NCBI RefSeq assembly: GCF_000304315.1
Contig: NC_018485.1
Span: 3,628,501-3,692,500, forward strand
DNA: 64,000 bases
Source: Methylocystis sp. SC2
Lineage (GTDB): Bacteria > Pseudomonadota > Alphaproteobacteria > Rhizobiales > Beijerinckiaceae
Direction of reading: 5' to 3'
Part shown: in pieces, positions 1 through 64,000 of the stretch
How positions within the stretch are numbered: position 1 is the stretch's first letter
Layout of the letters: each line of letters opens with the position of its first letter
Position numbers and translations under genes: made by a program
Notes under the pieces: model-generated
What the model was told of the DNA's origin: nothing
The model's database searches: none
The model's input: only the letters and a program-made list of their open reading frames with translations

Positions 1-225
1 GCCGTATTTATTTTCGATATGGAATCGGATGAAGGTCGAATCGGCGATGATTTCGCCGGCGTCGTCGATGTAGGGTTGCTTGCCTTTCGGCGCTTTCGAA
101 AAGCCGCTGCGGTCTTCGACATAGTCGAGGCCAGCGATCTTTAAGAGCACCATCGCTTTCGTCACGAAAGGCGATGCGTCCGGCAGTCCGGCGGCGGGGC
201 GGAAGCAATACAGCGTGATCGTCAT
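1..225 (-). CDS. GST-family protein, N-terminal part (truncated by window edge)
   Basis: The first 75 codons of a protein that runs off the left edge. It starts at ATG 225-223 behind a clear AAGGAGGA ribosome site 5 bases upstream. The visible part looks like a thioredoxin-fold GST N-terminal domain of the metaxin/Tom37-like type: a beta strand, then a Ser-Pro-Phe-Val-Thr-Lys helix start, a PKGKQPYI segment with the cis-Pro, and an Ile-Ala-Asp-Ser glutathione-site-like turn near residue 62. It begins 10 bases after purN on the same strand, so it probably shares the purine operon. Substrate unknown. The family call is by inspection only. Confidence 0.7.
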   Translation of the reverse strand, partial: MTITLYCFRPAAGLPDASPFVTKAMVLLKIAGLDYVEDRSGFSKAPKGKQPYIDDAGEIIADSTFIRFHIENKYG

Positions 226-235
226 GAAATCCTCC

Positions 236-895
236 TTAGCGCGCCGCAGCGGCGTCAGGAACGATAAGCGCCGATTCATGCGCCGCAGGCGCGCCGAGCA
301 CGCGATTGCCTTCGATCCGCACGGCGCCGGACGCGACCAGCCGCAGCGCCATCGGATAGATGACATGCTCCTGGGCGAGGACGCGTGCGGCGAGCGTCTG
401 CGGCGTGTCGTCGTCGAGCACGGGCACGGCGGCCTGCGCGACGATCGGACCTTCGTCCATTTCCGGCACGACGAAATGCACGGTGGCGCCGTGAATCTTT
501 ACGCCGTCGGCCAGCGCGCGCGCATGCGTGTCGAGTCCGCGATAGGAGGGCAACAGGGCAGGGTGAATGTTGAGCATGCGCCCGCGCCAGAGGCCGACGA
601 ACCAGGGCGTGAACATGCGCAGAAAGCCTGCGAGGCAAATGAATTCGATGCGATAGGTTTCCAGCACCAATTGCAGCGAACGCTCGAATTCCTCGCGTCC
701 GGCATAAATCTTGTGGTCGACCGCGGCCGTCGCGACGCCGGCGGCCTTCGCCTTGGCGAGGCCCGGCGCATCGGGGCGATTGGAAAGCACAAGGGCGATT
801 TCAGCCGGAAAGCTGGGGTCCCTGGCGGCGGCGATCAGCGCGTCCATGTTTGAGCCGCGCCCCGAGATGAGAATCGCGGTGCGTAGCCGCGTCAC
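236..895 (-). CDS. purN: phosphoribosylglycinamide formyltransferase
   Basis: PurN transfers a formyl group from 10-formyltetrahydrofolate to glycinamide ribonucleotide, the third step of purine synthesis, in the cytosol. The 219-residue product has the usual family length. Visible marks are the N-terminal ISGRGSNM phosphate-binding loop (residues 10-17), the catalytic Asn109 and His111 in [12 protein letters not shown], and the catalytic Asp147 in PEMDEGP. I chose a GTG start at 895-893, because it overlaps the purM stop by four bases (GTGA), an arrangement of translational coupling. An ATG-initiated longer reading would run into purM. Neighbours are purM upstream and a GST-like gene downstream. 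Confidence 0.93.
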
Positions 896-1953
896 AACGT
901 CAGCGTCCCATGCGTCACGACCCGCTCGCCGTCGGTCTCGACGACTTTGCCGATGCGCACGGGCTTCTCGGCGACGGCGCGCAACGCCGACTCCACCTCG
1001 CCGGCGGCGGGCTCGGAGGCCACCACCACCATGCCGATTCCGCAGTTGAAGGTGCGCAGCATCTCGCTCGCCGCGATGCCGCCTGTCTCGGCGAGCCAAC
1101 GGAAAACCGGCGGCGGCGCGAACGTCGACAGGTCGAGCGCGACGCCGAGCCCGCTGGGCAGCACGCGTGGGAGGTTGTCGGGAAAGCCGCCGCCGGTGAT
1201 ATGGGCGAGGGCGACGATGTGCGGCGTCGCCTTCAAGGCCGCGAGCAGGGGCTTCACGTAGATGCGGGTCGGCGTCAACAGCGCCTTGGCCAGATTGAGG
1301 TCGCGCGCGAAAGGCGCGGTGGCGCTCCACGCGAGTCCAGCGTGCTTCACAACGCTGCGCACGAGCGAATAGCCATTGGAATGGACGCCGGAGGAGGGGA
1401 GTCCGAAAAGGACGTCCCCGGCGTGGACGTCGCGGGGGAGAAGGCGATTGCGCTCTGCGGCGCCGACCGCGAATCCGGCGAGGTCATAGTCGCCGCGCGC
1501 ATAGAGGCCCGGCATTTCGGCGGTCTCGCCGCCAAGCAGGGCGCATCCCGCCTCTACGCAACCGGCGGCGACGCCCTTCACCACCGACGCCGCGACGGCG
1601 GGGTCGAGTTTGCCCGCCGCGTAATAATCAAGGAAGAAAAGCGGCTCGGCGCCCTGAACGACGAGGTCGTTGACGCACATGGCGACGAGATCGATTCCGA
1701 TCGTTTCGTGCAGACCGGATTCGATCGCGATCTTCACCTTGGTGCCGACGCCGTCGTTTGCCGCGACGAGGACAGGATCGGAAAATCCGGCCGCCTTGAG
1801 ATCGAACACGCCGCCGAAGCCGCCGATCTCGCCGTCGGCGCCGGAGCGCCGCGTCGAGCGCACGGCGGGACGGATCATGTCGACGAACCGATTGCCCGCG
1901 TCGATGTCGACGCCGGCGCCGGCGTAGGTAAGGCCCGAAGTTCTCTGTTGCAT
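892..1953 (-). CDS. purM: phosphoribosylformylglycinamidine cyclo-ligase (AIR synthetase)
   Basis: PurM closes the imidazole ring using ATP to give aminoimidazole ribonucleotide in de novo purine synthesis. The 353-residue protein contains the DGVGTK metal/ATP motif at residues 67-72, GGETAEMPG at 141-149 and a C-terminal [13 protein letters not shown] segment, all typical of the AIR synthetase fold. The ATG at 1953 is preceded by AAGGA at a good distance; the open frame extends further upstream, but that extension has no family resemblance. It is co-transcribed with purN through a four-base overlap. The gene diverges from the membrane-protein gene at 2102. Confidence 0.95.
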
Positions 1954-2101
1954 TTCATCCTTCGCGTCATGGGCGCCGGCGTTAGATGGGCGCAAGCGGC
2001 GGCGGCTGTCAAATTGGCTCGGAACGGCTACGCTCTTGTGCGTTTGCACAAAGTTTTTTCCGTAGCGCGGCATATGACTGTCGCCGCAAAGGAGCAGCGC
2101 C

Positions 2102-3187
2102 ATGAAGATTCGGTTCACCATTGACGATCTCGCGGCCGCCCGCGACGCCGGCGCGATTGACGCGTCGTCCTTCGAGCGGCTGTCGCATTTTCTCGCGTCG
2201 CGGCGCGCGGCCGCAGCGGAGGCGACCTCCCAGGCGCCGCGCTATGACGTCGTCAACCTGCTTTGGTACGCCGGCGCGCTGATCGTGCTCGGCGCCATGG
2301 GCATGTTCTCGACGACGGCCTTTGGCCTTTGGGGCGATAAGGCGCTGCTGGTCACCGCGATCGTCTACGCGGTCCTGTTCGCCTTCGCCGGCGCTTATCT
2401 TTGGCGTAAGCGCGACCTGCATACGCCGGGCGGGCTGCTCATCGCCTGCGCGGTCGGCATGGCGCCGCTCGCGATCTTCGCGCTGCAGTCGATGTATGAC
2501 GTCAGTCCGGCGGGGGAGGCGCGGCACTACCGGGACTTCTACATTTGGATTCAATCGAGCTGGCTCCCCATGGAGCTTGGAACGATCGGCGCGGCGTCTG
2601 TCGCGCTGCTCGCCTTTCCCTTTCCGTTCCTCGTCATGATCATCGCCTTCGCGCTCTGGTTCATGTCGATGGATCTGACGCCCTGGCTGATGGGAATCGC
2701 AGAATTTTCATGGGATCAGCGGGCGACGGTGAGCATGTATTTTGGCCTCGTCGTTCTCGCCGTCGCCTGGCTCGTCGATCTTAAGCGGTGGCGGAACGGC
2801 GATTTCGCCTTCTGGCTGCATCTCTTCGGGCTGCTGGCCTTTTGGGGCGGATTGACCGCGCAGCACAGCGGCGACGAATTGGGCAAGGCGCTCTACTGCG
2901 GCGTCAACGTGGGACTGATTTTTCTGTCGATCTTCCTGATGCGCCGCGTCTATGCTGTATTCGGCGCCGTTGGCGTTACGACCTATCTGAGCTATCTCGC
3001 TGGCAGCGTTTTCAAGGATTCGATCCTTTTCCCCTTCGCGCTGTCGGGCATCGGCGTTCTGCTCATCGTCTTCGGCCTCCTGTTTCACCGCTATGGCGCC
3101 GCCATCGGCGAAACGATCGGCGAATTGTTGCCGGCGCATTTGCGCGGATTGCGCCCGGCGCACGCCCGCGAGCAGGACCCCGCATGA
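2102..3187 (+). CDS. multi-pass membrane protein, DUF2157-like
   Basis: A 361-residue protein with a soluble N-terminus of about 55 residues (helical, beginning with an Ile-Asp-Asp-Leu-Ala-Ala segment) followed by roughly nine hydrophobic segments and a short polar tail. This layout, an N-terminal domain followed by a polytopic membrane part, resembles DUF2157 proteins; no catalytic motif is visible. The ATG at 2102 has AAGGAG 8 bases before it. It diverges from purM and stands alone. Function is unknown. Confidence 0.7.
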
Positions 3188-3357
3188 GCGCTTGCCGAGT
3201 TGGCGGCGTTTGAGCGGGAGCTTCCGGCTTGATTGCGCTTTAGGCGGCGGCGGATTATATAGGCGAAATCCCAACATGGACGGTCGTTCTGTGGGTCGCT
3301 GGCGCCGGGCGGCGCGGCGCCGGACGTCGCCCCCATGCCTGATCAAGGAGTTTGCAG

Positions 3358-4074
3358 ATGGGCAACGCCCCGCTGATGCCGAAGGCCACGGCCGTTTGGC
3401 TCGTCGAAAATACATCATTGACGTTCGATCAGATCGCCGATTTCTGCAAACTGCATCCGCTCGAGGTGAAGGGCATCGCCGACGGCGAGGTCGCGGCTGG
3501 AATTCGCGGCCATGATCCGATCACCTCCGGGCAGCTCACGCGCGAGGAGATCGAAAAGGCCGAGAAAAACCCGGCCCATCGCCTCCATCTCTCCGTCTCC
3601 AAGGTCGTCGTGCCGGAGGTCAAGAAGGCGCGCGGTCCGCGCTATACGCCCCTCTCGCGCCGCCAGGACCGGCCGAACGCGATTCTATGGCTCGTGCGCA
3701 ATCATCCGGAGCTGAAGGACGCCCAGGTCATGCGTCTCGTCGGCACCACAAAGACGACGCTGAAGGCGATCCGCGAGCGCACCCACTGGAATTCCGCGGC
3801 GCTGACGCCGATGGATCCGGTGACGCTCGGGCTTTGCTCGCAGATCGATCTCGACTTCGAGGTCAATCGCGCGGCGAAGGACAAGCCGGCGACCGTGGAG
3901 GATCAGGGCCAGACGCTGGTCCCTGCCAGCGTCACCACCAGTCCGCGGCCCGAGCCGTCCACGACCGAGGACGTCTTCGGCAAGGCCAAGCCAGCGGCGC
4001 CGCCGGACGATGAAGATAATTTCGACGCCGATCGCGTGTTCGGACGACTCAAGGACGTCGATTTCGGCGAGTGA
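3358..4074 (+). CDS. trcR: cell-cycle transcriptional regulator TrcR-like (DUF1013)
   Basis: A 238-residue protein of the alphaproteobacterial DUF1013 family, for which the name TrcR (cell-cycle transcriptional regulator) is used. The first half holds two helix-turn-helix-like segments: TAVWLVENTSLTFDQIADFC near residues 9-28, then NAILWLVRNHPELKDAQVMR followed by VGTTKTTLKAIRERTHW near residues 104-142. The C-terminal 60 residues are low-complexity and acidic. The ATG at 3358 is preceded by AAGGAG; an in-frame TTG six bases earlier is too close to that site. It is expected to act on DNA in the cytosol. The family call is strong, the role is from family knowledge. Confidence 0.85.
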   Translation: MGNAPLMPKATAVWLVENTSLTFDQIADFCKLHPLEVKGIADGEVAAGIRGHDPITSGQLTREEIEKAEKNPAHRLHLSVSKVVVPEVKKARGPRYTPLSRRQDRPNAILWLVRNHPELKDAQVMRLVGTTKTTLKAIRERTHWNSAALTPMDPVTLGLCSQIDLDFEVNRAAKDKPATVEDQGQTLVPASVTTSPRPEPSTTEDVFGKAKPAAPPDDEDNFDADRVFGRLKDVDFGE

Positions 4075-4087
4075 CGACGCTAGTCTT

Positions 4088-4134
4088 CGCGCGAGCGCCA
4101 ATTGATCAACCGGTAGCTCGCGCGTATCTTTCAC
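4088..4134 (+). terminator. 9-bp inverted repeat after trcR, possible terminator
   Basis: Arms 4088-4096 and 4126-4134 are perfectly complementary (CGCGCGAGC and its complement) with 29 bases between them. Only a short TATCTTTC tract follows, and the loop is long, so it is a weak terminator candidate for trcR. Confidence 0.3.
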
Positions 4135-4229
4135 ACAGAGCTTAGCCGCGCGGACGCTACGCATATCGCGCTGGCGAAGTCGTTTTCGCCGTGATCCTAT
4201 TCTCGCTGGCGAACCTTTGGACTCTCCGG

Positions 4230-5888
4230 ATGACCGACTCGCCTTATGATCGCGACCTCGAACGAAATCCCGCCAATTTCCAGTCGCTGACTCCGATCAC
4301 CTTTCTGGAGCGCGCCGCAGCCGTCTTTCCTGACCGCATCGCGATCGCGCACGGCCAGCTGCGGCGCAATTATCGCGATTTTTACGCCCGCAGCCTGCGG
4401 CTCGCGAGCGCGCTGGAGAAGGCGGGGCTTGGTCGCGGCGACACCGTCTCCGTCATGCTCGCGAACACGCCGGCGATGCTTGAATGCCACTACGCCGTTC
4501 CGATGATGGGCGCGGTGCTCAACACGCTGAACACGCGGCTTGACGCGTCGATCCTCGCCTTCACGCTCGATCATGCCGAGGCGAAGGCGCTGATCGTCGA
4601 TCGGGAGTTCTCAGACGTCATTCGCGAGGCGCTGGCGCTCGCGAAGGCGCGGCCCTTGATCATCGACTACAGCGATCCGGAATATGACGGGCCCGGCGAG
4701 CCGCTGGGCGCCGTCGACTATGAGGAGTTCCTGCGGTCTGGCGACGCCGATTATCAATGGTCGCCGCCGGGAGACGAATGGGATGCGATCTCGCTCAATT
4801 ACACCTCCGGAACGACGGGCGATCCGAAAGGCGTCGTCTATCATCATCGCGGCGCCTATCTGACCGCGCTTGGCAACGTCCTCACCGGCGACATGGGCCG
4901 CCACCCGATCTATCTGTGGACGCTGCCGATGTTCCATTGCAACGGCTGGTGCTTCCCCTGGTCGATTTCGGTCAACGCCGGAACTCATGTCTGTCTGCGA
5001 CAGGTGCGCGCCGGCCACATTTACGAGTTGATGGCGGAGCACGGCGTCACGCATCTGTGCGGCGCGCCGATCGTCATGTCGACGCTTCTCAACGCGAGGG
5101 AATCGGAAAAGAAGCCGCTGAAGCGGGCCGCCCGCTTCTTTACCGCCGCCGCGCCGCCGCCGCAGGCGGTGCTCGCCGGCATGAAGGCGGCCGGATTCGA
5201 AGTTACGCATCTTTATGGACTGACCGAGACCTATGGCCCTGCCGCCGTCAATGAATGGCACGACGACTGGGATTCGCTCGACGGCGGCGCACAGGCGCAA
5301 ATGAAGGCCCGCCAAGGCGTGCGCTATCTCGTCCTCGAAAATCTCGACGTGATCAACCCGGACACCATGCAGCCAGTGCCGCGCGACGGCGCGACGATGG
5401 GCGAGGTCATGTTCCGCGGCAACGTCGTGATGAAGGGCTATCTGAAGAACAAGGGCGCCTCGGAGAAAGCCTTCCACGGCGGCTGGTTTCATTCAGGCGA
5501 TCTGGGCGTGCGCCATCCCGACGGATACATTCAGCTGAGGGATCGCTCGAAGGACATCATCATTTCGGGCGGCGAAAATATTTCCTCGATCGAGGTCGAA
5601 GACGCGCTGTTTCGCCATCCCAAGGTGCGCGCCGTCGCGGTGGTCGCCGCCCCTGACGACAAATGGGGCGAAACGCCTTGCGCCTTCGTCGAGCTGAAGG
5701 ATGGCGAACAGGCGAGCGCGGAGGAGCTGATCGACTGGACGCGTCAGCATCTGGCCCATTTCAAATGCCCGCGCCACGTCGTCTTTTGCGAGTTGCCGAA
5801 GACCTCGACGGGGAAGATTCGCAAATATGTTCTGCGTGAACGCGCTCGAGAAATCTGGCCGGCGAGCGCGACGACGGCGTCCCTATAA
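4230..5888 (+). CDS. acyl-CoA synthetase (AMP-forming)
   Basis: A 552-residue member of the ANL adenylating family that activates a carboxylic acid as acyl-AMP and then acyl-CoA. The P-loop-like YTSGTTGDPKGV lies near residue 191, LTETYGPA near 330, GWFHSGDLG near 418, and the catalytic-lysine motif PKTSTGKIRK near 525. The relation is to medium/long-chain ligases (FadD3/AlkK-like), so the acid is not determined. I chose ATG 4230 because homology-like sequence begins there; an upstream GTG at 4191 would add 13 residues, and neither start has a strong ribosome site. It stands alone on the plus strand, convergent with a tiny minus-strand gene. Confidence 0.9.
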   Translation: MTDSPYDRDLERNPANFQSLTPITFLERAAAVFPDRIAIAHGQLRRNYRDFYARSLRLASALEKAGLGRGDTVSVMLANTPAMLECHYAVPMMGAVLNTLNTRLDASILAFTLDHAEAKALIVDREFSDVIREALALAKARPLIIDYSDPEYDGPGEPLGAVDYEEFLRSGDADYQWSPPGDEWDAISLNYTSGTTGDPKGVVYHHRGAYLTALGNVLTGDMGRHPIYLWTLPMFHCNGWCFPWSISVNAGTHVCLRQVRAGHIYELMAEHGVTHLCGAPIVMSTLLNARESEKKPLKRAARFFTAAAPPPQAVLAGMKAAGFEVTHLYGLTETYGPAAVNEWHDDWDSLDGGAQAQMKARQGVRYLVLENLDVINPDTMQPVPRDGATMGEVMFRGNVVMKGYLKNKGASEKAFHGGWFHSGDLGVRHPDGYIQLRDRSKDIIISGGENISSIEVEDALFRHPKVRAVAVVAAPDDKWGETPCAFVELKDGEQASAEELIDWTRQHLAHFKCPRHVVFCELPKTSTGKIRKYVLRERAREIWPASATTASL

Positions 5889-5917
5889 AAGATGCCGAAG
5901 GAACGGCCCAAAAAGAG

Positions 5918-5946
5918 AAGCCAGCAGTCTTTACGACTGCCGGCTT
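5918..5946 (-). terminator. rho-independent terminator of the 55-residue protein gene
   Basis: Arms 5918-5929 and 5935-5946 pair over 11 of 12 positions with a 5-base loop. Read on the minus strand the hairpin is followed by CTCTTTTTGG, a U-run, which fits termination of the gene ending at 6000. Confidence 0.7.
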
Positions 5947-5999
5947 CGCGTCGGGGGCGGAAGGCCGAAACTTTCCGCGCCCCGCTATGTCGCTTAGGT

Positions 6000-6167
6000 C
6001 TAGAAGAAGAGTCCGAGGCAGCCGCCAGCCAGAGCGCCGACGACAGCCGCCGCGATCGTGTTCGGAAGGCCGCCAAGCGCGACAGACGCGAGACCGCCGA
6101 GGATCACGGCGCCGATGCCAGCGAAGATGTAGGTGTTCGTCGTGATTTCGAGTTCTTTCTGAGCCAT
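6000..6167 (-). CDS. 55-residue two-helix membrane protein
   Basis: An open frame of 55 residues with ATG at 6167-6165, GAGGAG 9 bases upstream and a proper terminator behind it, so it is very likely expressed. After a ten-residue polar start (Met-Ala-Gln-Lys-Glu-Leu-Glu) there are two Gly/Ala-rich hydrophobic stretches (about residues 14-32 and 37-55) separated by a Gly-Leu-Pro-Asn turn: a hairpin of two membrane helices ending in Phe-Phe. No family recognised. It could be a small inner-membrane regulator or subunit; this is inference only. Confidence 0.65.
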   Translation of the reverse strand: MAQKELEITTNTYIFAGIGAVILGGLASVALGGLPNTIAAAVVGALAGGCLGLFF

Positions 6168-6477
6168 CGTTCTTCACTCCTCTTATTTTCGTTCCCTGAG
6201 TCGCGCCTTGTCCGCCGGCGCATTCTCATCCCATGGGCGCGTCATTTCGACGCAGGCGGGAGGTTAGCATAAGTTGGCGCTGAGTCAATTGCGCATGCGA
6301 CAGGATGTCGCGCATGTAAGTAAATGATAAACAATATTGTTCTGCGTGTAATGCGATTTTTTGCCGTTCAGGAGCGAAAAAGAAAATTCGATTTCGACCC
6401 GCTTCCGCGTCGGTTTCCGTCGCGGAGCGCCCGCTTCAATTCGTTTTCGTCGAACACGGACGTTATACCCCCTGCCG
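6168..6477. other. intergenic region with AT-rich palindrome
   Basis: 310 bases between the divergent 55-residue protein gene and the ABC exporter. It probably holds both promoters. The middle is markedly AT-richer than its surroundings and contains the perfect 12-base palindrome AACAATATTGTT at 6330-6341, a possible regulator site. No convincing gene: the open frame that extends the ABC protein upstream to 6361 has arginine-rich shadow composition. Confidence 0.5.
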
Positions 6478-8304
6478 ATGACAAAAAAGAACGCTGACGT
6501 CGATTCCGTCGATCCCGTGGCGCGCAAACCAGATCGCGGTTTGAAAGCCACTCTCTCTCCGCTTCGGCCCTTGCTGCCCTATGCGCTGCGCTACAGGCGA
6601 ACGATCGTTCTCGCCTTTGTCGCGCTGCTCGCGGCCGCGGGCGCGACTCTCACCCTGCCGCTCGCCGTGCGCGGCATGATCGACCACGGCTTTTCGGCCG
6701 ACAGCGCCGGCGCGGTGAACGCCTATTTCGGCGCGATGATCGCGGTCGCCGCGACGCTCGCGATCGCGTCCGGCACACGCTACTATTTCGTCATGACGCT
6801 CGGCGAACATGTGGTCGCCGACCTGCGCGCCGATCTCTTCCAACATCTCACAGCTCTCGACGCCGCCTTCTACGACACGGCGAAAACGGGCGAGCTTCTC
6901 TCGCGGCTGACCGCCGATACGACGCAGCTGAAGTCCGCCTTTGGCTCATCGGCGTCGGTGGCGCTGCGCAATCTCTTCATGTTCTTCGGCGCAATCATCA
7001 TGATGGTGGCGACGAGCCCCAAGCTTGCCGGCATGACGCTCGCGGCCATCCCGATCGTCGTTCTGCCGCTCATCGCGTCGGGTCGGGCGGTGCGTCAGCG
7101 CTCCCGCTCCGCTCAGGACACGCTGGCGCAGGCTTCCGCCTACGCCGGGGAAAATCTCTCTGCCGTGCGCGCCATGCAGGCCAACGGCGCGCAGGCGTCG
7201 ACGACGGCGCGATTCACGCGCGCGGTGGTGGCCGCCTATGACGCGGCGCAGGCCGCGACGCTGCTTCGCGCCTTCGTGACCGCCGGAGCGATTCTCGTCG
7301 TCTTCACGAGCGTTGTCGGCGTGCTCTGGTTGGGAGCGCAGGACGTGCTCGCCGGACACATGACGTCGGGCGTTCTGTCCCAGTTCGTCCTCTATGCGGT
7401 GCTTGGCGCAAGCTCGCTCGGCGAGCTCACTCAGACCTGGAGCGAACTCTCGGCCGCCGCCGGCGCCGCCGGCCGCATCGCAGAAATTCTCGCCATTCAA
7501 CCGCGCATCTTGGCTCCGGCGCGGCCGACCCAGCCGCCCGCGCGCTGGCAGGGGCGCATCGCCTTCGACCACGTGCGCTTCGCCTATGCGACGGCGCCGG
7601 AGAATCCGGCGCTGCAGGATTTCTCGCTCGTCGTCGCGCCCGGCGAGCGCGTCGCGCTGGTCGGGCCGTCCGGCGCGGGCAAATCGACGACCTTTGCGCT
7701 GCTCCTTCGCTTCTACGACGTCGACTCCGGCTCCATAACTCTGGACCGCGTCGACCTGCGCGATCTTGATCCTGTGGCGCTGCGCAGGGCGATCGCGCTC
7801 GCGCCGCAGGATCCGGTGATCTTCGGCCTCTCCGTCGCTGAAAACATCGCCTACGGCCGCGACGACGCGTCGAGCGGGGAGATCGTCGCCGCGGCGAAGC
7901 GCGCCCAGGCGCATGACTTCATCATGGCGCTGCCGATGGGCTACGACACGCTGCTCGGCGAGCGCGGCGTCACGCTTTCTGGCGGGCAGCGCCAGCGCCT
8001 CGCCATCGCGCGCGCAATCCTCGCCGACGCGCCGGTGCTGCTCCTGGACGAAGCCACCTCGGCGCTCGACGCGGAGAACGAGGCTCTGGTGCAGGCGGCG
8101 CTGCATGACGTCATGCAGGGCCGCACGAGCCTCGTCATCGCCCATCGTCTCGCGACAGTGTTGGAAGCCGATCGAATCATCGTGATGGACGAAGGCCGCA
8201 TCGTCGAGCAGGGCACGCATTCGAGCCTGACCGCCGCCGGCGGCCTTTATGCGCGGCTTGCGAAACTGCAGTTCGACACGGACCGCGCCGGCGCCGCCGC
8301 CTGA
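6478..8304 (+). CDS. ABC exporter, fused permease-ATPase (MsbA/lipid-exporter type)
   Basis: A 608-residue half-transporter. The N-terminal half has about six membrane helices (residues 35-330) with an ABC type-1 membrane domain; the C-terminal half is the ATPase, with Walker A GPSGAGKST near residue 396, signature LSGGQRQRLAIARAIL near 500, Walker B VLLLDEATSALD near 521 and the His-switch in IAHRLATV. It should work as a homodimer exporting a lipid or other hydrophobic substrate across the inner membrane. ATG 6478 is chosen because the upstream 39 in-frame residues look like non-coding translation. Convergent with the cyclase gene, 13 bases apart. Confidence 0.9.
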   Translation: MTKKNADVDSVDPVARKPDRGLKATLSPLRPLLPYALRYRRTIVLAFVALLAAAGATLTLPLAVRGMIDHGFSADSAGAVNAYFGAMIAVAATLAIASGTRYYFVMTLGEHVVADLRADLFQHLTALDAAFYDTAKTGELLSRLTADTTQLKSAFGSSASVALRNLFMFFGAIIMMVATSPKLAGMTLAAIPIVVLPLIASGRAVRQRSRSAQDTLAQASAYAGENLSAVRAMQANGAQASTTARFTRAVVAAYDAAQAATLLRAFVTAGAILVVFTSVVGVLWLGAQDVLAGHMTSGVLSQFVLYAVLGASSLGELTQTWSELSAAAGAAGRIAEILAIQPRILAPARPTQPPARWQGRIAFDHVRFAYATAPENPALQDFSLVVAPGERVALVGPSGAGKSTTFALLLRFYDVDSGSITLDRVDLRDLDPVALRRAIALAPQDPVIFGLSVAENIAYGRDDASSGEIVAAAKRAQAHDFIMALPMGYDTLLGERGVTLSGGQRQRLAIARAILADAPVLLLDEATSALDAENEALVQAALHDVMQGRTSLVIAHRLATVLEADRIIVMDEGRIVEQGTHSSLTAAGGLYARLAKLQFDTDRAGAAA

Positions 8305-8317
8305 GCGCGGATGTGGC

Positions 8318-10330
8318 TTATTCGCTTGAACGGATGCGCTCGATCGTCGCCTTCAGCAGACTGATCGCCTCGTCCTTATTGGCTCTCAGGAGGTCGACGT
8401 CGACGCGCAGACCCTCACGCTCTTCGTGAATGGCCTCCGTCATGGGCGGCGCCTTTTTGCCAATCGCCCTGTATGTGCGGATCGGGCCGCTGACGCCCTT
8501 CACATGAAGCGGAGATTGTTCTTCGACTTCGATCGCGTCGCTGACAAGCGTCATCGTCTCATGAGAGATGAGGATCGCGCCCGGCGCGGCCGACTGCTCA
8601 AGTCGCGCCGCCACATTCACCTGGTGACCGACGATGGTGTAATCCATCCGCTCCTGGCTGCCGAAATCGCCAACGGTGCAATAGCCCGTGTTGACGCCGA
8701 CGCGGATCTGGAATCTCTGGTCCAGGCCTTGTTCGCGCCACCGGCGCTCCAATTGTCGGGTCATCGCCTGCATGTCGAGCGCCATCAGAATGCACGCCAC
8801 GGCGTCTTCCTTGACGCCGCGCGTCTCCGGGTCGCCGAAAAAAATCATGACCGCGTCGCCGATATATTTGTCGATGGTGGCGCCATAGGCCAGGGCCAGC
8901 TTCGCCATCTCGTTGAGGAAATCGTTGAGCATGCGCGTGATGTCTTCGGATTCCAGCCGCTCGGCCATTTCGCTGAAGCCGACGACATCGGAAAAAAAGA
9001 TCGTCAGCTTCTTCCGCTTCGCTGAAATCGAGGCGACGGTTTTATTCTTGAAAAGCGTGCCGTAGAGCTGGGGCGAAAGATATTTCGAGAGGCGCGCCGA
9101 CAGTCTTTCGAGCTCCGTATTTCTCTCTTGGAGCGCCTGGGTTCGTTGCGTCACGAGCGCGTCGAGCGTTCGTTCGCGATCGAGAAAGTCGAGCGCCATT
9201 TTCTTGAAGACGCGCGCCAATTGTCCCACTTCGTCGGCGCGCTCCTCGACATCCGACAATTCGCCGGCCGAAAACGCCCTGCGCTCGACGTTACGCGCGG
9301 CCCGGGTGATCGCCACGACAGGCGCCGTCTGTTTCCGCGCGATCCAGACCGCGATGCCGCCGCCGAGCAGGGTTGCGGCCAAAGCGATCGCGAGCGCCGT
9401 TTCGATTTGCGAGGCGAGAGCGCTGTTCAGTCGCGCCGTCGGCATTCTGATCAAAGCGGCGCCGATCGCGCCGCCGCCGTCTTCCGCATCGATCGGGGAG
9501 ATGACGCTGAGCTTTCCGGCGCCGTTCACCGACCGTGGCTTGCCGCTTGCGATGACGGTCCGGACGGGCGCCAGCTCCTCATCCGTCAGCCGGTCGCGGC
9601 CATTGTTGAGCCGCGCGGCCTTTGGACTGGCGATCAGCTTGGAATCCTTGTTGAAAACGAAGATCGCGTCGATTTCGCCGCTGCCCAGAAGATTGTCGAT
9701 GGCGCGCGGAAGGCCGATCTGCTCGTCAACTTTCTCAAGAATGCGCGCATTGTAGCCGACCTGCACGATCCGCGGCTTGTCTACGCCGCGCACGCCGACA
9801 TATTTGAACCGCTCATTGTCGATCTCCCGCTTCCTGGCGTCCTGGACGACCGCGTCCGTCGCGCCGCTCAAGAGCTTCCAAAATTCATGCGCCTGGGGCT
9901 GCGCCTCGGCGGACGGGCTGAACTGGAAGTCCGCGTTGTTGTCGCGGTGGATGTAGGCGTAGCCTTTTTCGTCGGTCACCCAGAACTCGTCGAGAACGGT
10001 CTTCTCGGTAATTGCGCTGAGCCGGTTCTTGATCTCCGACGACGTCATGCCAGCCTTTTCCGCGGCGTCGATAAACTGCGCCAAAAGCTCGGCCGAAACG
10101 ATCATGTGCTGCGAAAGCATTTGCTCGACTTCGAGCGGAAGTTCGCGCGCGAGGCTTGCGCTTCGCGCCAGAAGCCGCGCGATGCTCTCGCCTTCAACTT
10201 CGGCTTCGGCGAGCATGGCGCGGTAGTTGGACCAGGAGAGCAGTATCGAGGACATCAGCGTCGCGCCGACGCTTAGCGCAGCGACCAATGCAACGAGGCG
10301 CGAAGCAAAGCTAAGTTGAATAAGGCGCAT
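8318..10330 (-). CDS. membrane-bound class III adenylate/guanylate cyclase with HAMP
   Basis: A 670-residue sensor cyclase. Order: an N-terminal membrane helix (about 10-30), a periplasmic sensing region of about 290 residues, a second helix (about 320-345), a HAMP segment, a coiled stretch and a class III cyclase domain (about 430-620). Catalytic features seen are FFSDVVGFS (first metal Asp), KYIGDAVMIFFGDP (second metal Asp), and MDYTIVGHQVNVAARLE with the transition-state Asn and Arg. It would make cAMP (or cGMP) in response to an outside signal. The start at 10330 gives MRLIQLSF, which leads straight into the first helix. The gene stands alone, divergent from guaB. Confidence 0.9.
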   Translation of the reverse strand: MRLIQLSFASRLVALVAALSVGATLMSSILLSWSNYRAMLAEAEVEGESIARLLARSASLARELPLEVEQMLSQHMIVSAELLAQFIDAAEKAGMTSSEIKNRLSAITEKTVLDEFWVTDEKGYAYIHRDNNADFQFSPSAEAQPQAHEFWKLLSGATDAVVQDARKREIDNERFKYVGVRGVDKPRIVQVGYNARILEKVDEQIGLPRAIDNLLGSGEIDAIFVFNKDSKLIASPKAARLNNGRDRLTDEELAPVRTVIASGKPRSVNGAGKLSVISPIDAEDGGGAIGAALIRMPTARLNSALASQIETALAIALAATLLGGGIAVWIARKQTAPVVAITRAARNVERRAFSAGELSDVEERADEVGQLARVFKKMALDFLDRERTLDALVTQRTQALQERNTELERLSARLSKYLSPQLYGTLFKNKTVASISAKRKKLTIFFSDVVGFSEMAERLESEDITRMLNDFLNEMAKLALAYGATIDKYIGDAVMIFFGDPETRGVKEDAVACILMALDMQAMTRQLERRWREQGLDQRFQIRVGVNTGYCTVGDFGSQERMDYTIVGHQVNVAARLEQSAAPGAILISHETMTLVSDAIEVEEQSPLHVKGVSGPIRTYRAIGKKAPPMTEAIHEEREGLRVDVDLLRANKDEAISLLKATIERIRSSE

Positions 10331-10514
10331 AATCTGCTCGCGGACGGATCATTCCTTGAAAGCATAGCAAATTTTCCCGGTCGCCGACCCGCGCAGACGC
10401 CGGACGCGCCAACAAGGCCTGCGCGCGCGGACTCTCAAGCGGAGCTATTCTCGAAGACTCTGTCGGTCGGCTGTACAAGGCGAGTTTCCTGTCATTTGCC
10501 TTCGTCCTGAATAA

Positions 10515-12098
<1,584 letters not shown>

Positions 12099-12118
12099 TG
12101 CGCTGGGTAAAAAAAATG

Positions 12119-12135
12119 GGGCCGCGCAACGGCCC
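12119..12135 (-). terminator. hairpin with U-run on minus strand
   Basis: A 6-bp stem GGGCCG/CGGCCC with a 5-base loop, 20 bases beyond guaB. The eight-base homopolymer run lies on its left (A run on plus, T run on minus), so it is best oriented to stop minus-strand transcription entering guaB; it may also help end guaB. Confidence 0.5.
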
Positions 12136-12350
12136 CTAAGAGATGGGAGAAAAGTCGAGGAGGAAACATGCTGGTAAAAGTTTCACTGAGAAGTGAGCGC
12201 CAGATAAGCGAACAATGAGAGCGTTTGCGCCCGTCTAACTCCTTGCGCCCCTCACTGTTCATAAAAAAACTACGACCAAAGGCGCTTCTCCGCGTCATGC
12301 GAATTGATGATGCCGGCGCTTTTTTTGAAGCATGGCTCAAGTATTTGACG

Positions 12351-12469
12351 AGAGCAGGCTTGGAAAAAGTTGATAGGCTTTTTCGATGAGAACCTGCGCC
12401 AATGTTTTGATTTTCGAGCGCTTCTTCTTCCCGATCACATGGGTCGACGTGATCGGGAAGAAGCGCTCT
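12351..12469 (-). repeat. dispersed two-hairpin repeat, copy 1 (inverted, diverged)
   Basis: The reverse complement aligns along its whole length with the copies at 27684 and 61786. This copy has a 9-bp stem CCCGATCAC/GTGATCGGG with a 10-base loop, then a conserved GCAGGTTCTCATCGAAAAA block and an inner AAAAAG/CTTTTT hairpin. It differs by several substitutions and two short insertions from the other two. It lies in the gene-free stretch between guaB and the LuxR pseudogene. Function unknown. Confidence 0.85.
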
Positions 12470-12674
12470 GATGGCGCGCCCTTAAGCTGATGTGGGTGAA
12501 CAGAGGGCCTCGCGAAGACCCTCCAAATTTAATCTCAAAATGGCTGCTGAAAGAGTCGAGCTCAAAAGGCAGGCTGAAAATTGAGCGGGTAGTATCGAAC
12601 CCCGAGTTACTGAAGCGTCCGCGGCAATTTCGTCCGCCCCCCCGACGTTCAAGAAAACGTTAAGACCAAACAAA
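12470..12674. other. gene-free stretch
   Basis: With the repeat this completes a gap of about 640 bases (12099-12737) after guaB. I see no plausible gene, only the repeat and two hairpins listed separately; a run of seven C at 12640 stands out. Confidence 0.4.
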
Positions 12675-12710
12675 AGGGCCGACATCATCCAAACGGATGA
12701 GGCCGGCCCT
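12675..12710 (-). terminator. terminator of the LuxR-type pseudogene
   Basis: Outer arms AGGGCCG (12675-12681) and CGGCCCT (12704-12710) enclose an inner ATCC/GGAT stem. On the minus strand the hairpin is followed by TTTTGTTTGG, giving a standard rho-independent terminator 27 bases beyond the stop at 12738. Confidence 0.75.
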
Positions 12711-12737
12711 CAATTCCTTGAAATCAAATGTATACGC

Positions 12738-13834
12738 TTATTCGCCCCTCGGCGGGTTGAGCGGCGCGAGACCGCCGAGAAGCGCGACCACTTCCGCCTG
12801 ACGGTTGCATCCGGTTTTCTCCATCACGCCGCGCAGATGCGTGCGCACGGTGTTGCGCGACACGGACTGCTCGGTGGCGATTTCCTCGAGCGTTTTGCCC
12901 GCCACGAGGCCGCGTGCGACGCGCGCCTCGGCCGGCGTGAGATCATAGAGCGACTGAACCAGTTCGATCGCCGGCGCCTGCGGCGAACCCACCGGGGTCT
13001 CATCACCAGAACCGCCGCGCAACGCACGAAAATGTCGCGCGCCGCGCCGCGGATGGGCACCAGATTGGCGATCATCGGACTTTCGTCTTCGCCGGCCCGG
13101 GCGGCGAAGGATTTCGGCGCCCCGACGAGATCGTCGTCGAGCGTGTCCATCGCCTGACGCAGCAGCCCGTCGGCGGAGGCGTCGACGAGCGACACGCGGT
13201 CGTGGGCCCGCCAGCGGACATATTTGTTCAGCGCGTTGCTCGGGTCATTGGCGGAGATGACGCGCCCGTCGTCGTCGAGCACGAGCGCCGGGAGGCCGAT
13301 GAGCGCGAAGGTTTCGCCGGCGACGCGGGCGCGCTCGAGTTGCAGACGGGTGGCGAGGAAGGCGGCGCGCGCGAGGTGCGGCCGCAGTTCGTCGAGCTTG
13401 CGGATGACGGACGGCTCGACCGGTCCGCGGTTATGCGCGCGTTCGAGGCAGATGATGCCGGTGTCGCCGGTCGGCAGCGAAATCGCCGTCGCCGCGCTGA
13501 ACCCCAGCCCGCGGGGCCGCAGGAAGTCGCTGTAGTTGGTGTCGCGCTCAAGCTCCTCGGCCGTATAGACGTCGTCGTCGGTAAGGAATCCCGGATGTCG
13601 GCGACTGAACAGCCTGCCGCCGCGCGTGCAGTTGCTCAGCCAGTCGCCGCGCATGAAGTTCTCGACATGTTCGCAGATCGCCGGAGACGCCGTCCAGCGC
13701 GAGACTTTTTCGCGCGCCGCGAAAAGCACGCCGCCCTGGGCCTCGGCAAGGTGTGAAAGTTCGTCGAGCACGTCGGGCCACATGTCCGGCGCGAAGGAGC
13801 ATTCGTAAATGCGATCGATGAGTTCCTGAACCAT
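12738..13834 (-). pseudogene. LuxR-family transcriptional regulator, frameshifted
   Basis: Two overlapping reading frames together make one LuxR-type regulator of about 365 residues. The N-terminal sensor part (from ATG 13834, through VRCAAVLVM) is in one frame; the DNA-binding domain (LTPAEARVARGLVAGKTLEEIA, then SVSRNTVRTHLRGVMEKTGC) is in another. Both frames are open across the overlap at about 12900-13022. Adding one base in the G run at 12994-12997 (CCCC on the coding strand) joins them as Arg-Pro-Pro-Val-Gly. The same architecture is intact at 60067 (368 residues). So this is a recent inactivation, a phase-variable homopolymer, or a sequencing error. Confidence 0.8.
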
Positions 13835-13940
13835 ATTCAATATCTCTAGTTGGCGGTCGCGCTAAAGGCGCGTGCGCTTTGAAATAAACCGTATGCAAAC
13901 GTGCAGCCGGCCGGATGGTTCCAACCGGCCGCGAATTTGA

Positions 13941-14339
13941 TCAGTGCTTGCCGGCGTCGATGGCGACTCCTTTGCGCTCCTTATGAATATAAGCGACGAG
14001 CGCCGTCATCTTCGGGTCGTCGGCCGGAAGCGCGGCCCCCTGCAGCGGGTTTCTGATGCACCAGTTCACCATTTCAAAGAGCTGCGCGACCTTGCCAAGC
14101 TGCTTTTGGAATTTTGGATAAGTCTCCGGATGGGTGTTGGCGGCGTTGGGATGGCACTGCGCGCAGGCGACGCCGTTCGTGCCCACAGCGCCACTGGTCC
14201 AAAGTTCGCGGCCTTTCTTCGCGACGGAATCAAATTCGCCCTGCCAGCGGTCGACGTCTGTCACCGTGAATTCGTCCGCGAGAGTTGCCGGCGAAAGCAG
14301 CACAGCGCTTAAAACAAGCGCAATCGTTAAGCGGCGCAT
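13941..14339 (-). CDS. periplasmic monohaem cytochrome c
   Basis: A 132-residue protein with a signal peptide (MRRLTIALVLSAVLL, cleavage near Leu-Ala-Asp at 20-22) and one haem site CAQCH at residues 59-63. The C-terminal part, with VNWCIRNPLQGAAL and a DPKMTALVAYI helix, resembles the haem domain of SoxA-type cytochromes. ATG 14339 is preferred over ATG 14345 because AAGGAG lies 7 bases before it but only one base before the other. It is the last gene of a three-gene unit with a di-haem peroxidase and a Tat phosphoesterase, 16 bases after the latter. It is probably an electron carrier for that module. A weak hairpin (13908-13931) follows. Confidence 0.8.
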   Translation of the reverse strand: MRRLTIALVLSAVLLSPATLADEFTVTDVDRWQGEFDSVAKKGRELWTSGAVGTNGVACAQCHPNAANTHPETYPKFQKQLGKVAQLFEMVNWCIRNPLQGAALPADDPKMTALVAYIHKERKGVAIDAGKH

Positions 14340-14355
14340 CGTCATTCTCCTTGAG

Positions 14356-15429
14356 CTAGTAATGCAGCTGCGGCGCCTTGCGGACGATCGCCTCTTGATA
14401 TCTCTTGTCGACCGGCTTCCCGAGCCTTTGATCGTAGCCGACGACGCGCTCCTGGTTGTCCCACAGCTGATAGCGCGCGGTGACGCGGCCGGAGTTGACG
14501 TCGATCATCTGCCAGCCTGTGGCGTCGCGTTCGAAGAAGGGGTCAGCGCGGTTCATCGGAACGGTCAGCACAGGAACATGCGCGCCGGCCTGCGCATAGG
14601 TGTCGGGATACGGCCAGGGCCAGGCCGTCGCCATCACCGCGTTGAAGGCGATGTTGCCGATCTGATTATACTGGATCTGGTGCACATGGCCGTAGATCAC
14701 ATTGACCGTCTTGAACGGCTGCAATAGCTCCTGCACCTGCTCGGCGTCGTCGGTCCAGAAATTCCAGCCCTTGTAGATCTTCTGCAGCGGCGAATGCGAG
14801 AAGACGATCAGCGGCGTGTCCTTGGACACTTTGCTGAGATCTTCCTTGAGCCAGGCGCGCTGCTTTTCGCCGACCATGAACGGCGAACCGTTCGGATTGT
14901 CGAGGCCGGCCATCTCGAGCATGCGCTGCTCGGCCGTCGGCCACCGATGAAACGTCCATTCATCCGTTGTAAGAATCGAATTCAACACGACGAAATGCAC
15001 GCCCTTGTGATCGAAGCTGTACCACTGCGGACCATAGAGCTTCGACCAATATTCGCCGAGGTCGAGATAATAGTCGTGTTCGCCCATGACGCAGTGGAGC
15101 TTGCCCTTCACGTGCGAAAGCATCTCGGCGCCGTGATCGAGCTCCTCCTTCTTGCCGAGCTGCGCGAGATCGCCGCCGAACATGACGAAATCCGCCTCCG
15201 GGAGGATCAGATTGGCTTCGGCGACGGCGCGCTTCAGGCCCATGTCCCAGTTGCGCACGAAGCTTGCGCCCTTGATCTGCTGAATGTGCGAATCGGAAAT
15301 ATAGGTGAAGCTGAAATCCTCGCGCGTTCCGCCAAAGGCGAGGCGCACCATGGAGATCGGCAGGGTCGTCAGCGTACCGGCGGCGGCGCCGGCGGCGATC
15401 ACGCTGCGCCGGGTGATCAGTCTGGTCAT
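14356..15429 (-). CDS. Tat-exported metallophosphoesterase (calcineurin-like)
   Basis: A 357-residue secreted protein. The N-terminus has a twin-arginine motif TRRSVIAAG (residues 6-14) and a hydrophobic stretch. Metal motifs of the calcineurin-like fold are in order: SDSH (45-48), GGD (85-87), GEHD (116-119), SH (211-212) and GHVH (247-250). The third motif is normally Gly-Asn-His-Asp/Glu; here Asn, which bridges metal and substrate, is replaced by Glu. GGGAGG precedes the ATG. It sits between a di-haem peroxidase gene (55 bases) and a cytochrome c gene (16 bases). The substrate is unknown; Tat export suggests the metals are loaded in the cytosol. Confidence 0.85.
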   Translation of the reverse strand: MTRLITRRSVIAAGAAAGTLTTLPISMVRLAFGGTREDFSFTYISDSHIQQIKGASFVRNWDMGLKRAVAEANLILPEADFVMFGGDLAQLGKKEELDHGAEMLSHVKGKLHCVMGEHDYYLDLGEYWSKLYGPQWYSFDHKGVHFVVLNSILTTDEWTFHRWPTAEQRMLEMAGLDNPNGSPFMVGEKQRAWLKEDLSKVSKDTPLIVFSHSPLQKIYKGWNFWTDDAEQVQELLQPFKTVNVIYGHVHQIQYNQIGNIAFNAVMATAWPWPYPDTYAQAGAHVPVLTVPMNRADPFFERDATGWQMIDVNSGRVTARYQLWDNQERVVGYDQRLGKPVDKRYQEAIVRKAPQLHY

Positions 15430-15484
15430 GTCCTATCCTCCCTCGCGGCTTCGCGCTTGCGCGGCGACGCCGTTTTCTAGCGTC

Positions 15485-16633
15485 TTATTTCGTCTGCGCC
15501 GTCACAAAAGCGGGGCTCGTCAGCGTCTCAAGGAAGGCGACGAGATCGTCGATCTGCTGATCCTTCAGATCCAGCGGCCGGATGCCGCCCGAGAGATAGG
15601 GATTGACCGGCGTCGGGTCGCCGGGACTCTTGCCGCCCTCATTGTAATGTTTGACCACGTCCTTGAGCGTCTTGAGCGAGCCGTCATGCATATAAGGCGC
15701 GGTCATCGCGATATTGCGCAGCGTCGTGGTCTTGAAGGCGCCGATTTCGTCGAAGGAATTCGTCACCGCAAACCGGCCGAGTTCGGAGACCTTCGGATCG
15801 GCGAGCACGGTCTTGTCGACGGAGGCGCCCGCGGCTTTCGCCTTGAGGAATTCGGCGGCGAGGCGCGGCACGTCGGCTTGAATGCGGTTGATGCCGACGC
15901 CGATATTGTGGAACCGGTTGTCGGTGAAGAGCGCCTGCGTCTGTTCGATGGCGTGGCAGGACACGCAGCGTCCCTGACCGACATAAAGGTCGAAGCCGCG
16001 CTTGGCCTGATCGCTAATGGCGTTGCGGTCGCCGCCGAAATACCATTTGTCGAAGGGCGAATCGCCCGAGATGACCGTGCGCTCGAAGCTCGCGATCGCC
16101 TTTTTGACGTCATCCATCGTCACGTCTCGGCCGCTCTTGCCGAACGCCTTCTTGAAACCCTCGATATAAGCGGGATCTTCGCGAACGATCTTGAGCACCG
16201 GCTCGTGATCGGGCAGCCCCATTTCCACCGGATTGACCATCGGGTGCTGCGACTGATCCTCCAGCGAGATCGAGCGGCCGTCCCAGAACTGCGACGTGTA
16301 AAACGCCGCGTTGATGACCGACGGGGCGTTGCGCGTGCCGGTCAATTTGTTGTGGCCCTCGGAAACCCGCAACGGACTGTCCGTGAAAGCTTTTTTGTCG
16401 TTATGACAGGTCGAGCAGCTCACCGTGCCGTCGATCGAGAAGCGCGCGTCATGGAACAGCTTGTCGCCGAGCGCGACCTTTTCCGGAGACTGCGGATTGT
16501 CGGCCGGAACCGGGACTTTCGGCAGGCCGAGCGGCTCGGCCATCGCCCAGCCGCCGGCGGCGAGCAGCGCCACAAGCGGAAGCGAAACAAGCGTCGTCTC
16601 AACGGATTTGCGAAACTTAGGAACGCACGCCAT
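15485..16633 (-). CDS. di-haem cytochrome c peroxidase / MauG family
   Basis: A 382-residue protein with an N-terminal signal anchor (hydrophobic, about residues 12-30) and two haem c sites: CSTCH at 72-76 and CVSCH near 222-226, the spacing of bacterial di-haem peroxidases. FWDGR and a C-terminal APYMHDGSLKTL segment are also typical; the Met of YMHDG is in the region that ligates the high-potential haem. ATG 16633 has GGAGGGG directly upstream. It is the first gene of the peroxidase-phosphoesterase-cytochrome unit and diverges from a second family member at 17023. It either removes periplasmic hydrogen peroxide or, like MauG, oxidises a partner protein; the sequence does not decide. Confidence 0.9.
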   Translation of the reverse strand: MACVPKFRKSVETTLVSLPLVALLAAGGWAMAEPLGLPKVPVPADNPQSPEKVALGDKLFHDARFSIDGTVSCSTCHNDKKAFTDSPLRVSEGHNKLTGTRNAPSVINAAFYTSQFWDGRSISLEDQSQHPMVNPVEMGLPDHEPVLKIVREDPAYIEGFKKAFGKSGRDVTMDDVKKAIASFERTVISGDSPFDKWYFGGDRNAISDQAKRGFDLYVGQGRCVSCHAIEQTQALFTDNRFHNIGVGINRIQADVPRLAAEFLKAKAAGASVDKTVLADPKVSELGRFAVTNSFDEIGAFKTTTLRNIAMTAPYMHDGSLKTLKDVVKHYNEGGKSPGDPTPVNPYLSGGIRPLDLKDQQIDDLVAFLETLTSPAFVTAQTK

Positions 16634-17022
16634 GAGCCCCTCCGAGACCGCTCGGCTTCTCGCCGGCTTTGTTTTCACATTAAGTTTGCTCTGCTTTTAG
16701 CGGCAGGGCAAGTCATAGCTGTGACGCTCGGCGCGGACGTGAAAGAACTCGCCGGACAAATATTGCGTCGTGGCGAGTAGTGATTGTGCATTGCATTAGA
16801 GTGGCGCAATAAATCACCCGATATGGTGCTTGGCCTGTGCTTGACGTTCCGTTCCGGTCCTGCGCTCTTCAAGTCGTGTTCATGCTACACTGGACTGTTT
16901 TTAAACAGGTCACTCCCTGGGCGCCCTTCCGCCGACAGCGTGGCTGTGGTAGCTGACGTCCGCAGAGAGGCCCTCCTCGCGGCGCGAAACAGCGCCTCCG
17001 CAATCAACTGCAGGAGTAAGGG
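16634..17022. promoter_or_regulatory. divergent promoter region between two di-haem peroxidases
   Basis: 389 bases between genes reading outward in both directions, so both promoters must lie here. I could not assign -35/-10 boxes with confidence. AGGAGTAAGG precedes the right-hand gene. Small open frames inside have shadow composition. Confidence 0.5.
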
Positions 17023-18060
17023 ATGTATTTGACCAGGTTCGCCGCGCTGGCAGCGATTCTGCTGGCGCCGGCCATGGCCGTAGCGGGCGACTTGCGCGCC
17101 GACGCCAACGCCATCTTCAAGCCGATCGACGCCGCGAGCGTCGCGAGCGTCGTCAAGAACAACGAGATCACGCCCGCCAAGATCGAACTCGGCGGGAAGC
17201 TCTTTTTCGATCCCCGGCTTTCGAAGAGTCAGATCATCAGCTGCAACAGCTGTCACAATCTCGGAACCGGCGGCGTTGACGCCGGCCCGACGTCGATCGG
17301 CCACGGATGGGCGAAAGGACCGCGCCGCGCGCCGACGGTTCTCAACGCCGTATTCAACGTCGCGCAATTTTGGGACGGGCGCGCCGTCGACCTCAAGGCG
17401 CAGGCGAAAGGCCCGGTCCAGGCCGACGTCGAGATGAACAACACGCCGGCGCAGGTCGAAAAGATGCTGAACAGCATGCCGGCCTATGTCGCGGAGTTCA
17501 AGGCCGCCTTTCCCGCCGACCCTAAACCGGTCAGCTTCGACAATATGGCGAAGGCCATCGAGGCGTTCGAGGCGACGCTGACGACGCCGAATGCGCCTTT
17601 CGACAAGTTCCTGAAGGGCGACGTCAACGCGCTCAATGACGTTGAGAAAAGAGGCCTGCGGCTTTTCATCGACAAGGGCTGCGCCGCTTGTCACGGCGGC
17701 GTCAACATCGGCGGCAACGGCTATTTCCCATTTGGGGTCGCTCAAAAGCCGGGCGTCGAGATTATGCCCGTCGCCGACAAGGGCCGCTCCAAGGTCACCA
17801 ATGACGTCGCGGACGATTTCGTCTTCCGCTCCGCGCCGCTGCGCAACGTGGCGTTGCGCGCGCCTTACTTCCACACCGGCTCGGTCTGGACGCTGGAAGA
17901 GGCGGTCGACCTGATGGCCAAAGACCAGCTCGGCGAGAAACTCTCCGATCAAGACGTCAAGGCGATCGTCGCATTCCTCGGGACTCTGAATGGCGACCAG
18001 CCTAAGGCGGTCTATCCGGTGCTGCCGCCGCGCACCAAGGACACGCCGCTTCCGCAGTAG
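17023..18060 (+). CDS. di-haem cytochrome c peroxidase / MauG family, second copy
   Basis: A 345-residue exported protein (signal peptide to about Ala-Val-Ala-Gly, residue 22) with haem sites CNSCH (74-78) and CAACH (220-224), plus FWDGRAVDL and APYFHTGSVWTLEEAV. In this copy the Met of the YMHDG-type loop is Phe (YFHTG). It is shorter than and clearly diverged from the copy at 15485, so it is not a recent duplicate. It sits upstream of a secreted phosphoesterase, separated by a strong hairpin. Confidence 0.9.
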   Translation: MYLTRFAALAAILLAPAMAVAGDLRADANAIFKPIDAASVASVVKNNEITPAKIELGGKLFFDPRLSKSQIISCNSCHNLGTGGVDAGPTSIGHGWAKGPRRAPTVLNAVFNVAQFWDGRAVDLKAQAKGPVQADVEMNNTPAQVEKMLNSMPAYVAEFKAAFPADPKPVSFDNMAKAIEAFEATLTTPNAPFDKFLKGDVNALNDVEKRGLRLFIDKGCAACHGGVNIGGNGYFPFGVAQKPGVEIMPVADKGRSKVTNDVADDFVFRSAPLRNVALRAPYFHTGSVWTLEEAVDLMAKDQLGEKLSDQDVKAIVAFLGTLNGDQPKAVYPVLPPRTKDTPLPQ

Positions 18061-18141
18061 CGCGCCCGAGCGATTGGGCCGCTTGAACACTTAAAAAAGA
18101 AGACGGCGCCGTCACAAATTGTGATGTGTCGCCAGCTACAT

Positions 18142-18170
18142 TCTCCGCGCGGCGTTGCGCCGCGCGGAGA
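18142..18170 (+). promoter_or_regulatory. 13-bp perfect hairpin covering the next gene's ribosome site
   Basis: Arms 18142-18154 and 18158-18170 pair perfectly with a 3-base loop TTG. The right arm ends in GGAGA, the only ribosome-binding sequence for the ATG at 18181. It could mask translation start, act as an RNA stability element, or be a terminator for the peroxidase gene, although the following bases AAAATCTTTC are a poor U-run. Confidence 0.6.
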
Positions 18171-18180
18171 AAATCTTTCA

Positions 18181-19620
18181 ATGAAAGCCGTCGGACGGTT
18201 CATAATCTCGCTCGTCATTTGTGCGACCGCGACCTGCGCATGCGCCGCGGCGCAGGACCAAGAAAATCCTTTCGCGCGCATTGGCCATATCGTTGTCATT
18301 TTCACCGAGAACCGCAGCTTCGACCATGTGTTCGGGCTGTTTCCGGGCGCCGAGGGCGTCAATTCGGCGCAGCACCCGCCACAAGTCGATTTTGACGGAA
18401 GCCCGCTGCCCGCGCTGCCGCGTCCCCGATGGGACGATCGCTTCCCGCGACGCTTGCCCAACGCGCCGTTTCGCCTCGAGCCCTATGTCGACGTCGATGG
18501 CCACACCATGGACCCGGTGCATGATTTCTATCTCGAGCAGGAGCAGATCGACGGCGGAAAAATGGACCGTTTCGTCGAGGCCTCGAACGCCGGCGCGCTG
18601 GTCATGGGCTATTACGATGGTTCGCCGCTGAAACAATGGGCCCTGGCGAAGGAATTCACCCTCGCCGACCATTTCTTTCACGCGGCCTTCGGCGGCTCGA
18701 TGCTCAATCATTTCTTTCTTATTTGCGGCTGCGCGCCGGTCTTCGACAATCCGGTTGAAATAACGAAAAAGAAATTCGATCCGAAGCTCGACGCCATCAA
18801 GGACGCCAAGGGGGCGGCGCTCGTCATTCGCGCCCGACAGCCCGACTCGCCGCGAAACGTGCTCGACGGCCCGCCGCGGCATATGAACCTCGCCCCGCTG
18901 ACCAAGAAGCTGGAGGCGATTGGCACGCTTCAGCCGGGAAATCCGGTGTCGAAGCATGACAAGACGGAAGCGCAGGAGCGACTCCCGCCGTCGCATTTGC
19001 CGACCATCGGCGATCGCATGACCGAGAAGGGCGTCACTTGGGCGTGGTACGCGGGCGGCTGGCGCGACGTCGTCGACGGGCGCCTCAAGCCTTATAGCGA
19101 AGGCAAGCCCGACTTTTTTCAGACCCACCATCAGCCGTTCGCCTATTTCGCCAATTACGCGCCGGGCCAGAACGGCCGCAACAACCTCAAGGACGCCGAC
19201 GAATTCTACAAAGCCATCGACGACGGCGATCTGCCGCAGGTGAGCTTTTACAAGCCGCTCGGCGTGTTCAACGGCCACCCCGACTATTCCGATCTCGCCG
19301 CCGGCGACGCCCATGTCGCCGACGTCGTCGCAAGGCTGCGCAAGAGCCCCGATTGGGCCGACATGTTGATCATCGTCACGGCCGATGAAAATGGCGGGTT
19401 CTGGGATCACGTCGCGCCGCCGAAAAGGGACGACTACGGTCCCGGCGTGCGCGTGCCGACGTTGATCATTTCTCCCTTCGCCAAGAAGGGCTTCGTCGAC
19501 AAGACCGTCTACGACACCCTCTCGGTGCTGCGCACGATCGAGCTCCGCTTCGGCCTTGCGCCGCTTTCCGAGCGCGACGCGAAGGCGACGGATCTGCGCA
19601 ACGCCTTGGCCGCTCCGTGA
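18181..19620 (+). CDS. secreted phosphoesterase (AcpA / phospholipase C superfamily)
   Basis: A 479-residue exported protein: signal peptide with a Cys-Ala-Cys-Ala-Ala-Ala region near residue 22, then VVIFTENRSFDHVFG, the metal- and nucleophile-bearing start of the alkaline-phosphatase-like phosphoesterase family (bacterial acid phosphatase AcpA and non-haemolytic phospholipase C). Later metal motifs are ADHFFH, HPDYSD, DAHVADVV and TADENGGFWDHV. ATG 18181 begins a normal signal peptide; the frame opens earlier at 18121 but through the hairpin. The substrate may be a phosphate monoester or phospholipid. It might supply phosphate together with the nearby Tat phosphoesterase; this is inference. 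Confidence 0.88.
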   Translation: MKAVGRFIISLVICATATCACAAAQDQENPFARIGHIVVIFTENRSFDHVFGLFPGAEGVNSAQHPPQVDFDGSPLPALPRPRWDDRFPRRLPNAPFRLEPYVDVDGHTMDPVHDFYLEQEQIDGGKMDRFVEASNAGALVMGYYDGSPLKQWALAKEFTLADHFFHAAFGGSMLNHFFLICGCAPVFDNPVEITKKKFDPKLDAIKDAKGAALVIRARQPDSPRNVLDGPPRHMNLAPLTKKLEAIGTLQPGNPVSKHDKTEAQERLPPSHLPTIGDRMTEKGVTWAWYAGGWRDVVDGRLKPYSEGKPDFFQTHHQPFAYFANYAPGQNGRNNLKDADEFYKAIDDGDLPQVSFYKPLGVFNGHPDYSDLAAGDAHVADVVARLRKSPDWADMLIIVTADENGGFWDHVAPPKRDDYGPGVRVPTLIISPFAKKGFVDKTVYDTLSVLRTIELRFGLAPLSERDAKATDLRNALAAP

Positions 19621-20217
19621 GCTCCGGTCGATTTCCGTAAGACGGTCTGTCCAATCGGCGAGGAGTCGCCACAAACAGCCACGGTTATGCCAAAAAATTG
19701 CTGCCGATGGCGCCACGCTGCTTAAGTATCTGATATATATTGATATTATTCATCAAATCACAGGCGCATGCGTAGTCTTACCCAACCCATAAGTGTGGCT
19801 GATATGCTATCCACTAGGGTTGCATTAGCTATTCGATAGATTGTTTTGCTCTATACTAAGGGGTATTGTGAATATTGGGGGTTATTGGAATGTTGCGGCA
19901 CGCTGAGCTGGGTCTGCGGTCTGCCCGTTGAAGGGGTTGGATTTGGGATTTTGGCTTAGGCGGCGACGTCGGTTTTCGTCCGATAACAACAAGCAGCCGG
20001 GTTCTGGGGATTTTGGAATGATTTGCTCGCCTTTGGGCGGGGGATTTTCTGGAATTTTTCGGGAAGGCTGCGGCAAACAAGGGCGGTTTTGCGTGTTTTT
20101 AGAAGAAGACGCGCTTTCGCTTTGCTTTACGAAACGAGGACGAAGCGGCTCCGTTGTGGGAGGCGGAGCGATACCGGTCACGCGCAATTCCCTGGGAGCA
20201 CATTGGAGGAGAAGGGT
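19621..20217 (+). promoter_or_regulatory. pmo promoter and long leader
   Basis: 597 bases without a credible gene before pmoC. The left third is AT-rich (TATATATTGATATTATT near 19735-19750; TATACT at 19852-19857 is a possible -10 box, though no matching -35 at normal spacing is clear). From about 19860 the plus strand becomes rich in G and T, with GGGATTTTGG at 19945-19954 and 20007-20016 and GGGATTTTCTGG at 20041-20052. GGAGGAGA lies before the pmoC ATG. Type II methanotroph pmo operons are known to be transcribed from upstream of pmoC; copper response here is expected but not visible. Confidence 0.6.
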
Positions 20218-20988
20218 ATGAGCTCAACGACTGACACAGCAGCCCGGGCTGCTGCTGGCACGGAAGCTGTAGTTGACCTGAAGGGCATGTGGATCGGCCT
20301 GGCCGTTCTGAACGGGTTCTATCTGGTCGTTCGCATTTACGAGCAGATTTATGGCTGGCGCGCCGGCCTGGACTCGTTTGCGCCGGAGTTCCAGACCTAT
20401 TGGATGTCGATCCTTTGGACCGAGATTCCGCTTGAGCTGATCTCGGGCATTGGCCTTGCGGGCTTTCTTTGGAAGACGCGCACGCGCGACTTCTCGACTC
20501 TGACGGCGCGCGAAGAAATGCGCCGCCTGGTTGTCGAAGTGCAGTGGCTGGTGGTTTACGCCGCGGCCATTTACTGGGGCGCGTCGTTCTTCACGGAGCA
20601 GGACGGCACCTGGCACATGACGGTGATTCGCGACACGGACTTCACGCCGTCGCACATCATCGAGTTCTACATGAGCTACCCGATCTACTCGGTGATCGCG
20701 GTCGGCGGCTTCTTCTATGCGAAGACGCGTCTTCCGTATTTCGCCAAGGGCTATTCGGTGGCCTATCTGATCGTGGCGATCGGCCCGTTCATGATCATCC
20801 CGAACGTCGGCCTGAATGAGTGGGGCCACACGTTCTGGTTCATGGAAGAACTGTTCGTCGCGCCGCTGCATTGGGGCTTCGTGTTCTTCGGCTGGATGGC
20901 GCTCGGCGTGTTCGGCGTCGTGCTTCAGCTGCTGATCAACATTCAGCGTCTGATCGGCAAGGAAGGCGTCGCCCTCCTGACCGAGTAA
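20218..20988 (+). CDS. pmoC: particulate methane monooxygenase subunit C
   Basis: PmoC is an integral membrane subunit of the copper enzyme that oxidises methane to methanol. The 256-residue protein has about six membrane helices. The metal-site residues are visible as Asp129-x3-His133-x12-His146 (from QDGTWH to TPSHIIEFY), the same numbers as in the Methylocystis enzyme. ATG 20218 follows GGAGGAGAAGGGT; the frame stays open upstream to 20023, but the sequence before the ATG is leader. First gene of pmoCAB; a hairpin lies just after its stop. Confidence 0.98.
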   Translation: MSSTTDTAARAAAGTEAVVDLKGMWIGLAVLNGFYLVVRIYEQIYGWRAGLDSFAPEFQTYWMSILWTEIPLELISGIGLAGFLWKTRTRDFSTLTAREEMRRLVVEVQWLVVYAAAIYWGASFFTEQDGTWHMTVIRDTDFTPSHIIEFYMSYPIYSVIAVGGFFYAKTRLPYFAKGYSVAYLIVAIGPFMIIPNVGLNEWGHTFWFMEELFVAPLHWGFVFFGWMALGVFGVVLQLLINIQRLIGKEGVALLTE

Positions 20989-20998
20989 TCCGAGACGT

Positions 20999-21024
20999 CG
21001 CCGCCCGCTTCGCGGCGGGCGGCG
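20999..21024 (+). other. hairpin in the pmoC-pmoA spacer
   Basis: A 10-bp stem CGCCGCCCGC/GCGGGCGGCG with a 6-base loop TTCGCG, 10 bases beyond the pmoC stop. No U-run follows directly, so it is more likely an RNA processing or stability element, or partial attenuator, than a full terminator within the 276-base spacer. Confidence 0.6.
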
Positions 21025-21264
21025 TCTGGCTCTGAGCTTTTCGCGAAAAACCAGAGAGCTTTTGCCTGTCGCCTTGGCGCGTGGGTTGGCTTGTTGCGGT
21101 CGAGCAGGGTCTTCGGGCGCTGGGGTGATCGGGAGCGAAGGGCTTAAAGCGATGCGGTCGGCGGGATCTCCGCCGTCCGGGCGCCGGCGGCGGGAAGGCC
21201 TGCCGGAGGCCATAAGGAAAGAACTCGGGCTTTACGAGTTCGAGAAACACCAAGGAGAAGAGTG

Positions 21265-22023
21265 ATGTCACAATCGAAAAGCGGGGGGGCGGTCGGTCCG
21301 TTCAACTCCGTCGCCGAGGCGGCGGGTTGCGTTCAGACGGTCGACTGGATGCTTCTTGTTCTTCTGTTCTTCGCCGTTCTTGGCGGCTACCACGTCCACT
21401 TCATGCTGACGGCGGGCGACTGGGACTTCTGGGTTGACTGGAAGGATCGTCGTATGTGGCCGACGGTTGTGCCGATTCTCGGCGTGACCTTCTGCGCCGC
21501 GGCGCAGGCGTTCTGGTGGGTGAACTTCCGTCTGCCGTTCGGCGCGGTGTTCGCGGCTCTTGGCCTGCTGATTGGCGAGTGGATCAACCGCTACGTCAAC
21601 TTCTGGGGCTGGACCTACTTCCCGATCAGCCTTGTGTTCCCGTCCGCTCTGATCGTTCCGGCGATCTGGCTTGACGTGATCCTGCTTCTGTCGGGCTCCT
21701 ATGTGATCACGGCGATTGTTGGTTCGCTGGGCTGGGGTCTGTTGTTCTACCCGAACAACTGGCCGGCGATTGCGGCGTTCCACCAGGCGACGGAGCAGCA
21801 TGGTCAGCTGATGACGCTTGCGGATCTGATCGGCTTCCACTTCGTCCGCACGTCGATGCCGGAATATATCCGCATGGTCGAGCGCGGCACGCTGCGCACC
21901 TTCGGTAAGGACGTTGTGCCGGTCGCGGCGTTCTTCTCGGGCTTCGTCTCGATGATGGTGTATTTCCTGTGGTGGTTCATGGGCCGTTGGTATTCGACGA
22001 CCAAGATCATCGACACGATCTAA
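21265..22023 (+). CDS. pmoA: particulate methane monooxygenase subunit A
   Basis: PmoA is the membrane subunit used as the phylogenetic marker for methanotrophs. The 252-residue product (MSQSKSGG start) shows the type II signature stretches GGYHVHFMLTAGDWDFWVDW, WVNFRLPFGAVFAALGLLIG and WPAIAAFHQATEQHGQLMTL, and ends in STTKIIDTI. ATG 21265 lies behind AAGGAGAAG; an in-frame GTG directly before it is less likely. The sequence places the organism with Methylocystis/Methylosinus. It is co-transcribed with pmoC and pmoB. Confidence 0.98.
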   Translation: MSQSKSGGAVGPFNSVAEAAGCVQTVDWMLLVLLFFAVLGGYHVHFMLTAGDWDFWVDWKDRRMWPTVVPILGVTFCAAAQAFWWVNFRLPFGAVFAALGLLIGEWINRYVNFWGWTYFPISLVFPSALIVPAIWLDVILLLSGSYVITAIVGSLGWGLLFYPNNWPAIAAFHQATEQHGQLMTLADLIGFHFVRTSMPEYIRMVERGTLRTFGKDVVPVAAFFSGFVSMMVYFLWWFMGRWYSTTKIIDTI

Positions 22024-22038
22024 GCCGCGTCGCGGGCT

Positions 22039-22059
22039 GCGGCGCTGAACGGGCGCCGC
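22039..22059 (+). other. hairpin in the pmoA-pmoB spacer
   Basis: A 7-bp stem GCGGCGC/GCGCCGC with a 7-base loop, 15 bases after the pmoA stop. It mirrors the hairpin placed after pmoC and lacks a U-run. Confidence 0.5.
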
Positions 22060-22184
22060 GGCGGCCTGCAAGAAAGAAGAGCGGCGGGCTGGACGCTTAT
22101 TCAAGAGCGAAGGTCCGCTGCGAGAGACAAGACCGGTTGGCGCGCGAGGCGGCGGCCGGGAAGAGGAACCTGGGAGGTTTATCG

Positions 22185-23447
22185 ATGAAAAAGTTCGTCA
22201 AGCTCGCCGCGATTGGCGCGGCGGCGGCTGTGGCGGCGACCCTGGGAGCTGTTGCTCCTGCGTCGGCGCACGGCGAAAAGTCTCAGCAGGCGTTTCTTCG
22301 GATGCGCACGTTGAACTGGTATGACGTTCAGTGGTCGAAGACGACGGTGAACGTCAATGAAGAGATGGTGCTGTCGGGCAAGATCCATGTGTTCTCGGCC
22401 TGGCCGCAAGCGGTCGCCAATCCGCGCGTGTCGTTCCTGAACGCCGGCGAGCCCGGTCCGGTTCTGGTGCGCACGGCGCAGTTCATCGGCGAGCAGTTTG
22501 CGCCGCGTTCGGTGTCGCTTGTTCCTGGCAACGACTACGCCTTCTCCATCAACCTTCGCGGACGTCGCGCGGGCCGTTGGCACGTTCATGCGCAGATCAA
22601 CGTCGAGGGCGGCGGTCCGATCATCGGCCCCGGCCAGTGGATCGAGATCAAGGGCGACATGAAGGACTTCACCGATCCGGTGACGTTGCTTGACGGCTCG
22701 ACGGTCGACCTCGAGACCTACGGCATCAGCCGCGTTTATGCGTGGCATCTGCCGTGGCTTGCGGTCGGCGCGGCGTGGATCCTGTTCTGGTTCGTGCGCA
22801 AGGGCATCATCGCTTCGTATCTCCGTGTCGCCACCGGCAAGGTTGACGAGCAGGTGACCGACGACGACAAGCGGATTGGCGCGATTGTGCTGGCGTTGAC
22901 CATTCTGGCGACGATCGTCGGCTACGCCGTGACCAACTCGACCTTCCCGCGCACGATCCCGCTGCAGGCGGGCTTGCAGAAGCCTCTGACGCCGCTCGTT
23001 ACGGACGGCACGGCGGGCGTCGGCAAGGAGCGCGTGACGAGCGAGCTGAACGGCGGCGTCTACAAGGTTCCTGGCCGTGAGCTGACGATCAACGTCAAGG
23101 TCACGAACTCGACCTCCGAGCCGCTTCGCCTTGGCGAATATACGGCGGCCGGCCTGCGCTTCCTGAACCCTGACGTGTTCACGACGAAGCCCGACTTCCC
23201 GGACTATCTGTTGGCGGACCGCGGTCTGTCGACGGACCCGACGCCGATCGCGCCGGGCGAGACGAAGGAAATCGCCGTGAAGGTGCAGGACGCGCGTTGG
23301 GACATCGAGCGTCTGTCTGACCTGGCTTACGACACCGACAGCCAGATCGGCGGCCTCTTGATGTTCTTCTCGCCGACGGGTCGCCGCTTTGCGGCCGAAA
23401 TCGGCGGACCGGTCATTCCGAAGTTCGTCGCCGGCGACATGCCCTAA
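22185..23447 (+). CDS. pmoB: particulate methane monooxygenase subunit B
   Basis: PmoB carries the copper site on two periplasmic cupredoxin domains joined by two membrane helices. The 420-residue precursor has a signal peptide ending APASA, so mature PmoB should begin with His29; with His133 and His135 (RWHVHAQ) these are the three histidines of the CuB site. Membrane helices lie near residues 190-208 and 232-252. ATG 22185 is preceded by GGGAGG. The last gene of the operon, closed by a strong terminator at 23474. Confidence 0.98.
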   Translation: MKKFVKLAAIGAAAAVAATLGAVAPASAHGEKSQQAFLRMRTLNWYDVQWSKTTVNVNEEMVLSGKIHVFSAWPQAVANPRVSFLNAGEPGPVLVRTAQFIGEQFAPRSVSLVPGNDYAFSINLRGRRAGRWHVHAQINVEGGGPIIGPGQWIEIKGDMKDFTDPVTLLDGSTVDLETYGISRVYAWHLPWLAVGAAWILFWFVRKGIIASYLRVATGKVDEQVTDDDKRIGAIVLALTILATIVGYAVTNSTFPRTIPLQAGLQKPLTPLVTDGTAGVGKERVTSELNGGVYKVPGRELTINVKVTNSTSEPLRLGEYTAAGLRFLNPDVFTTKPDFPDYLLADRGLSTDPTPIAPGETKEIAVKVQDARWDIERLSDLAYDTDSQIGGLLMFFSPTGRRFAAEIGGPVIPKFVAGDMP

Positions 23448-23473
23448 GCGATACTGACGAATTGAAACAACAG

Positions 23474-23500
23474 CCCCCGGCCCAAAAGGCCGGGGGTTTT
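23474..23500 (+). terminator. terminator of pmoCAB
   Basis: A perfect 9-bp stem CCCCCGGCC/GGCCGGGGG with loop CAAAA, followed directly by TTTT and then CGTTTG. It lies 26 bases past the pmoB stop, so pmoD is expected to have its own promoter or to depend on read-through. Confidence 0.9.
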
Positions 23501-23829
23501 CGTTTGCGGCCGACCCGCCCCGATCGTCGAGCGGCGTTCGCCGCGCCCAGAAAAATCCCGCGCAGGGCGTTTGCCAAAACAGAAGCCGAGTCCCTGTCGA
23601 AGGCCTCGATGCGCGGTGCGTCCTTTCGACGCAAATGATGCGGTCGTTTTTCCTCGCGTCAATTTCTGGCATTTGTCAAAAGTAGGATGAGCGTCCAGCG
23701 GCGCTGGCGATGCGATGACATGACAATTGTCGAGCCGCGAACCAAAAATCCGCTATAAAGATCTTGGGCTCAGCAACATTCGCCAACAAGAGCGACTGCC
23801 CGGGACTCAATATGGATCGAGGGATGGAT
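23501..23829 (+). promoter_or_regulatory. upstream region of pmoD
   Basis: About 330 bases with no gene. The perfect palindrome GACAATTGTC (23722-23731) is followed 22 bases later by TATAAA (23754-23759), which could be a regulator site and -10 box; no -35 at the usual distance is evident. This fits separate control of pmoD after the pmoCAB terminator. Confidence 0.4.
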
Positions 23830-24441
23830 ATGAAGAATTGGCGTAGCGTTGCAGCTGCTGTTCTTGGCGCGCTTTTTTCTCTGGCGGCGACGGCCCCGCT
23901 GCGCGCGGAGGGCGGCGCAGGCCCGGAAGCCATGTCGATGGGCAATATGTGCATGGTCATGTTCGGCTACGACATGATTCACATTACGGCCTATCAACCC
24001 GGCAAATCGCGCAGCGAATATTGCGCCGAGATCCCGACCTCCGGACCAACCATTCTGGTGTTCGACATCGAAAATCCGGCGTTTCGCGACATGCCGCTGG
24101 AGCTGCGAATCATTCGCGATCCGCTGACGCCGATCACGAAGGACACCGATCTCGAGGCGCTCACCGAAGTTCATCGTCCCGCGACCAAATACACCAAGGG
24201 CACTTTCAATCTGGAGCACGACTTCAAGAATAACGGCCATTATATCGGTCTCGTCACGCTAACCCGCCCGGACGGCGCGCAGGAGACGTCCGAATTCAAA
24301 TTCATGGTGGGCGAAACCTTGTGGGCCTGGGTGCCGCAGATCGCCGGGACCGTGCTCATCGCCGGCATTGTTTTCGTGTATTGGAAGCACACGCATCCCG
24401 CCGGCAAGAAGAAGGATGCCGACGCCGCCGCTGTGTCTTGA
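23830..24441 (+). CDS. pmoD: PmoD copper protein
   Basis: PmoD is a periplasmic copper protein with a C-terminal membrane anchor, encoded beside pmo and amo operons; characterised members form a CuA-like site at a dimer interface using Cys and Met. The 203-residue precursor has a signal peptide (to about residue 26), a Met-rich segment with Cys41 flanked by Met36, 38, 40, 42 and 44, then His51 and Cys65, a beta domain, one membrane helix (about 170-190) and a Lys-rich tail. ATG 23830 fits GAGGG 7 bases upstream better than the earlier ATGs at 23812 and 23824. It follows pmoB after a terminator and precedes copC. Confidence 0.9.
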   Translation: MKNWRSVAAAVLGALFSLAATAPLRAEGGAGPEAMSMGNMCMVMFGYDMIHITAYQPGKSRSEYCAEIPTSGPTILVFDIENPAFRDMPLELRIIRDPLTPITKDTDLEALTEVHRPATKYTKGTFNLEHDFKNNGHYIGLVTLTRPDGAQETSEFKFMVGETLWAWVPQIAGTVLIAGIVFVYWKHTHPAGKKKDADAAAVS

Positions 24442-24504
24442 TCGCGGCGACATGCGTAAACATCTCAAAAGCAAAAGGGGCTCAGGCCTCCGGGGAGGGA
24501 CGCC

Positions 24505-24942
24505 ATGACGAATGACGCCGTGACTAACGCTGACAGAACTTCGCCGGCGCGCGCGCGCCGTTTAGCCGGCTTCGGCTTCCCCGCCGCCGCCGGGGCTTGC
24601 GCCAGCGTCATCGTAGCCGCGTTCGGGACGAGCGCGGCGCTCGCGCATTCTTTCCTTGTCGACGCGACGCCTTCGTCAAAGGAACATGTCGCGGCGCCGC
24701 CAAAGACCATCAAATTGCGGTTCGGCGGTGGGGTCGAGCCGCCGTACTCGAAGATCACCATAGAAACCCCCGACGGCAAGGTGCTCGCCCAAGGGAACAG
24801 CGGCGTTCCCGAAAAGCCGCGCGAATTGTCGGCCAATGCGCCGGAGCTCGCGCCCGGCAAATACATCGTGCGCTACCGCGTGCTCTCCACCGACGGCCAT
24901 ATCGTCGAGGGAAATTACGAATTCACCGTGGACGCGAAGTAA
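24505..24942 (+). CDS. copC: CopC copper-binding protein
   Basis: CopC is a periplasmic cupredoxin-like carrier that binds Cu(II) through its N-terminal histidine. The 145-residue precursor has an unusually long leader of 47 residues; cleavage after Ala-Ala-Leu-Ala would leave HSFLVDATPSSKEHV as the mature start, with further ligands in STDGHIVEG near the end. The Met-rich Cu(I) site of some CopC proteins is absent, so this is the Cu(II)-only type. GGGGAGGG lies before the ATG. It sits 63 bases after pmoD and before the CopD fusion. Confidence 0.92.
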   Translation: MTNDAVTNADRTSPARARRLAGFGFPAAAGACASVIVAAFGTSAALAHSFLVDATPSSKEHVAAPPKTIKLRFGGGVEPPYSKITIETPDGKVLAQGNSGVPEKPRELSANAPELAPGKYIVRYRVLSTDGHIVEGNYEFTVDAK

Positions 24943-25055
24943 GGCGATCGGGCGCGTGGACCGGCTCGCGGCGACGCCGCGCGACTTGCCGCTCGTTTCT
25001 CGAATCTCGCGCGAGCTGAAGAGATGAGCGCCAGAGGATATCGGGCGAAACAAAG

Positions 25056-26981
25056 ATGTATCTCACTCTTGCGGCGATCCGCTTCCTTCTGAGCTTGCCC
25101 TCGGCCCTCGCGGTCGGGCTGCTGCTCCTGCCGCGTCTCATCGGCGAGGACGGCGGGCGTTTCAAGCGCGCCGTCGCGGCGCTGGCGCTGGCGCGCGCCG
25201 TTTTTGGCTTCGCGCTGCTATATGTCACCGCGCGGGCGATCTTTCCCGCCGATCGACCGATCGAATTCGACACGCTGTGGGAGTTCACCGTCAACACGAG
25301 CGTCGGAAACGCCTGGATCGGGACGCAACTGATCGCTTTCCTCTTCGCCGCTCTCGCGGCGGCGCGCCTCTTCGTCGCTTCGGAAGCGCTCGATCGGGTG
25401 ACGCTGTGGATCGGCGTCGCCCTCATCGCCGCCGTTTCCGTGACCGGCCACGCCATCGACGACGGCTTGCCGCGGTGGACGCAGGCGAGTTTCCTCCTCC
25501 ACACAGCTGCGGGCCTGACCTGGCTTGGCGGCTTGCTTGGCCTCGTCTGGTGGATGTTCACGGCGCGCGGCAAACCGCCGGAAGTGGCGGCGCGGCTTGC
25601 CGAACGCTGGTCGTTCGTCGCAAAGGTCGCTATGGCGATCGTCGCCGTTACGGGATTTGCGATCGCCTGGGAGAACGTTGGAAGCATCCCGAACATGCTG
25701 GCGACGCCCTATGGCCGGCTGCTCACGCTGAAGCTCGTCCTTCTGTGCGCCGTCCTGCTCGCGGCGCTGGCGCTCGCGCGCTACATCACGCGCCGGCCCG
25801 AAGGCGAATTCAACGTCGGCTGGTACAGCAAGGTCGGCGCGGGCGAGTCGGTCTTTGCGCTGGCCCTGCTGTCGATCGCCGGCTACATCGCGGTCATCAC
25901 GCCGGCCTCGCATGAAACCATTCTCTATTGGCCGTTGCCGTTTCGCCTGTCCTACATCGCGACATGGGGACAGAACCCAGCGATGTTCAGCCCGATCTGG
26001 TGGTGGGGGATCGCCGCCGTCGCGCTCGCAATCATAGCGGCGCTGATCTGGTGGACGCCGTCGACTCGCCAGTATCGTCTCTATGCGACGCCAGCCATTT
26101 CCGCCGCGGCGGCGATTTCGCTCGCCGTGTCATTTGCGACGGAAGCCTATACGGACACATACGACGATCCAACGCAGGACTACACTGCGGAATCGGTTTC
26201 GCGCGGGCTGACGCATTTTCAGGAGAACTGCGTCGGTTGCCACGGCGGGCAGGGCGAAGGCAATGGTCCCCTCGCCAAGGACCTCAAGAATCAGCAGGGA
26301 CTCCCGGTTCAGCCCGCTGATCTGACGGCTCCGCATGTCGGCACTCATACGATTGGCGACATTTTCCACTGGCTGACTCATGGCGGACAAAGCGGCGTCA
26401 TGCCCGCCTTCGCCGAGCAGCTCGACGTCGACGACCGCTGGGACGTCATCAACTTCCTGCTGATGATGTCCTACTCAAACCGCGCGCGCTTCATGAGCGC
26501 TCAGCCCATGATTCAGTGGCTGATCGCGCCCGATTTCGCCCTGATCGATCCAGAGGAGAATGCAACGTCTCTCTTTAAGCTGCGTGGCGTTCCAACGCTG
26601 ATCTCCTTTGCGCGCTGCGCGTCGCCAAACGGCGATCCGACGGCCCGCGCGACAAGCGTGAAGATCGCGCATGACGCCGCCAAGGCCGCCGGCGTGAACC
26701 AGGTGACGATCTATGACGCGGCCTGCCCGCAGGAGGCGAAAGGTCGAGAGGCTGTTCATCCCAAGGCGGTGGAGACCGCCTATTCGGTGATTAATCGCTA
26801 CCCCAATGAAACGCCCTCCGAGGAGATCGAAGAGGCGCATTTCCTCGTGGATCGTTCCGGCTACATTCGGGCGCGTTTCCGCAGCTTCGCGCCCGACGAC
26901 GGGAATGCGCAGAGACTATCTGGACTCGCCGCCGAATTCGCGCGTGAACCCTTGATCGAGATCAGCCTGCATTCGCATTAG
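25056..26981 (+). CDS. copD: CopD-like membrane protein fused to cytochrome c and thioredoxin-like domains
   Basis: A 641-residue protein with three parts. Residues 1 to about 365 form a CopD-type membrane domain with some nine helices and conserved VTGHAIDDG and LHTAAGLTWLGGL segments, expected to take copper from CopC into the cell or membrane. Residues about 378-470 form a cytochrome c domain with one haem site, NCVGCHGGQGEGNGPLAKDL (Cys near 392), and a Met in GVMPAFAEQL. Residues about 485-641 resemble a thioredoxin-like fold (APDFALIDPEENATSLFKLR start, then AHFLVDRSGYIRARF) but without a CxxC pair. Plain CopD proteins are about 300 residues. Between copC and a PCu(A)C gene. Confidence 0.85.
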   Translation: MYLTLAAIRFLLSLPSALAVGLLLLPRLIGEDGGRFKRAVAALALARAVFGFALLYVTARAIFPADRPIEFDTLWEFTVNTSVGNAWIGTQLIAFLFAALAAARLFVASEALDRVTLWIGVALIAAVSVTGHAIDDGLPRWTQASFLLHTAAGLTWLGGLLGLVWWMFTARGKPPEVAARLAERWSFVAKVAMAIVAVTGFAIAWENVGSIPNMLATPYGRLLTLKLVLLCAVLLAALALARYITRRPEGEFNVGWYSKVGAGESVFALALLSIAGYIAVITPASHETILYWPLPFRLSYIATWGQNPAMFSPIWWWGIAAVALAIIAALIWWTPSTRQYRLYATPAISAAAAISLAVSFATEAYTDTYDDPTQDYTAESVSRGLTHFQENCVGCHGGQGEGNGPLAKDLKNQQGLPVQPADLTAPHVGTHTIGDIFHWLTHGGQSGVMPAFAEQLDVDDRWDVINFLLMMSYSNRARFMSAQPMIQWLIAPDFALIDPEENATSLFKLRGVPTLISFARCASPNGDPTARATSVKIAHDAAKAAGVNQVTIYDAACPQEAKGREAVHPKAVETAYSVINRYPNETPSEEIEEAHFLVDRSGYIRARFRSFAPDDGNAQRLSGLAAEFAREPLIEISLHSH

Positions 26982-27095
26982 CGCGCCATATTGTCGCAAG
27001 CGCAAACGAGGCGCGAGCCTATCGGAGCGGCGCGTCCTTCGTCATGATGCCCGCAGGCCGGCGAGAGCAAGGTCCGGCGCAATGGGAGAAGCGAG

Positions 27096-27674
27096 ATGCT
27101 GAAGCGGCGTGAATTTTTGCTGACTGGCGGGACTCTGCTCACCGGGACGGCGCTCGGGCTCTTCGCCGGGCGCGGTTCCGCGGCGGCGCATGAATACGAC
27201 GTCGGCAATCTGAAAGTGGAGCATCCTTGGCTTCGCGCCCCCGTCGACGGCGACAACAAGGCGCAGTTCTATGCAATGCTGCACAATAATGGCGCGACGC
27301 CTGACAAGCTCATCGCCGTCAAGTCGGAAAAATTCGGGAAGGCCGAGATCCACGGCGATCCCAAGAAGCTCGACCTCATCACGCCTGTCGTCCTGCCGCC
27401 CAAGTCGAAAGTCACGCTCGCGCCTGGCGGCGTCTATGTGACGCTTTTGGACATCAAGAAGCATCTTGAGGTGGGCTGGGGCCTGGAGATGACGCTCGTC
27501 TTCGAAAAGGCCGGCGAAGTGGTCATTGACGCGGCGATCGATGCGCCGGACGCGGCCCATGCCCATGACGCCGAAGCGATGGAGCGCTGGCAAAAGGCGC
27601 ATGGCCAGGACTCCGCCGGGCCCAAGGAGGGCGGCGACGCGCATCACGAGCACCATCACATGGAAAAGAAGTGA
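27096..27674 (+). CDS. PCu(A)C-domain copper chaperone with His-rich tail
   Basis: A 192-residue protein with a Tat-like signal (KRREFLLTGG, residues 3-12) and a PCu(A)C/DUF461 domain (about 35-150). The usual copper motif (His, Met, then His-x-Met in GGYHLML) is not kept: that place reads GGVYVTLL, and only the His of AEIHGDP remains. Cleavage after Ala-Ala-Ala would expose His as first mature residue (HEYDVG), which fits methanotroph PCu(A)C proteins described as binding copper with a histidine brace. The tail is rich in His (HHEHHHMEKK). GGGAGAAG precedes the ATG. Last gene of the copper block; a dispersed repeat follows 10 bases after the stop. Confidence 0.85.
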   Translation: MLKRREFLLTGGTLLTGTALGLFAGRGSAAAHEYDVGNLKVEHPWLRAPVDGDNKAQFYAMLHNNGATPDKLIAVKSEKFGKAEIHGDPKKLDLITPVVLPPKSKVTLAPGGVYVTLLDIKKHLEVGWGLEMTLVFEKAGEVVIDAAIDAPDAAHAHDAEAMERWQKAHGQDSAGPKEGGDAHHEHHHMEKK

Positions 27675-27683
27675 TCGCGGGCT

Positions 27684-27797
27684 AGAGCGCTTCCCGATCA
27701 CATGGAATCATGTGATCGATAAGGAATCGCTCAAAAGCAAAATGTTGGAGCAGGTTCTCATCGAAAAAGTCTATCAACTTTTTCGGAACCTGCTCTA
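27684..27797 (+). repeat. dispersed two-hairpin repeat, copy 2
   Basis: The best-preserved copy. The first hairpin is a perfect 10-bp stem CGATCACATG/CATGTGATCG with a 4-base loop. The second has outer arms GAGCAGGTTC/GAACCTGCTC and an inner CGAAAAAGT/ACTTTTTCG stem. It begins 10 bases after the PCu(A)C stop in the same orientation, as the copy at 61786 does after hsp20. No U-run follows. Confidence 0.9.
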
Positions 27798-27827
27798 AGA
27801 TGGTCTTGTCGGCGTTGACGCAATCAA

Positions 27828-27855
27828 AAACCGGCCGCTTGAAAAGCAGCCGGTT
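27828..27855 (-). terminator. terminator of the 77-residue membrane protein gene
   Basis: Arms AAACCGGC (27828-27835) and GCCGGTTT (27848-27855) with an inner GCTT/AAGC pair. On the minus strand the hairpin is followed by TTTTTGATTG. Confidence 0.75.
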
Positions 27856-27926
27856 TGGAACCCGTCAAAAAGATTGCGCGCGTCAGAAGACGCGCGCCTT
27901 GCTTGCCGCTTGCAAATTTGCGGAGA

Positions 27927-28160
27927 TTAGCGGTCGATCGTAACCAGTCGCCCGGCGAAAACGCCGCCGTCGGTCGCAACAGGCGTGGCCTTCTGCGCGG
28001 GCGAGCCGATCGGGAGGGCGAAGCCGAGAACGAATGCAGCCATCGCCATGGCGGCGACCAGCAGCAGTGAAACGCGAAACTGGCGACGCGCCGAATCCCG
28101 GTCGAAGCTGCGCGTGAAGGCGGGCTCCATCTGATCTTCAAATTTGTCAACGAGCGACAT
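27927..28160 (-). CDS. 77-residue single-pass membrane protein
   Basis: ATG at 28160 opens MSLVDKFEDQMEPAFTRSFD, an amphipathic, charged N-terminus, then one membrane helix (about residues 29-50, SLLLVAAMAMAAFVLGFALP) and a short polar tail of about 25 residues. AGGG lies before the start, and a proper terminator follows at 27828. An upstream extension to 28286 is possible but has no start signal. No family recognised. Confidence 0.6.
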   Translation of the reverse strand: MSLVDKFEDQMEPAFTRSFDRDSARRQFRVSLLLVAAMAMAAFVLGFALPIGSPAQKATPVATDGGVFAGRLVTIDR

Positions 28161-29827
<1,667 letters not shown>

Positions 29828-30010
29828 TCCCACAATGCATTGCGCATTGCGCCCGCCGCTCTAAACTGACGCCCAGCGCGTCAGGCGGCGGGCCGTGGGC
29901 GAGTGGCTTCGCCAGGAGAGCGACGTCTCTCGGCCCGGAGAGCGCGGAACTCAATTGCGAGCCCGTGGGTCTTCGGCCGACGGACTCACGCTCTTGCGGA
30001 GACCTGCACC

Positions 30011-30559
30011 ATGACGATTTTCGCTCTCCTTCTGCTTGCTCTCGTCAGCGCGCTGATCGCCTACATCTCCTTTCTGCCCGATAAATTCCGCATCGCCCGC
30101 TCGATCGTGATCGACGCGCCGCCGGAGGTGGTTTTTCGCCACATCAACGACTTTCACAATTGGGGCGACTGGTCGCCCTGGGCCAAGCTCGACCCCAATA
30201 TGAAGGAAGAATATGAAGGGACGCCGCAGGGCTATGGCGCGATCTATTCATGGTCCGGCGACAAGCAGGTCGGCGTCGGTCAGATGGAAATCGTCGAGAG
30301 CCGCCAGGGCGAGCGCGTCGGCATCAAGCTCGAATTCAAGAAACCGTTCAAAGCCAAGCACGACGTGCAGTTCAATCTCAAGCCCTTGGGCGAGAACGCC
30401 ACGGAAGTCACCTGGGCGATGTCCGGCCACCACGAATTCGTGGGCAAGGCGATGCATAAATTCTTGAACATCGACAAGAAGGTCGGGGCGCAATTCGATC
30501 GCGGCCTCGCGGACCTTAAGCGAGTCGTCGAGTCGCAGCCGAAAATCGCCGCTGATTGA
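30011..30559 (+). CDS. SRPBCC/START-like protein with N-terminal membrane anchor
   Basis: A 182-residue protein with one hydrophobic N-terminal helix (about residues 3-20) followed by a polyketide-cyclase/SRPBCC-type domain: ARSIVIDAPPEVVFRHIND, then FHNWGDWSPWAKLDP near 55-70 and a long C-terminal helix. Such domains bind hydrophobic ligands in a deep cavity. ATG 30011; GGAGACC lies upstream. It is followed 41 bases later by a membrane protein gene, possibly in one unit. Ligand unknown. Confidence 0.8.
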   Translation: MTIFALLLLALVSALIAYISFLPDKFRIARSIVIDAPPEVVFRHINDFHNWGDWSPWAKLDPNMKEEYEGTPQGYGAIYSWSGDKQVGVGQMEIVESRQGERVGIKLEFKKPFKAKHDVQFNLKPLGENATEVTWAMSGHHEFVGKAMHKFLNIDKKVGAQFDRGLADLKRVVESQPKIAAD

Positions 30560-30600
30560 CGGCGCCGAGCGGCCTATAGGCGCCGTGAAAGAAGCCGCTG

Positions 30601-31086
30601 ATGCTTTTTGGCTTGCAGATCGCCGCGATCACCAGCGTCGCGCTATGCGTGATTCCAGCGGGCGCGCATTTTTTCGAGCGCGCCAACAAGATGGCGCTAT
30701 CGCCGGCCGTATATATGAGCGTTCAGCAGATCTACGCCGGCTGGGCCTATTTCGGCATCGCCGTCGTCCTCGCATTATTGACGACGTTGGCGCATACCAT
30801 CGCCGTTCGCCGCAACCGGATCGCCGCGGTGCTCTCGTTCGCCTCCTTCGTAACGCTCACCGGAACGCAGGCGATCTTCTGGACATGGACCTATCCCATG
30901 AACGTCGCGACGCAGAATTGGACCAAGATGCCGCCGGCGTTCGAGGCGGCGCGACGTCAATGGGAAGATTCGCATGCCGTGGCGGCCGTGCTCGCCTTCG
31001 CGGCGCTCTTGCTGCTTGCCGCCTCGGCGCTTATCCACAACGCAAAAAATGCGCGGCGCGCGAATGAGGCGCACCGCGCGAAATGA
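30601..31086 (+). CDS. four-helix membrane protein (DUF1772-like)
   Basis: A 161-residue protein with four hydrophobic helices and a WTWTYPMNVATQNWT segment between helices 3 and 4, reminiscent of DUF1772/anthrone-oxygenase-like proteins, in which an Asn-x-Trp element follows the third helix. No strong ribosome site is visible. It ends 7 bases from the sodB stop (convergent). Function unknown. Confidence 0.65.
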   Translation: MLFGLQIAAITSVALCVIPAGAHFFERANKMALSPAVYMSVQQIYAGWAYFGIAVVLALLTTLAHTIAVRRNRIAAVLSFASFVTLTGTQAIFWTWTYPMNVATQNWTKMPPAFEAARRQWEDSHAVAAVLAFAALLLLAASALIHNAKNARRANEAHRAK

Positions 31087-31093
31087 CGTGACG

Positions 31094-31687
31094 CTACGCC
31101 GCGTCGAACATTTCCTCGACATGTTCCCAATTGACGAGATGGTCGAGAAACGCCTTCAGATAGTCGGCGCGGCGATTGCGATAGTCGATGTAATAGGAGT
31201 GCTCCCAGACGTCGGCGACGAGGATCGGCGCGGCGCCATGAACGAGCGGATTTTCCGCGTTCGGCGTCTTGCGCACGGCGAGCTTTCCATCCTTCGCTTC
31301 GAGCCACACCCAGCCCGAGCCGAATTGGCCGAGGCCTTCCTTCTGAAATTCTTCGCGGAATTTATCGACCGAGCCGAAGGACTCGATGATCGCCTTCTCG
31401 ACCTTGCCGGGAATGGCGCCGCCGCCGTTCGGCTTCATCCACTTCCAATAGTGGTGATGGTTGAAATGCTGGGCGACGTTGTTGAAGATCGGCGTGTTGC
31501 GATTGTAGGCGGTGACGATCACTTCCTCAATCGGCTTGCCTTCGTATTCGGTGCCTTTGACCAGATTATTGGCGTTCGTGACATAGGTCGCGTGATGCTT
31601 GTCGTGGTGATATTCGAAGGACTCGCGGGAAAGATAAGGCTGCAGAGCGTCGTAGGGATAAGGCAGATCTTCCAGGGTGAAGGACAT
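31094..31687 (-). CDS. sodB: iron superoxide dismutase
   Basis: SodB dismutates superoxide to peroxide and oxygen in the cytosol. The 197-residue protein has the metal ligands His27, a His in the NHHHYW region near 77, Asp159 and His163 (DVWEHSYYIDYRNRR). The AQHFNHHHYW context places Gln in the position typical of the Fe type rather than the Mn type, although Fe/Mn discrimination from sequence is not absolute. The start gives MSFTLEDLPYPYDALQPY, standard for the family. The second pmoD lies upstream on the same strand, separated by its own terminator. Confidence 0.95.
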   Translation of the reverse strand: MSFTLEDLPYPYDALQPYLSRESFEYHHDKHHATYVTNANNLVKGTEYEGKPIEEVIVTAYNRNTPIFNNVAQHFNHHHYWKWMKPNGGGAIPGKVEKAIIESFGSVDKFREEFQKEGLGQFGSGWVWLEAKDGKLAVRKTPNAENPLVHGAAPILVADVWEHSYYIDYRNRRADYLKAFLDHLVNWEHVEEMFDAA

Positions 31688-31823
31688 AATTCTCTCCTGA
31701 ATACGTTAGACGAGCGTAGCCTGTCAGCCTCAGCTGCACGCGCTTAACTAAACCCGCGCGCCTCGTGCGGCAATATCGCGAGATCCCGAACGGCGCAGCT
31801 ATGTTCGCTTTGTAGCGACAAAA

Positions 31824-31853
31824 AGCATGGCCCGTCGGCGACCGAGCCATGCT
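31824..31853 (-). terminator. terminator of the second pmoD gene
   Basis: Arms AGCATGGC (31824-31831) and GCCATGCT (31846-31853) with an inner TCGG/CCGA stem. Read on the minus strand it is followed by TTTTTGTCGC. It lies 20 bases beyond the stop at 31874. Confidence 0.85.
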
Positions 31854-31873
31854 GCAATCTTCGGGCCGCTTGC

Positions 31874-32485
31874 TTAGGCGATTGCGTCGCCCGCTTGCGT
31901 CTTCTTCTTTGCGCCTGCGCGCAGCATCCACCACATCAGGCCGACAAGCGAGAAGAAGCCGACGGCGTAGAGGATATATTCGATCAGTCCCCAGAAGGTG
32001 TAGAGCCCCACCGAGAAGGGAAAGCGCGAGACCCATTCATTGCCAAGATCGTCGCGCACCGTGACGATTCCGACATAACGACCGGCATCCTTGAAGTCGT
32101 GCTCGAAGGTCATGGTGCCGTTGCGATAGACCTTCGGCTCGATAAAGGCGACGGTGACCGCATCGAGGTTGGCCTTTTCCTTCTCATCGCCGACATCCTT
32201 AACGATGCGGACGCCGATCGCCATGTCGCGCAGATCAGGCGAAACCGCGGTGAGCGCAATGACGGTCGGCCCGGTCTTGGCGATGTCCTCGCAAAACTCC
32301 GCTTCTTCTCCCGAGCGCTGATAGCCGATGAAGTGCATTGTGTTCGGACCGATCCGCAGCACGCACTCGTCTTGCTCGAGCATCACGCCGCCATGCGCGA
32401 AAGCGGCTGATGGCGCGACGAAAAAAGCCGCGGCGGCAACCACCGCGCCGGCCATCAGCCCGCGCACGCCAGTTACACTTGTCAT
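31874..32485 (-). CDS. pmoD2: PmoD-family copper protein, second copy
   Basis: A 203-residue paralogue of the protein at 23830 with the same plan: signal peptide, beta domain, one C-terminal membrane helix, Lys-rich end. Cys41, His51 and Cys65 sit at exactly the same positions as in the first copy, while the Met cluster around Cys41 is largely absent (Met35 and Met50 remain). Cleavage after Ala-Phe-Ala would give a mature N-terminal His (HGGVM). AGGGAGAAG precedes the ATG. It lies far from pmoCAB, next to sodB, behind its own terminator. The symbol is mine to mark the paralogue. Confidence 0.8.
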   Translation of the reverse strand: MTSVTGVRGLMAGAVVAAAAFFVAPSAAFAHGGVMLEQDECVLRIGPNTMHFIGYQRSGEEAEFCEDIAKTGPTVIALTAVSPDLRDMAIGVRIVKDVGDEKEKANLDAVTVAFIEPKVYRNGTMTFEHDFKDAGRYVGIVTVRDDLGNEWVSRFPFSVGLYTFWGLIEYILYAVGFFSLVGLMWWMLRAGAKKKTQAGDAIA

Positions 32486-32874
32486 CTACGCTTCTCCCTC
32501 GATTGCCGACGTTCATTCGGCCGGTTTTCGGCGCGCGCTTCCGTCGCACGCGCGCGTCGACGCTGTGACGATGACGTTTGTATTGATTGAGGGAATTACG
32601 ATGTGACAGCATGCCGCATCTTTATATACTGCTATATTATTGAAAATAAACGATAAAAATAATTCCGTGGCGGGCGTGGCAGATAACTCCAACCACTACA
32701 TATTGATGTTATATGTAGCAACATACATATATCTTGTTAGAATTTTCCGGCGGCGCGGCGCGCGCGTTAAAGTATTCGCGCATCTATTCGCGGGCCTCGT
32801 CGGGGATTTGCGTTCTATGGCGGTCGGCGCGGCCTGTGATAGGTTCCGGCCCGGACAATCACCGAAGGATGGCG
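32486..32874. promoter_or_regulatory. AT-rich intergenic region with inverted repeat
   Basis: 389 bases between the divergent second pmoD and a membrane-protein gene. The stretch 32600-32750 is strikingly AT-rich for this genome, and contains CTACATA/TATGTAG arms at 32696-32702 and 32712-32718. Likely holds promoters for both genes. No gene seen. Confidence 0.5.
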
Positions 32875-33327
32875 ATGAGACGATACGGCCTGGGCGTCAT
32901 TTTTCTCGGGCTCGCGCTTGCGCTCTGCGGCGCCTATGGCATGTGGTCCGGCTGGGATTACATTCAGCTCGAGCGTGGTTGGAGCCTGTTCATCGGCGGC
33001 GCCACGGCGGTCTCTGGCGGCGTGGTGACGATGGCGCTTGGTCGCGCGATCGGCGTTTTGGGCCGCATCGCCGACAAGGTTCCGGCGATGCAGGCGAGCG
33101 CGACCGCGGATCTGGTTGAAGACGCGCCGGCGCCGCAACAGCAGCAGCAGCCTGTCGCCGCCACGCCGCCGCCGAAGCCGCCGGTTGAGGTCGACCGCTA
33201 TATGACCGCCGGATCGGTATATGTGATGTTTTCCGACGGTTCAGTCGAAGTGCAGACCAACGGACTCGCGCGGCGCTATTCTTCGCTTGCGGCTTTACGC
33301 GCCGACACGGGCGTCGGCGGCGGGTGA
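32875..33327 (+). CDS. two-helix membrane protein with Pro/Gln linker
   Basis: A 150-residue protein: two membrane helices (about residues 5-24 and 35-55), an amphipathic segment, a low-complexity Gln/Pro linker (PAPQQQQQPVA and PPPKPP), and a C-terminal beta-rich piece (SVYVMFSDGSVEVQTNGLAR). ATG 32875 is preferred over ATG 32869 because GAAGG lies 7 bases before it. No family recognised. It ends 7 bases before the convergent CBS-domain gene. Confidence 0.65.
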   Translation: MRRYGLGVIFLGLALALCGAYGMWSGWDYIQLERGWSLFIGGATAVSGGVVTMALGRAIGVLGRIADKVPAMQASATADLVEDAPAPQQQQQPVAATPPPKPPVEVDRYMTAGSVYVMFSDGSVEVQTNGLARRYSSLAALRADTGVGGG

Positions 33328-33334
33328 CGCCCAC

Positions 33335-34276
33335 TCAATTGCGCGCCGCGCGCCACATCAGGAACAGCGCCGCGTCGCCCGGCAGGCCGTCGGGAAAATC
33401 GATGATTTGCGCCGCGATACGAAAGCCGCGCGGGTGCAGTTCATTGCGCCAGCGATGAAAGACGTCGGCTGGCTCGCCGCGCAGAGTGGCCGGCCAATTG
33501 GGGTCTGGCGCATTGATCGCGCGGCCGCCGTCGGCGCAAAGCTGCGACGGAAATCTGATGAGCAGATGTTCGGTGAGGCCGCTCGCCGCGCTGCGTCGCG
33601 CCTGCTCGATCATTTCGCGCCATTGCGGGTCCGTCAGCCGCTGGCTGGCGAGATCACGAATGCGCTGCTCACGCAGCTCGGCGGCCATCCGTCGCCGCTC
33701 GACGCGTTCGAGGTCGAGCTGACGCTCATGCGCCGCGACGAGTTCACGAAATTCCTGCGCCGTCGCGACGGCGCAGCGATCGCCTGTTTGCTGCGGAAGG
33801 GAGATCAGCGGACGACGCCGATGCGCCTCCAAAGCCATGGCGGTAAAGCCTCCCGCCATCGCTTCCATGACTTCCTTTCGCAGCACGAGTCCGATGATCT
33901 TGTGCCCTTCAACGACGGGAATGCGTTTGAGGCTGTGGCTCTCCATAATTCGCGCGATGTCGGGAACTTTGGCGACGTCGGAAATTGAAATCGCCGGCGA
34001 CGTCATCACTTCGCGCAACGCGCGACCATTTGCGTGAAATGCCGGTTTAGGCCTGTTGCGCAGCAGAAATTCCGGAATGGCGCCAAGGTCGGGCAGGGGG
34101 TGCGGGCCCGCCTGTTCGAGATTGCTGCGCGTCACGATTCCGATGGGCGCCAGCTCCTCATCGACGACCGGCACGGCGCCCAGCCCGCATTCAGCGAGAA
34201 GCTTCGCGACGTAATCGAGATCCGCGTCCGCCGTCACATAAGGAAAGTCGCTGTTCATCAGATCGCGCGCGATCAT
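33335..34276 (-). CDS. CBS-domain protein
   Basis: A 313-residue protein beginning with a tandem CBS pair (residues 1-145): ARDLMNSDFPYVTADADLDY and LREVMTSPAISISD mark the two repeats, and each repeat ends in a IPVVEGHKIIGLV-like strand. Such pairs sense adenine nucleotides. The remaining 165 residues contain an Arg/Glu-rich coiled coil (about 175-215) and a tail that does not resemble a known enzyme. It lies 31 bases after xth on the same strand and may be co-transcribed with it. Confidence 0.75.
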   Translation of the reverse strand: MIARDLMNSDFPYVTADADLDYVAKLLAECGLGAVPVVDEELAPIGIVTRSNLEQAGPHPLPDLGAIPEFLLRNRPKPAFHANGRALREVMTSPAISISDVAKVPDIARIMESHSLKRIPVVEGHKIIGLVLRKEVMEAMAGGFTAMALEAHRRRPLISLPQQTGDRCAVATAQEFRELVAAHERQLDLERVERRRMAAELREQRIRDLASQRLTDPQWREMIEQARRSAASGLTEHLLIRFPSQLCADGGRAINAPDPNWPATLRGEPADVFHRWRNELHPRGFRIAAQIIDFPDGLPGDAALFLMWRAARN

Positions 34277-34307
34277 GCCGCCGTCTCGCCTCTCGATCCC
34301 GTTGCGC

Positions 34308-35123
34308 TCAGTCCGACAGTTCGATCGTCACCGGCACGTGGTCAGACGGTCGGACCCAGCTGCGCGCGTCGCGCAGCACGTCCAGACGTTCCAGCCCGCC
34401 GCCAAGCGCCTCGCTCACCAGAATATGATCGAGCCGGCGTCCCCGGTTCGACGCCGCCCAATCGGCGGCGCGATAGCTCCACCACGTATAAAGCTTTTCG
34501 TCCGCGGGGACGAAATGGCGCATGGCGTCGATCCAAGCGCCCGCCTGTAGCACCGCGGTCAGCTTCTCGACCTCGACTGGGGTATGGCTCACCACTTTCA
34601 ATAACGCCTTGTGGCTCCAGACGTCATGTTCGAGCGGCGCGACATTTAGGTCTCCGACCAGCACCACGCGGCCGCGCGCGACCCCTTCGGCGACGATCCA
34701 GTCGCGCATTTCATCGAGAAAATCGAGCTTGTGCTGAAACTTCGGATTGATGTCGACGTCGGGCTCGTCGCCGCCGGCCGGCACATAGAAATTATGCAGC
34801 GATATTGGGCCGCTCCGGGCGTCAATTTCCACGCAGATGTGACGCGCGTCGCCCTTTTCGCAGAAATCGCGCTTCTCGACGAAACGTAACGGCCGCTTCG
34901 AAAGGACGGCGACGCCGTGGTAGCCCTTCTGGCCGTTGATCGCGATGTGCTCATAGCCCAGCGAATGGAGATCCTTCATCGGGAATTCGGCGTCCCGACA
35001 TTTCGTCTCCTGCAGACAGAGCACGTCCGGCGCCCGGCTCTTGAGAAAATCGGCGACCAGCGGCAGGCGCAGCCGCACGGAATTGATGTTCCAGGTGGTG
35101 ATCTTCAGGCTTGCTGCTTTCAA
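34308..35123 (-). CDS. xth: exodeoxyribonuclease III
   Basis: XthA-type apurinic/apyrimidinic endonuclease and 3'-5' exonuclease of base excision repair. The 271-residue protein has the EEP-fold motifs KITTWNINSVR, LCLQETKC (metal Glu), NFYVPAGGDEPD, VLVGDLNVAP (Asp/Asn), RLDHILVS and the terminal SDHVPV with catalytic Asp-His. It is adjacent to the YcjF-like gene (6 bases upstream) on the same strand. Confidence 0.95.
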   Translation of the reverse strand: MKAASLKITTWNINSVRLRLPLVADFLKSRAPDVLCLQETKCRDAEFPMKDLHSLGYEHIAINGQKGYHGVAVLSKRPLRFVEKRDFCEKGDARHICVEIDARSGPISLHNFYVPAGGDEPDVDINPKFQHKLDFLDEMRDWIVAEGVARGRVVLVGDLNVAPLEHDVWSHKALLKVVSHTPVEVEKLTAVLQAGAWIDAMRHFVPADEKLYTWWSYRAADWAASNRGRRLDHILVSEALGGGLERLDVLRDARSWVRPSDHVPVTIELSD

Positions 35124-35129
35124 TGCGGA

Positions 35130-46181: not shown

Positions 46182-46622
46182 TCACGCGGCGTCGCGCAGG
46201 CTGCGCACGCGGTCGTGATTCTCCTTCACGCCCTGATACTGGCGCTGGACCATCGATCGGATCTCCGGAGGGAGAGGCTGCGCTATGGCCTGCTGATAGG
46301 CGTCCTTGGCGGCGTCTTCGCCGCGCTCGACCTCCTCCAGCACCGCCTGTTCCGAACGGCTCGTCAGGGCGGCCTTCAGATTTGTCCAAGCCCGGTGCAT
46401 GGCGCCGGTCATGGAGCCGCTCTTCGAAGGTTCGCCGCCCAAGCTGACGATCTTCGATTCGAGTTCCCTCGCGCCTTCGGCGCAGCGCGCGGCCGCCGTT
46501 CGAAACACAGTCTTTAGCGTCGGATTTTCGACGTCTTCGGCCGCGGCCAGAAACCCTTGCTCGCCGTCACGACTGATTTCGGCAAGCTCATTCAGCGTGG
46601 TGATGACTTCGGACTTTTCCAT
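46182..46622 (-). CDS. DUF2383/PA2169-family four-helix protein
   Basis: A 146-residue ferritin-like four-helix-bundle protein: EVITTLNELAEISRDGEQGF, then ENPTLKTVFRTAAARCAEGA, AWTNLKAALTSRSEQAVLEE and QRQYQGVKENHDRVRSLRDA. This is the pattern of PA2169-type proteins, some of which are stress-induced. No metal ligand set is obvious. It is convergent with hemB. Confidence 0.8.
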   Translation of the reverse strand: MEKSEVITTLNELAEISRDGEQGFLAAAEDVENPTLKTVFRTAAARCAEGARELESKIVSLGGEPSKSGSMTGAMHRAWTNLKAALTSRSEQAVLEEVERGEDAAKDAYQQAIAQPLPPEIRSMVQRQYQGVKENHDRVRSLRDAA

Positions 46623-46851
46623 TTTCCTGCCTCCCGAGGACGCAAGCGCGTACGGGTCCTAAACATTAAGCCGATTGCTTTGTTCCGGCCGATTGCAGGG
46701 CGGGCGCGTCGGTAGGGCGGGCGGCGCGGCGAGACTCCGACGCCGCGGGGTGGACAAAGACTCGCAAGCATGGTTTGCAGGACCGCCCGCTGCGCCGCTT
46801 GCGCGCGCGTCGGCGAGCTATCTTCAGCCCCCTCCAGGCCTCGCTAAAGAT

Positions 46852-47271
46852 ATGATTCAACGCGCCGTTCTTGTTGCCGCTCTAACCTTTTGCGCCGCCG
46901 GGTCGGCCCGAGCGGATTTTCGTCTGTGCAACAACACGAGCGCGCGCGTCAGCGTCGCCATCGCTTACACCGACGGGCGCAACTGGTTGTCGGAGGGGTG
47001 GTGGAACCTTCGGCCGAGCGTTTGCGAAACGCTTCTGCGCGGTCCGCTCGCCGCCCAATATTATTATGTCTACGCGATGGACGAGCGCGGCGGCGAGTGG
47101 AAGGGTAAGGCGTTCATGTGCACGCGTGATCGGGAATTCCGCATCGACGGCAGAGAGGACTGTTTCGCGCGCGGTTTTGATCGAACCGGATTTTTCGAAA
47201 TCGACACGGGACGGGACGCGAAGAGCTGGACGGTTCAGCTCACTGACCCCAACGCCGCGCCCGCGCAGTAA
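46852..47271 (+). CDS. DUF1036-family exported protein
   Basis: A 139-residue secreted protein: signal peptide to about residue 21 (GSARA), then DFRLCNNTSARVSVAIAYTD and WLSEGWWNLRPSVCETLL, the typical DUF1036 opening, with three or four cysteines (CNN, SVC, FMC, DCF) that may form disulfides. ATG 46852; a longer frame from 46675 is Arg/Gly-rich and unlikely. It is 23 bases ahead of pyk. Confidence 0.8.
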   Translation: MIQRAVLVAALTFCAAGSARADFRLCNNTSARVSVAIAYTDGRNWLSEGWWNLRPSVCETLLRGPLAAQYYYVYAMDERGGEWKGKAFMCTRDREFRIDGREDCFARGFDRTGFFEIDTGRDAKSWTVQLTDPNAAPAQ

Positions 47272-47294
47272 CTCAATTCAGGAACGGCTTCATC

Positions 47295-48737
47295 ATGAGA
47301 AGGTCGCGGCGCGTCAAAATTATCGCAACGCTTGGTCCGGCGACGGTCGACAAAGCGGTCATCGCGGGGCTCGTGCGCGCCGGCGCCGACGTTTTCCGCA
47401 TCAACATGAGCCACACGGATCACGCCGGCCTCGCCAGCTACGTCCGGATCATCCGCGAAATCGAGAACGACATTTCGCGCGCGATCGCCGTCCTCGTCGA
47501 TCTCCAGGGCCCGAAGCTGCGCATCGGCGCCTTCGAGGAAGGCTCGGTGCATTTGCGCAAGGGCGACGTCTTCGTCTTCGACAGCGATCCTAAACCCGGC
47601 GACGTCACGCGGGTGCGTCTGCCGCATCCCGAGATTTTAGCGGCGCTCAAGGTCAATGATTCCATCCTCATCGACGATGGCCGCGTGCGGCTGCATGTCG
47701 TCGAGACGTCGCCGGAGCGGGCGCACGCCGTGGTCGACGTCGCCGGCCGCCTCTCGAACCGCAAGGGCGTGAGCCTGCCCGATACGGAAATTCCCATCAC
47801 CTCGATGACCAACAAGGATCGCGCCGATCTCGACGCCGCGCTCAAAGAGCGCGTTGACTGGGTGGCGATCTCCTTCGTCCAGCGTCCTGAAGACGTCCTT
47901 GAAGTGAAGCAGATCACGCAAGGCCGAGCGATGATCATGGCGAAGATCGAGAAGCCTCAGGCGATTTCGAGGCTCGAGGAGGTGATCGAAGTTTCTGACG
48001 CGCTGATGGTGGCGCGCGGCGACCTTGGCGTCGAAGTGCCGCTCGAGCGCGTCCCAGGACTTCAAAAACGCATCAACCGTTCGGCGCGACGGCTGGGCAA
48101 GCCGGTCGTCATCGCGACGCAGATGCTCGAGTCGATGATCCTGTCGCCCTTGCCGACGCGCGCCGAGGTGTCTGACGTCGCCACCGCCGTCTTTGAAGGC
48201 GCGGACGCCGTCATGCTCTCCGCCGAAAGCGCGGCGGGGCAATATCCGCACGAAGCCGTGGCCACCATGAGCCGGATCGCGGAAGAGGTCGAGACGGACG
48301 CGATCTACCGCTCGATTATCAACGCCCAGCGCGGCGAATTGCCCAATCCGACCTCAGCCGACGCCATCGCCGTCGCCGCCCGCGACGTGGCGCAAACGCT
48401 TCATTCGAAGGCGATCATCGCCTGGACGTCATCCGGCACGACGGCGCTGCGCATCGCCCGCGAACGGCCCCAGTCGCCAATTCTGGCGCTGACGCCGAAG
48501 CGCGACACCGCCCGTCGCCTGGCGCTCGTCTGGGGCGTGCACGCGCTGGAGACGCGCGACGCCGTCGATATTGAAGATATGGTGGGGCGCGCTTGCGAAT
48601 ATTCGGAGAGCGAGGGATTCGGCGGCCCTGGCGACCGGGTCATCATCGTCGCCGGCATGCCTTTCGGCACGCCGGGCGCAACAAACATGATCCGCATCGC
48701 GCATCTGGGCGAGCAGCGCCAAAGCGGCGAAGTCTAG
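47295..48737 (+). CDS. pyk: pyruvate kinase
   Basis: Converts phosphoenolpyruvate and ADP to pyruvate and ATP. The 480-residue protein has [40 protein letters not shown], the active-site stretch [25 protein letters not shown] and the ATQMLESMI loop, with the regulatory C-terminal domain. Methanotrophs of the serine-cycle type typically use it lightly, but the gene is complete. Its stop overlaps the convergent cold-shock gene by four bases. Confidence 0.96.
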
Positions 48738-48946
48738 TCCTGCAGCTGCAGCTTATCGGCGGAGGATCTGCCGCTCCGCTTGTCCACGACGAGTTCGTAG
48801 GAAACCTTCTGGCCTTCAGCGAGGCTGTCCAGGCCGGCGCGCTCGACGGCGCTGATGTGAACGAAGACGTCCTGGCCGCCGGCGTCCGGCTGAATGAAGC
48901 CGAAGCCCTTTTGTGCGTTGAACCACTTTACGGCGCCTGTCGGCAT
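48734..48946 (-). CDS. cold-shock-domain protein
   Basis: A 70-residue CspA-type nucleic-acid-binding protein: [18 protein letters not shown] holds RNP1 (KGFGFI) and DVFVHISAV holds RNP2. ATG 48946 follows AAGGA. It likely acts as an RNA chaperone. Its stop overlaps the pyk stop by four bases in convergent orientation. Confidence 0.93.
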
Positions 48947-49132
48947 GGCTTTTCCTTTCAAAATAGCGGGAACGCTGCGGATCGCTGCGTTTTTCTCAGT
49001 CAATCGAAGCTTGGGAAGGGTCAGGCGCCGCGCGTCTTGAGACGAGAGAGCAAGATCGTTCGGCCGAAACTCGAATGCGCGAACAATATTATAGGAGCGA
49101 ACGCCCGATGAAAACCCAGCGGGCGAGAATTG

Positions 49133-49612
49133 TTAGTCTCCTTGCGGCCGCCATTCCATCATGACGGTTTCGCGACCCGACAATGTGTTCGCGCCGCGTC
49201 CGACGCGCGAAAATCCGTCACGTTCGTAAAAACGGATGGCGCGAGCATTGTCCGCATTGACGTCCAGCCGAATAAGCCTTGGCGAGACGTTTCGCGCCGC
49301 CGACAGCAGCAACGCGCCGAAGCCTGCGCCGAATCTATCCGGAGCGACGCAAATCTGATCGAGCCAGCCGTCCGCCGGGTTGATCACGACGAAACCTGCA
49401 AGCGCCGACTGAGCGTCAAACAGGCAGAGCGTCACCGCTCCCGCTTCTTCCAACTCCCGAATGCGGCGCAGGAGCCAGTCGCGGCGCCCCTCGAAGTCGA
49501 TCTCGGGATAGGTGACCCGCCAGGAGGCGACCCAAACGTCGAGAATGAACGGCCAGTCGGCGTCGACGCGCGCACGCAGACTCAGCGACGCATGTGCGGG
49601 CGGAGCGTTCAT
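49133..49612 (-). CDS. GNAT-family acetyltransferase
   Basis: A 159-residue N-acetyltransferase-like protein. Motif A is DQICVAPDRFGAGFGALLLS (the acetyl-CoA pyrophosphate loop, here RFGAGFGA), followed by LDVNADNARAIRFYERDGF, the common motif B. Substrate unknown. Its start overlaps the suhB-like stop by four bases, so the pair is translationally coupled. Confidence 0.85.
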   Translation of the reverse strand: MNAPPAHASLSLRARVDADWPFILDVWVASWRVTYPEIDFEGRRDWLLRRIRELEEAGAVTLCLFDAQSALAGFVVINPADGWLDQICVAPDRFGAGFGALLLSAARNVSPRLIRLDVNADNARAIRFYERDGFSRVGRGANTLSGRETVMMEWRPQGD

Positions 49613-50400
49613 GCCTTCCTCATCAGATCGAGCAGCTGGCGGTGAATCGCCTCATTGCCTGCGCAGATCTCGCCCTTCCCAAGCATGTCTGCGCCGCCGG
49701 ATAGATCGCTGACGAAGCCGCCGGCTTCACGCACGAGCACGATGCCCGCCGCCACGTCCCAGGAGCTGATGCCGCGCTCCCAATAGCCGTCGAAACGCCC
49801 GCAGGCGACCATCGCGAGATCGAGCGCCGCGGCGCCCAAGCGGCGAATATTTGCGATCTTTCCCATGCCGGCCGCAAGCTCGCGCTTGAAGGATTCATGG
49901 TCACGGACCCGCGCCAGCGGCGGAATTCCGCAGGCCACCATCGACTCGCCCAGCGAACGCCGCGCCGCGACGCGCATGCGGCGATTGTTGAAATAGGCGC
50001 CCTGGCCCAGTTCCGCGACGAACATGTCGTCGGTGGCGGGATTATAGATGAGGCCGGCGACGAGGCGATCCTCGCGCTCCAACCCGATAGAGATGGCGAA
50101 GACCGGAACGCCATGGAGGAAATTCGAGGTGCCGTCGAGCGGATCGATAATCCAGCGGTGGCTCTTGTCGGAACCTTCGATGACGCCGCCTTCCTCGAGA
50201 ATGAAGCCGTAGCCGGGTCGCGCCTTCGACAATTCGTCGAACAGAGTCTTCTCGGCGCGCTTGTCCGCCGCGCTAACGAAATCGCCCGGACCCTTCACCG
50301 ACACTTGGAGGTTCTCCACCTCCCCGAAATCGCGTTTAAGGCCGCGTCCCGCTTTCAGCGCGGCGGCGGTCATCACATTCATCAAGGCGGAGCGAATCAT
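49609..50400 (-). CDS. suhB: inositol monophosphatase family protein
   Basis: A 263-residue Mg-dependent phosphatase. Metal motifs are FILEEGG (the first Glu pair), WIIDPLDGTSNF (Asp-Pro-Leu-Asp-Gly-Thr) and SSWDVAAGIVLVREAGG. The family includes SuhB, which also aids rRNA transcription antitermination. The gene heads a two-gene unit with the GNAT gene. The suhB label is by general similarity; a different paralogue (hisN) is at 54446. Confidence 0.85.
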   Translation of the reverse strand: MIRSALMNVMTAAALKAGRGLKRDFGEVENLQVSVKGPGDFVSAADKRAEKTLFDELSKARPGYGFILEEGGVIEGSDKSHRWIIDPLDGTSNFLHGVPVFAISIGLEREDRLVAGLIYNPATDDMFVAELGQGAYFNNRRMRVAARRSLGESMVACGIPPLARVRDHESFKRELAAGMGKIANIRRLGAAALDLAMVACGRFDGYWERGISSWDVAAGIVLVREAGGFVSDLSGGADMLGKGEICAGNEAIHRQLLDLMRKA

Positions 50401-50673
50401 TTAAGGAGAGCCTAGGGGGAGGGTTGCGGGAGGTTCAACGCTTTTCGAGCGCCCGGAGACGCAACGCGAAGGCTTGTTCAAATGCGCCAGTTTTCGTCCT
50501 GGAGCCAGTCCCTTTTGCAGCTTGATTGACAGAAGGTTGCATTGACCTGAAACGTTCGGCGCTTGTTTCGTCCCGACGCTGGCGAGCGGCGCCAGGCCCG
50601 AGAAACGCGTCGTGGAAACGACTCTTCTGCCGCCCGATCTTCCCATCGGCTCAAAGGCCCGACAACGGGCAGT

Positions 50674-50703
50674 TTGACGCGTTAACCTTAAATTAAGGAT
50701 TAT
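50674..50703 (+). promoter_or_regulatory. promoter with CtrA-type box
   Basis: TTGACG (50674-50679) and GATTAT (50698-50703) are spaced 18 bases, and between them TTAA-N7-TTAA (50682-50696) matches the full CtrA binding consensus. This would put a transcript start near 50709, just ahead of the candidate small RNA. The spacing and both halves of the box are read directly; binding is inferred. Confidence 0.55.
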
Positions 50704-50708
50704 CGTGC

Positions 50709-50816
50709 AGCCTGAATGCGTCCCTTAAGTGGGACATTCGAGTGGCTTCTTCTCCACTCGTCCTTGATGCCTCCCTGTCAAGATGCCTTGAGAGCCGCCA
50801 TCGCGGCTCTCTTTTT
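50709..50816 (+). ncRNA. candidate small RNA with CU-rich loop
   Basis: No gene fits here, but a compact structured unit of about 108 bases does: hairpin GTCCC/GGGAC (50720-50735), a 7-bp hairpin CGAGTGG/CCACTCG (50739-50760) whose loop is CTTCTTCT, a single-stranded CCTCCC, and a terminator (9-bp stem 50790-50798 with 50803-50811, then CTTTTT). CU-rich loops able to pair with ribosome sites are a hallmark of alphaproteobacterial trans-acting RNAs. It could instead be an attenuated leader of rcdA. Ends are inferred. Confidence 0.55.
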
Positions 50817-50840
50817 GCGTTCGGCGTGGCCTCGTTAAGG

Positions 50841-50855
50841 TTAAGGAAAGGCTAA
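50841..50855 (+). promoter_or_regulatory. CtrA-like box before rcdA
   Basis: TTAA-N7-CTAA, one mismatch from the TTAA-N7-TTAA consensus, preceded by a further TTAA at 50835. It lies 80-94 bases before the rcdA ATG and after the upstream terminator, so it would serve rcdA alone. Confidence 0.45.
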
Positions 50856-50934
50856 GCGCGCGCCCTTCGGTCCTCTGCGTTACAGTCCATGCCATAGAAA
50901 GACGCAACCGCGTCGCATTTGCGTGAACGTTCGC

Positions 50935-51465
50935 ATGGCTCGAGTCAAAGGCAGCGCAGGGGAGAAGCAGCCGGTCTCTTTCATCGAGAGACTGGCGGGA
51001 TCCGAGGGCTTTTGCGCCCTGTTTCGCGAAGGAATGAGCCTCGTCGAGGAGGCCGCCTCCTATCTCGACGGCGACGGCCGTCTCGACGCGAAGGCGCTGC
51101 CGCGGACCGAAGCGCTCGCCTATGCGGCGGAAAGCATGCGGCTGACGACAAGGCTGATGCAGATTGCGTCCTGGCTGTTGGTGCAGCGCGCGGTGAATCA
51201 GGGCGAGCTGACGCGCCATCAGGCGGCGAGCAACCGCCATCGCGTCAAGCTTCGCGAACAGGAGCTGGCCTCGGCCCCGGAACTTTTTCAGCGCTTGCCG
51301 CACCGTCTGCGCGAGCTGTCGCTGCAGTCGCTGCGCCTGCAAGCCCGGATCATCCACCTTGACCGGCTGATCCATGCGCTCGAGCCGGCGCTCGCCGCGC
51401 CGGCGCCGGCCTCCAGTCCGGTCGAAGCGCAGATCGCGAGGCTGCGCGCCGCTTTCGCCCAGTAA
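50935..51465 (+). CDS. rcdA: CtrA-degradation regulator RcdA (DUF1465)
   Basis: A 176-residue helical protein of the DUF1465 family; Caulobacter RcdA is an adaptor that works with CpdR and PopA to deliver CtrA to ClpXP. Seen: SFIERLAGSEGFCALFREGM, SLVEEAASYLDGDGR, EALAYAAESMRLTTRLMQIA, a helix-rich middle, and a disordered Ala/Pro tail. I chose ATG 50935; a GTG at 50923 is possible and neither has a clear ribosome site. A CtrA-like box lies upstream, and cpdR is about 1.4 kb away. Confidence 0.85.
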   Translation: MARVKGSAGEKQPVSFIERLAGSEGFCALFREGMSLVEEAASYLDGDGRLDAKALPRTEALAYAAESMRLTTRLMQIASWLLVQRAVNQGELTRHQAASNRHRVKLREQELASAPELFQRLPHRLRELSLQSLRLQARIIHLDRLIHALEPALAAPAPASSPVEAQIARLRAAFAQ

Positions 51466-51489
51466 TATCCTTCAGGCGAACCAACTGGA

Positions 51490-51516
51490 GGCGGCGGTTC
51501 AACCGCCGCCTTCCTT
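51490..51516 (+). terminator. terminator of rcdA
   Basis: Arms GGCGGCGG (51490-51497) and CCGCCGCC (51503-51510) with loop TTCAA, then TTCCTTTTAT. It lies 25 bases after the rcdA stop and next to the convergent rpmE stop. Confidence 0.8.
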
Positions 51517-51747
51517 TTATTTCTTGCCGAAAGAGAGATTTCCGAAGCGGGAGTTGAAGCGCGACAAGCGTCCGCCGCGGTCGAGCAGTTGCGTCGACCC
51601 GCCCGTCCAGGCCGGGTGCGTCTTCGGGTCGATGTCGAGGTGCATCGTGTCCCCCGCCTTACCCCAGGTGGAACGGGTCGTAAATTCCGTGCCGTCGGTC
51701 ATCACGACCTTGATCATATGATATCCGGGGTGGATGTCCTTCTTCAT
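51517..51747 (-). CDS. rpmE: ribosomal protein bL31
   Basis: A 76-residue large-subunit ribosomal protein: [20 protein letters not shown] start, [20 protein letters not shown] and [18 protein letters not shown] are the classical bL31 blocks. There is no Cys at all, so this is the zinc-independent type. ATG 51747 with AAGGAT upstream. Confidence 0.96.
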
Positions 51748-51911
51748 AGCGACGCATCCTTTTTGCGATGGAAACGACGGAAGACCCACGCCGCAGCGGC
51801 GCGGGGTCGGCCGTTCGAAACAAGCGAATTTGCTGGCGCTGATAACGCACTGCGGGCAAATGGGCAAGTTGGCCCCTAACGGCCGGGCGCCATAAGCGAG
51901 GAATATAGAAT

Positions 51912-52847
51912 ATGACCGGACGCCGAGCCGATCTGCCGCAGCTGAAGCCGGGGCTCTTCGTCAGCGACGGCGGCATGGAGACGACGCTGATCTTCCATGA
52001 AGGCGTCGCGTTGCCGCATTTCGCGTCATTTGTCCTGCTCGACAGCGAGGAGGGCCGGGCGCGGCTCCGCGCCTATTACGAGCGCTACCTCGCGATCGCG
52101 CGCCGCCACGGACGCGGCTTGATGCTGGACAGTCCGACGTGGCGCGCCAATCCCGACTGGGGCGCGAGGCTCGGCTATGACGCGGCAGGGTTGAAGCGCA
52201 TCAATGAAGCATCGATCGCGCTTCTCGACGAACTTCGGCAGGCCTGGGAGACGGCTCAAACGCCGATCGTCGTGGCCGGCGTGATCGGGCCGCGCGGAGA
52301 CGGCTATGCGGAAGGGCGCATGAGCGCTGCGGAAGCGGAAGACTATCACGCGCCGCAGATCGCCTCCTTCGCCCAAACGGACGCCGACATGGTCGCGGCC
52401 TATACCTTGAATTACGTCGAGGAGGCGATCGGGATCGCCCGCGCCGCCCGCGCGCGCGCCATGCCCTGCTCAATCTCCTTCACGGTGGAGACCGACGGCA
52501 AGCTCGTCGGCGGGCGGAGCCTGCGCGACGCCGTCGAGACGGTGGATCGCGAAACCGACGCGGCGCCGGCCTATTATACGATCAACTGCGCGCATCCGAC
52601 GCATTTCGAGCAGGCGCTCTCCGCGGACGCGCCCTGGATGAAACGGCTGCTCGGCGTCAAGGCCAATGCTTCGACGAAAAGCCACGCCGAGCTGGATGAG
52701 TCGGAAACGCTCGACTCGGGCGATCCGATTGATCTGGGCCGCAGATATCGGAAATTGCGCGAGACATATCCCGGCTTGCGCATCCTCGGCGGATGTTGCG
52801 GGACGGACGATCGCCACGTTGCGGCGATCTGCGAAGCCTGCGCTTAA
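51912..52847 (+). CDS. homocysteine S-methyltransferase family protein
   Basis: A 311-residue barrel protein. The zinc-binding cysteines are [10 protein letters not shown] (Cys near 219) and [10 protein letters not shown] (two Cys near 295). The opening [12 protein letters not shown] is typical. It likely transfers a methyl group to homocysteine from S-methylmethionine, S-adenosylmethionine or a related donor (MmuM-like), or demethylates a betaine. Donor unknown. It stands alone between rpmE and cpdR. Confidence 0.88.
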
Positions 52848-52899
52848 ATCGCGTTATTTGATCCGCATCTGGGCTAAACACCAGCATGGTCTGAAGCGC

Positions 52900-53274
52900 T
52901 CAGGCCGCAAGCATCCGGTGCACCTCGGTGACCAAATCCCGCAGATGGAAGGGCTTGGAGAGGATTTTCGCCTGTCGCGGCGCCTGACTGTCGGGGTTGA
53001 GCGCCACGGCGGCGAAGCCGGTGATGAACATGACCTTGAGGTCGGGATCGAGTTCGGTCGCGCGGCGGGCGAGTTCGATTCCGTCCATCTCGGGCATGAC
53101 GATATCGGTCAGCAGGAGTTCGAAGGGTTCGACCCGCAGCTGATCATAGGCGGAAAGCCCGTTGTCGAATGAGGTGACCGAAAAACCGGCCTGCTGCAAA
53201 GCCTTGACCAGGAAGCGCCGCATGTCGTTGTCGTCTTCCGCAAGCAGAATTCTAGCGGTTGGTCTGTCGTTCAT
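52900..53274 (-). CDS. cpdR: single-domain response regulator CpdR
   Basis: A 124-residue receiver-only protein nearly identical in pattern to Caulobacter CpdR, which when unphosphorylated primes ClpXP to degrade CtrA and other substrates. Seen: acidic Glu13-Asp14-Asp15 (LLAEDDNDMRRFL), phospho-acceptor Asp57 (LLLTDIVMPEMDG), TGFAAVALN and the conserved Lys107 (SKPFHLRDLV). ATG 53274 is chosen because GAGG lies 6 bases before it; earlier ATGs at 53280 and 53301 are less likely. Convergent with the methyltransferase gene. Confidence 0.93.
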   Translation of the reverse strand: MNDRPTARILLAEDDNDMRRFLVKALQQAGFSVTSFDNGLSAYDQLRVEPFELLLTDIVMPEMDGIELARRATELDPDLKVMFITGFAAVALNPDSQAPRQAKILSKPFHLRDLVTEVHRMLAA

Positions 53275-53454
53275 CGCCATCCTCGCGGGGTTTTTAGCCA
53301 TATCGCCCGAGCTTCGTAAATTTCAGGTGAAACCGGGGTGGCGCCGCGTTAACTTAGCGCCCAGTGTCGCGCGACGCATCGTCCTTTTTGAGCTGATCCG
53401 CCACGCCGGCGCTAGCCTGAAGAGGCGGTCGCGGCGCGCAAACGAGAAAAACGA

Positions 53455-54414
53455 ATGAACGATGGCATGCGCGAGTGGCGCGAGACCAATTTGACGGCGA
53501 CGCCCTGCTGCGAACCGGAATTTGAACGCGCCTTCGACATCATCGAGCCGGACGCGCTTGTTTCGCCGCTGGTCTTTTCCTCGCCGCATTCAGGGCGGAT
53601 CTATCCTGCGCGCTTTCTCGCCGCGACCCCGCTCGACGCGGCGACGCTGCGCCGTTCGGAAGACGCCTATGTCGACGATCTCTTCGCCTCGGCCTCGTCG
53701 ATGGGGGCGCCTCTGCTGCGGGCGCGCTTTCCCCGCGCCTATCTCGATCTCAATCGCGAACCCTACGAACTCGACCCCAAGCTCTTCGACGGCGCGTTGC
53801 CGTCCTTCGCCAACACGCGCTCTCTGCGCGTCGCGGCCGGACTGGGCACGATCCCGCGCGTGGTCGCCGACGCGCGCGAGATCTATGCAGGCCGCCTCAC
53901 GCTCGAGGAAGGCTTGCGGCGCATCGACGGGCTCTACAAGCCCTATCATGCGGCCTTGCGCGGGTTGATGGAGCGCGCCGCGGCGCGTTTTGGCGTCGCC
54001 GTGCTGATCGACTGCCATTCGATGCCTTCGACCGGCGCCCGCGATCCCTTGCTCTCGACGCGGGGCGACAAGCGGCGCATCGACTTCGTCATCGGCGACC
54101 GCTACGGCGCGAGCGCCTGCACCGGGCTCGTCGACGTCGTCGAGGATCGATTGCGCGGCCGCGGCTATCACGTCATGCGCAATCGGCCCTACGCGGGCGG
54201 TTTCATCACCGAGCATTACGGCAAGCCCGTCGCGGGCTGGCACGCGCTGCAGATCGAAGTGTCGCGTGGTCTTTACATGGACGAGTCTACGCTTCAGAAG
54301 AACGAGCGTTTCGACGCCGTCGCCCGCGATCTTGCGGACGTCATGGCGGTGGTGGCGCGGCACGAAGACTTGAGCGAGATTTTGGGCGGCGAGCGGCGGG
54401 CGGCGGCCGAATAG
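53455..54414 (+). CDS. N-formylglutamate amidohydrolase-like protein
   Basis: A 319-residue member of the FGase/HutG2 family, which hydrolyses N-formylglutamate to formate and glutamate at the end of histidine breakdown. Zinc motifs seen are VFSSPHSGRIYP, LLRARFPRAYLDLNREPYEL, DCHSMPSTG and the GGFITEHYG block. No other hut gene is visible, so the real substrate could be another N-formyl amino acid. In Rhizobiales this gene is often found beside cpdR, as here. Confidence 0.85.
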   Translation: MNDGMREWRETNLTATPCCEPEFERAFDIIEPDALVSPLVFSSPHSGRIYPARFLAATPLDAATLRRSEDAYVDDLFASASSMGAPLLRARFPRAYLDLNREPYELDPKLFDGALPSFANTRSLRVAAGLGTIPRVVADAREIYAGRLTLEEGLRRIDGLYKPYHAALRGLMERAAARFGVAVLIDCHSMPSTGARDPLLSTRGDKRRIDFVIGDRYGASACTGLVDVVEDRLRGRGYHVMRNRPYAGGFITEHYGKPVAGWHALQIEVSRGLYMDESTLQKNERFDAVARDLADVMAVVARHEDLSEILGGERRAAAE

Positions 54415-54445
54415 GCGGGCGTCGACCGTCCCGCTGGGAGCTGGC

Positions 54446-55267
54446 ATGACCGCCGTTGATTTCGAGAAGTTCGTTGAGCGACTCGCCGACGTTTCGGCGG
54501 AAGCCATCATGCCTTTTTTCAGGACCGCGCTCGCCGCCGACGACAAGGCGCATGGCGGGGCGTTCGATCCGGTCACGGAAGCCGACCGCGGCGCCGAACT
54601 CGCCATGCGGCGGCTGATTGAGGCGACCTTCCCCGACCATGGGGTCTATGGCGAAGAATTCGGACATTTGCGCGAAAACGCCGAATATGTCTGGGTGCTT
54701 GATCCGATCGACGGCACCAAGAGCTTCATCTGCGGCCTGCCGCTGTGGGGCACGCTGATCGGCCTGACGCATCGCGGGCGCCCCTGCTACGGCCTGATGA
54801 GCCAGCCGTTTACCCGCGAGCGCTTCTTCGGCGACGGCGAGGCCGCCTATTGGCGGGGGCCGGCGCGCGGGCCGGGGGGCGCGCGCGGCGTTCTTGAGAC
54901 GCGCAAGATCGCCTCGCGCCACTGTCCAAAGCTCGCGCAGGCGACGCTGATGACGACCTCGCCGCTGCTGATCGATCCGGCGCTGCGCGAGCATTTTCAC
55001 CGCGTCGAGCGCGGGGCGCGGCTTTCCCGCTACGGCGGCGACTGCTACGCCTATTGCGCGCTTGCGGCCGGCCATGTCGACCTCGTCATCGAGACGAATT
55101 TGCAGCCCTACGACATCGTCGCGCTGATTCCGATCATCGAGGGCGCGGGGGGCGTCGTCACCAACTGGAGCGGCGGCGCGGCGGCGCTGGGCGGCGCCAT
55201 CGTCGCGGCGGGCGACCCGGCGCTGCACGAAGAGGCGTTGAAGCTGCTCGGCGATCACGCTCTCTAG
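54446..55267 (+). CDS. hisN: histidinol-phosphatase, inositol monophosphatase type
   Basis: A 273-residue phosphatase of the HisN/IMPase family, expected to dephosphorylate histidinol phosphate in histidine synthesis. Metal motifs: DPVTEADRGAE, VYGEEFG (Glu-Glu), VLDPIDGTKSFICGLPLWGT (a hallmark of the HisN subgroup with Lys-Ser-Phe), and QPYDIVALIPIIEGAGG. It begins 31 bases after the amidohydrolase gene and probably is co-transcribed. Overlaps the convergent lysophospholipase stop by four bases. Confidence 0.87.
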   Translation: MTAVDFEKFVERLADVSAEAIMPFFRTALAADDKAHGGAFDPVTEADRGAELAMRRLIEATFPDHGVYGEEFGHLRENAEYVWVLDPIDGTKSFICGLPLWGTLIGLTHRGRPCYGLMSQPFTRERFFGDGEAAYWRGPARGPGGARGVLETRKIASRHCPKLAQATLMTTSPLLIDPALREHFHRVERGARLSRYGGDCYAYCALAAGHVDLVIETNLQPYDIVALIPIIEGAGGVVTNWSGGAAALGGAIVAAGDPALHEEALKLLGDHAL

Positions 55268-56211
55268 GAAACGCGCGCCTCGCCCGGGATGAAAGCGTCG
55301 AAGCCGCGCCAGAACTGACTGCGAAACTCGTCGCGCTCCATCATCAGTTCATGCTTGGCGCCGGGGACCATCGCGAGAACGCCGCTGTCGAGATTTTGAG
55401 CAAAACGCTCGATGGCGCCGTTAGAGACGATCATCTCGCGACCGCAGCCGAACATCAGGATGGTCGCGCGGATGCTTCGGGCGTAGTCGGGCGATTCGAA
55501 GCCCCTCATGAGACGGAAGGCGGCGTTGACCCAGCCGATCGTCGGATCGCCGATGGCGAGCTGCGGCGCCTCCCTGAGAATGGCGGCGTTTCGTTCGAAG
55601 CGGACGCGATCGGTGGTCAGCAGATTGCGTTCGAAGGGCTTCTCGATAAAGGAGGCGCCGGTTCCGCCCGGAATGTACATGCCGCCCAGTCCGCACATGT
55701 CGAGCGTGTCGGCGAGCCAGCGCGAGGCGCGCGGAAACCGCAGATTGGCGAGGTCGATCATGGGGGCGGTCAGCACGAAGCGCTGGAACGGCGTTTTTCC
55801 TGCATGCGCCGCGTCCAGCAGGATGGCCGCGCCCATGGAATGGGCGAGCGCGAACCAGGGCTTCGGCCGGTCGCTCAACACCTGGGAGATGAAAACCTCC
55901 AGATCGCGTTGATATTGCGAGAAATCGTCGATGTGGCCCTTACGCGGGTCGGCGAGCTCGCGCTCCGAGCCGGCTTGGCCGCGCCAATCGAGCGCCACCA
56001 CGTCGAGGCGGCGGCTGCGCAAATCCTCGATGGTCTCGAAATATTTTTCGATAAATTCATTGTGGCCCTGAAACAGCGCCACCGTGCCGCGCGCTCTCTC
56101 GCTGCAGGGAAAAGCGGCGGCGCGCAATCGCCGGCCGTCCCGCGTCTTCAGGGTGTAAACGGCGGCGCCCTCGGGGATCGGGTTGCCGGGCGACGCGACA
56201 AGTTCTCGCAT
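55264..56211 (-). CDS. pldB: alpha/beta-hydrolase, PldB-like lysophospholipase
   Basis: A 315-residue alpha/beta hydrolase. The nucleophile elbow is LAHSMGAAI; HNEFIEKYFETIEDL (oxyanion/entry loop) and DWRGQAGSERELADPRKGHI fit the PldB/monoglyceride-lipase group; the catalytic His is in PGAKHELMMERDE near the end. Likely acts on lysophospholipids or monoacylglycerols. It overlaps hisN by four bases. Confidence 0.82.
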   Translation of the reverse strand: MRELVASPGNPIPEGAAVYTLKTRDGRRLRAAAFPCSERARGTVALFQGHNEFIEKYFETIEDLRSRRLDVVALDWRGQAGSERELADPRKGHIDDFSQYQRDLEVFISQVLSDRPKPWFALAHSMGAAILLDAAHAGKTPFQRFVLTAPMIDLANLRFPRASRWLADTLDMCGLGGMYIPGGTGASFIEKPFERNLLTTDRVRFERNAAILREAPQLAIGDPTIGWVNAAFRLMRGFESPDYARSIRATILMFGCGREMIVSNGAIERFAQNLDSGVLAMVPGAKHELMMERDEFRSQFWRGFDAFIPGEARVS

Positions 56212-56289
56212 GGGATCTCCTCGGCGCTCTCAGGCCGAATCTTCGCGCCAGGATAATGCATTTTGGCGACAAGGCCGAACGGCGCCGTT

Positions 56290-56856
56290 TCAGTCGGCGC
56301 AGAAAGCGGCGAGGCGTTGCGGCTCGGCGAAGTTCATTCTGCCGTTGACGATGGCGTCGACGCGTCCGGACGCGCCGATGAAATAGTGGAGAGGGGTGAC
56401 GACGGCGCCGTCGGCCATAGCGCCATAGAAGGCCCGAGCGCTCATGGCTTTCGACACGTCCGTCCTCGTGGAATCGCCAACGCGAAAGATCTTCCACGGC
56501 AGGCCGTAGGTTTTAAACTTCGCCGCATCCTTGGGATAATCGCTCGCGCGCGCCGAAACGAAGACGATGTTCCAGCGCTCCGGGCAGGCCTCGGCGATCG
56601 CCTTGAAGCCTTTCATTTCGGCGAGACAATTCGGACACCAATACGCCCACAGGCTGACAAGCGTCGGCCGGCCATTCGCCATCAGCGCGCGCAGATCGAG
56701 CGGCGCGCCATGTGCGCCGACAAGTTCGACCTCCCTCAAAGAGGCCTTCATTTCGTCCTCGGTGACGGCGCGCGGCGCATTCGTCCCGATGATCTCGGCG
56801 TGCGCCGACGCAAGCGTGGCGCACAGCGAAGCACTAATAATAAGGAGTCGTCGCAT
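56290..56856 (-). CDS. periplasmic thioredoxin-like protein (TlpA/ResA type)
   Basis: A 188-residue exported thioredoxin-fold protein: signal peptide to about residue 20 (ASAHA), then LVSLWAYWCPNCLAEMKGF with the redox pair Cys74-Cys77 (WCPNC). ATG 56856 starts a normal signal peptide. It is the last gene of a unit whose first genes are a DUF2946 protein and a copper-type TonB receptor, 60 bases after the receptor. It may reduce a disulfide or metal-binding thiols in that uptake pathway; inference. Confidence 0.8.
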   Translation of the reverse strand: MRRLLIISASLCATLASAHAEIIGTNAPRAVTEDEMKASLREVELVGAHGAPLDLRALMANGRPTLVSLWAYWCPNCLAEMKGFKAIAEACPERWNIVFVSARASDYPKDAAKFKTYGLPWKIFRVGDSTRTDVSKAMSARAFYGAMADGAVVTPLHYFIGASGRVDAIVNGRMNFAEPQRLAAFCAD

Positions 56857-56916
56857 CAGAACGTCCGAGAACAGGCGGCGCAACGGCGCGCCGCCTTGCA
56901 AGATAGCATGCCGCGG

Positions 56917-59343
56917 TCAGAACCTTACGGTGAGGCCAGCGTAAAAATTGCGGCCCATGCCGGGCACCTGACGCACGCTCGCAAGACCCACATTGCGTCC
57001 GAACAGGAAGGCGTTGCGCGAATAGTTCGTTAAATCGAATCCGCCAAGCGGCAACGAGTAAAGCGCGTCGGTGACATTGTCGACGCCGAGGTCAATCCGC
57101 ATATTGCTCCAGTCATAGGCGGCGCGCAGATTGAGCAGCGCATATGCCGGGGTCGTAAACTCGCCCTTGTTGGCCGACACGTGATCCTTGGGCGCGACGA
57201 GTTGCGTTTCGGCGGCCATGCTCAATCCGCCAATCTGGTGCTCGAGCGCGATGCGCGCATTGGCCGGCATCAGGTTCCACAGACCATCGCCCTTCTTGAT
57301 CAAGAAGGACGCGGCAGAGCACAAGCCGTTGCCCGGCAGACAATATTGCGGATTGCCGATGTCGAGATTTCGTCCATAGACGAAACTGACGACGCCGACC
57401 GCCTGCAGTCTGCCGTATTCGGGCGATTCATGCAGCTTCACTCGGCCCGAGCCATCGACGCCATAGAGCTCCGCCCTGAAATTGCGGAACTGCATGATCT
57501 GAAAAATATAGGAATTCGCCACCGGGAAGGTGTTGAAGGTCCCGCCGGTTCTCGCGCCGTCGATATAGTTCTCGACATAGGTGTAGAAGGGCGAGATCCG
57601 CGCTTCCCAATTGTTGGCGCCGGACATGTCGCGCCACGCGCCGGTGAATGCGACATTGTGCGCCACTTCCGGCTTCAGATTGAGGTTGCCGGTATAGCCA
57701 TTGCCGTCGCCGAACCAGTTGAACATCGCCGTGAACGGGCCCGCCACCGGCCAGGTGTAGCGTTCATAGAGATTGGGCGAGCGCGTCTTGCGCGAATAGC
57801 CGAACTCGTAAAGGCTGCCGGGCTCCGGCTCGTAGCGCGCCAGAGCGGTCATGTCGAAATTGATGTCGGTGCGCGCGCGATTTTGCGCGTTGAAGATATT
57901 GACCGCCAAATTATTCGCGCGGGCGATCAAAGGCGTGTTGGGGAAGACGAAGGGCGTGTAGCTCTGGCCAGGACCAGTGTCCATCCAGACGATGTCGTTG
58001 CGCACGCCGATCAGGCTCGACCACTGAACTGTCCAGCGGCGCTCCCATTCGGCATAGGTTCCGACGCGATTGCGCTGGCCGCCGTTGATGTTCACATTCG
58101 CGAAAGGCCGGCTCAAACTGCCGGGCGGCGTGGCGAACCCCTGCGTGAAGCCGGTGAGATCGGAAGGCCAATAGTCCTGCAGCCGATAGCCGTGGAACTC
58201 GTTGCCGATGCGGAAGAGATCCTGTTCGCTGTATGGAATTTCCGCTTTTACCGAATAGCCGAAGTCGCGGCCGAGCGCGATCATCGGGTGATTGAGCCAG
58301 AATCTGTCCTCCAGGAATCCCATCTTGTGGAAGACCTGATGCCAGTAGGCGCGCGCCTCCAGCGTGCCCCATTCGAAGGCGCCCTTGTAGAGGGCGTCCA
58401 GCGAATAGGAGCGATTGCGCGTCATATCCATGCGCTGGTTCGGAAAGCCCTGATAGGGGATGTTCTGATAAGCGCCGCGGAAGGTGAACAGATGCCCTTC
58501 ATTCTGGTAGCCGAGCGTGACGGCGTGATTCTCGGACATGAAGTTCGTTGAGAGAACTTTGTCGCCGTTGCCGCCGGCGTGATAGTTCGTCGCGCGCTGC
58601 CAGGAGCCATTGTAGAGCAGGCTCCAATGGTCGTTGGCCATGTTGATGTTCGCTGAAACGCCGACGCCATTGTTGTTGCCGCGGAAGAAGGCGGAAACTG
58701 TTCCCGTCGCCAGCACTTCATTGTTGGGGCCAAAGCGCAGCGTTCCCGGAATCGGCAGCGGCAAATAGGGAACGGGCGGGTAGGGGCTCGCGGCGACGAT
58801 CGGCGATACAGGGGCGCCGCCCGGCGCAACGCCGCCCGGCGCGACGACCGGCGTCGCAAAGACCGGCGATTTCGGCGTGACGAGGATCGAGCCGCCGATC
58901 GAATCGCCGCCTTTGCTGACTGACGAGACCGCGGTCACGATTTCAACCCGACCGATCGTGTTGGGATCGGTGTAGCTCAACGGCGAATTCATGTGATTGG
59001 CGCAGGAAGACGTGGCCTGCACGCCGCCGACGACGATCTTCAGCCGATCGTCGGCGAGTCCGCGGATCGCGGGGATGCCGGAGACGCCGCCGCCCGTCTG
59101 CACGCTGACGCCCGGCTGATGCTCGAGAAGCTTCGCGGTATCCGTCTCCGGCGGCTTCTCCTCGACGATTTCTTTTTGGGTGACGACGGTCTCGTCGGCC
59201 TTATCCGGCGGCGGCGTGGTTGGCGCCCTCTGCGCCGCGCCGACGACGATCTGCGGAAGAGAGACTTGCGCCTTGGCGGCCGCAAGCGAGGCGAGGATCA
59301 ACGCGCAAGCGCTTGCGCCGCGCAGCAGGACGGGACGGTACAT
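56917..59343 (-). CDS. TonB-dependent copper receptor, OprC/NosA-like
   Basis: An 808-residue outer-membrane protein: signal peptide (to about Lys-Ala-Gln at 26), a plug domain (about 50-160) and a 22-strand barrel ending in the outer-membrane terminus YAGLTVRF. In the plug, SSCANHMNSPLSYTDP places Cys114-x2-His117-Met118; this Cys-x3-Met element binds copper in OprC and NosA. The plug also carries a Pro/Gly-rich insert near 160-190. It should import copper across the outer membrane. Flanked by a DUF2946 gene upstream and a thioredoxin-like gene downstream, all on one strand. A general siderophore role is the alternative. Confidence 0.85.
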   Translation of the reverse strand: MYRPVLLRGASACALILASLAAAKAQVSLPQIVVGAAQRAPTTPPPDKADETVVTQKEIVEEKPPETDTAKLLEHQPGVSVQTGGGVSGIPAIRGLADDRLKIVVGGVQATSSCANHMNSPLSYTDPNTIGRVEIVTAVSSVSKGGDSIGGSILVTPKSPVFATPVVAPGGVAPGGAPVSPIVAASPYPPVPYLPLPIPGTLRFGPNNEVLATGTVSAFFRGNNNGVGVSANINMANDHWSLLYNGSWQRATNYHAGGNGDKVLSTNFMSENHAVTLGYQNEGHLFTFRGAYQNIPYQGFPNQRMDMTRNRSYSLDALYKGAFEWGTLEARAYWHQVFHKMGFLEDRFWLNHPMIALGRDFGYSVKAEIPYSEQDLFRIGNEFHGYRLQDYWPSDLTGFTQGFATPPGSLSRPFANVNINGGQRNRVGTYAEWERRWTVQWSSLIGVRNDIVWMDTGPGQSYTPFVFPNTPLIARANNLAVNIFNAQNRARTDINFDMTALARYEPEPGSLYEFGYSRKTRSPNLYERYTWPVAGPFTAMFNWFGDGNGYTGNLNLKPEVAHNVAFTGAWRDMSGANNWEARISPFYTYVENYIDGARTGGTFNTFPVANSYIFQIMQFRNFRAELYGVDGSGRVKLHESPEYGRLQAVGVVSFVYGRNLDIGNPQYCLPGNGLCSAASFLIKKGDGLWNLMPANARIALEHQIGGLSMAAETQLVAPKDHVSANKGEFTTPAYALLNLRAAYDWSNMRIDLGVDNVTDALYSLPLGGFDLTNYSRNAFLFGRNVGLASVRQVPGMGRNFYAGLTVRF

Positions 59344-59403
59344 GGGATGAGTTCTCCTGATCCGCCGGCGAACGGCGGTTGAAACGGTGTGTGTTTTGTT
59401 TCG

Positions 59404-59814
59404 TCAGGAGAGCGCGGGAGGCGCGCGCGAGCGCGTTTCGCCCGGCCGGCGCCGTTCGCGCGGTTCAAAGGGCCAGGCGTCGAAAAAGACAAGCGGCGTT
59501 GGCGGCTGTTCGAGCCGCGCGATCGGCGGCCTTTCGGAAATGAAAGGCGGAGTTCCGATCGGGCAGGCGCCGCAGTGCGCGTGCCAGCCATGCGCCGGCG
59601 TGCGGCCCGGCGCCGTCTCGTCCGCGGCGGGGTGACTGGCGACGCAGAACTCCTGCGTCGCCGACAGGGCCGCATGCGGCGCGATCGTCGTCTGCAACAA
59701 AGCCGAAACGACGAAAAGCGTCGCGGCAAGAAAGGCGCGCAGGCCTTTCCGCCGTGCGCCCGTCTTTGCTGTCGTCGTTGAAGCCGAAGGTGACATGCCG
59801 CCGCGCCGATTCAT
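59404..59814 (-). CDS. DUF2946-family protein
   Basis: A 136-residue protein with one N-terminal hydrophobic segment (about 26-44, LRAFLAATLFVVSALLQ) and a Cys/His-rich element GWHAHCGACPIG near residue 80. DUF2946 proteins commonly lie next to copper-type TonB receptors; the Cys/His cluster suggests metal binding. ATG 59814; a TTG at 59823 is possible. First gene of the receptor unit, which diverges from the intact LuxR gene. Confidence 0.75.
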   Translation of the reverse strand: MNRRGGMSPSASTTTAKTGARRKGLRAFLAATLFVVSALLQTTIAPHAALSATQEFCVASHPAADETAPGRTPAHGWHAHCGACPIGTPPFISERPPIARLEQPPTPLVFFDAWPFEPRERRRPGETRSRAPPALS

Positions 59815-60066
59815 TTCGCGCAACTTAGCCGCTACGTTTTTCTCCGGTTCCCCCCGATCGGGAGGGCGCCGCTCGGCCTTTGCGTAAATTCTTGTCCTTG
59901 TTGCAGTTGCGCAACACAGTAGCTAAGCTGCGATGGAATGGCGTCCCGGTGTTTTTGCCGATTCTTCTAGGGGCTCCAGGGCAAAAGGACCTTTCGCTGC
60001 GGGGAAAGCGCCATCGCGAAGACCGGCTTTGCGAAGGTGTGGCGAGAGGTCGCACCGGGTGAAGAC

Positions 60067-61173
60067 ATGACCTCAACGAAAGATGCGGATGCGCGCGTCA
60101 TCGCGGCGATCAAAGCCGCGGGCGCCGAAGCGCAGCACTGGCCCGATACGCTCGACGAGATTGCGCGTTTCCTGGATGCGCGTTTTGCGGCGCTGCTGTT
60201 CGAAGACCGTTGTTCGGCGCTGTTGGAGCTCAAGCATTCGACGCGCGCCGAGAAAGCGTGGATCGTCGAATATCTGCGCAATCATCGCAAACTCGATCCC
60301 GTCAAGGCGCGAGTCCTGGCCGAGATTGGCGTCGGTCGGGCGTTCTCGTCGGAGGACTTCGTCTCGCGGGACGAGCTTCGTCACAGCGGCGCCTACCAGC
60401 GCTGGATGGCGCCCTTCGGCCTCGCCGATATGATCGGCGGCGTCATCCATCGCTCCGAGACGGGCGCTTGCCTCTTCGTCGCCTTTCGCGACGAGGCCGC
60501 AGGTCTTGTCGACATCGAGGCGAAGAGGCGTCTTGACGCGCTTCTGCCGCATCTCGCGAAGGCCATTGCGCGGCACAAGCCGGCGCCTGACACATCGGCT
60601 CTCGTCGAATTGTTCGAGGAGCTGACGTCGCCCGTGCTTGTCGTCGACAACAGGATGCGCGTCGTCCATCGGAATCGCAGCGCCGACGAGATGCTCGGCG
60701 AGGGCGATGCGCTGGCGATCTCCGGCGAAGCGCTGACAGTGCGCGATCCGCGCGCAAAGGAGGCTTTGGAGCGAGCGCTCGCCCAGATCGGCGGCGCCGA
60801 TGCGGAAGCCTTCGCGATCATGGTCAAACGCGGAGAGTCGCGCTGCTGCGTGATGCATGTGCTGCCGCTGTCGAAGGGGCTGTCGGCGCTGTTTCTGCGC
60901 AGGCTCGCCCTCAACGCCAGCGAAAGTGGAGCGGTCGCCGCGGGCGTGTTCGGCCTCACCGCCCGCGAGAGTTCGGTGCTGCTCGCCATCGCCGAAGTGG
61001 GCGGCGTCCCGGCCACGGCGCGCGCGCTTGGCCTGAGCGAGGGAACCGTCAAAGGCTATTTGAAAAGCATTTTCCAGAAGACCGGCGCCAGCCGGCAGGC
61101 GGATCTGGTCAGGCTTGTGCTTGCCCTCGAGTCGCCGTTCCGCGCGCCCGAGCGCCAATCGCTGCCCGCCTGA
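60067..61173 (+). CDS. LuxR-family transcriptional regulator
   Basis: A 368-residue regulator with a long helical sensor half (no recognisable ligand domain), a PAS-like stretch LTSPVLVVDNRMRVVHRN near residue 191, and a C-terminal LuxR DNA-binding domain: FGLTARESSVLLAIAEVGGV, then LGLSEGTVKGYLKSIFQKTG. It is the intact counterpart of the frameshifted gene at 12738. ATG 60067; no strong ribosome site. It diverges from the copper receptor unit and may regulate it; inference. Confidence 0.85.
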   Translation: MTSTKDADARVIAAIKAAGAEAQHWPDTLDEIARFLDARFAALLFEDRCSALLELKHSTRAEKAWIVEYLRNHRKLDPVKARVLAEIGVGRAFSSEDFVSRDELRHSGAYQRWMAPFGLADMIGGVIHRSETGACLFVAFRDEAAGLVDIEAKRRLDALLPHLAKAIARHKPAPDTSALVELFEELTSPVLVVDNRMRVVHRNRSADEMLGEGDALAISGEALTVRDPRAKEALERALAQIGGADAEAFAIMVKRGESRCCVMHVLPLSKGLSALFLRRLALNASESGAVAAGVFGLTARESSVLLAIAEVGGVPATARALGLSEGTVKGYLKSIFQKTGASRQADLVRLVLALESPFRAPERQSLPA

Positions 61174-61271
61174 AATTCTGTGTCGCCGACCCCGCCGGGC
61201 GCCTCTTGAACGACGCCGCAGGCCTTCCTAAATCGTTGCCAGCGCGGGCCGTAACGGACGCGCTAAGAGGC

Positions 61272-61322
61272 GCGGCGCGATAACGCTAGCGCGCCGCATG
61301 TCGCTCAACTGGAGGATATGTC
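61272..61322 (+). promoter_or_regulatory. ROSE-like RNA thermometer before hsp20
   Basis: Two hairpins precede the hsp20 start. The first is GCGGCGCG/CGCGCCGC (61272-61279 with 61290-61297). The second pairs ATGTCGCTC (61298-61306) with GGAGGATAT (61311-61319), hiding the ribosome site GGAGG; it contains UCGCU opposite AGGA with a G-G mismatch, the diagnostic feature of ROSE elements that control small heat-shock genes in Rhizobiales. Melting with heat would free translation. Assigned from pairing by eye, not folding software. Confidence 0.7.
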
Positions 61323-61787
61323 ATGCGTCAGTTCGATCTCTCTCCGCTGTACCGCCAGACCGTCGGCTTCGACCGTCTGTTCAACCTGCTCGATCAGGCC
61401 AGCGGCTTCGAGACGTCCCAAAGCTACCCGCCTTACAATATCGAGCGCACCGGCGAGAACGCCTATCGCGTGACCCTCGCGGTCGCGGGCTTCTCGCGCG
61501 AGGAACTCTCGGTCGAGACCAAGGAAAACACGCTGTCGGTGAAAGGCTCGAAAGAGCCGGCGCAGCCTTCCGACGGCCGCGAGGTCCTGCATCAGGGCAT
61601 CGCCGCCCGGGCGTTTGAGCGTCGGTTCCAGCTTGCCGACCACGTCGTCGTCACCGGCGCCAGCCTCGTCAACGGCTTGCTGCATGTGGATCTCGTGCGC
61701 GAGATTCCCGAGGCGCAGAAACCCCGCCGCATTGACATCGGCGTCGCCGCGCCGGCCGCGACGATCGTCGAGTCAAAGGCTGCCTAG
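61323..61787 (+). CDS. hsp20: small heat-shock protein Hsp20
   Basis: A 154-residue alpha-crystallin-domain chaperone of the IbpA type that holds unfolding proteins. Seen: FDLSPLYRQTVGFDRLFNLL N-terminus, YPPYNIERTGENAYRVTLAVAGF and SREELSVETKENTLSVKG, then AFERRFQLADHVVV and the LVNGLLHVDLVREIPE strand, with IGVAAP-like end (family motif I-x-I is weak). GGAGG precedes the ATG inside a ROSE-like hairpin. The stop codon TAG overlaps the first bases of the dispersed repeat at 61786. Confidence 0.93.
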   Translation: MRQFDLSPLYRQTVGFDRLFNLLDQASGFETSQSYPPYNIERTGENAYRVTLAVAGFSREELSVETKENTLSVKGSKEPAQPSDGREVLHQGIAARAFERRFQLADHVVVTGASLVNGLLHVDLVREIPEAQKPRRIDIGVAAPAATIVESKAA

Positions 61788-61898
61788 AGCGCTTCCCGAT
61801 CACGTGGAATCATGCGATCGATAAGGAATCGCTCAAAATCAAACCGTTGGAGCAGGTTCTCATCGAAAAGTCTGTCAACTTTTTCGGAACCTGCTCTA
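61786..61898 (+). repeat. dispersed two-hairpin repeat, copy 3
   Basis: Matches the copy at 27684 along its full length with scattered substitutions, several of which preserve pairing. It begins inside the hsp20 stop codon (TAGAGCGCTTCCCGATCACG) and ends TGCTCT. The inner A/T hairpin and the outer AGCAGGTTC/GAACCTGCT arms are kept. It forms the start of the hsp20 3' region, before the terminator. Confidence 0.9.
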
Positions 61899-61925
61899 AA
61901 GCCGGAAAGTTTGAGGAAAATGCCG

Positions 61926-61952
61926 GAGGCGCCCGTTCGGGCGCCTCTTTTT
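61926..61952 (+). terminator. terminator of hsp20
   Basis: A 9-bp stem GAGGCGCCC/GGGCGCCTC with loop GTTC, followed by TTTTTAT. It comes after the repeat copy, so the repeat would be part of the hsp20 transcript. It also borders the convergent stop at 61951. Confidence 0.85.
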
Positions 61953-63441
61953 ATCCGCCGGTCTTCGGCTTTGCGGCGTCCTCGGGCGTTTTCGCCGTCG
62001 CTGAACCCATCGGGGCGGAATTCGGCGGCGTCGACGCGGTCGGGGTCACGACAGTCGTGCCGCTTGCGCCCGGCGGCGGGACGATCGCCCGGCGCGAGAG
62101 GCCGCCGGCGGCGCGGGCGGCCGCTGCGCGCTTCGCAGGCATGGAGACGCCGTGCGGAGGCGCGGCGGGCTTTTCGGCGATCTGCGCCGCTGGCGCAGCG
62201 CTGGGCGCAACATCAGCCGAGACCGGCGCCGGCGATGTGGGGGCGCTTTCAGGGCTTTGCGGCGACTGCTGCGTCGCTTGCGCTTGCGGCGGCGTGCTGG
62301 CGGCCTCGGCGTTCGTCTGCCTCGAAGTTGGATCCGCCGCCGGCTTGTCGGCGGCGGGGTCCTTAGCGGCCTGCGTCGAAGGAGCCGCGCCAGAGTCCGC
62401 AGCCCTTTCTGCAGAGGCCGGCGCCGGCTGAGCTGAGCTTTCCGTGGCTGGCTGCGGCCCCTGGGCCGCTTGCGCCGGCGCTGCGGCGCTGGCTTCGTCG
62501 GCCTTCCGCTCCGACGGAGCCGAAGACGTGATCGGCTTGTCGCCGGCGGTCTTATCGGCTGTCGGCGCCGCAGGCGTCGCCGTTAAAGCTTGGCCTTTCT
62601 GCTCCGGGCTCGACGCCGGCGGCGTCTCGGCGCCCGACGTGGGCGCGGTCTTGGCGCTCTGAGCGTTCGGCTTGGGCTCCTGCGACTGGGCGGCGGTTGG
62701 CGCAGGGTTGGACTCGGTCGGCGCAGCCGCGGCGGGCGCCGGAGCAGGGGAGGCGGCGGGCGCGGCCGCCATCGGCGCCTCGGGTGGCGCTATGGGCTTC
62801 GTCGTCGGGGCGATTGCGCGCGAACTCTTCGACGCAGCGCTTTTCTGCGCCGCCCGAGCGCGCTGTTGGCTGGCGCCGTTCGGCGCCTTATCCGCCAAAG
62901 CTGCGCCGCCGGGCTGCTGGCGTCCGCGTTCCGCATCGGGGTAGCGGCCGGCGTCAAAGCCGCGAGCGGCCGGGCCGGGGCCGGCCGCCCCGGGACCGCC
63001 GGCGCCTGGGGACGGGTATGGAGCTCCGGCGGTCGACGGGGGCGCGCCATAAGCATCGCCGCCGGAAGGTCCGTAAGCGCCGCCATAGCGTGGCCCGCGA
63101 TCATACATCGGCGGAGGTCCAAGCCTCACCGCGCGCAAGATGCGGCCCTCGTAGGGGTCGATGATGAAGCGCATCTCGCCCTCGCGGCGACTGACGCCGG
63201 TGGCGACGACCTGATCACCACGGCGACCGAGCGGTCCAATGAGTCGATAGCCCTCGCGTCCAAGAATCGAGGCGACGGCCCGACGGGAGGCGAAGGCGGG
63301 CTCCTCCTCCGGGACCGGGGTGCGGTAGCTATAGGCGAACGGCCGAAAGAAAAACTGCGCGGCGGCGTGCTGCGGAGCGGCGGCGCTCGCCGCCAGCGCC
63401 AACGCGAACGGCAAAACCGCTTTCCCATTGAATGACCGCAT
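61951..63441 (-). CDS. exported Pro/Ala-rich protein
   Basis: A 496-residue protein: signal peptide (to about residue 28), a short folded region (about 35-110: AVASILGREGYRLIGPLGRR, GEMRFIIDPYEGRILRAVRL, PepSY-like in pattern), and then about 380 residues of low-complexity Ala/Pro/Ser/Thr sequence. Such tails occur in periplasmic spanning or cell-wall-interacting proteins. No catalytic motif. It is convergent with hsp20. Confidence 0.7.
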   Translation of the reverse strand: MRSFNGKAVLPFALALAASAAAPQHAAAQFFFRPFAYSYRTPVPEEEPAFASRRAVASILGREGYRLIGPLGRRGDQVVATGVSRREGEMRFIIDPYEGRILRAVRLGPPPMYDRGPRYGGAYGPSGGDAYGAPPSTAGAPYPSPGAGGPGAAGPGPAARGFDAGRYPDAERGRQQPGGAALADKAPNGASQQRARAAQKSAASKSSRAIAPTTKPIAPPEAPMAAAPAASPAPAPAAAAPTESNPAPTAAQSQEPKPNAQSAKTAPTSGAETPPASSPEQKGQALTATPAAPTADKTAGDKPITSSAPSERKADEASAAAPAQAAQGPQPATESSAQPAPASAERAADSGAAPSTQAAKDPAADKPAADPTSRQTNAEAASTPPQAQATQQSPQSPESAPTSPAPVSADVAPSAAPAAQIAEKPAAPPHGVSMPAKRAAAARAAGGLSRRAIVPPPGASGTTVVTPTASTPPNSAPMGSATAKTPEDAAKPKTGG

Positions 63442-63886
63442 TGATTCTTTCCTATCCAGCCCTCTCGGCGGCGCGGATGCTCTGACAACATTGCGGCGAG
63501 CATTGGACCGTCAACCGTCCAAAGTCCAAGCGGTTGCTTGTCACTTCAGCGTAAATCTGGCAGTAATTTAGCCCGCAGATATGTCAGTGTTGCTGACCTT
63601 AAGGCGGCGCGCGCTTTTGGAGCCTCTGTTCATTTTCACGGTCGCCGCTCGACACGCGCCGCGGCCAACGTAAATGAGAGGGCGCGCAAAGTGGCGCGTC
63701 CCTTGCCTTGCGCCTGGACGCAAGACGAGGACGCGCAGGTTTCGCGATCGTTGCGAAACCTGCGTTACAGGAATGCGAGAGTCGGGCTTCGACGATTTAG
63801 GTCACGCCTACGACAGTTTTATGGTTCGATGAGCGGGCGGGAGGGGCGCAGGAAAAGGCGCGCCGTCCTGTCGAGGAGACGCCGAA
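63442..63886 (+). promoter_or_regulatory. gltB upstream region with perfect hairpin
   Basis: 445 bases without a gene. A perfect 12-bp stem CGCAGGTTTCGC (63734-63745) with its complement (63753-63764) and a 7-base loop lies about 120 bases before gltB and is not followed by a U-run, so it may be a regulatory RNA element in the gltB leader. GAGGAGA precedes the gltB ATG. Confidence 0.5.
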
Positions 63887-64000
63887 ATGACGAAACCCGC
63901 CGAGCACTTCGCTGAAGCCGGACCGCAGCCGCTCGGCCGCGACCCCGCTCTTCCGCAGGCGCAAGGTCTTTATGATCCCGCCAAGGAGCATGATTCCTGT
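63887..64000 (+). CDS. gltB: glutamate synthase large subunit, N-terminus (truncated by window edge)
   Basis: The first 38 codons of GltB, which transfers the glutamine amide to 2-oxoglutarate in ammonia assimilation. The visible sequence ends AQGLYDPAKEHDSC; by comparison with other GltB proteins this Cys (codon 38, the very last bases of the window) is the catalytic nucleophile exposed after propeptide removal. ATG 63887 with GAGGAGA upstream. The rest lies outside the window. Confidence 0.85.
   Translation, partial: MTKPAEHFAEAGPQPLGRDPALPQAQGLYDPAKEHDSC

Follow-up and report, generated by a model that had tools for sequence, protein, structure and literature searches.

A likely BjrC1505-family small RNA gene behind a CtrA-type box upstream of rcdA in Methylocystis sp. 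SC2

Does the gene-free stretch upstream of rcdA in Methylocystis sp. SC2 encode a small RNA, and is this RNA tied to CtrA through its promoter, its targets or its neighbour? A preliminary description had proposed a CtrA-controlled RNA with an anti-ribosome-site loop, forming a feedback unit with rcdA. We consider it likely that the stretch is a gene for a BjrC1505-family RNA of about 97 nt, with a full CtrA site over the −35 region and its own terminator before rcdA. This reading is built on computed results: the assignment to the family, the fixed box and where it lies in relatives, the terminator and the linkage to rcdA.

The RNA gene and its family

Positions below refer to the window, that is, the whole stretch of 64,000 nucleotides that was analysed. 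The locus contains the following elements:

50674..50679, + strand: TTGACG, the candidate −35-like element of the preliminary description, present here but replaced by TTGGCG in two close relatives, L030 and L031 (sequence)
50682..50696, + strand: CtrA-type box 1, TTAA-CCTTAAA-TTAA, 8/8 (sequence; conserved in the order)
50698..50703, + strand: candidate −10 GATTAT, with a start near 50710 (sequence)
50708..50713, + strand: CAGCCT, a weak −10 where promoters of the order have TATTAC as consensus (profile applied by hand)
50720..50816, + strand: BjrC1505-family small RNA, about 97 nt, with predicted 5′ end (RF02356, R1, promoter profile)
50720..50735, + strand: hairpin 1, GTCCC-TTAAGT-GGGAC, helix 1 of the family (fold, sequence)
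50739..50760, + strand: hairpin 2, CGAGTGG-CTTCTTCT-CCACTCG (fold, sequence)
50764..50781, + strand: TTGATGCCTCCCTGTCAA, the presumed pairing strand (GAYGCCTCC in all 31 Rfam-found loci)
50769-50775, + strand: GCCTCCC (sequence)
50790-50811, + strand: stem of the intrinsic terminator, followed by T5 up to 50816, helix 3 of the family (sequence)
50841..50855, + strand: box 2 before rcdA, TTAA-GGAAAGG-CTAA, 7/8 (sequence; kept in genomes without the RNA)
50923..51465, + strand: rcdA, DUF1465 (PF07323, E 2.7e-53), first ATG at 50935 (ORF list, domain match)

The sequence thus holds the TTAA-N7-TTAA box, the two hairpins, the CCTCCC strand and the terminator that had been described, together with the second CtrA-like box before rcdA (TTAA-N7-CTAA). 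The stretch had also been called non-coding, and no convincing gene overlaps it: the ORF list offers one frame of 56 aa, which stops at 50696, and one long antisense frame (50725-51375) that overlies rcdA. The 157-nt stretch has a predicted folding energy of −65.9 kcal/mol (z −6.8), and none of 200 shuffles folds equally well. The upstream neighbour is an inositol monophosphatase gene on the opposite strand; on the 3′ side, rcdA is followed by the gene for ribosomal protein L31, also on the opposite strand to the RNA.

The Rfam covariance model RF02356 (BjrC1505) matches positions 50673-50816 (+) over its full length (140/140 positions) with 55.2 bits, above the gathering score of 50 (E 1.3e-7). 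Both the consensus strand GACGCCUCCCUGU and the GAGCCGC terminator of the Rfam family are found, the window letters aligned there being GATGCCTCCCTGT and GAGAGCCGC. By its covariance score, the window RNA is a member, and not a variant, of RF02356. The preliminary description knew of no named RNA at this place, and in this point it has to be corrected. A genome-wide search of the single 3.77 Mb contig gave a copy number of one. The first third of the Rfam model corresponds to positions 50673-50718, the promoter with its CtrA box, and many of the model's pairs there are non-standard in the window; this 5′ part of the model probably reflects conservation of the DNA rather than an RNA structure.

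Madhugiri 2012, the naming paper of BjrC1505, reportedly supported the RNA by Northern blots in Bradyrhizobium. In the literature searched we found no function for BjrC1505 or for its relative SmelC671/Sm84, and BjrC1505 is named in a table on Herbaspirillum without a link to CtrA. The same search, outside which subscription papers and supplements mostly lay, returned nothing that connects the BjrC1505/SmelC671 RNA with CtrA or rcdA, nor anything on DUF1465 together with a small RNA.

Relatives were retrieved by scanning genome contigs with a pattern for the RNA core, which gave at least 120 stretches (L032-L151) that are not a random sample. This core-only pattern was used along with R1, a covariance model of 48 sequences that starts just 5′ of hairpin 1 and contains no box, because promoter and neighbour were not to be assumed. 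R1 matches the window RNA at 50713-50816, the window RNA itself being one of its 48 rows. A further 31 loci (L001-L031) were found by the Rfam model including the box region and are therefore biased for the box; some of them repeat contigs of the core-only set (L016/L111 and L027/L135, for example). From a later set (L152-L211), 56 of 60 loci were analysed, with L154, L156, L165 and L166 left out.

Three helices are kept in the family: 95.9% of cells are paired and 8 of 17 pairs are changed on both sides, a level that none of 500 shuffles attained, in a test that favours the structure, since the same alignment supplied it and the search pattern predetermines parts of hairpin 2. The number of further pair types does not rise above the shuffles (259/500). 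For the terminator, helix 3, 95.6% of cells are paired, while its T-run is there by construction, the rows being cut at that point. In the pattern-found loci the hairpin 2 letters and GAYGCCTCCCTGT are likewise fixed by construction, and their invariance in alignment A1 proves little because the search pattern fixes them. GAYGCCTCC occurs in 31/31 Rfam-found loci, and CTCCCTGT is kept in most of the more distant R1 matches; the conservation of both suggests an RNA that pairs in trans.

In two genomes the RNA is present as a tandem pair with a spacing of about 200 nt: at L232 (G438; 1515-1613 and 1715-1813), where each copy has a perfect box, and at L233 (G270), with copies at 29-128 and 229-327.

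The promoter box and the linkage to rcdA

The promoter counts given first, for the core-only loci and the Rhizobiaceae sample, avoid the box-biased Rfam-found loci. Among the matches listed, 74 of 78 non-redundant promoters of core-only loci in Hyphomicrobiales carry the box at 7/8 or better, and 41 carry it perfectly; four loci with short upstreams (L036, L106, L123 and L148) were left out of this count. Other spacings (4, 5, 6, 8, 9, 10) give 0-2 perfect and 11-24 near matches in the same promoters. The Rhizobiaceae sample found by R1 presents a similar profile, with the box at 7/8 or better in 36/38 promoters (26 perfect). The combined order set has 127/134 at this level and 74 perfect among the matches listed, as compared with a mean of 14.7 near and 1.06 perfect boxes in shuffles of the 134 promoters. 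In AT-matched windows from the same loci, for which 95/134 loci were matched per draw on average, the corresponding rates are 4.1% and 0.6%. The promoter set comprises 175 of 242 upstream stretches, kept as non-redundant at 0.75, and its 'class' group of 41 promoters may include two genomes of the same order, G249 and G343.

When the 122 of 134 order promoters with a box of at least 7/8 within a chosen position range are aligned on that box, they read TTAAC, then TTAAGC, then a TATTAC-like −10 whose first base lies 26 bases beyond the start of the box. With that first base set at −12, as is customary, the 5′ end of the box lies at −38 of the start so predicted in these 122 promoters. According to passages of PMC4287350, late-cycle activation in Caulobacter is associated with full CtrA motifs near −35, and the box of ctrA P2 lies at −39. 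The placement near −35 is thus a property of the order profile; in the window, as in its clade, the −10 at the matching place is weak (CAGCCT), which leaves the exact start there ambiguous. The start near 50709 of the preliminary description moves to about 50720 by the order-wide profile, with GATTAT at 50698-50703 still standing as an alternative. With so weak a −10, the box could instead be flanked by the −35 and the −10, a position from which a bound regulator might act as a repressor.

The window genome encodes CtrA (G000:C1:2869057-2869662, 85% identical to the query), and the RNA promoter has the conserved TTAA-N7-TTAA expected of a member of the CtrA regulon. On these sequence counts, the link of the RNA to a CtrA-type box is firm in Hyphomicrobiales and uneven beyond the order. 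R1 matches occur in 89/101 genomes of the Rhizobiaceae sample and in 57/385 genomes of the class sample, for which the box counts rest on fetched loci and not on all of the 57. Among the distant members, the box is present in 26/34 genomes with CtrA detected versus 3/6 without (G371 and G383 left out), so that no clean association of box and CtrA emerges outside the order. Two small genomes, G412 and G422, have neither a detected CtrA nor a box; 8 genomes with CtrA also lack the box. In 17 distant CtrA-bearing genomes the RNA and box occur with no rcdA near. Three weak distant members (L246, L248 and L249, from G412, G422 and G206) have AAGCCTCCCTGTTA and a terminator with no box and no rcdA nearby, and in 2/3 of these genomes no CtrA was detected at E 1e-50.

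Within the order, the RNA is closely linked to rcdA. Among the matches listed, rcdA lies on the same strand directly downstream in 111 of 120 core-only loci; six stretches end too soon, and the three loci without it are L076, L077 and L141. The Rfam-found loci give 26/31, with one that ends too soon and four without (L006, L010, L019 and L025), and the Rhizobiaceae sample gives 49/50. L077, from a Bradyrhizobium MAG, is alone among the 151 loci listed in having rcdA upstream of the RNA and divergent from it. The upstream neighbour of the RNA differs in the two cases compared, being the inositol monophosphatase gene here and a DUF1192 gene in S. meliloti. Box 2 is perfect in 41/50 Rhizobiaceae loci; in a wider set it reaches 7/8 or better in 30/108 non-redundant loci, with 2-11 for other spacings. 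Among 15 relatives without a match to the Rfam model, R1 finds the RNA in 3.

Nine genomes of the same genus provide a natural comparison, for which about 650 nt preceding a motif within rcdA were read (L338 and L339 gave no result). No RNA was found upstream of rcdA in five of the nine (G003, G008, G011, G013 and G030). In G003, G011 and G030, box 2 is present whereas a recognisable RNA and box 1 are both absent. G013 is similar, with one additional 7/8 box match about 350 nt further upstream and no RNA behind it, and G008 shows near box matches only at the box 2 place. A decayed remnant of the RNA, lacking the T-run and any box at 7/8, lies upstream of rcdA in G007 (L334). In G034, box 2 and the 3′ half of the RNA remain where the contig ends; the RNA and the two boxes are all present in G002 and G024. 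Judged by these losses and the remnant in G007, the RNA is dispensable in the genus. Box 1 probably goes with the RNA, because three RNA-less genomes (G003, G011 and G030) lack box 1 and keep box 2; in the genomes compared, box 1 tends to accompany the RNA and box 2 tends to accompany rcdA.

The counterpart in Sinorhizobium meliloti

The rcdA locus of S. meliloti was taken from the record of strain Ak57 (L322), where R1 places the RNA at 2220-2326 with 36.8 bits (E 3.4e-7). The Rfam model gives no match in this locus at E 0.1 and stays below gathering in the related L323 (31.7 bits) and L229 (30.2 bits). The L322 record (CP090106.1, 3.72 Mb) is titled plasmid pSymB and carries rcdA and rpmE; its replicon label may be wrong.

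If its start is set 38 nt beyond the box start and its end at the last base of the T-run, the S. meliloti RNA is 100 nt long, which is also the length listed for SmelC671/Sm84 in PMC2873474. Passages of PMC3927594 describe RFMSmelC671 as a family that has a terminator and an open strand with conserved CUCCCUGU, shows extensive microsynteny and reaches as far as Bradyrhizobiaceae and Methylobacteriaceae; its main passages leave the microsynteny neighbour unnamed, and the supplement may name rcdA. By motif and length, not by coordinates, the S. meliloti counterpart is probably SmelC671/Sm84. In strain 1021, SmelC671 occupies 2986421-2986520. CtrA is not mentioned in the main text of PMC3927594 and PMC2873474, and a review table (PMC7143759) apparently assigns SmelC671 no promoter class and places it in nodule zone II.

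This counterpart bears on a puzzle at rcdA. As reported in passages of PMC4433202, ChIP-seq detected CtrA binding in the rcdA promoter region of S. meliloti, while rcdA expression was unchanged upon CtrA depletion. Both boxes are present upstream of rcdA in L322, at 2189-2203 and 2363-2377, both perfect (TTAACCGCAAATTAA and TTAACCCTTTCTTAA) and 174 nt apart. CtrA could be bound at rcdA without a response of rcdA because the binding is, at least partly, at the RNA promoter; binding at box 2 without effect is an equally open explanation. Several start sites are described for rcdA (atu3742) in each of the three agrobacterial lineages, and the CtrA site lies further upstream of rcdA than in Caulobacter, as stated in passages of PMC10469942; this is the pattern expected if the distal start belongs to the RNA. 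The passages seen of PMC10469942 and PMC4433202 do not mention this RNA.

We put forward, tentatively and as a proposal that falls just short of an even chance, that BjrC1505/SmelC671 is an order-wide CtrA-activated small RNA and that the promoter of this RNA is where part or most of the CtrA binding attributed to rcdA in rhizobia takes place. A CtrA-dependent small RNA located upstream would escape a measurement of rcdA.

Proposed mechanism, rival explanations and related RNAs

In the mechanism we favour, the CtrA site TTAA-N7-TTAA would cover the −35 region of the RNA promoter, and phosphorylated CtrA would activate the RNA, leading to a late-cycle peak. The RNA would act in trans, and its open strand GCCUCCCUGU might pair with G-rich ribosome-site regions and so lower translation of the mRNAs, perhaps with Hfq; these latter steps are put more cautiously than the first. 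In its simplest reading, the RNA would block ribosome sites bearing GGGAGG. rcdA would have its own box and stand beside the RNA gene without forming an operon with it.

The target searches bear on the pairing part of this mechanism. The seed AACAGGGAGG-N3-9-ATG occurs in 65/101 genomes of the order versus 61/101 for the permuted ACAAGGGAGG, and therefore gives no sign of selection beyond ordinary ribosome sites. The proposed anti-ribosome-site loop consequently fits in form, through its conserved CUCCCUGU, and draws no support from this start-codon test. In 8 genomes, ACAGGGAGG stands before an ATG in 46 matches; among the 30 examined, several gave the impression of transporter parts or secreted proteins. 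Against ctrA leaders, the open strand goes beyond z −2 in 1/10 genomes, with −0.74 to 1.41 in the others, in a duplex test that ignores accessibility.

This last result concerns the feedback circuit suggested by the preliminary description, in which CtrA makes the RNA and the RNA alters CtrA or RcdA at the level of translation. Such circuits have precedents: in passages of PMC8959179, the Caulobacter RNA CcnA, presumably CtrA-activated, acts on the ctrA and gcrA leaders through a CCCC loop, and in passages of PMC5928217, GspR represses ctrA in Sinorhizobium. The CcnA-like pairing with the ctrA leader was, however, found in the one genome out of ten only, by that crude test, and co-location alone makes no circuit because rcdA keeps its own box where the RNA was lost. 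The feedback unit is thus a hypothesis unsupported beyond co-location and precedent. Direct feedback on CtrA, though possible, is unsupported, and we judge the circuit as a whole improbable.

A different explanation would make the element the 5′ leader of rcdA, with a start at box 1, a fraction of transcripts reading through and the terminator acting as an attenuator. RNA and rcdA do share a strand, with the rcdA ATG about 118 nt beyond the T-run, and the agrobacterial starts and distal CtrA site (PMC10469942) would fit, although several starts are equally expected from two separate units. What makes a leader unlikely is that the terminator stem is kept (helix 3), that rcdA has a box of its own, perfect in most Rhizobiaceae loci and retained in RNA-less genomes, and that the RNA also occurs apart from rcdA, both in 7/144 assessable loci among the matches listed and in the distant CtrA genomes with RNA and box. 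We likewise give little credence to the view that the box is bound by another regulator, or that CtrA represses the RNA in this genus. Here the box does sit between the −35 and −10 first proposed, and passages of PMC4287350 describe repression from Caulobacter CtrA sites over −10 and the action of MucR and SciP at CtrA promoters. Yet the seven-base spacing, that of a full CtrA site, stands out from all spacings tested, and the order-wide box position is that of activated promoters.

If CtrA-activated transcription of a trans-acting RNA holds, CtrA would make, late in each cycle, an RNA with one conserved pairing strand and a set of targets. A catalogued RNA without a function would gain a predicted master regulator and a place in the cell cycle. 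If confirmed, this would add an RNA arm, comparable to Caulobacter CcnA, to what CtrA controls in nitrogen-fixing symbionts, methanotrophs and methylotrophs.

Of the known RNAs, BjrC1505 is the closest, since the window RNA matches the whole length of its model above gathering. SmelC671/Sm84 (RFMSmelC671; ReC71 in R. etli), 100 nt long and wide in Rhizobiales, likewise has variable hairpins on either side of an open CUCCCUGU strand, the terminator being the 3′ hairpin, according to passages of PMC3927594 and PMC2873474; the Rhizobium-Sinorhizobium group differs in hairpin 2 and in the strand 5′ of CUCCC. CcnA shares the CtrA box before the start and a C-rich pairing loop, a likeness by description only, but lies at the replication origin, and its authors found no clear S. 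meliloti homologue (passages of PMC8959179). EcpR1 and GspR of S. meliloti are small RNAs of the same order that act on cell-cycle mRNAs; both were rejected as the window RNA, being other loci, and EcpR1 has another conserved loop motif. SorY (RF02651) matches weakly at 50727-50816, with CCUCCCUGU in common, and its 20.8 bits are far below the gathering score of 111, so membership was rejected. Similarly, MmgR (RF00519) was rejected with 28.8 versus 41 bits on L119. Finally, L113 2872-3008 (−), from Mesorhizobium sp. L-8-3, presents a near-threshold match to RF02600 (BASRCI27), with 57.5 versus 59.8 bits.
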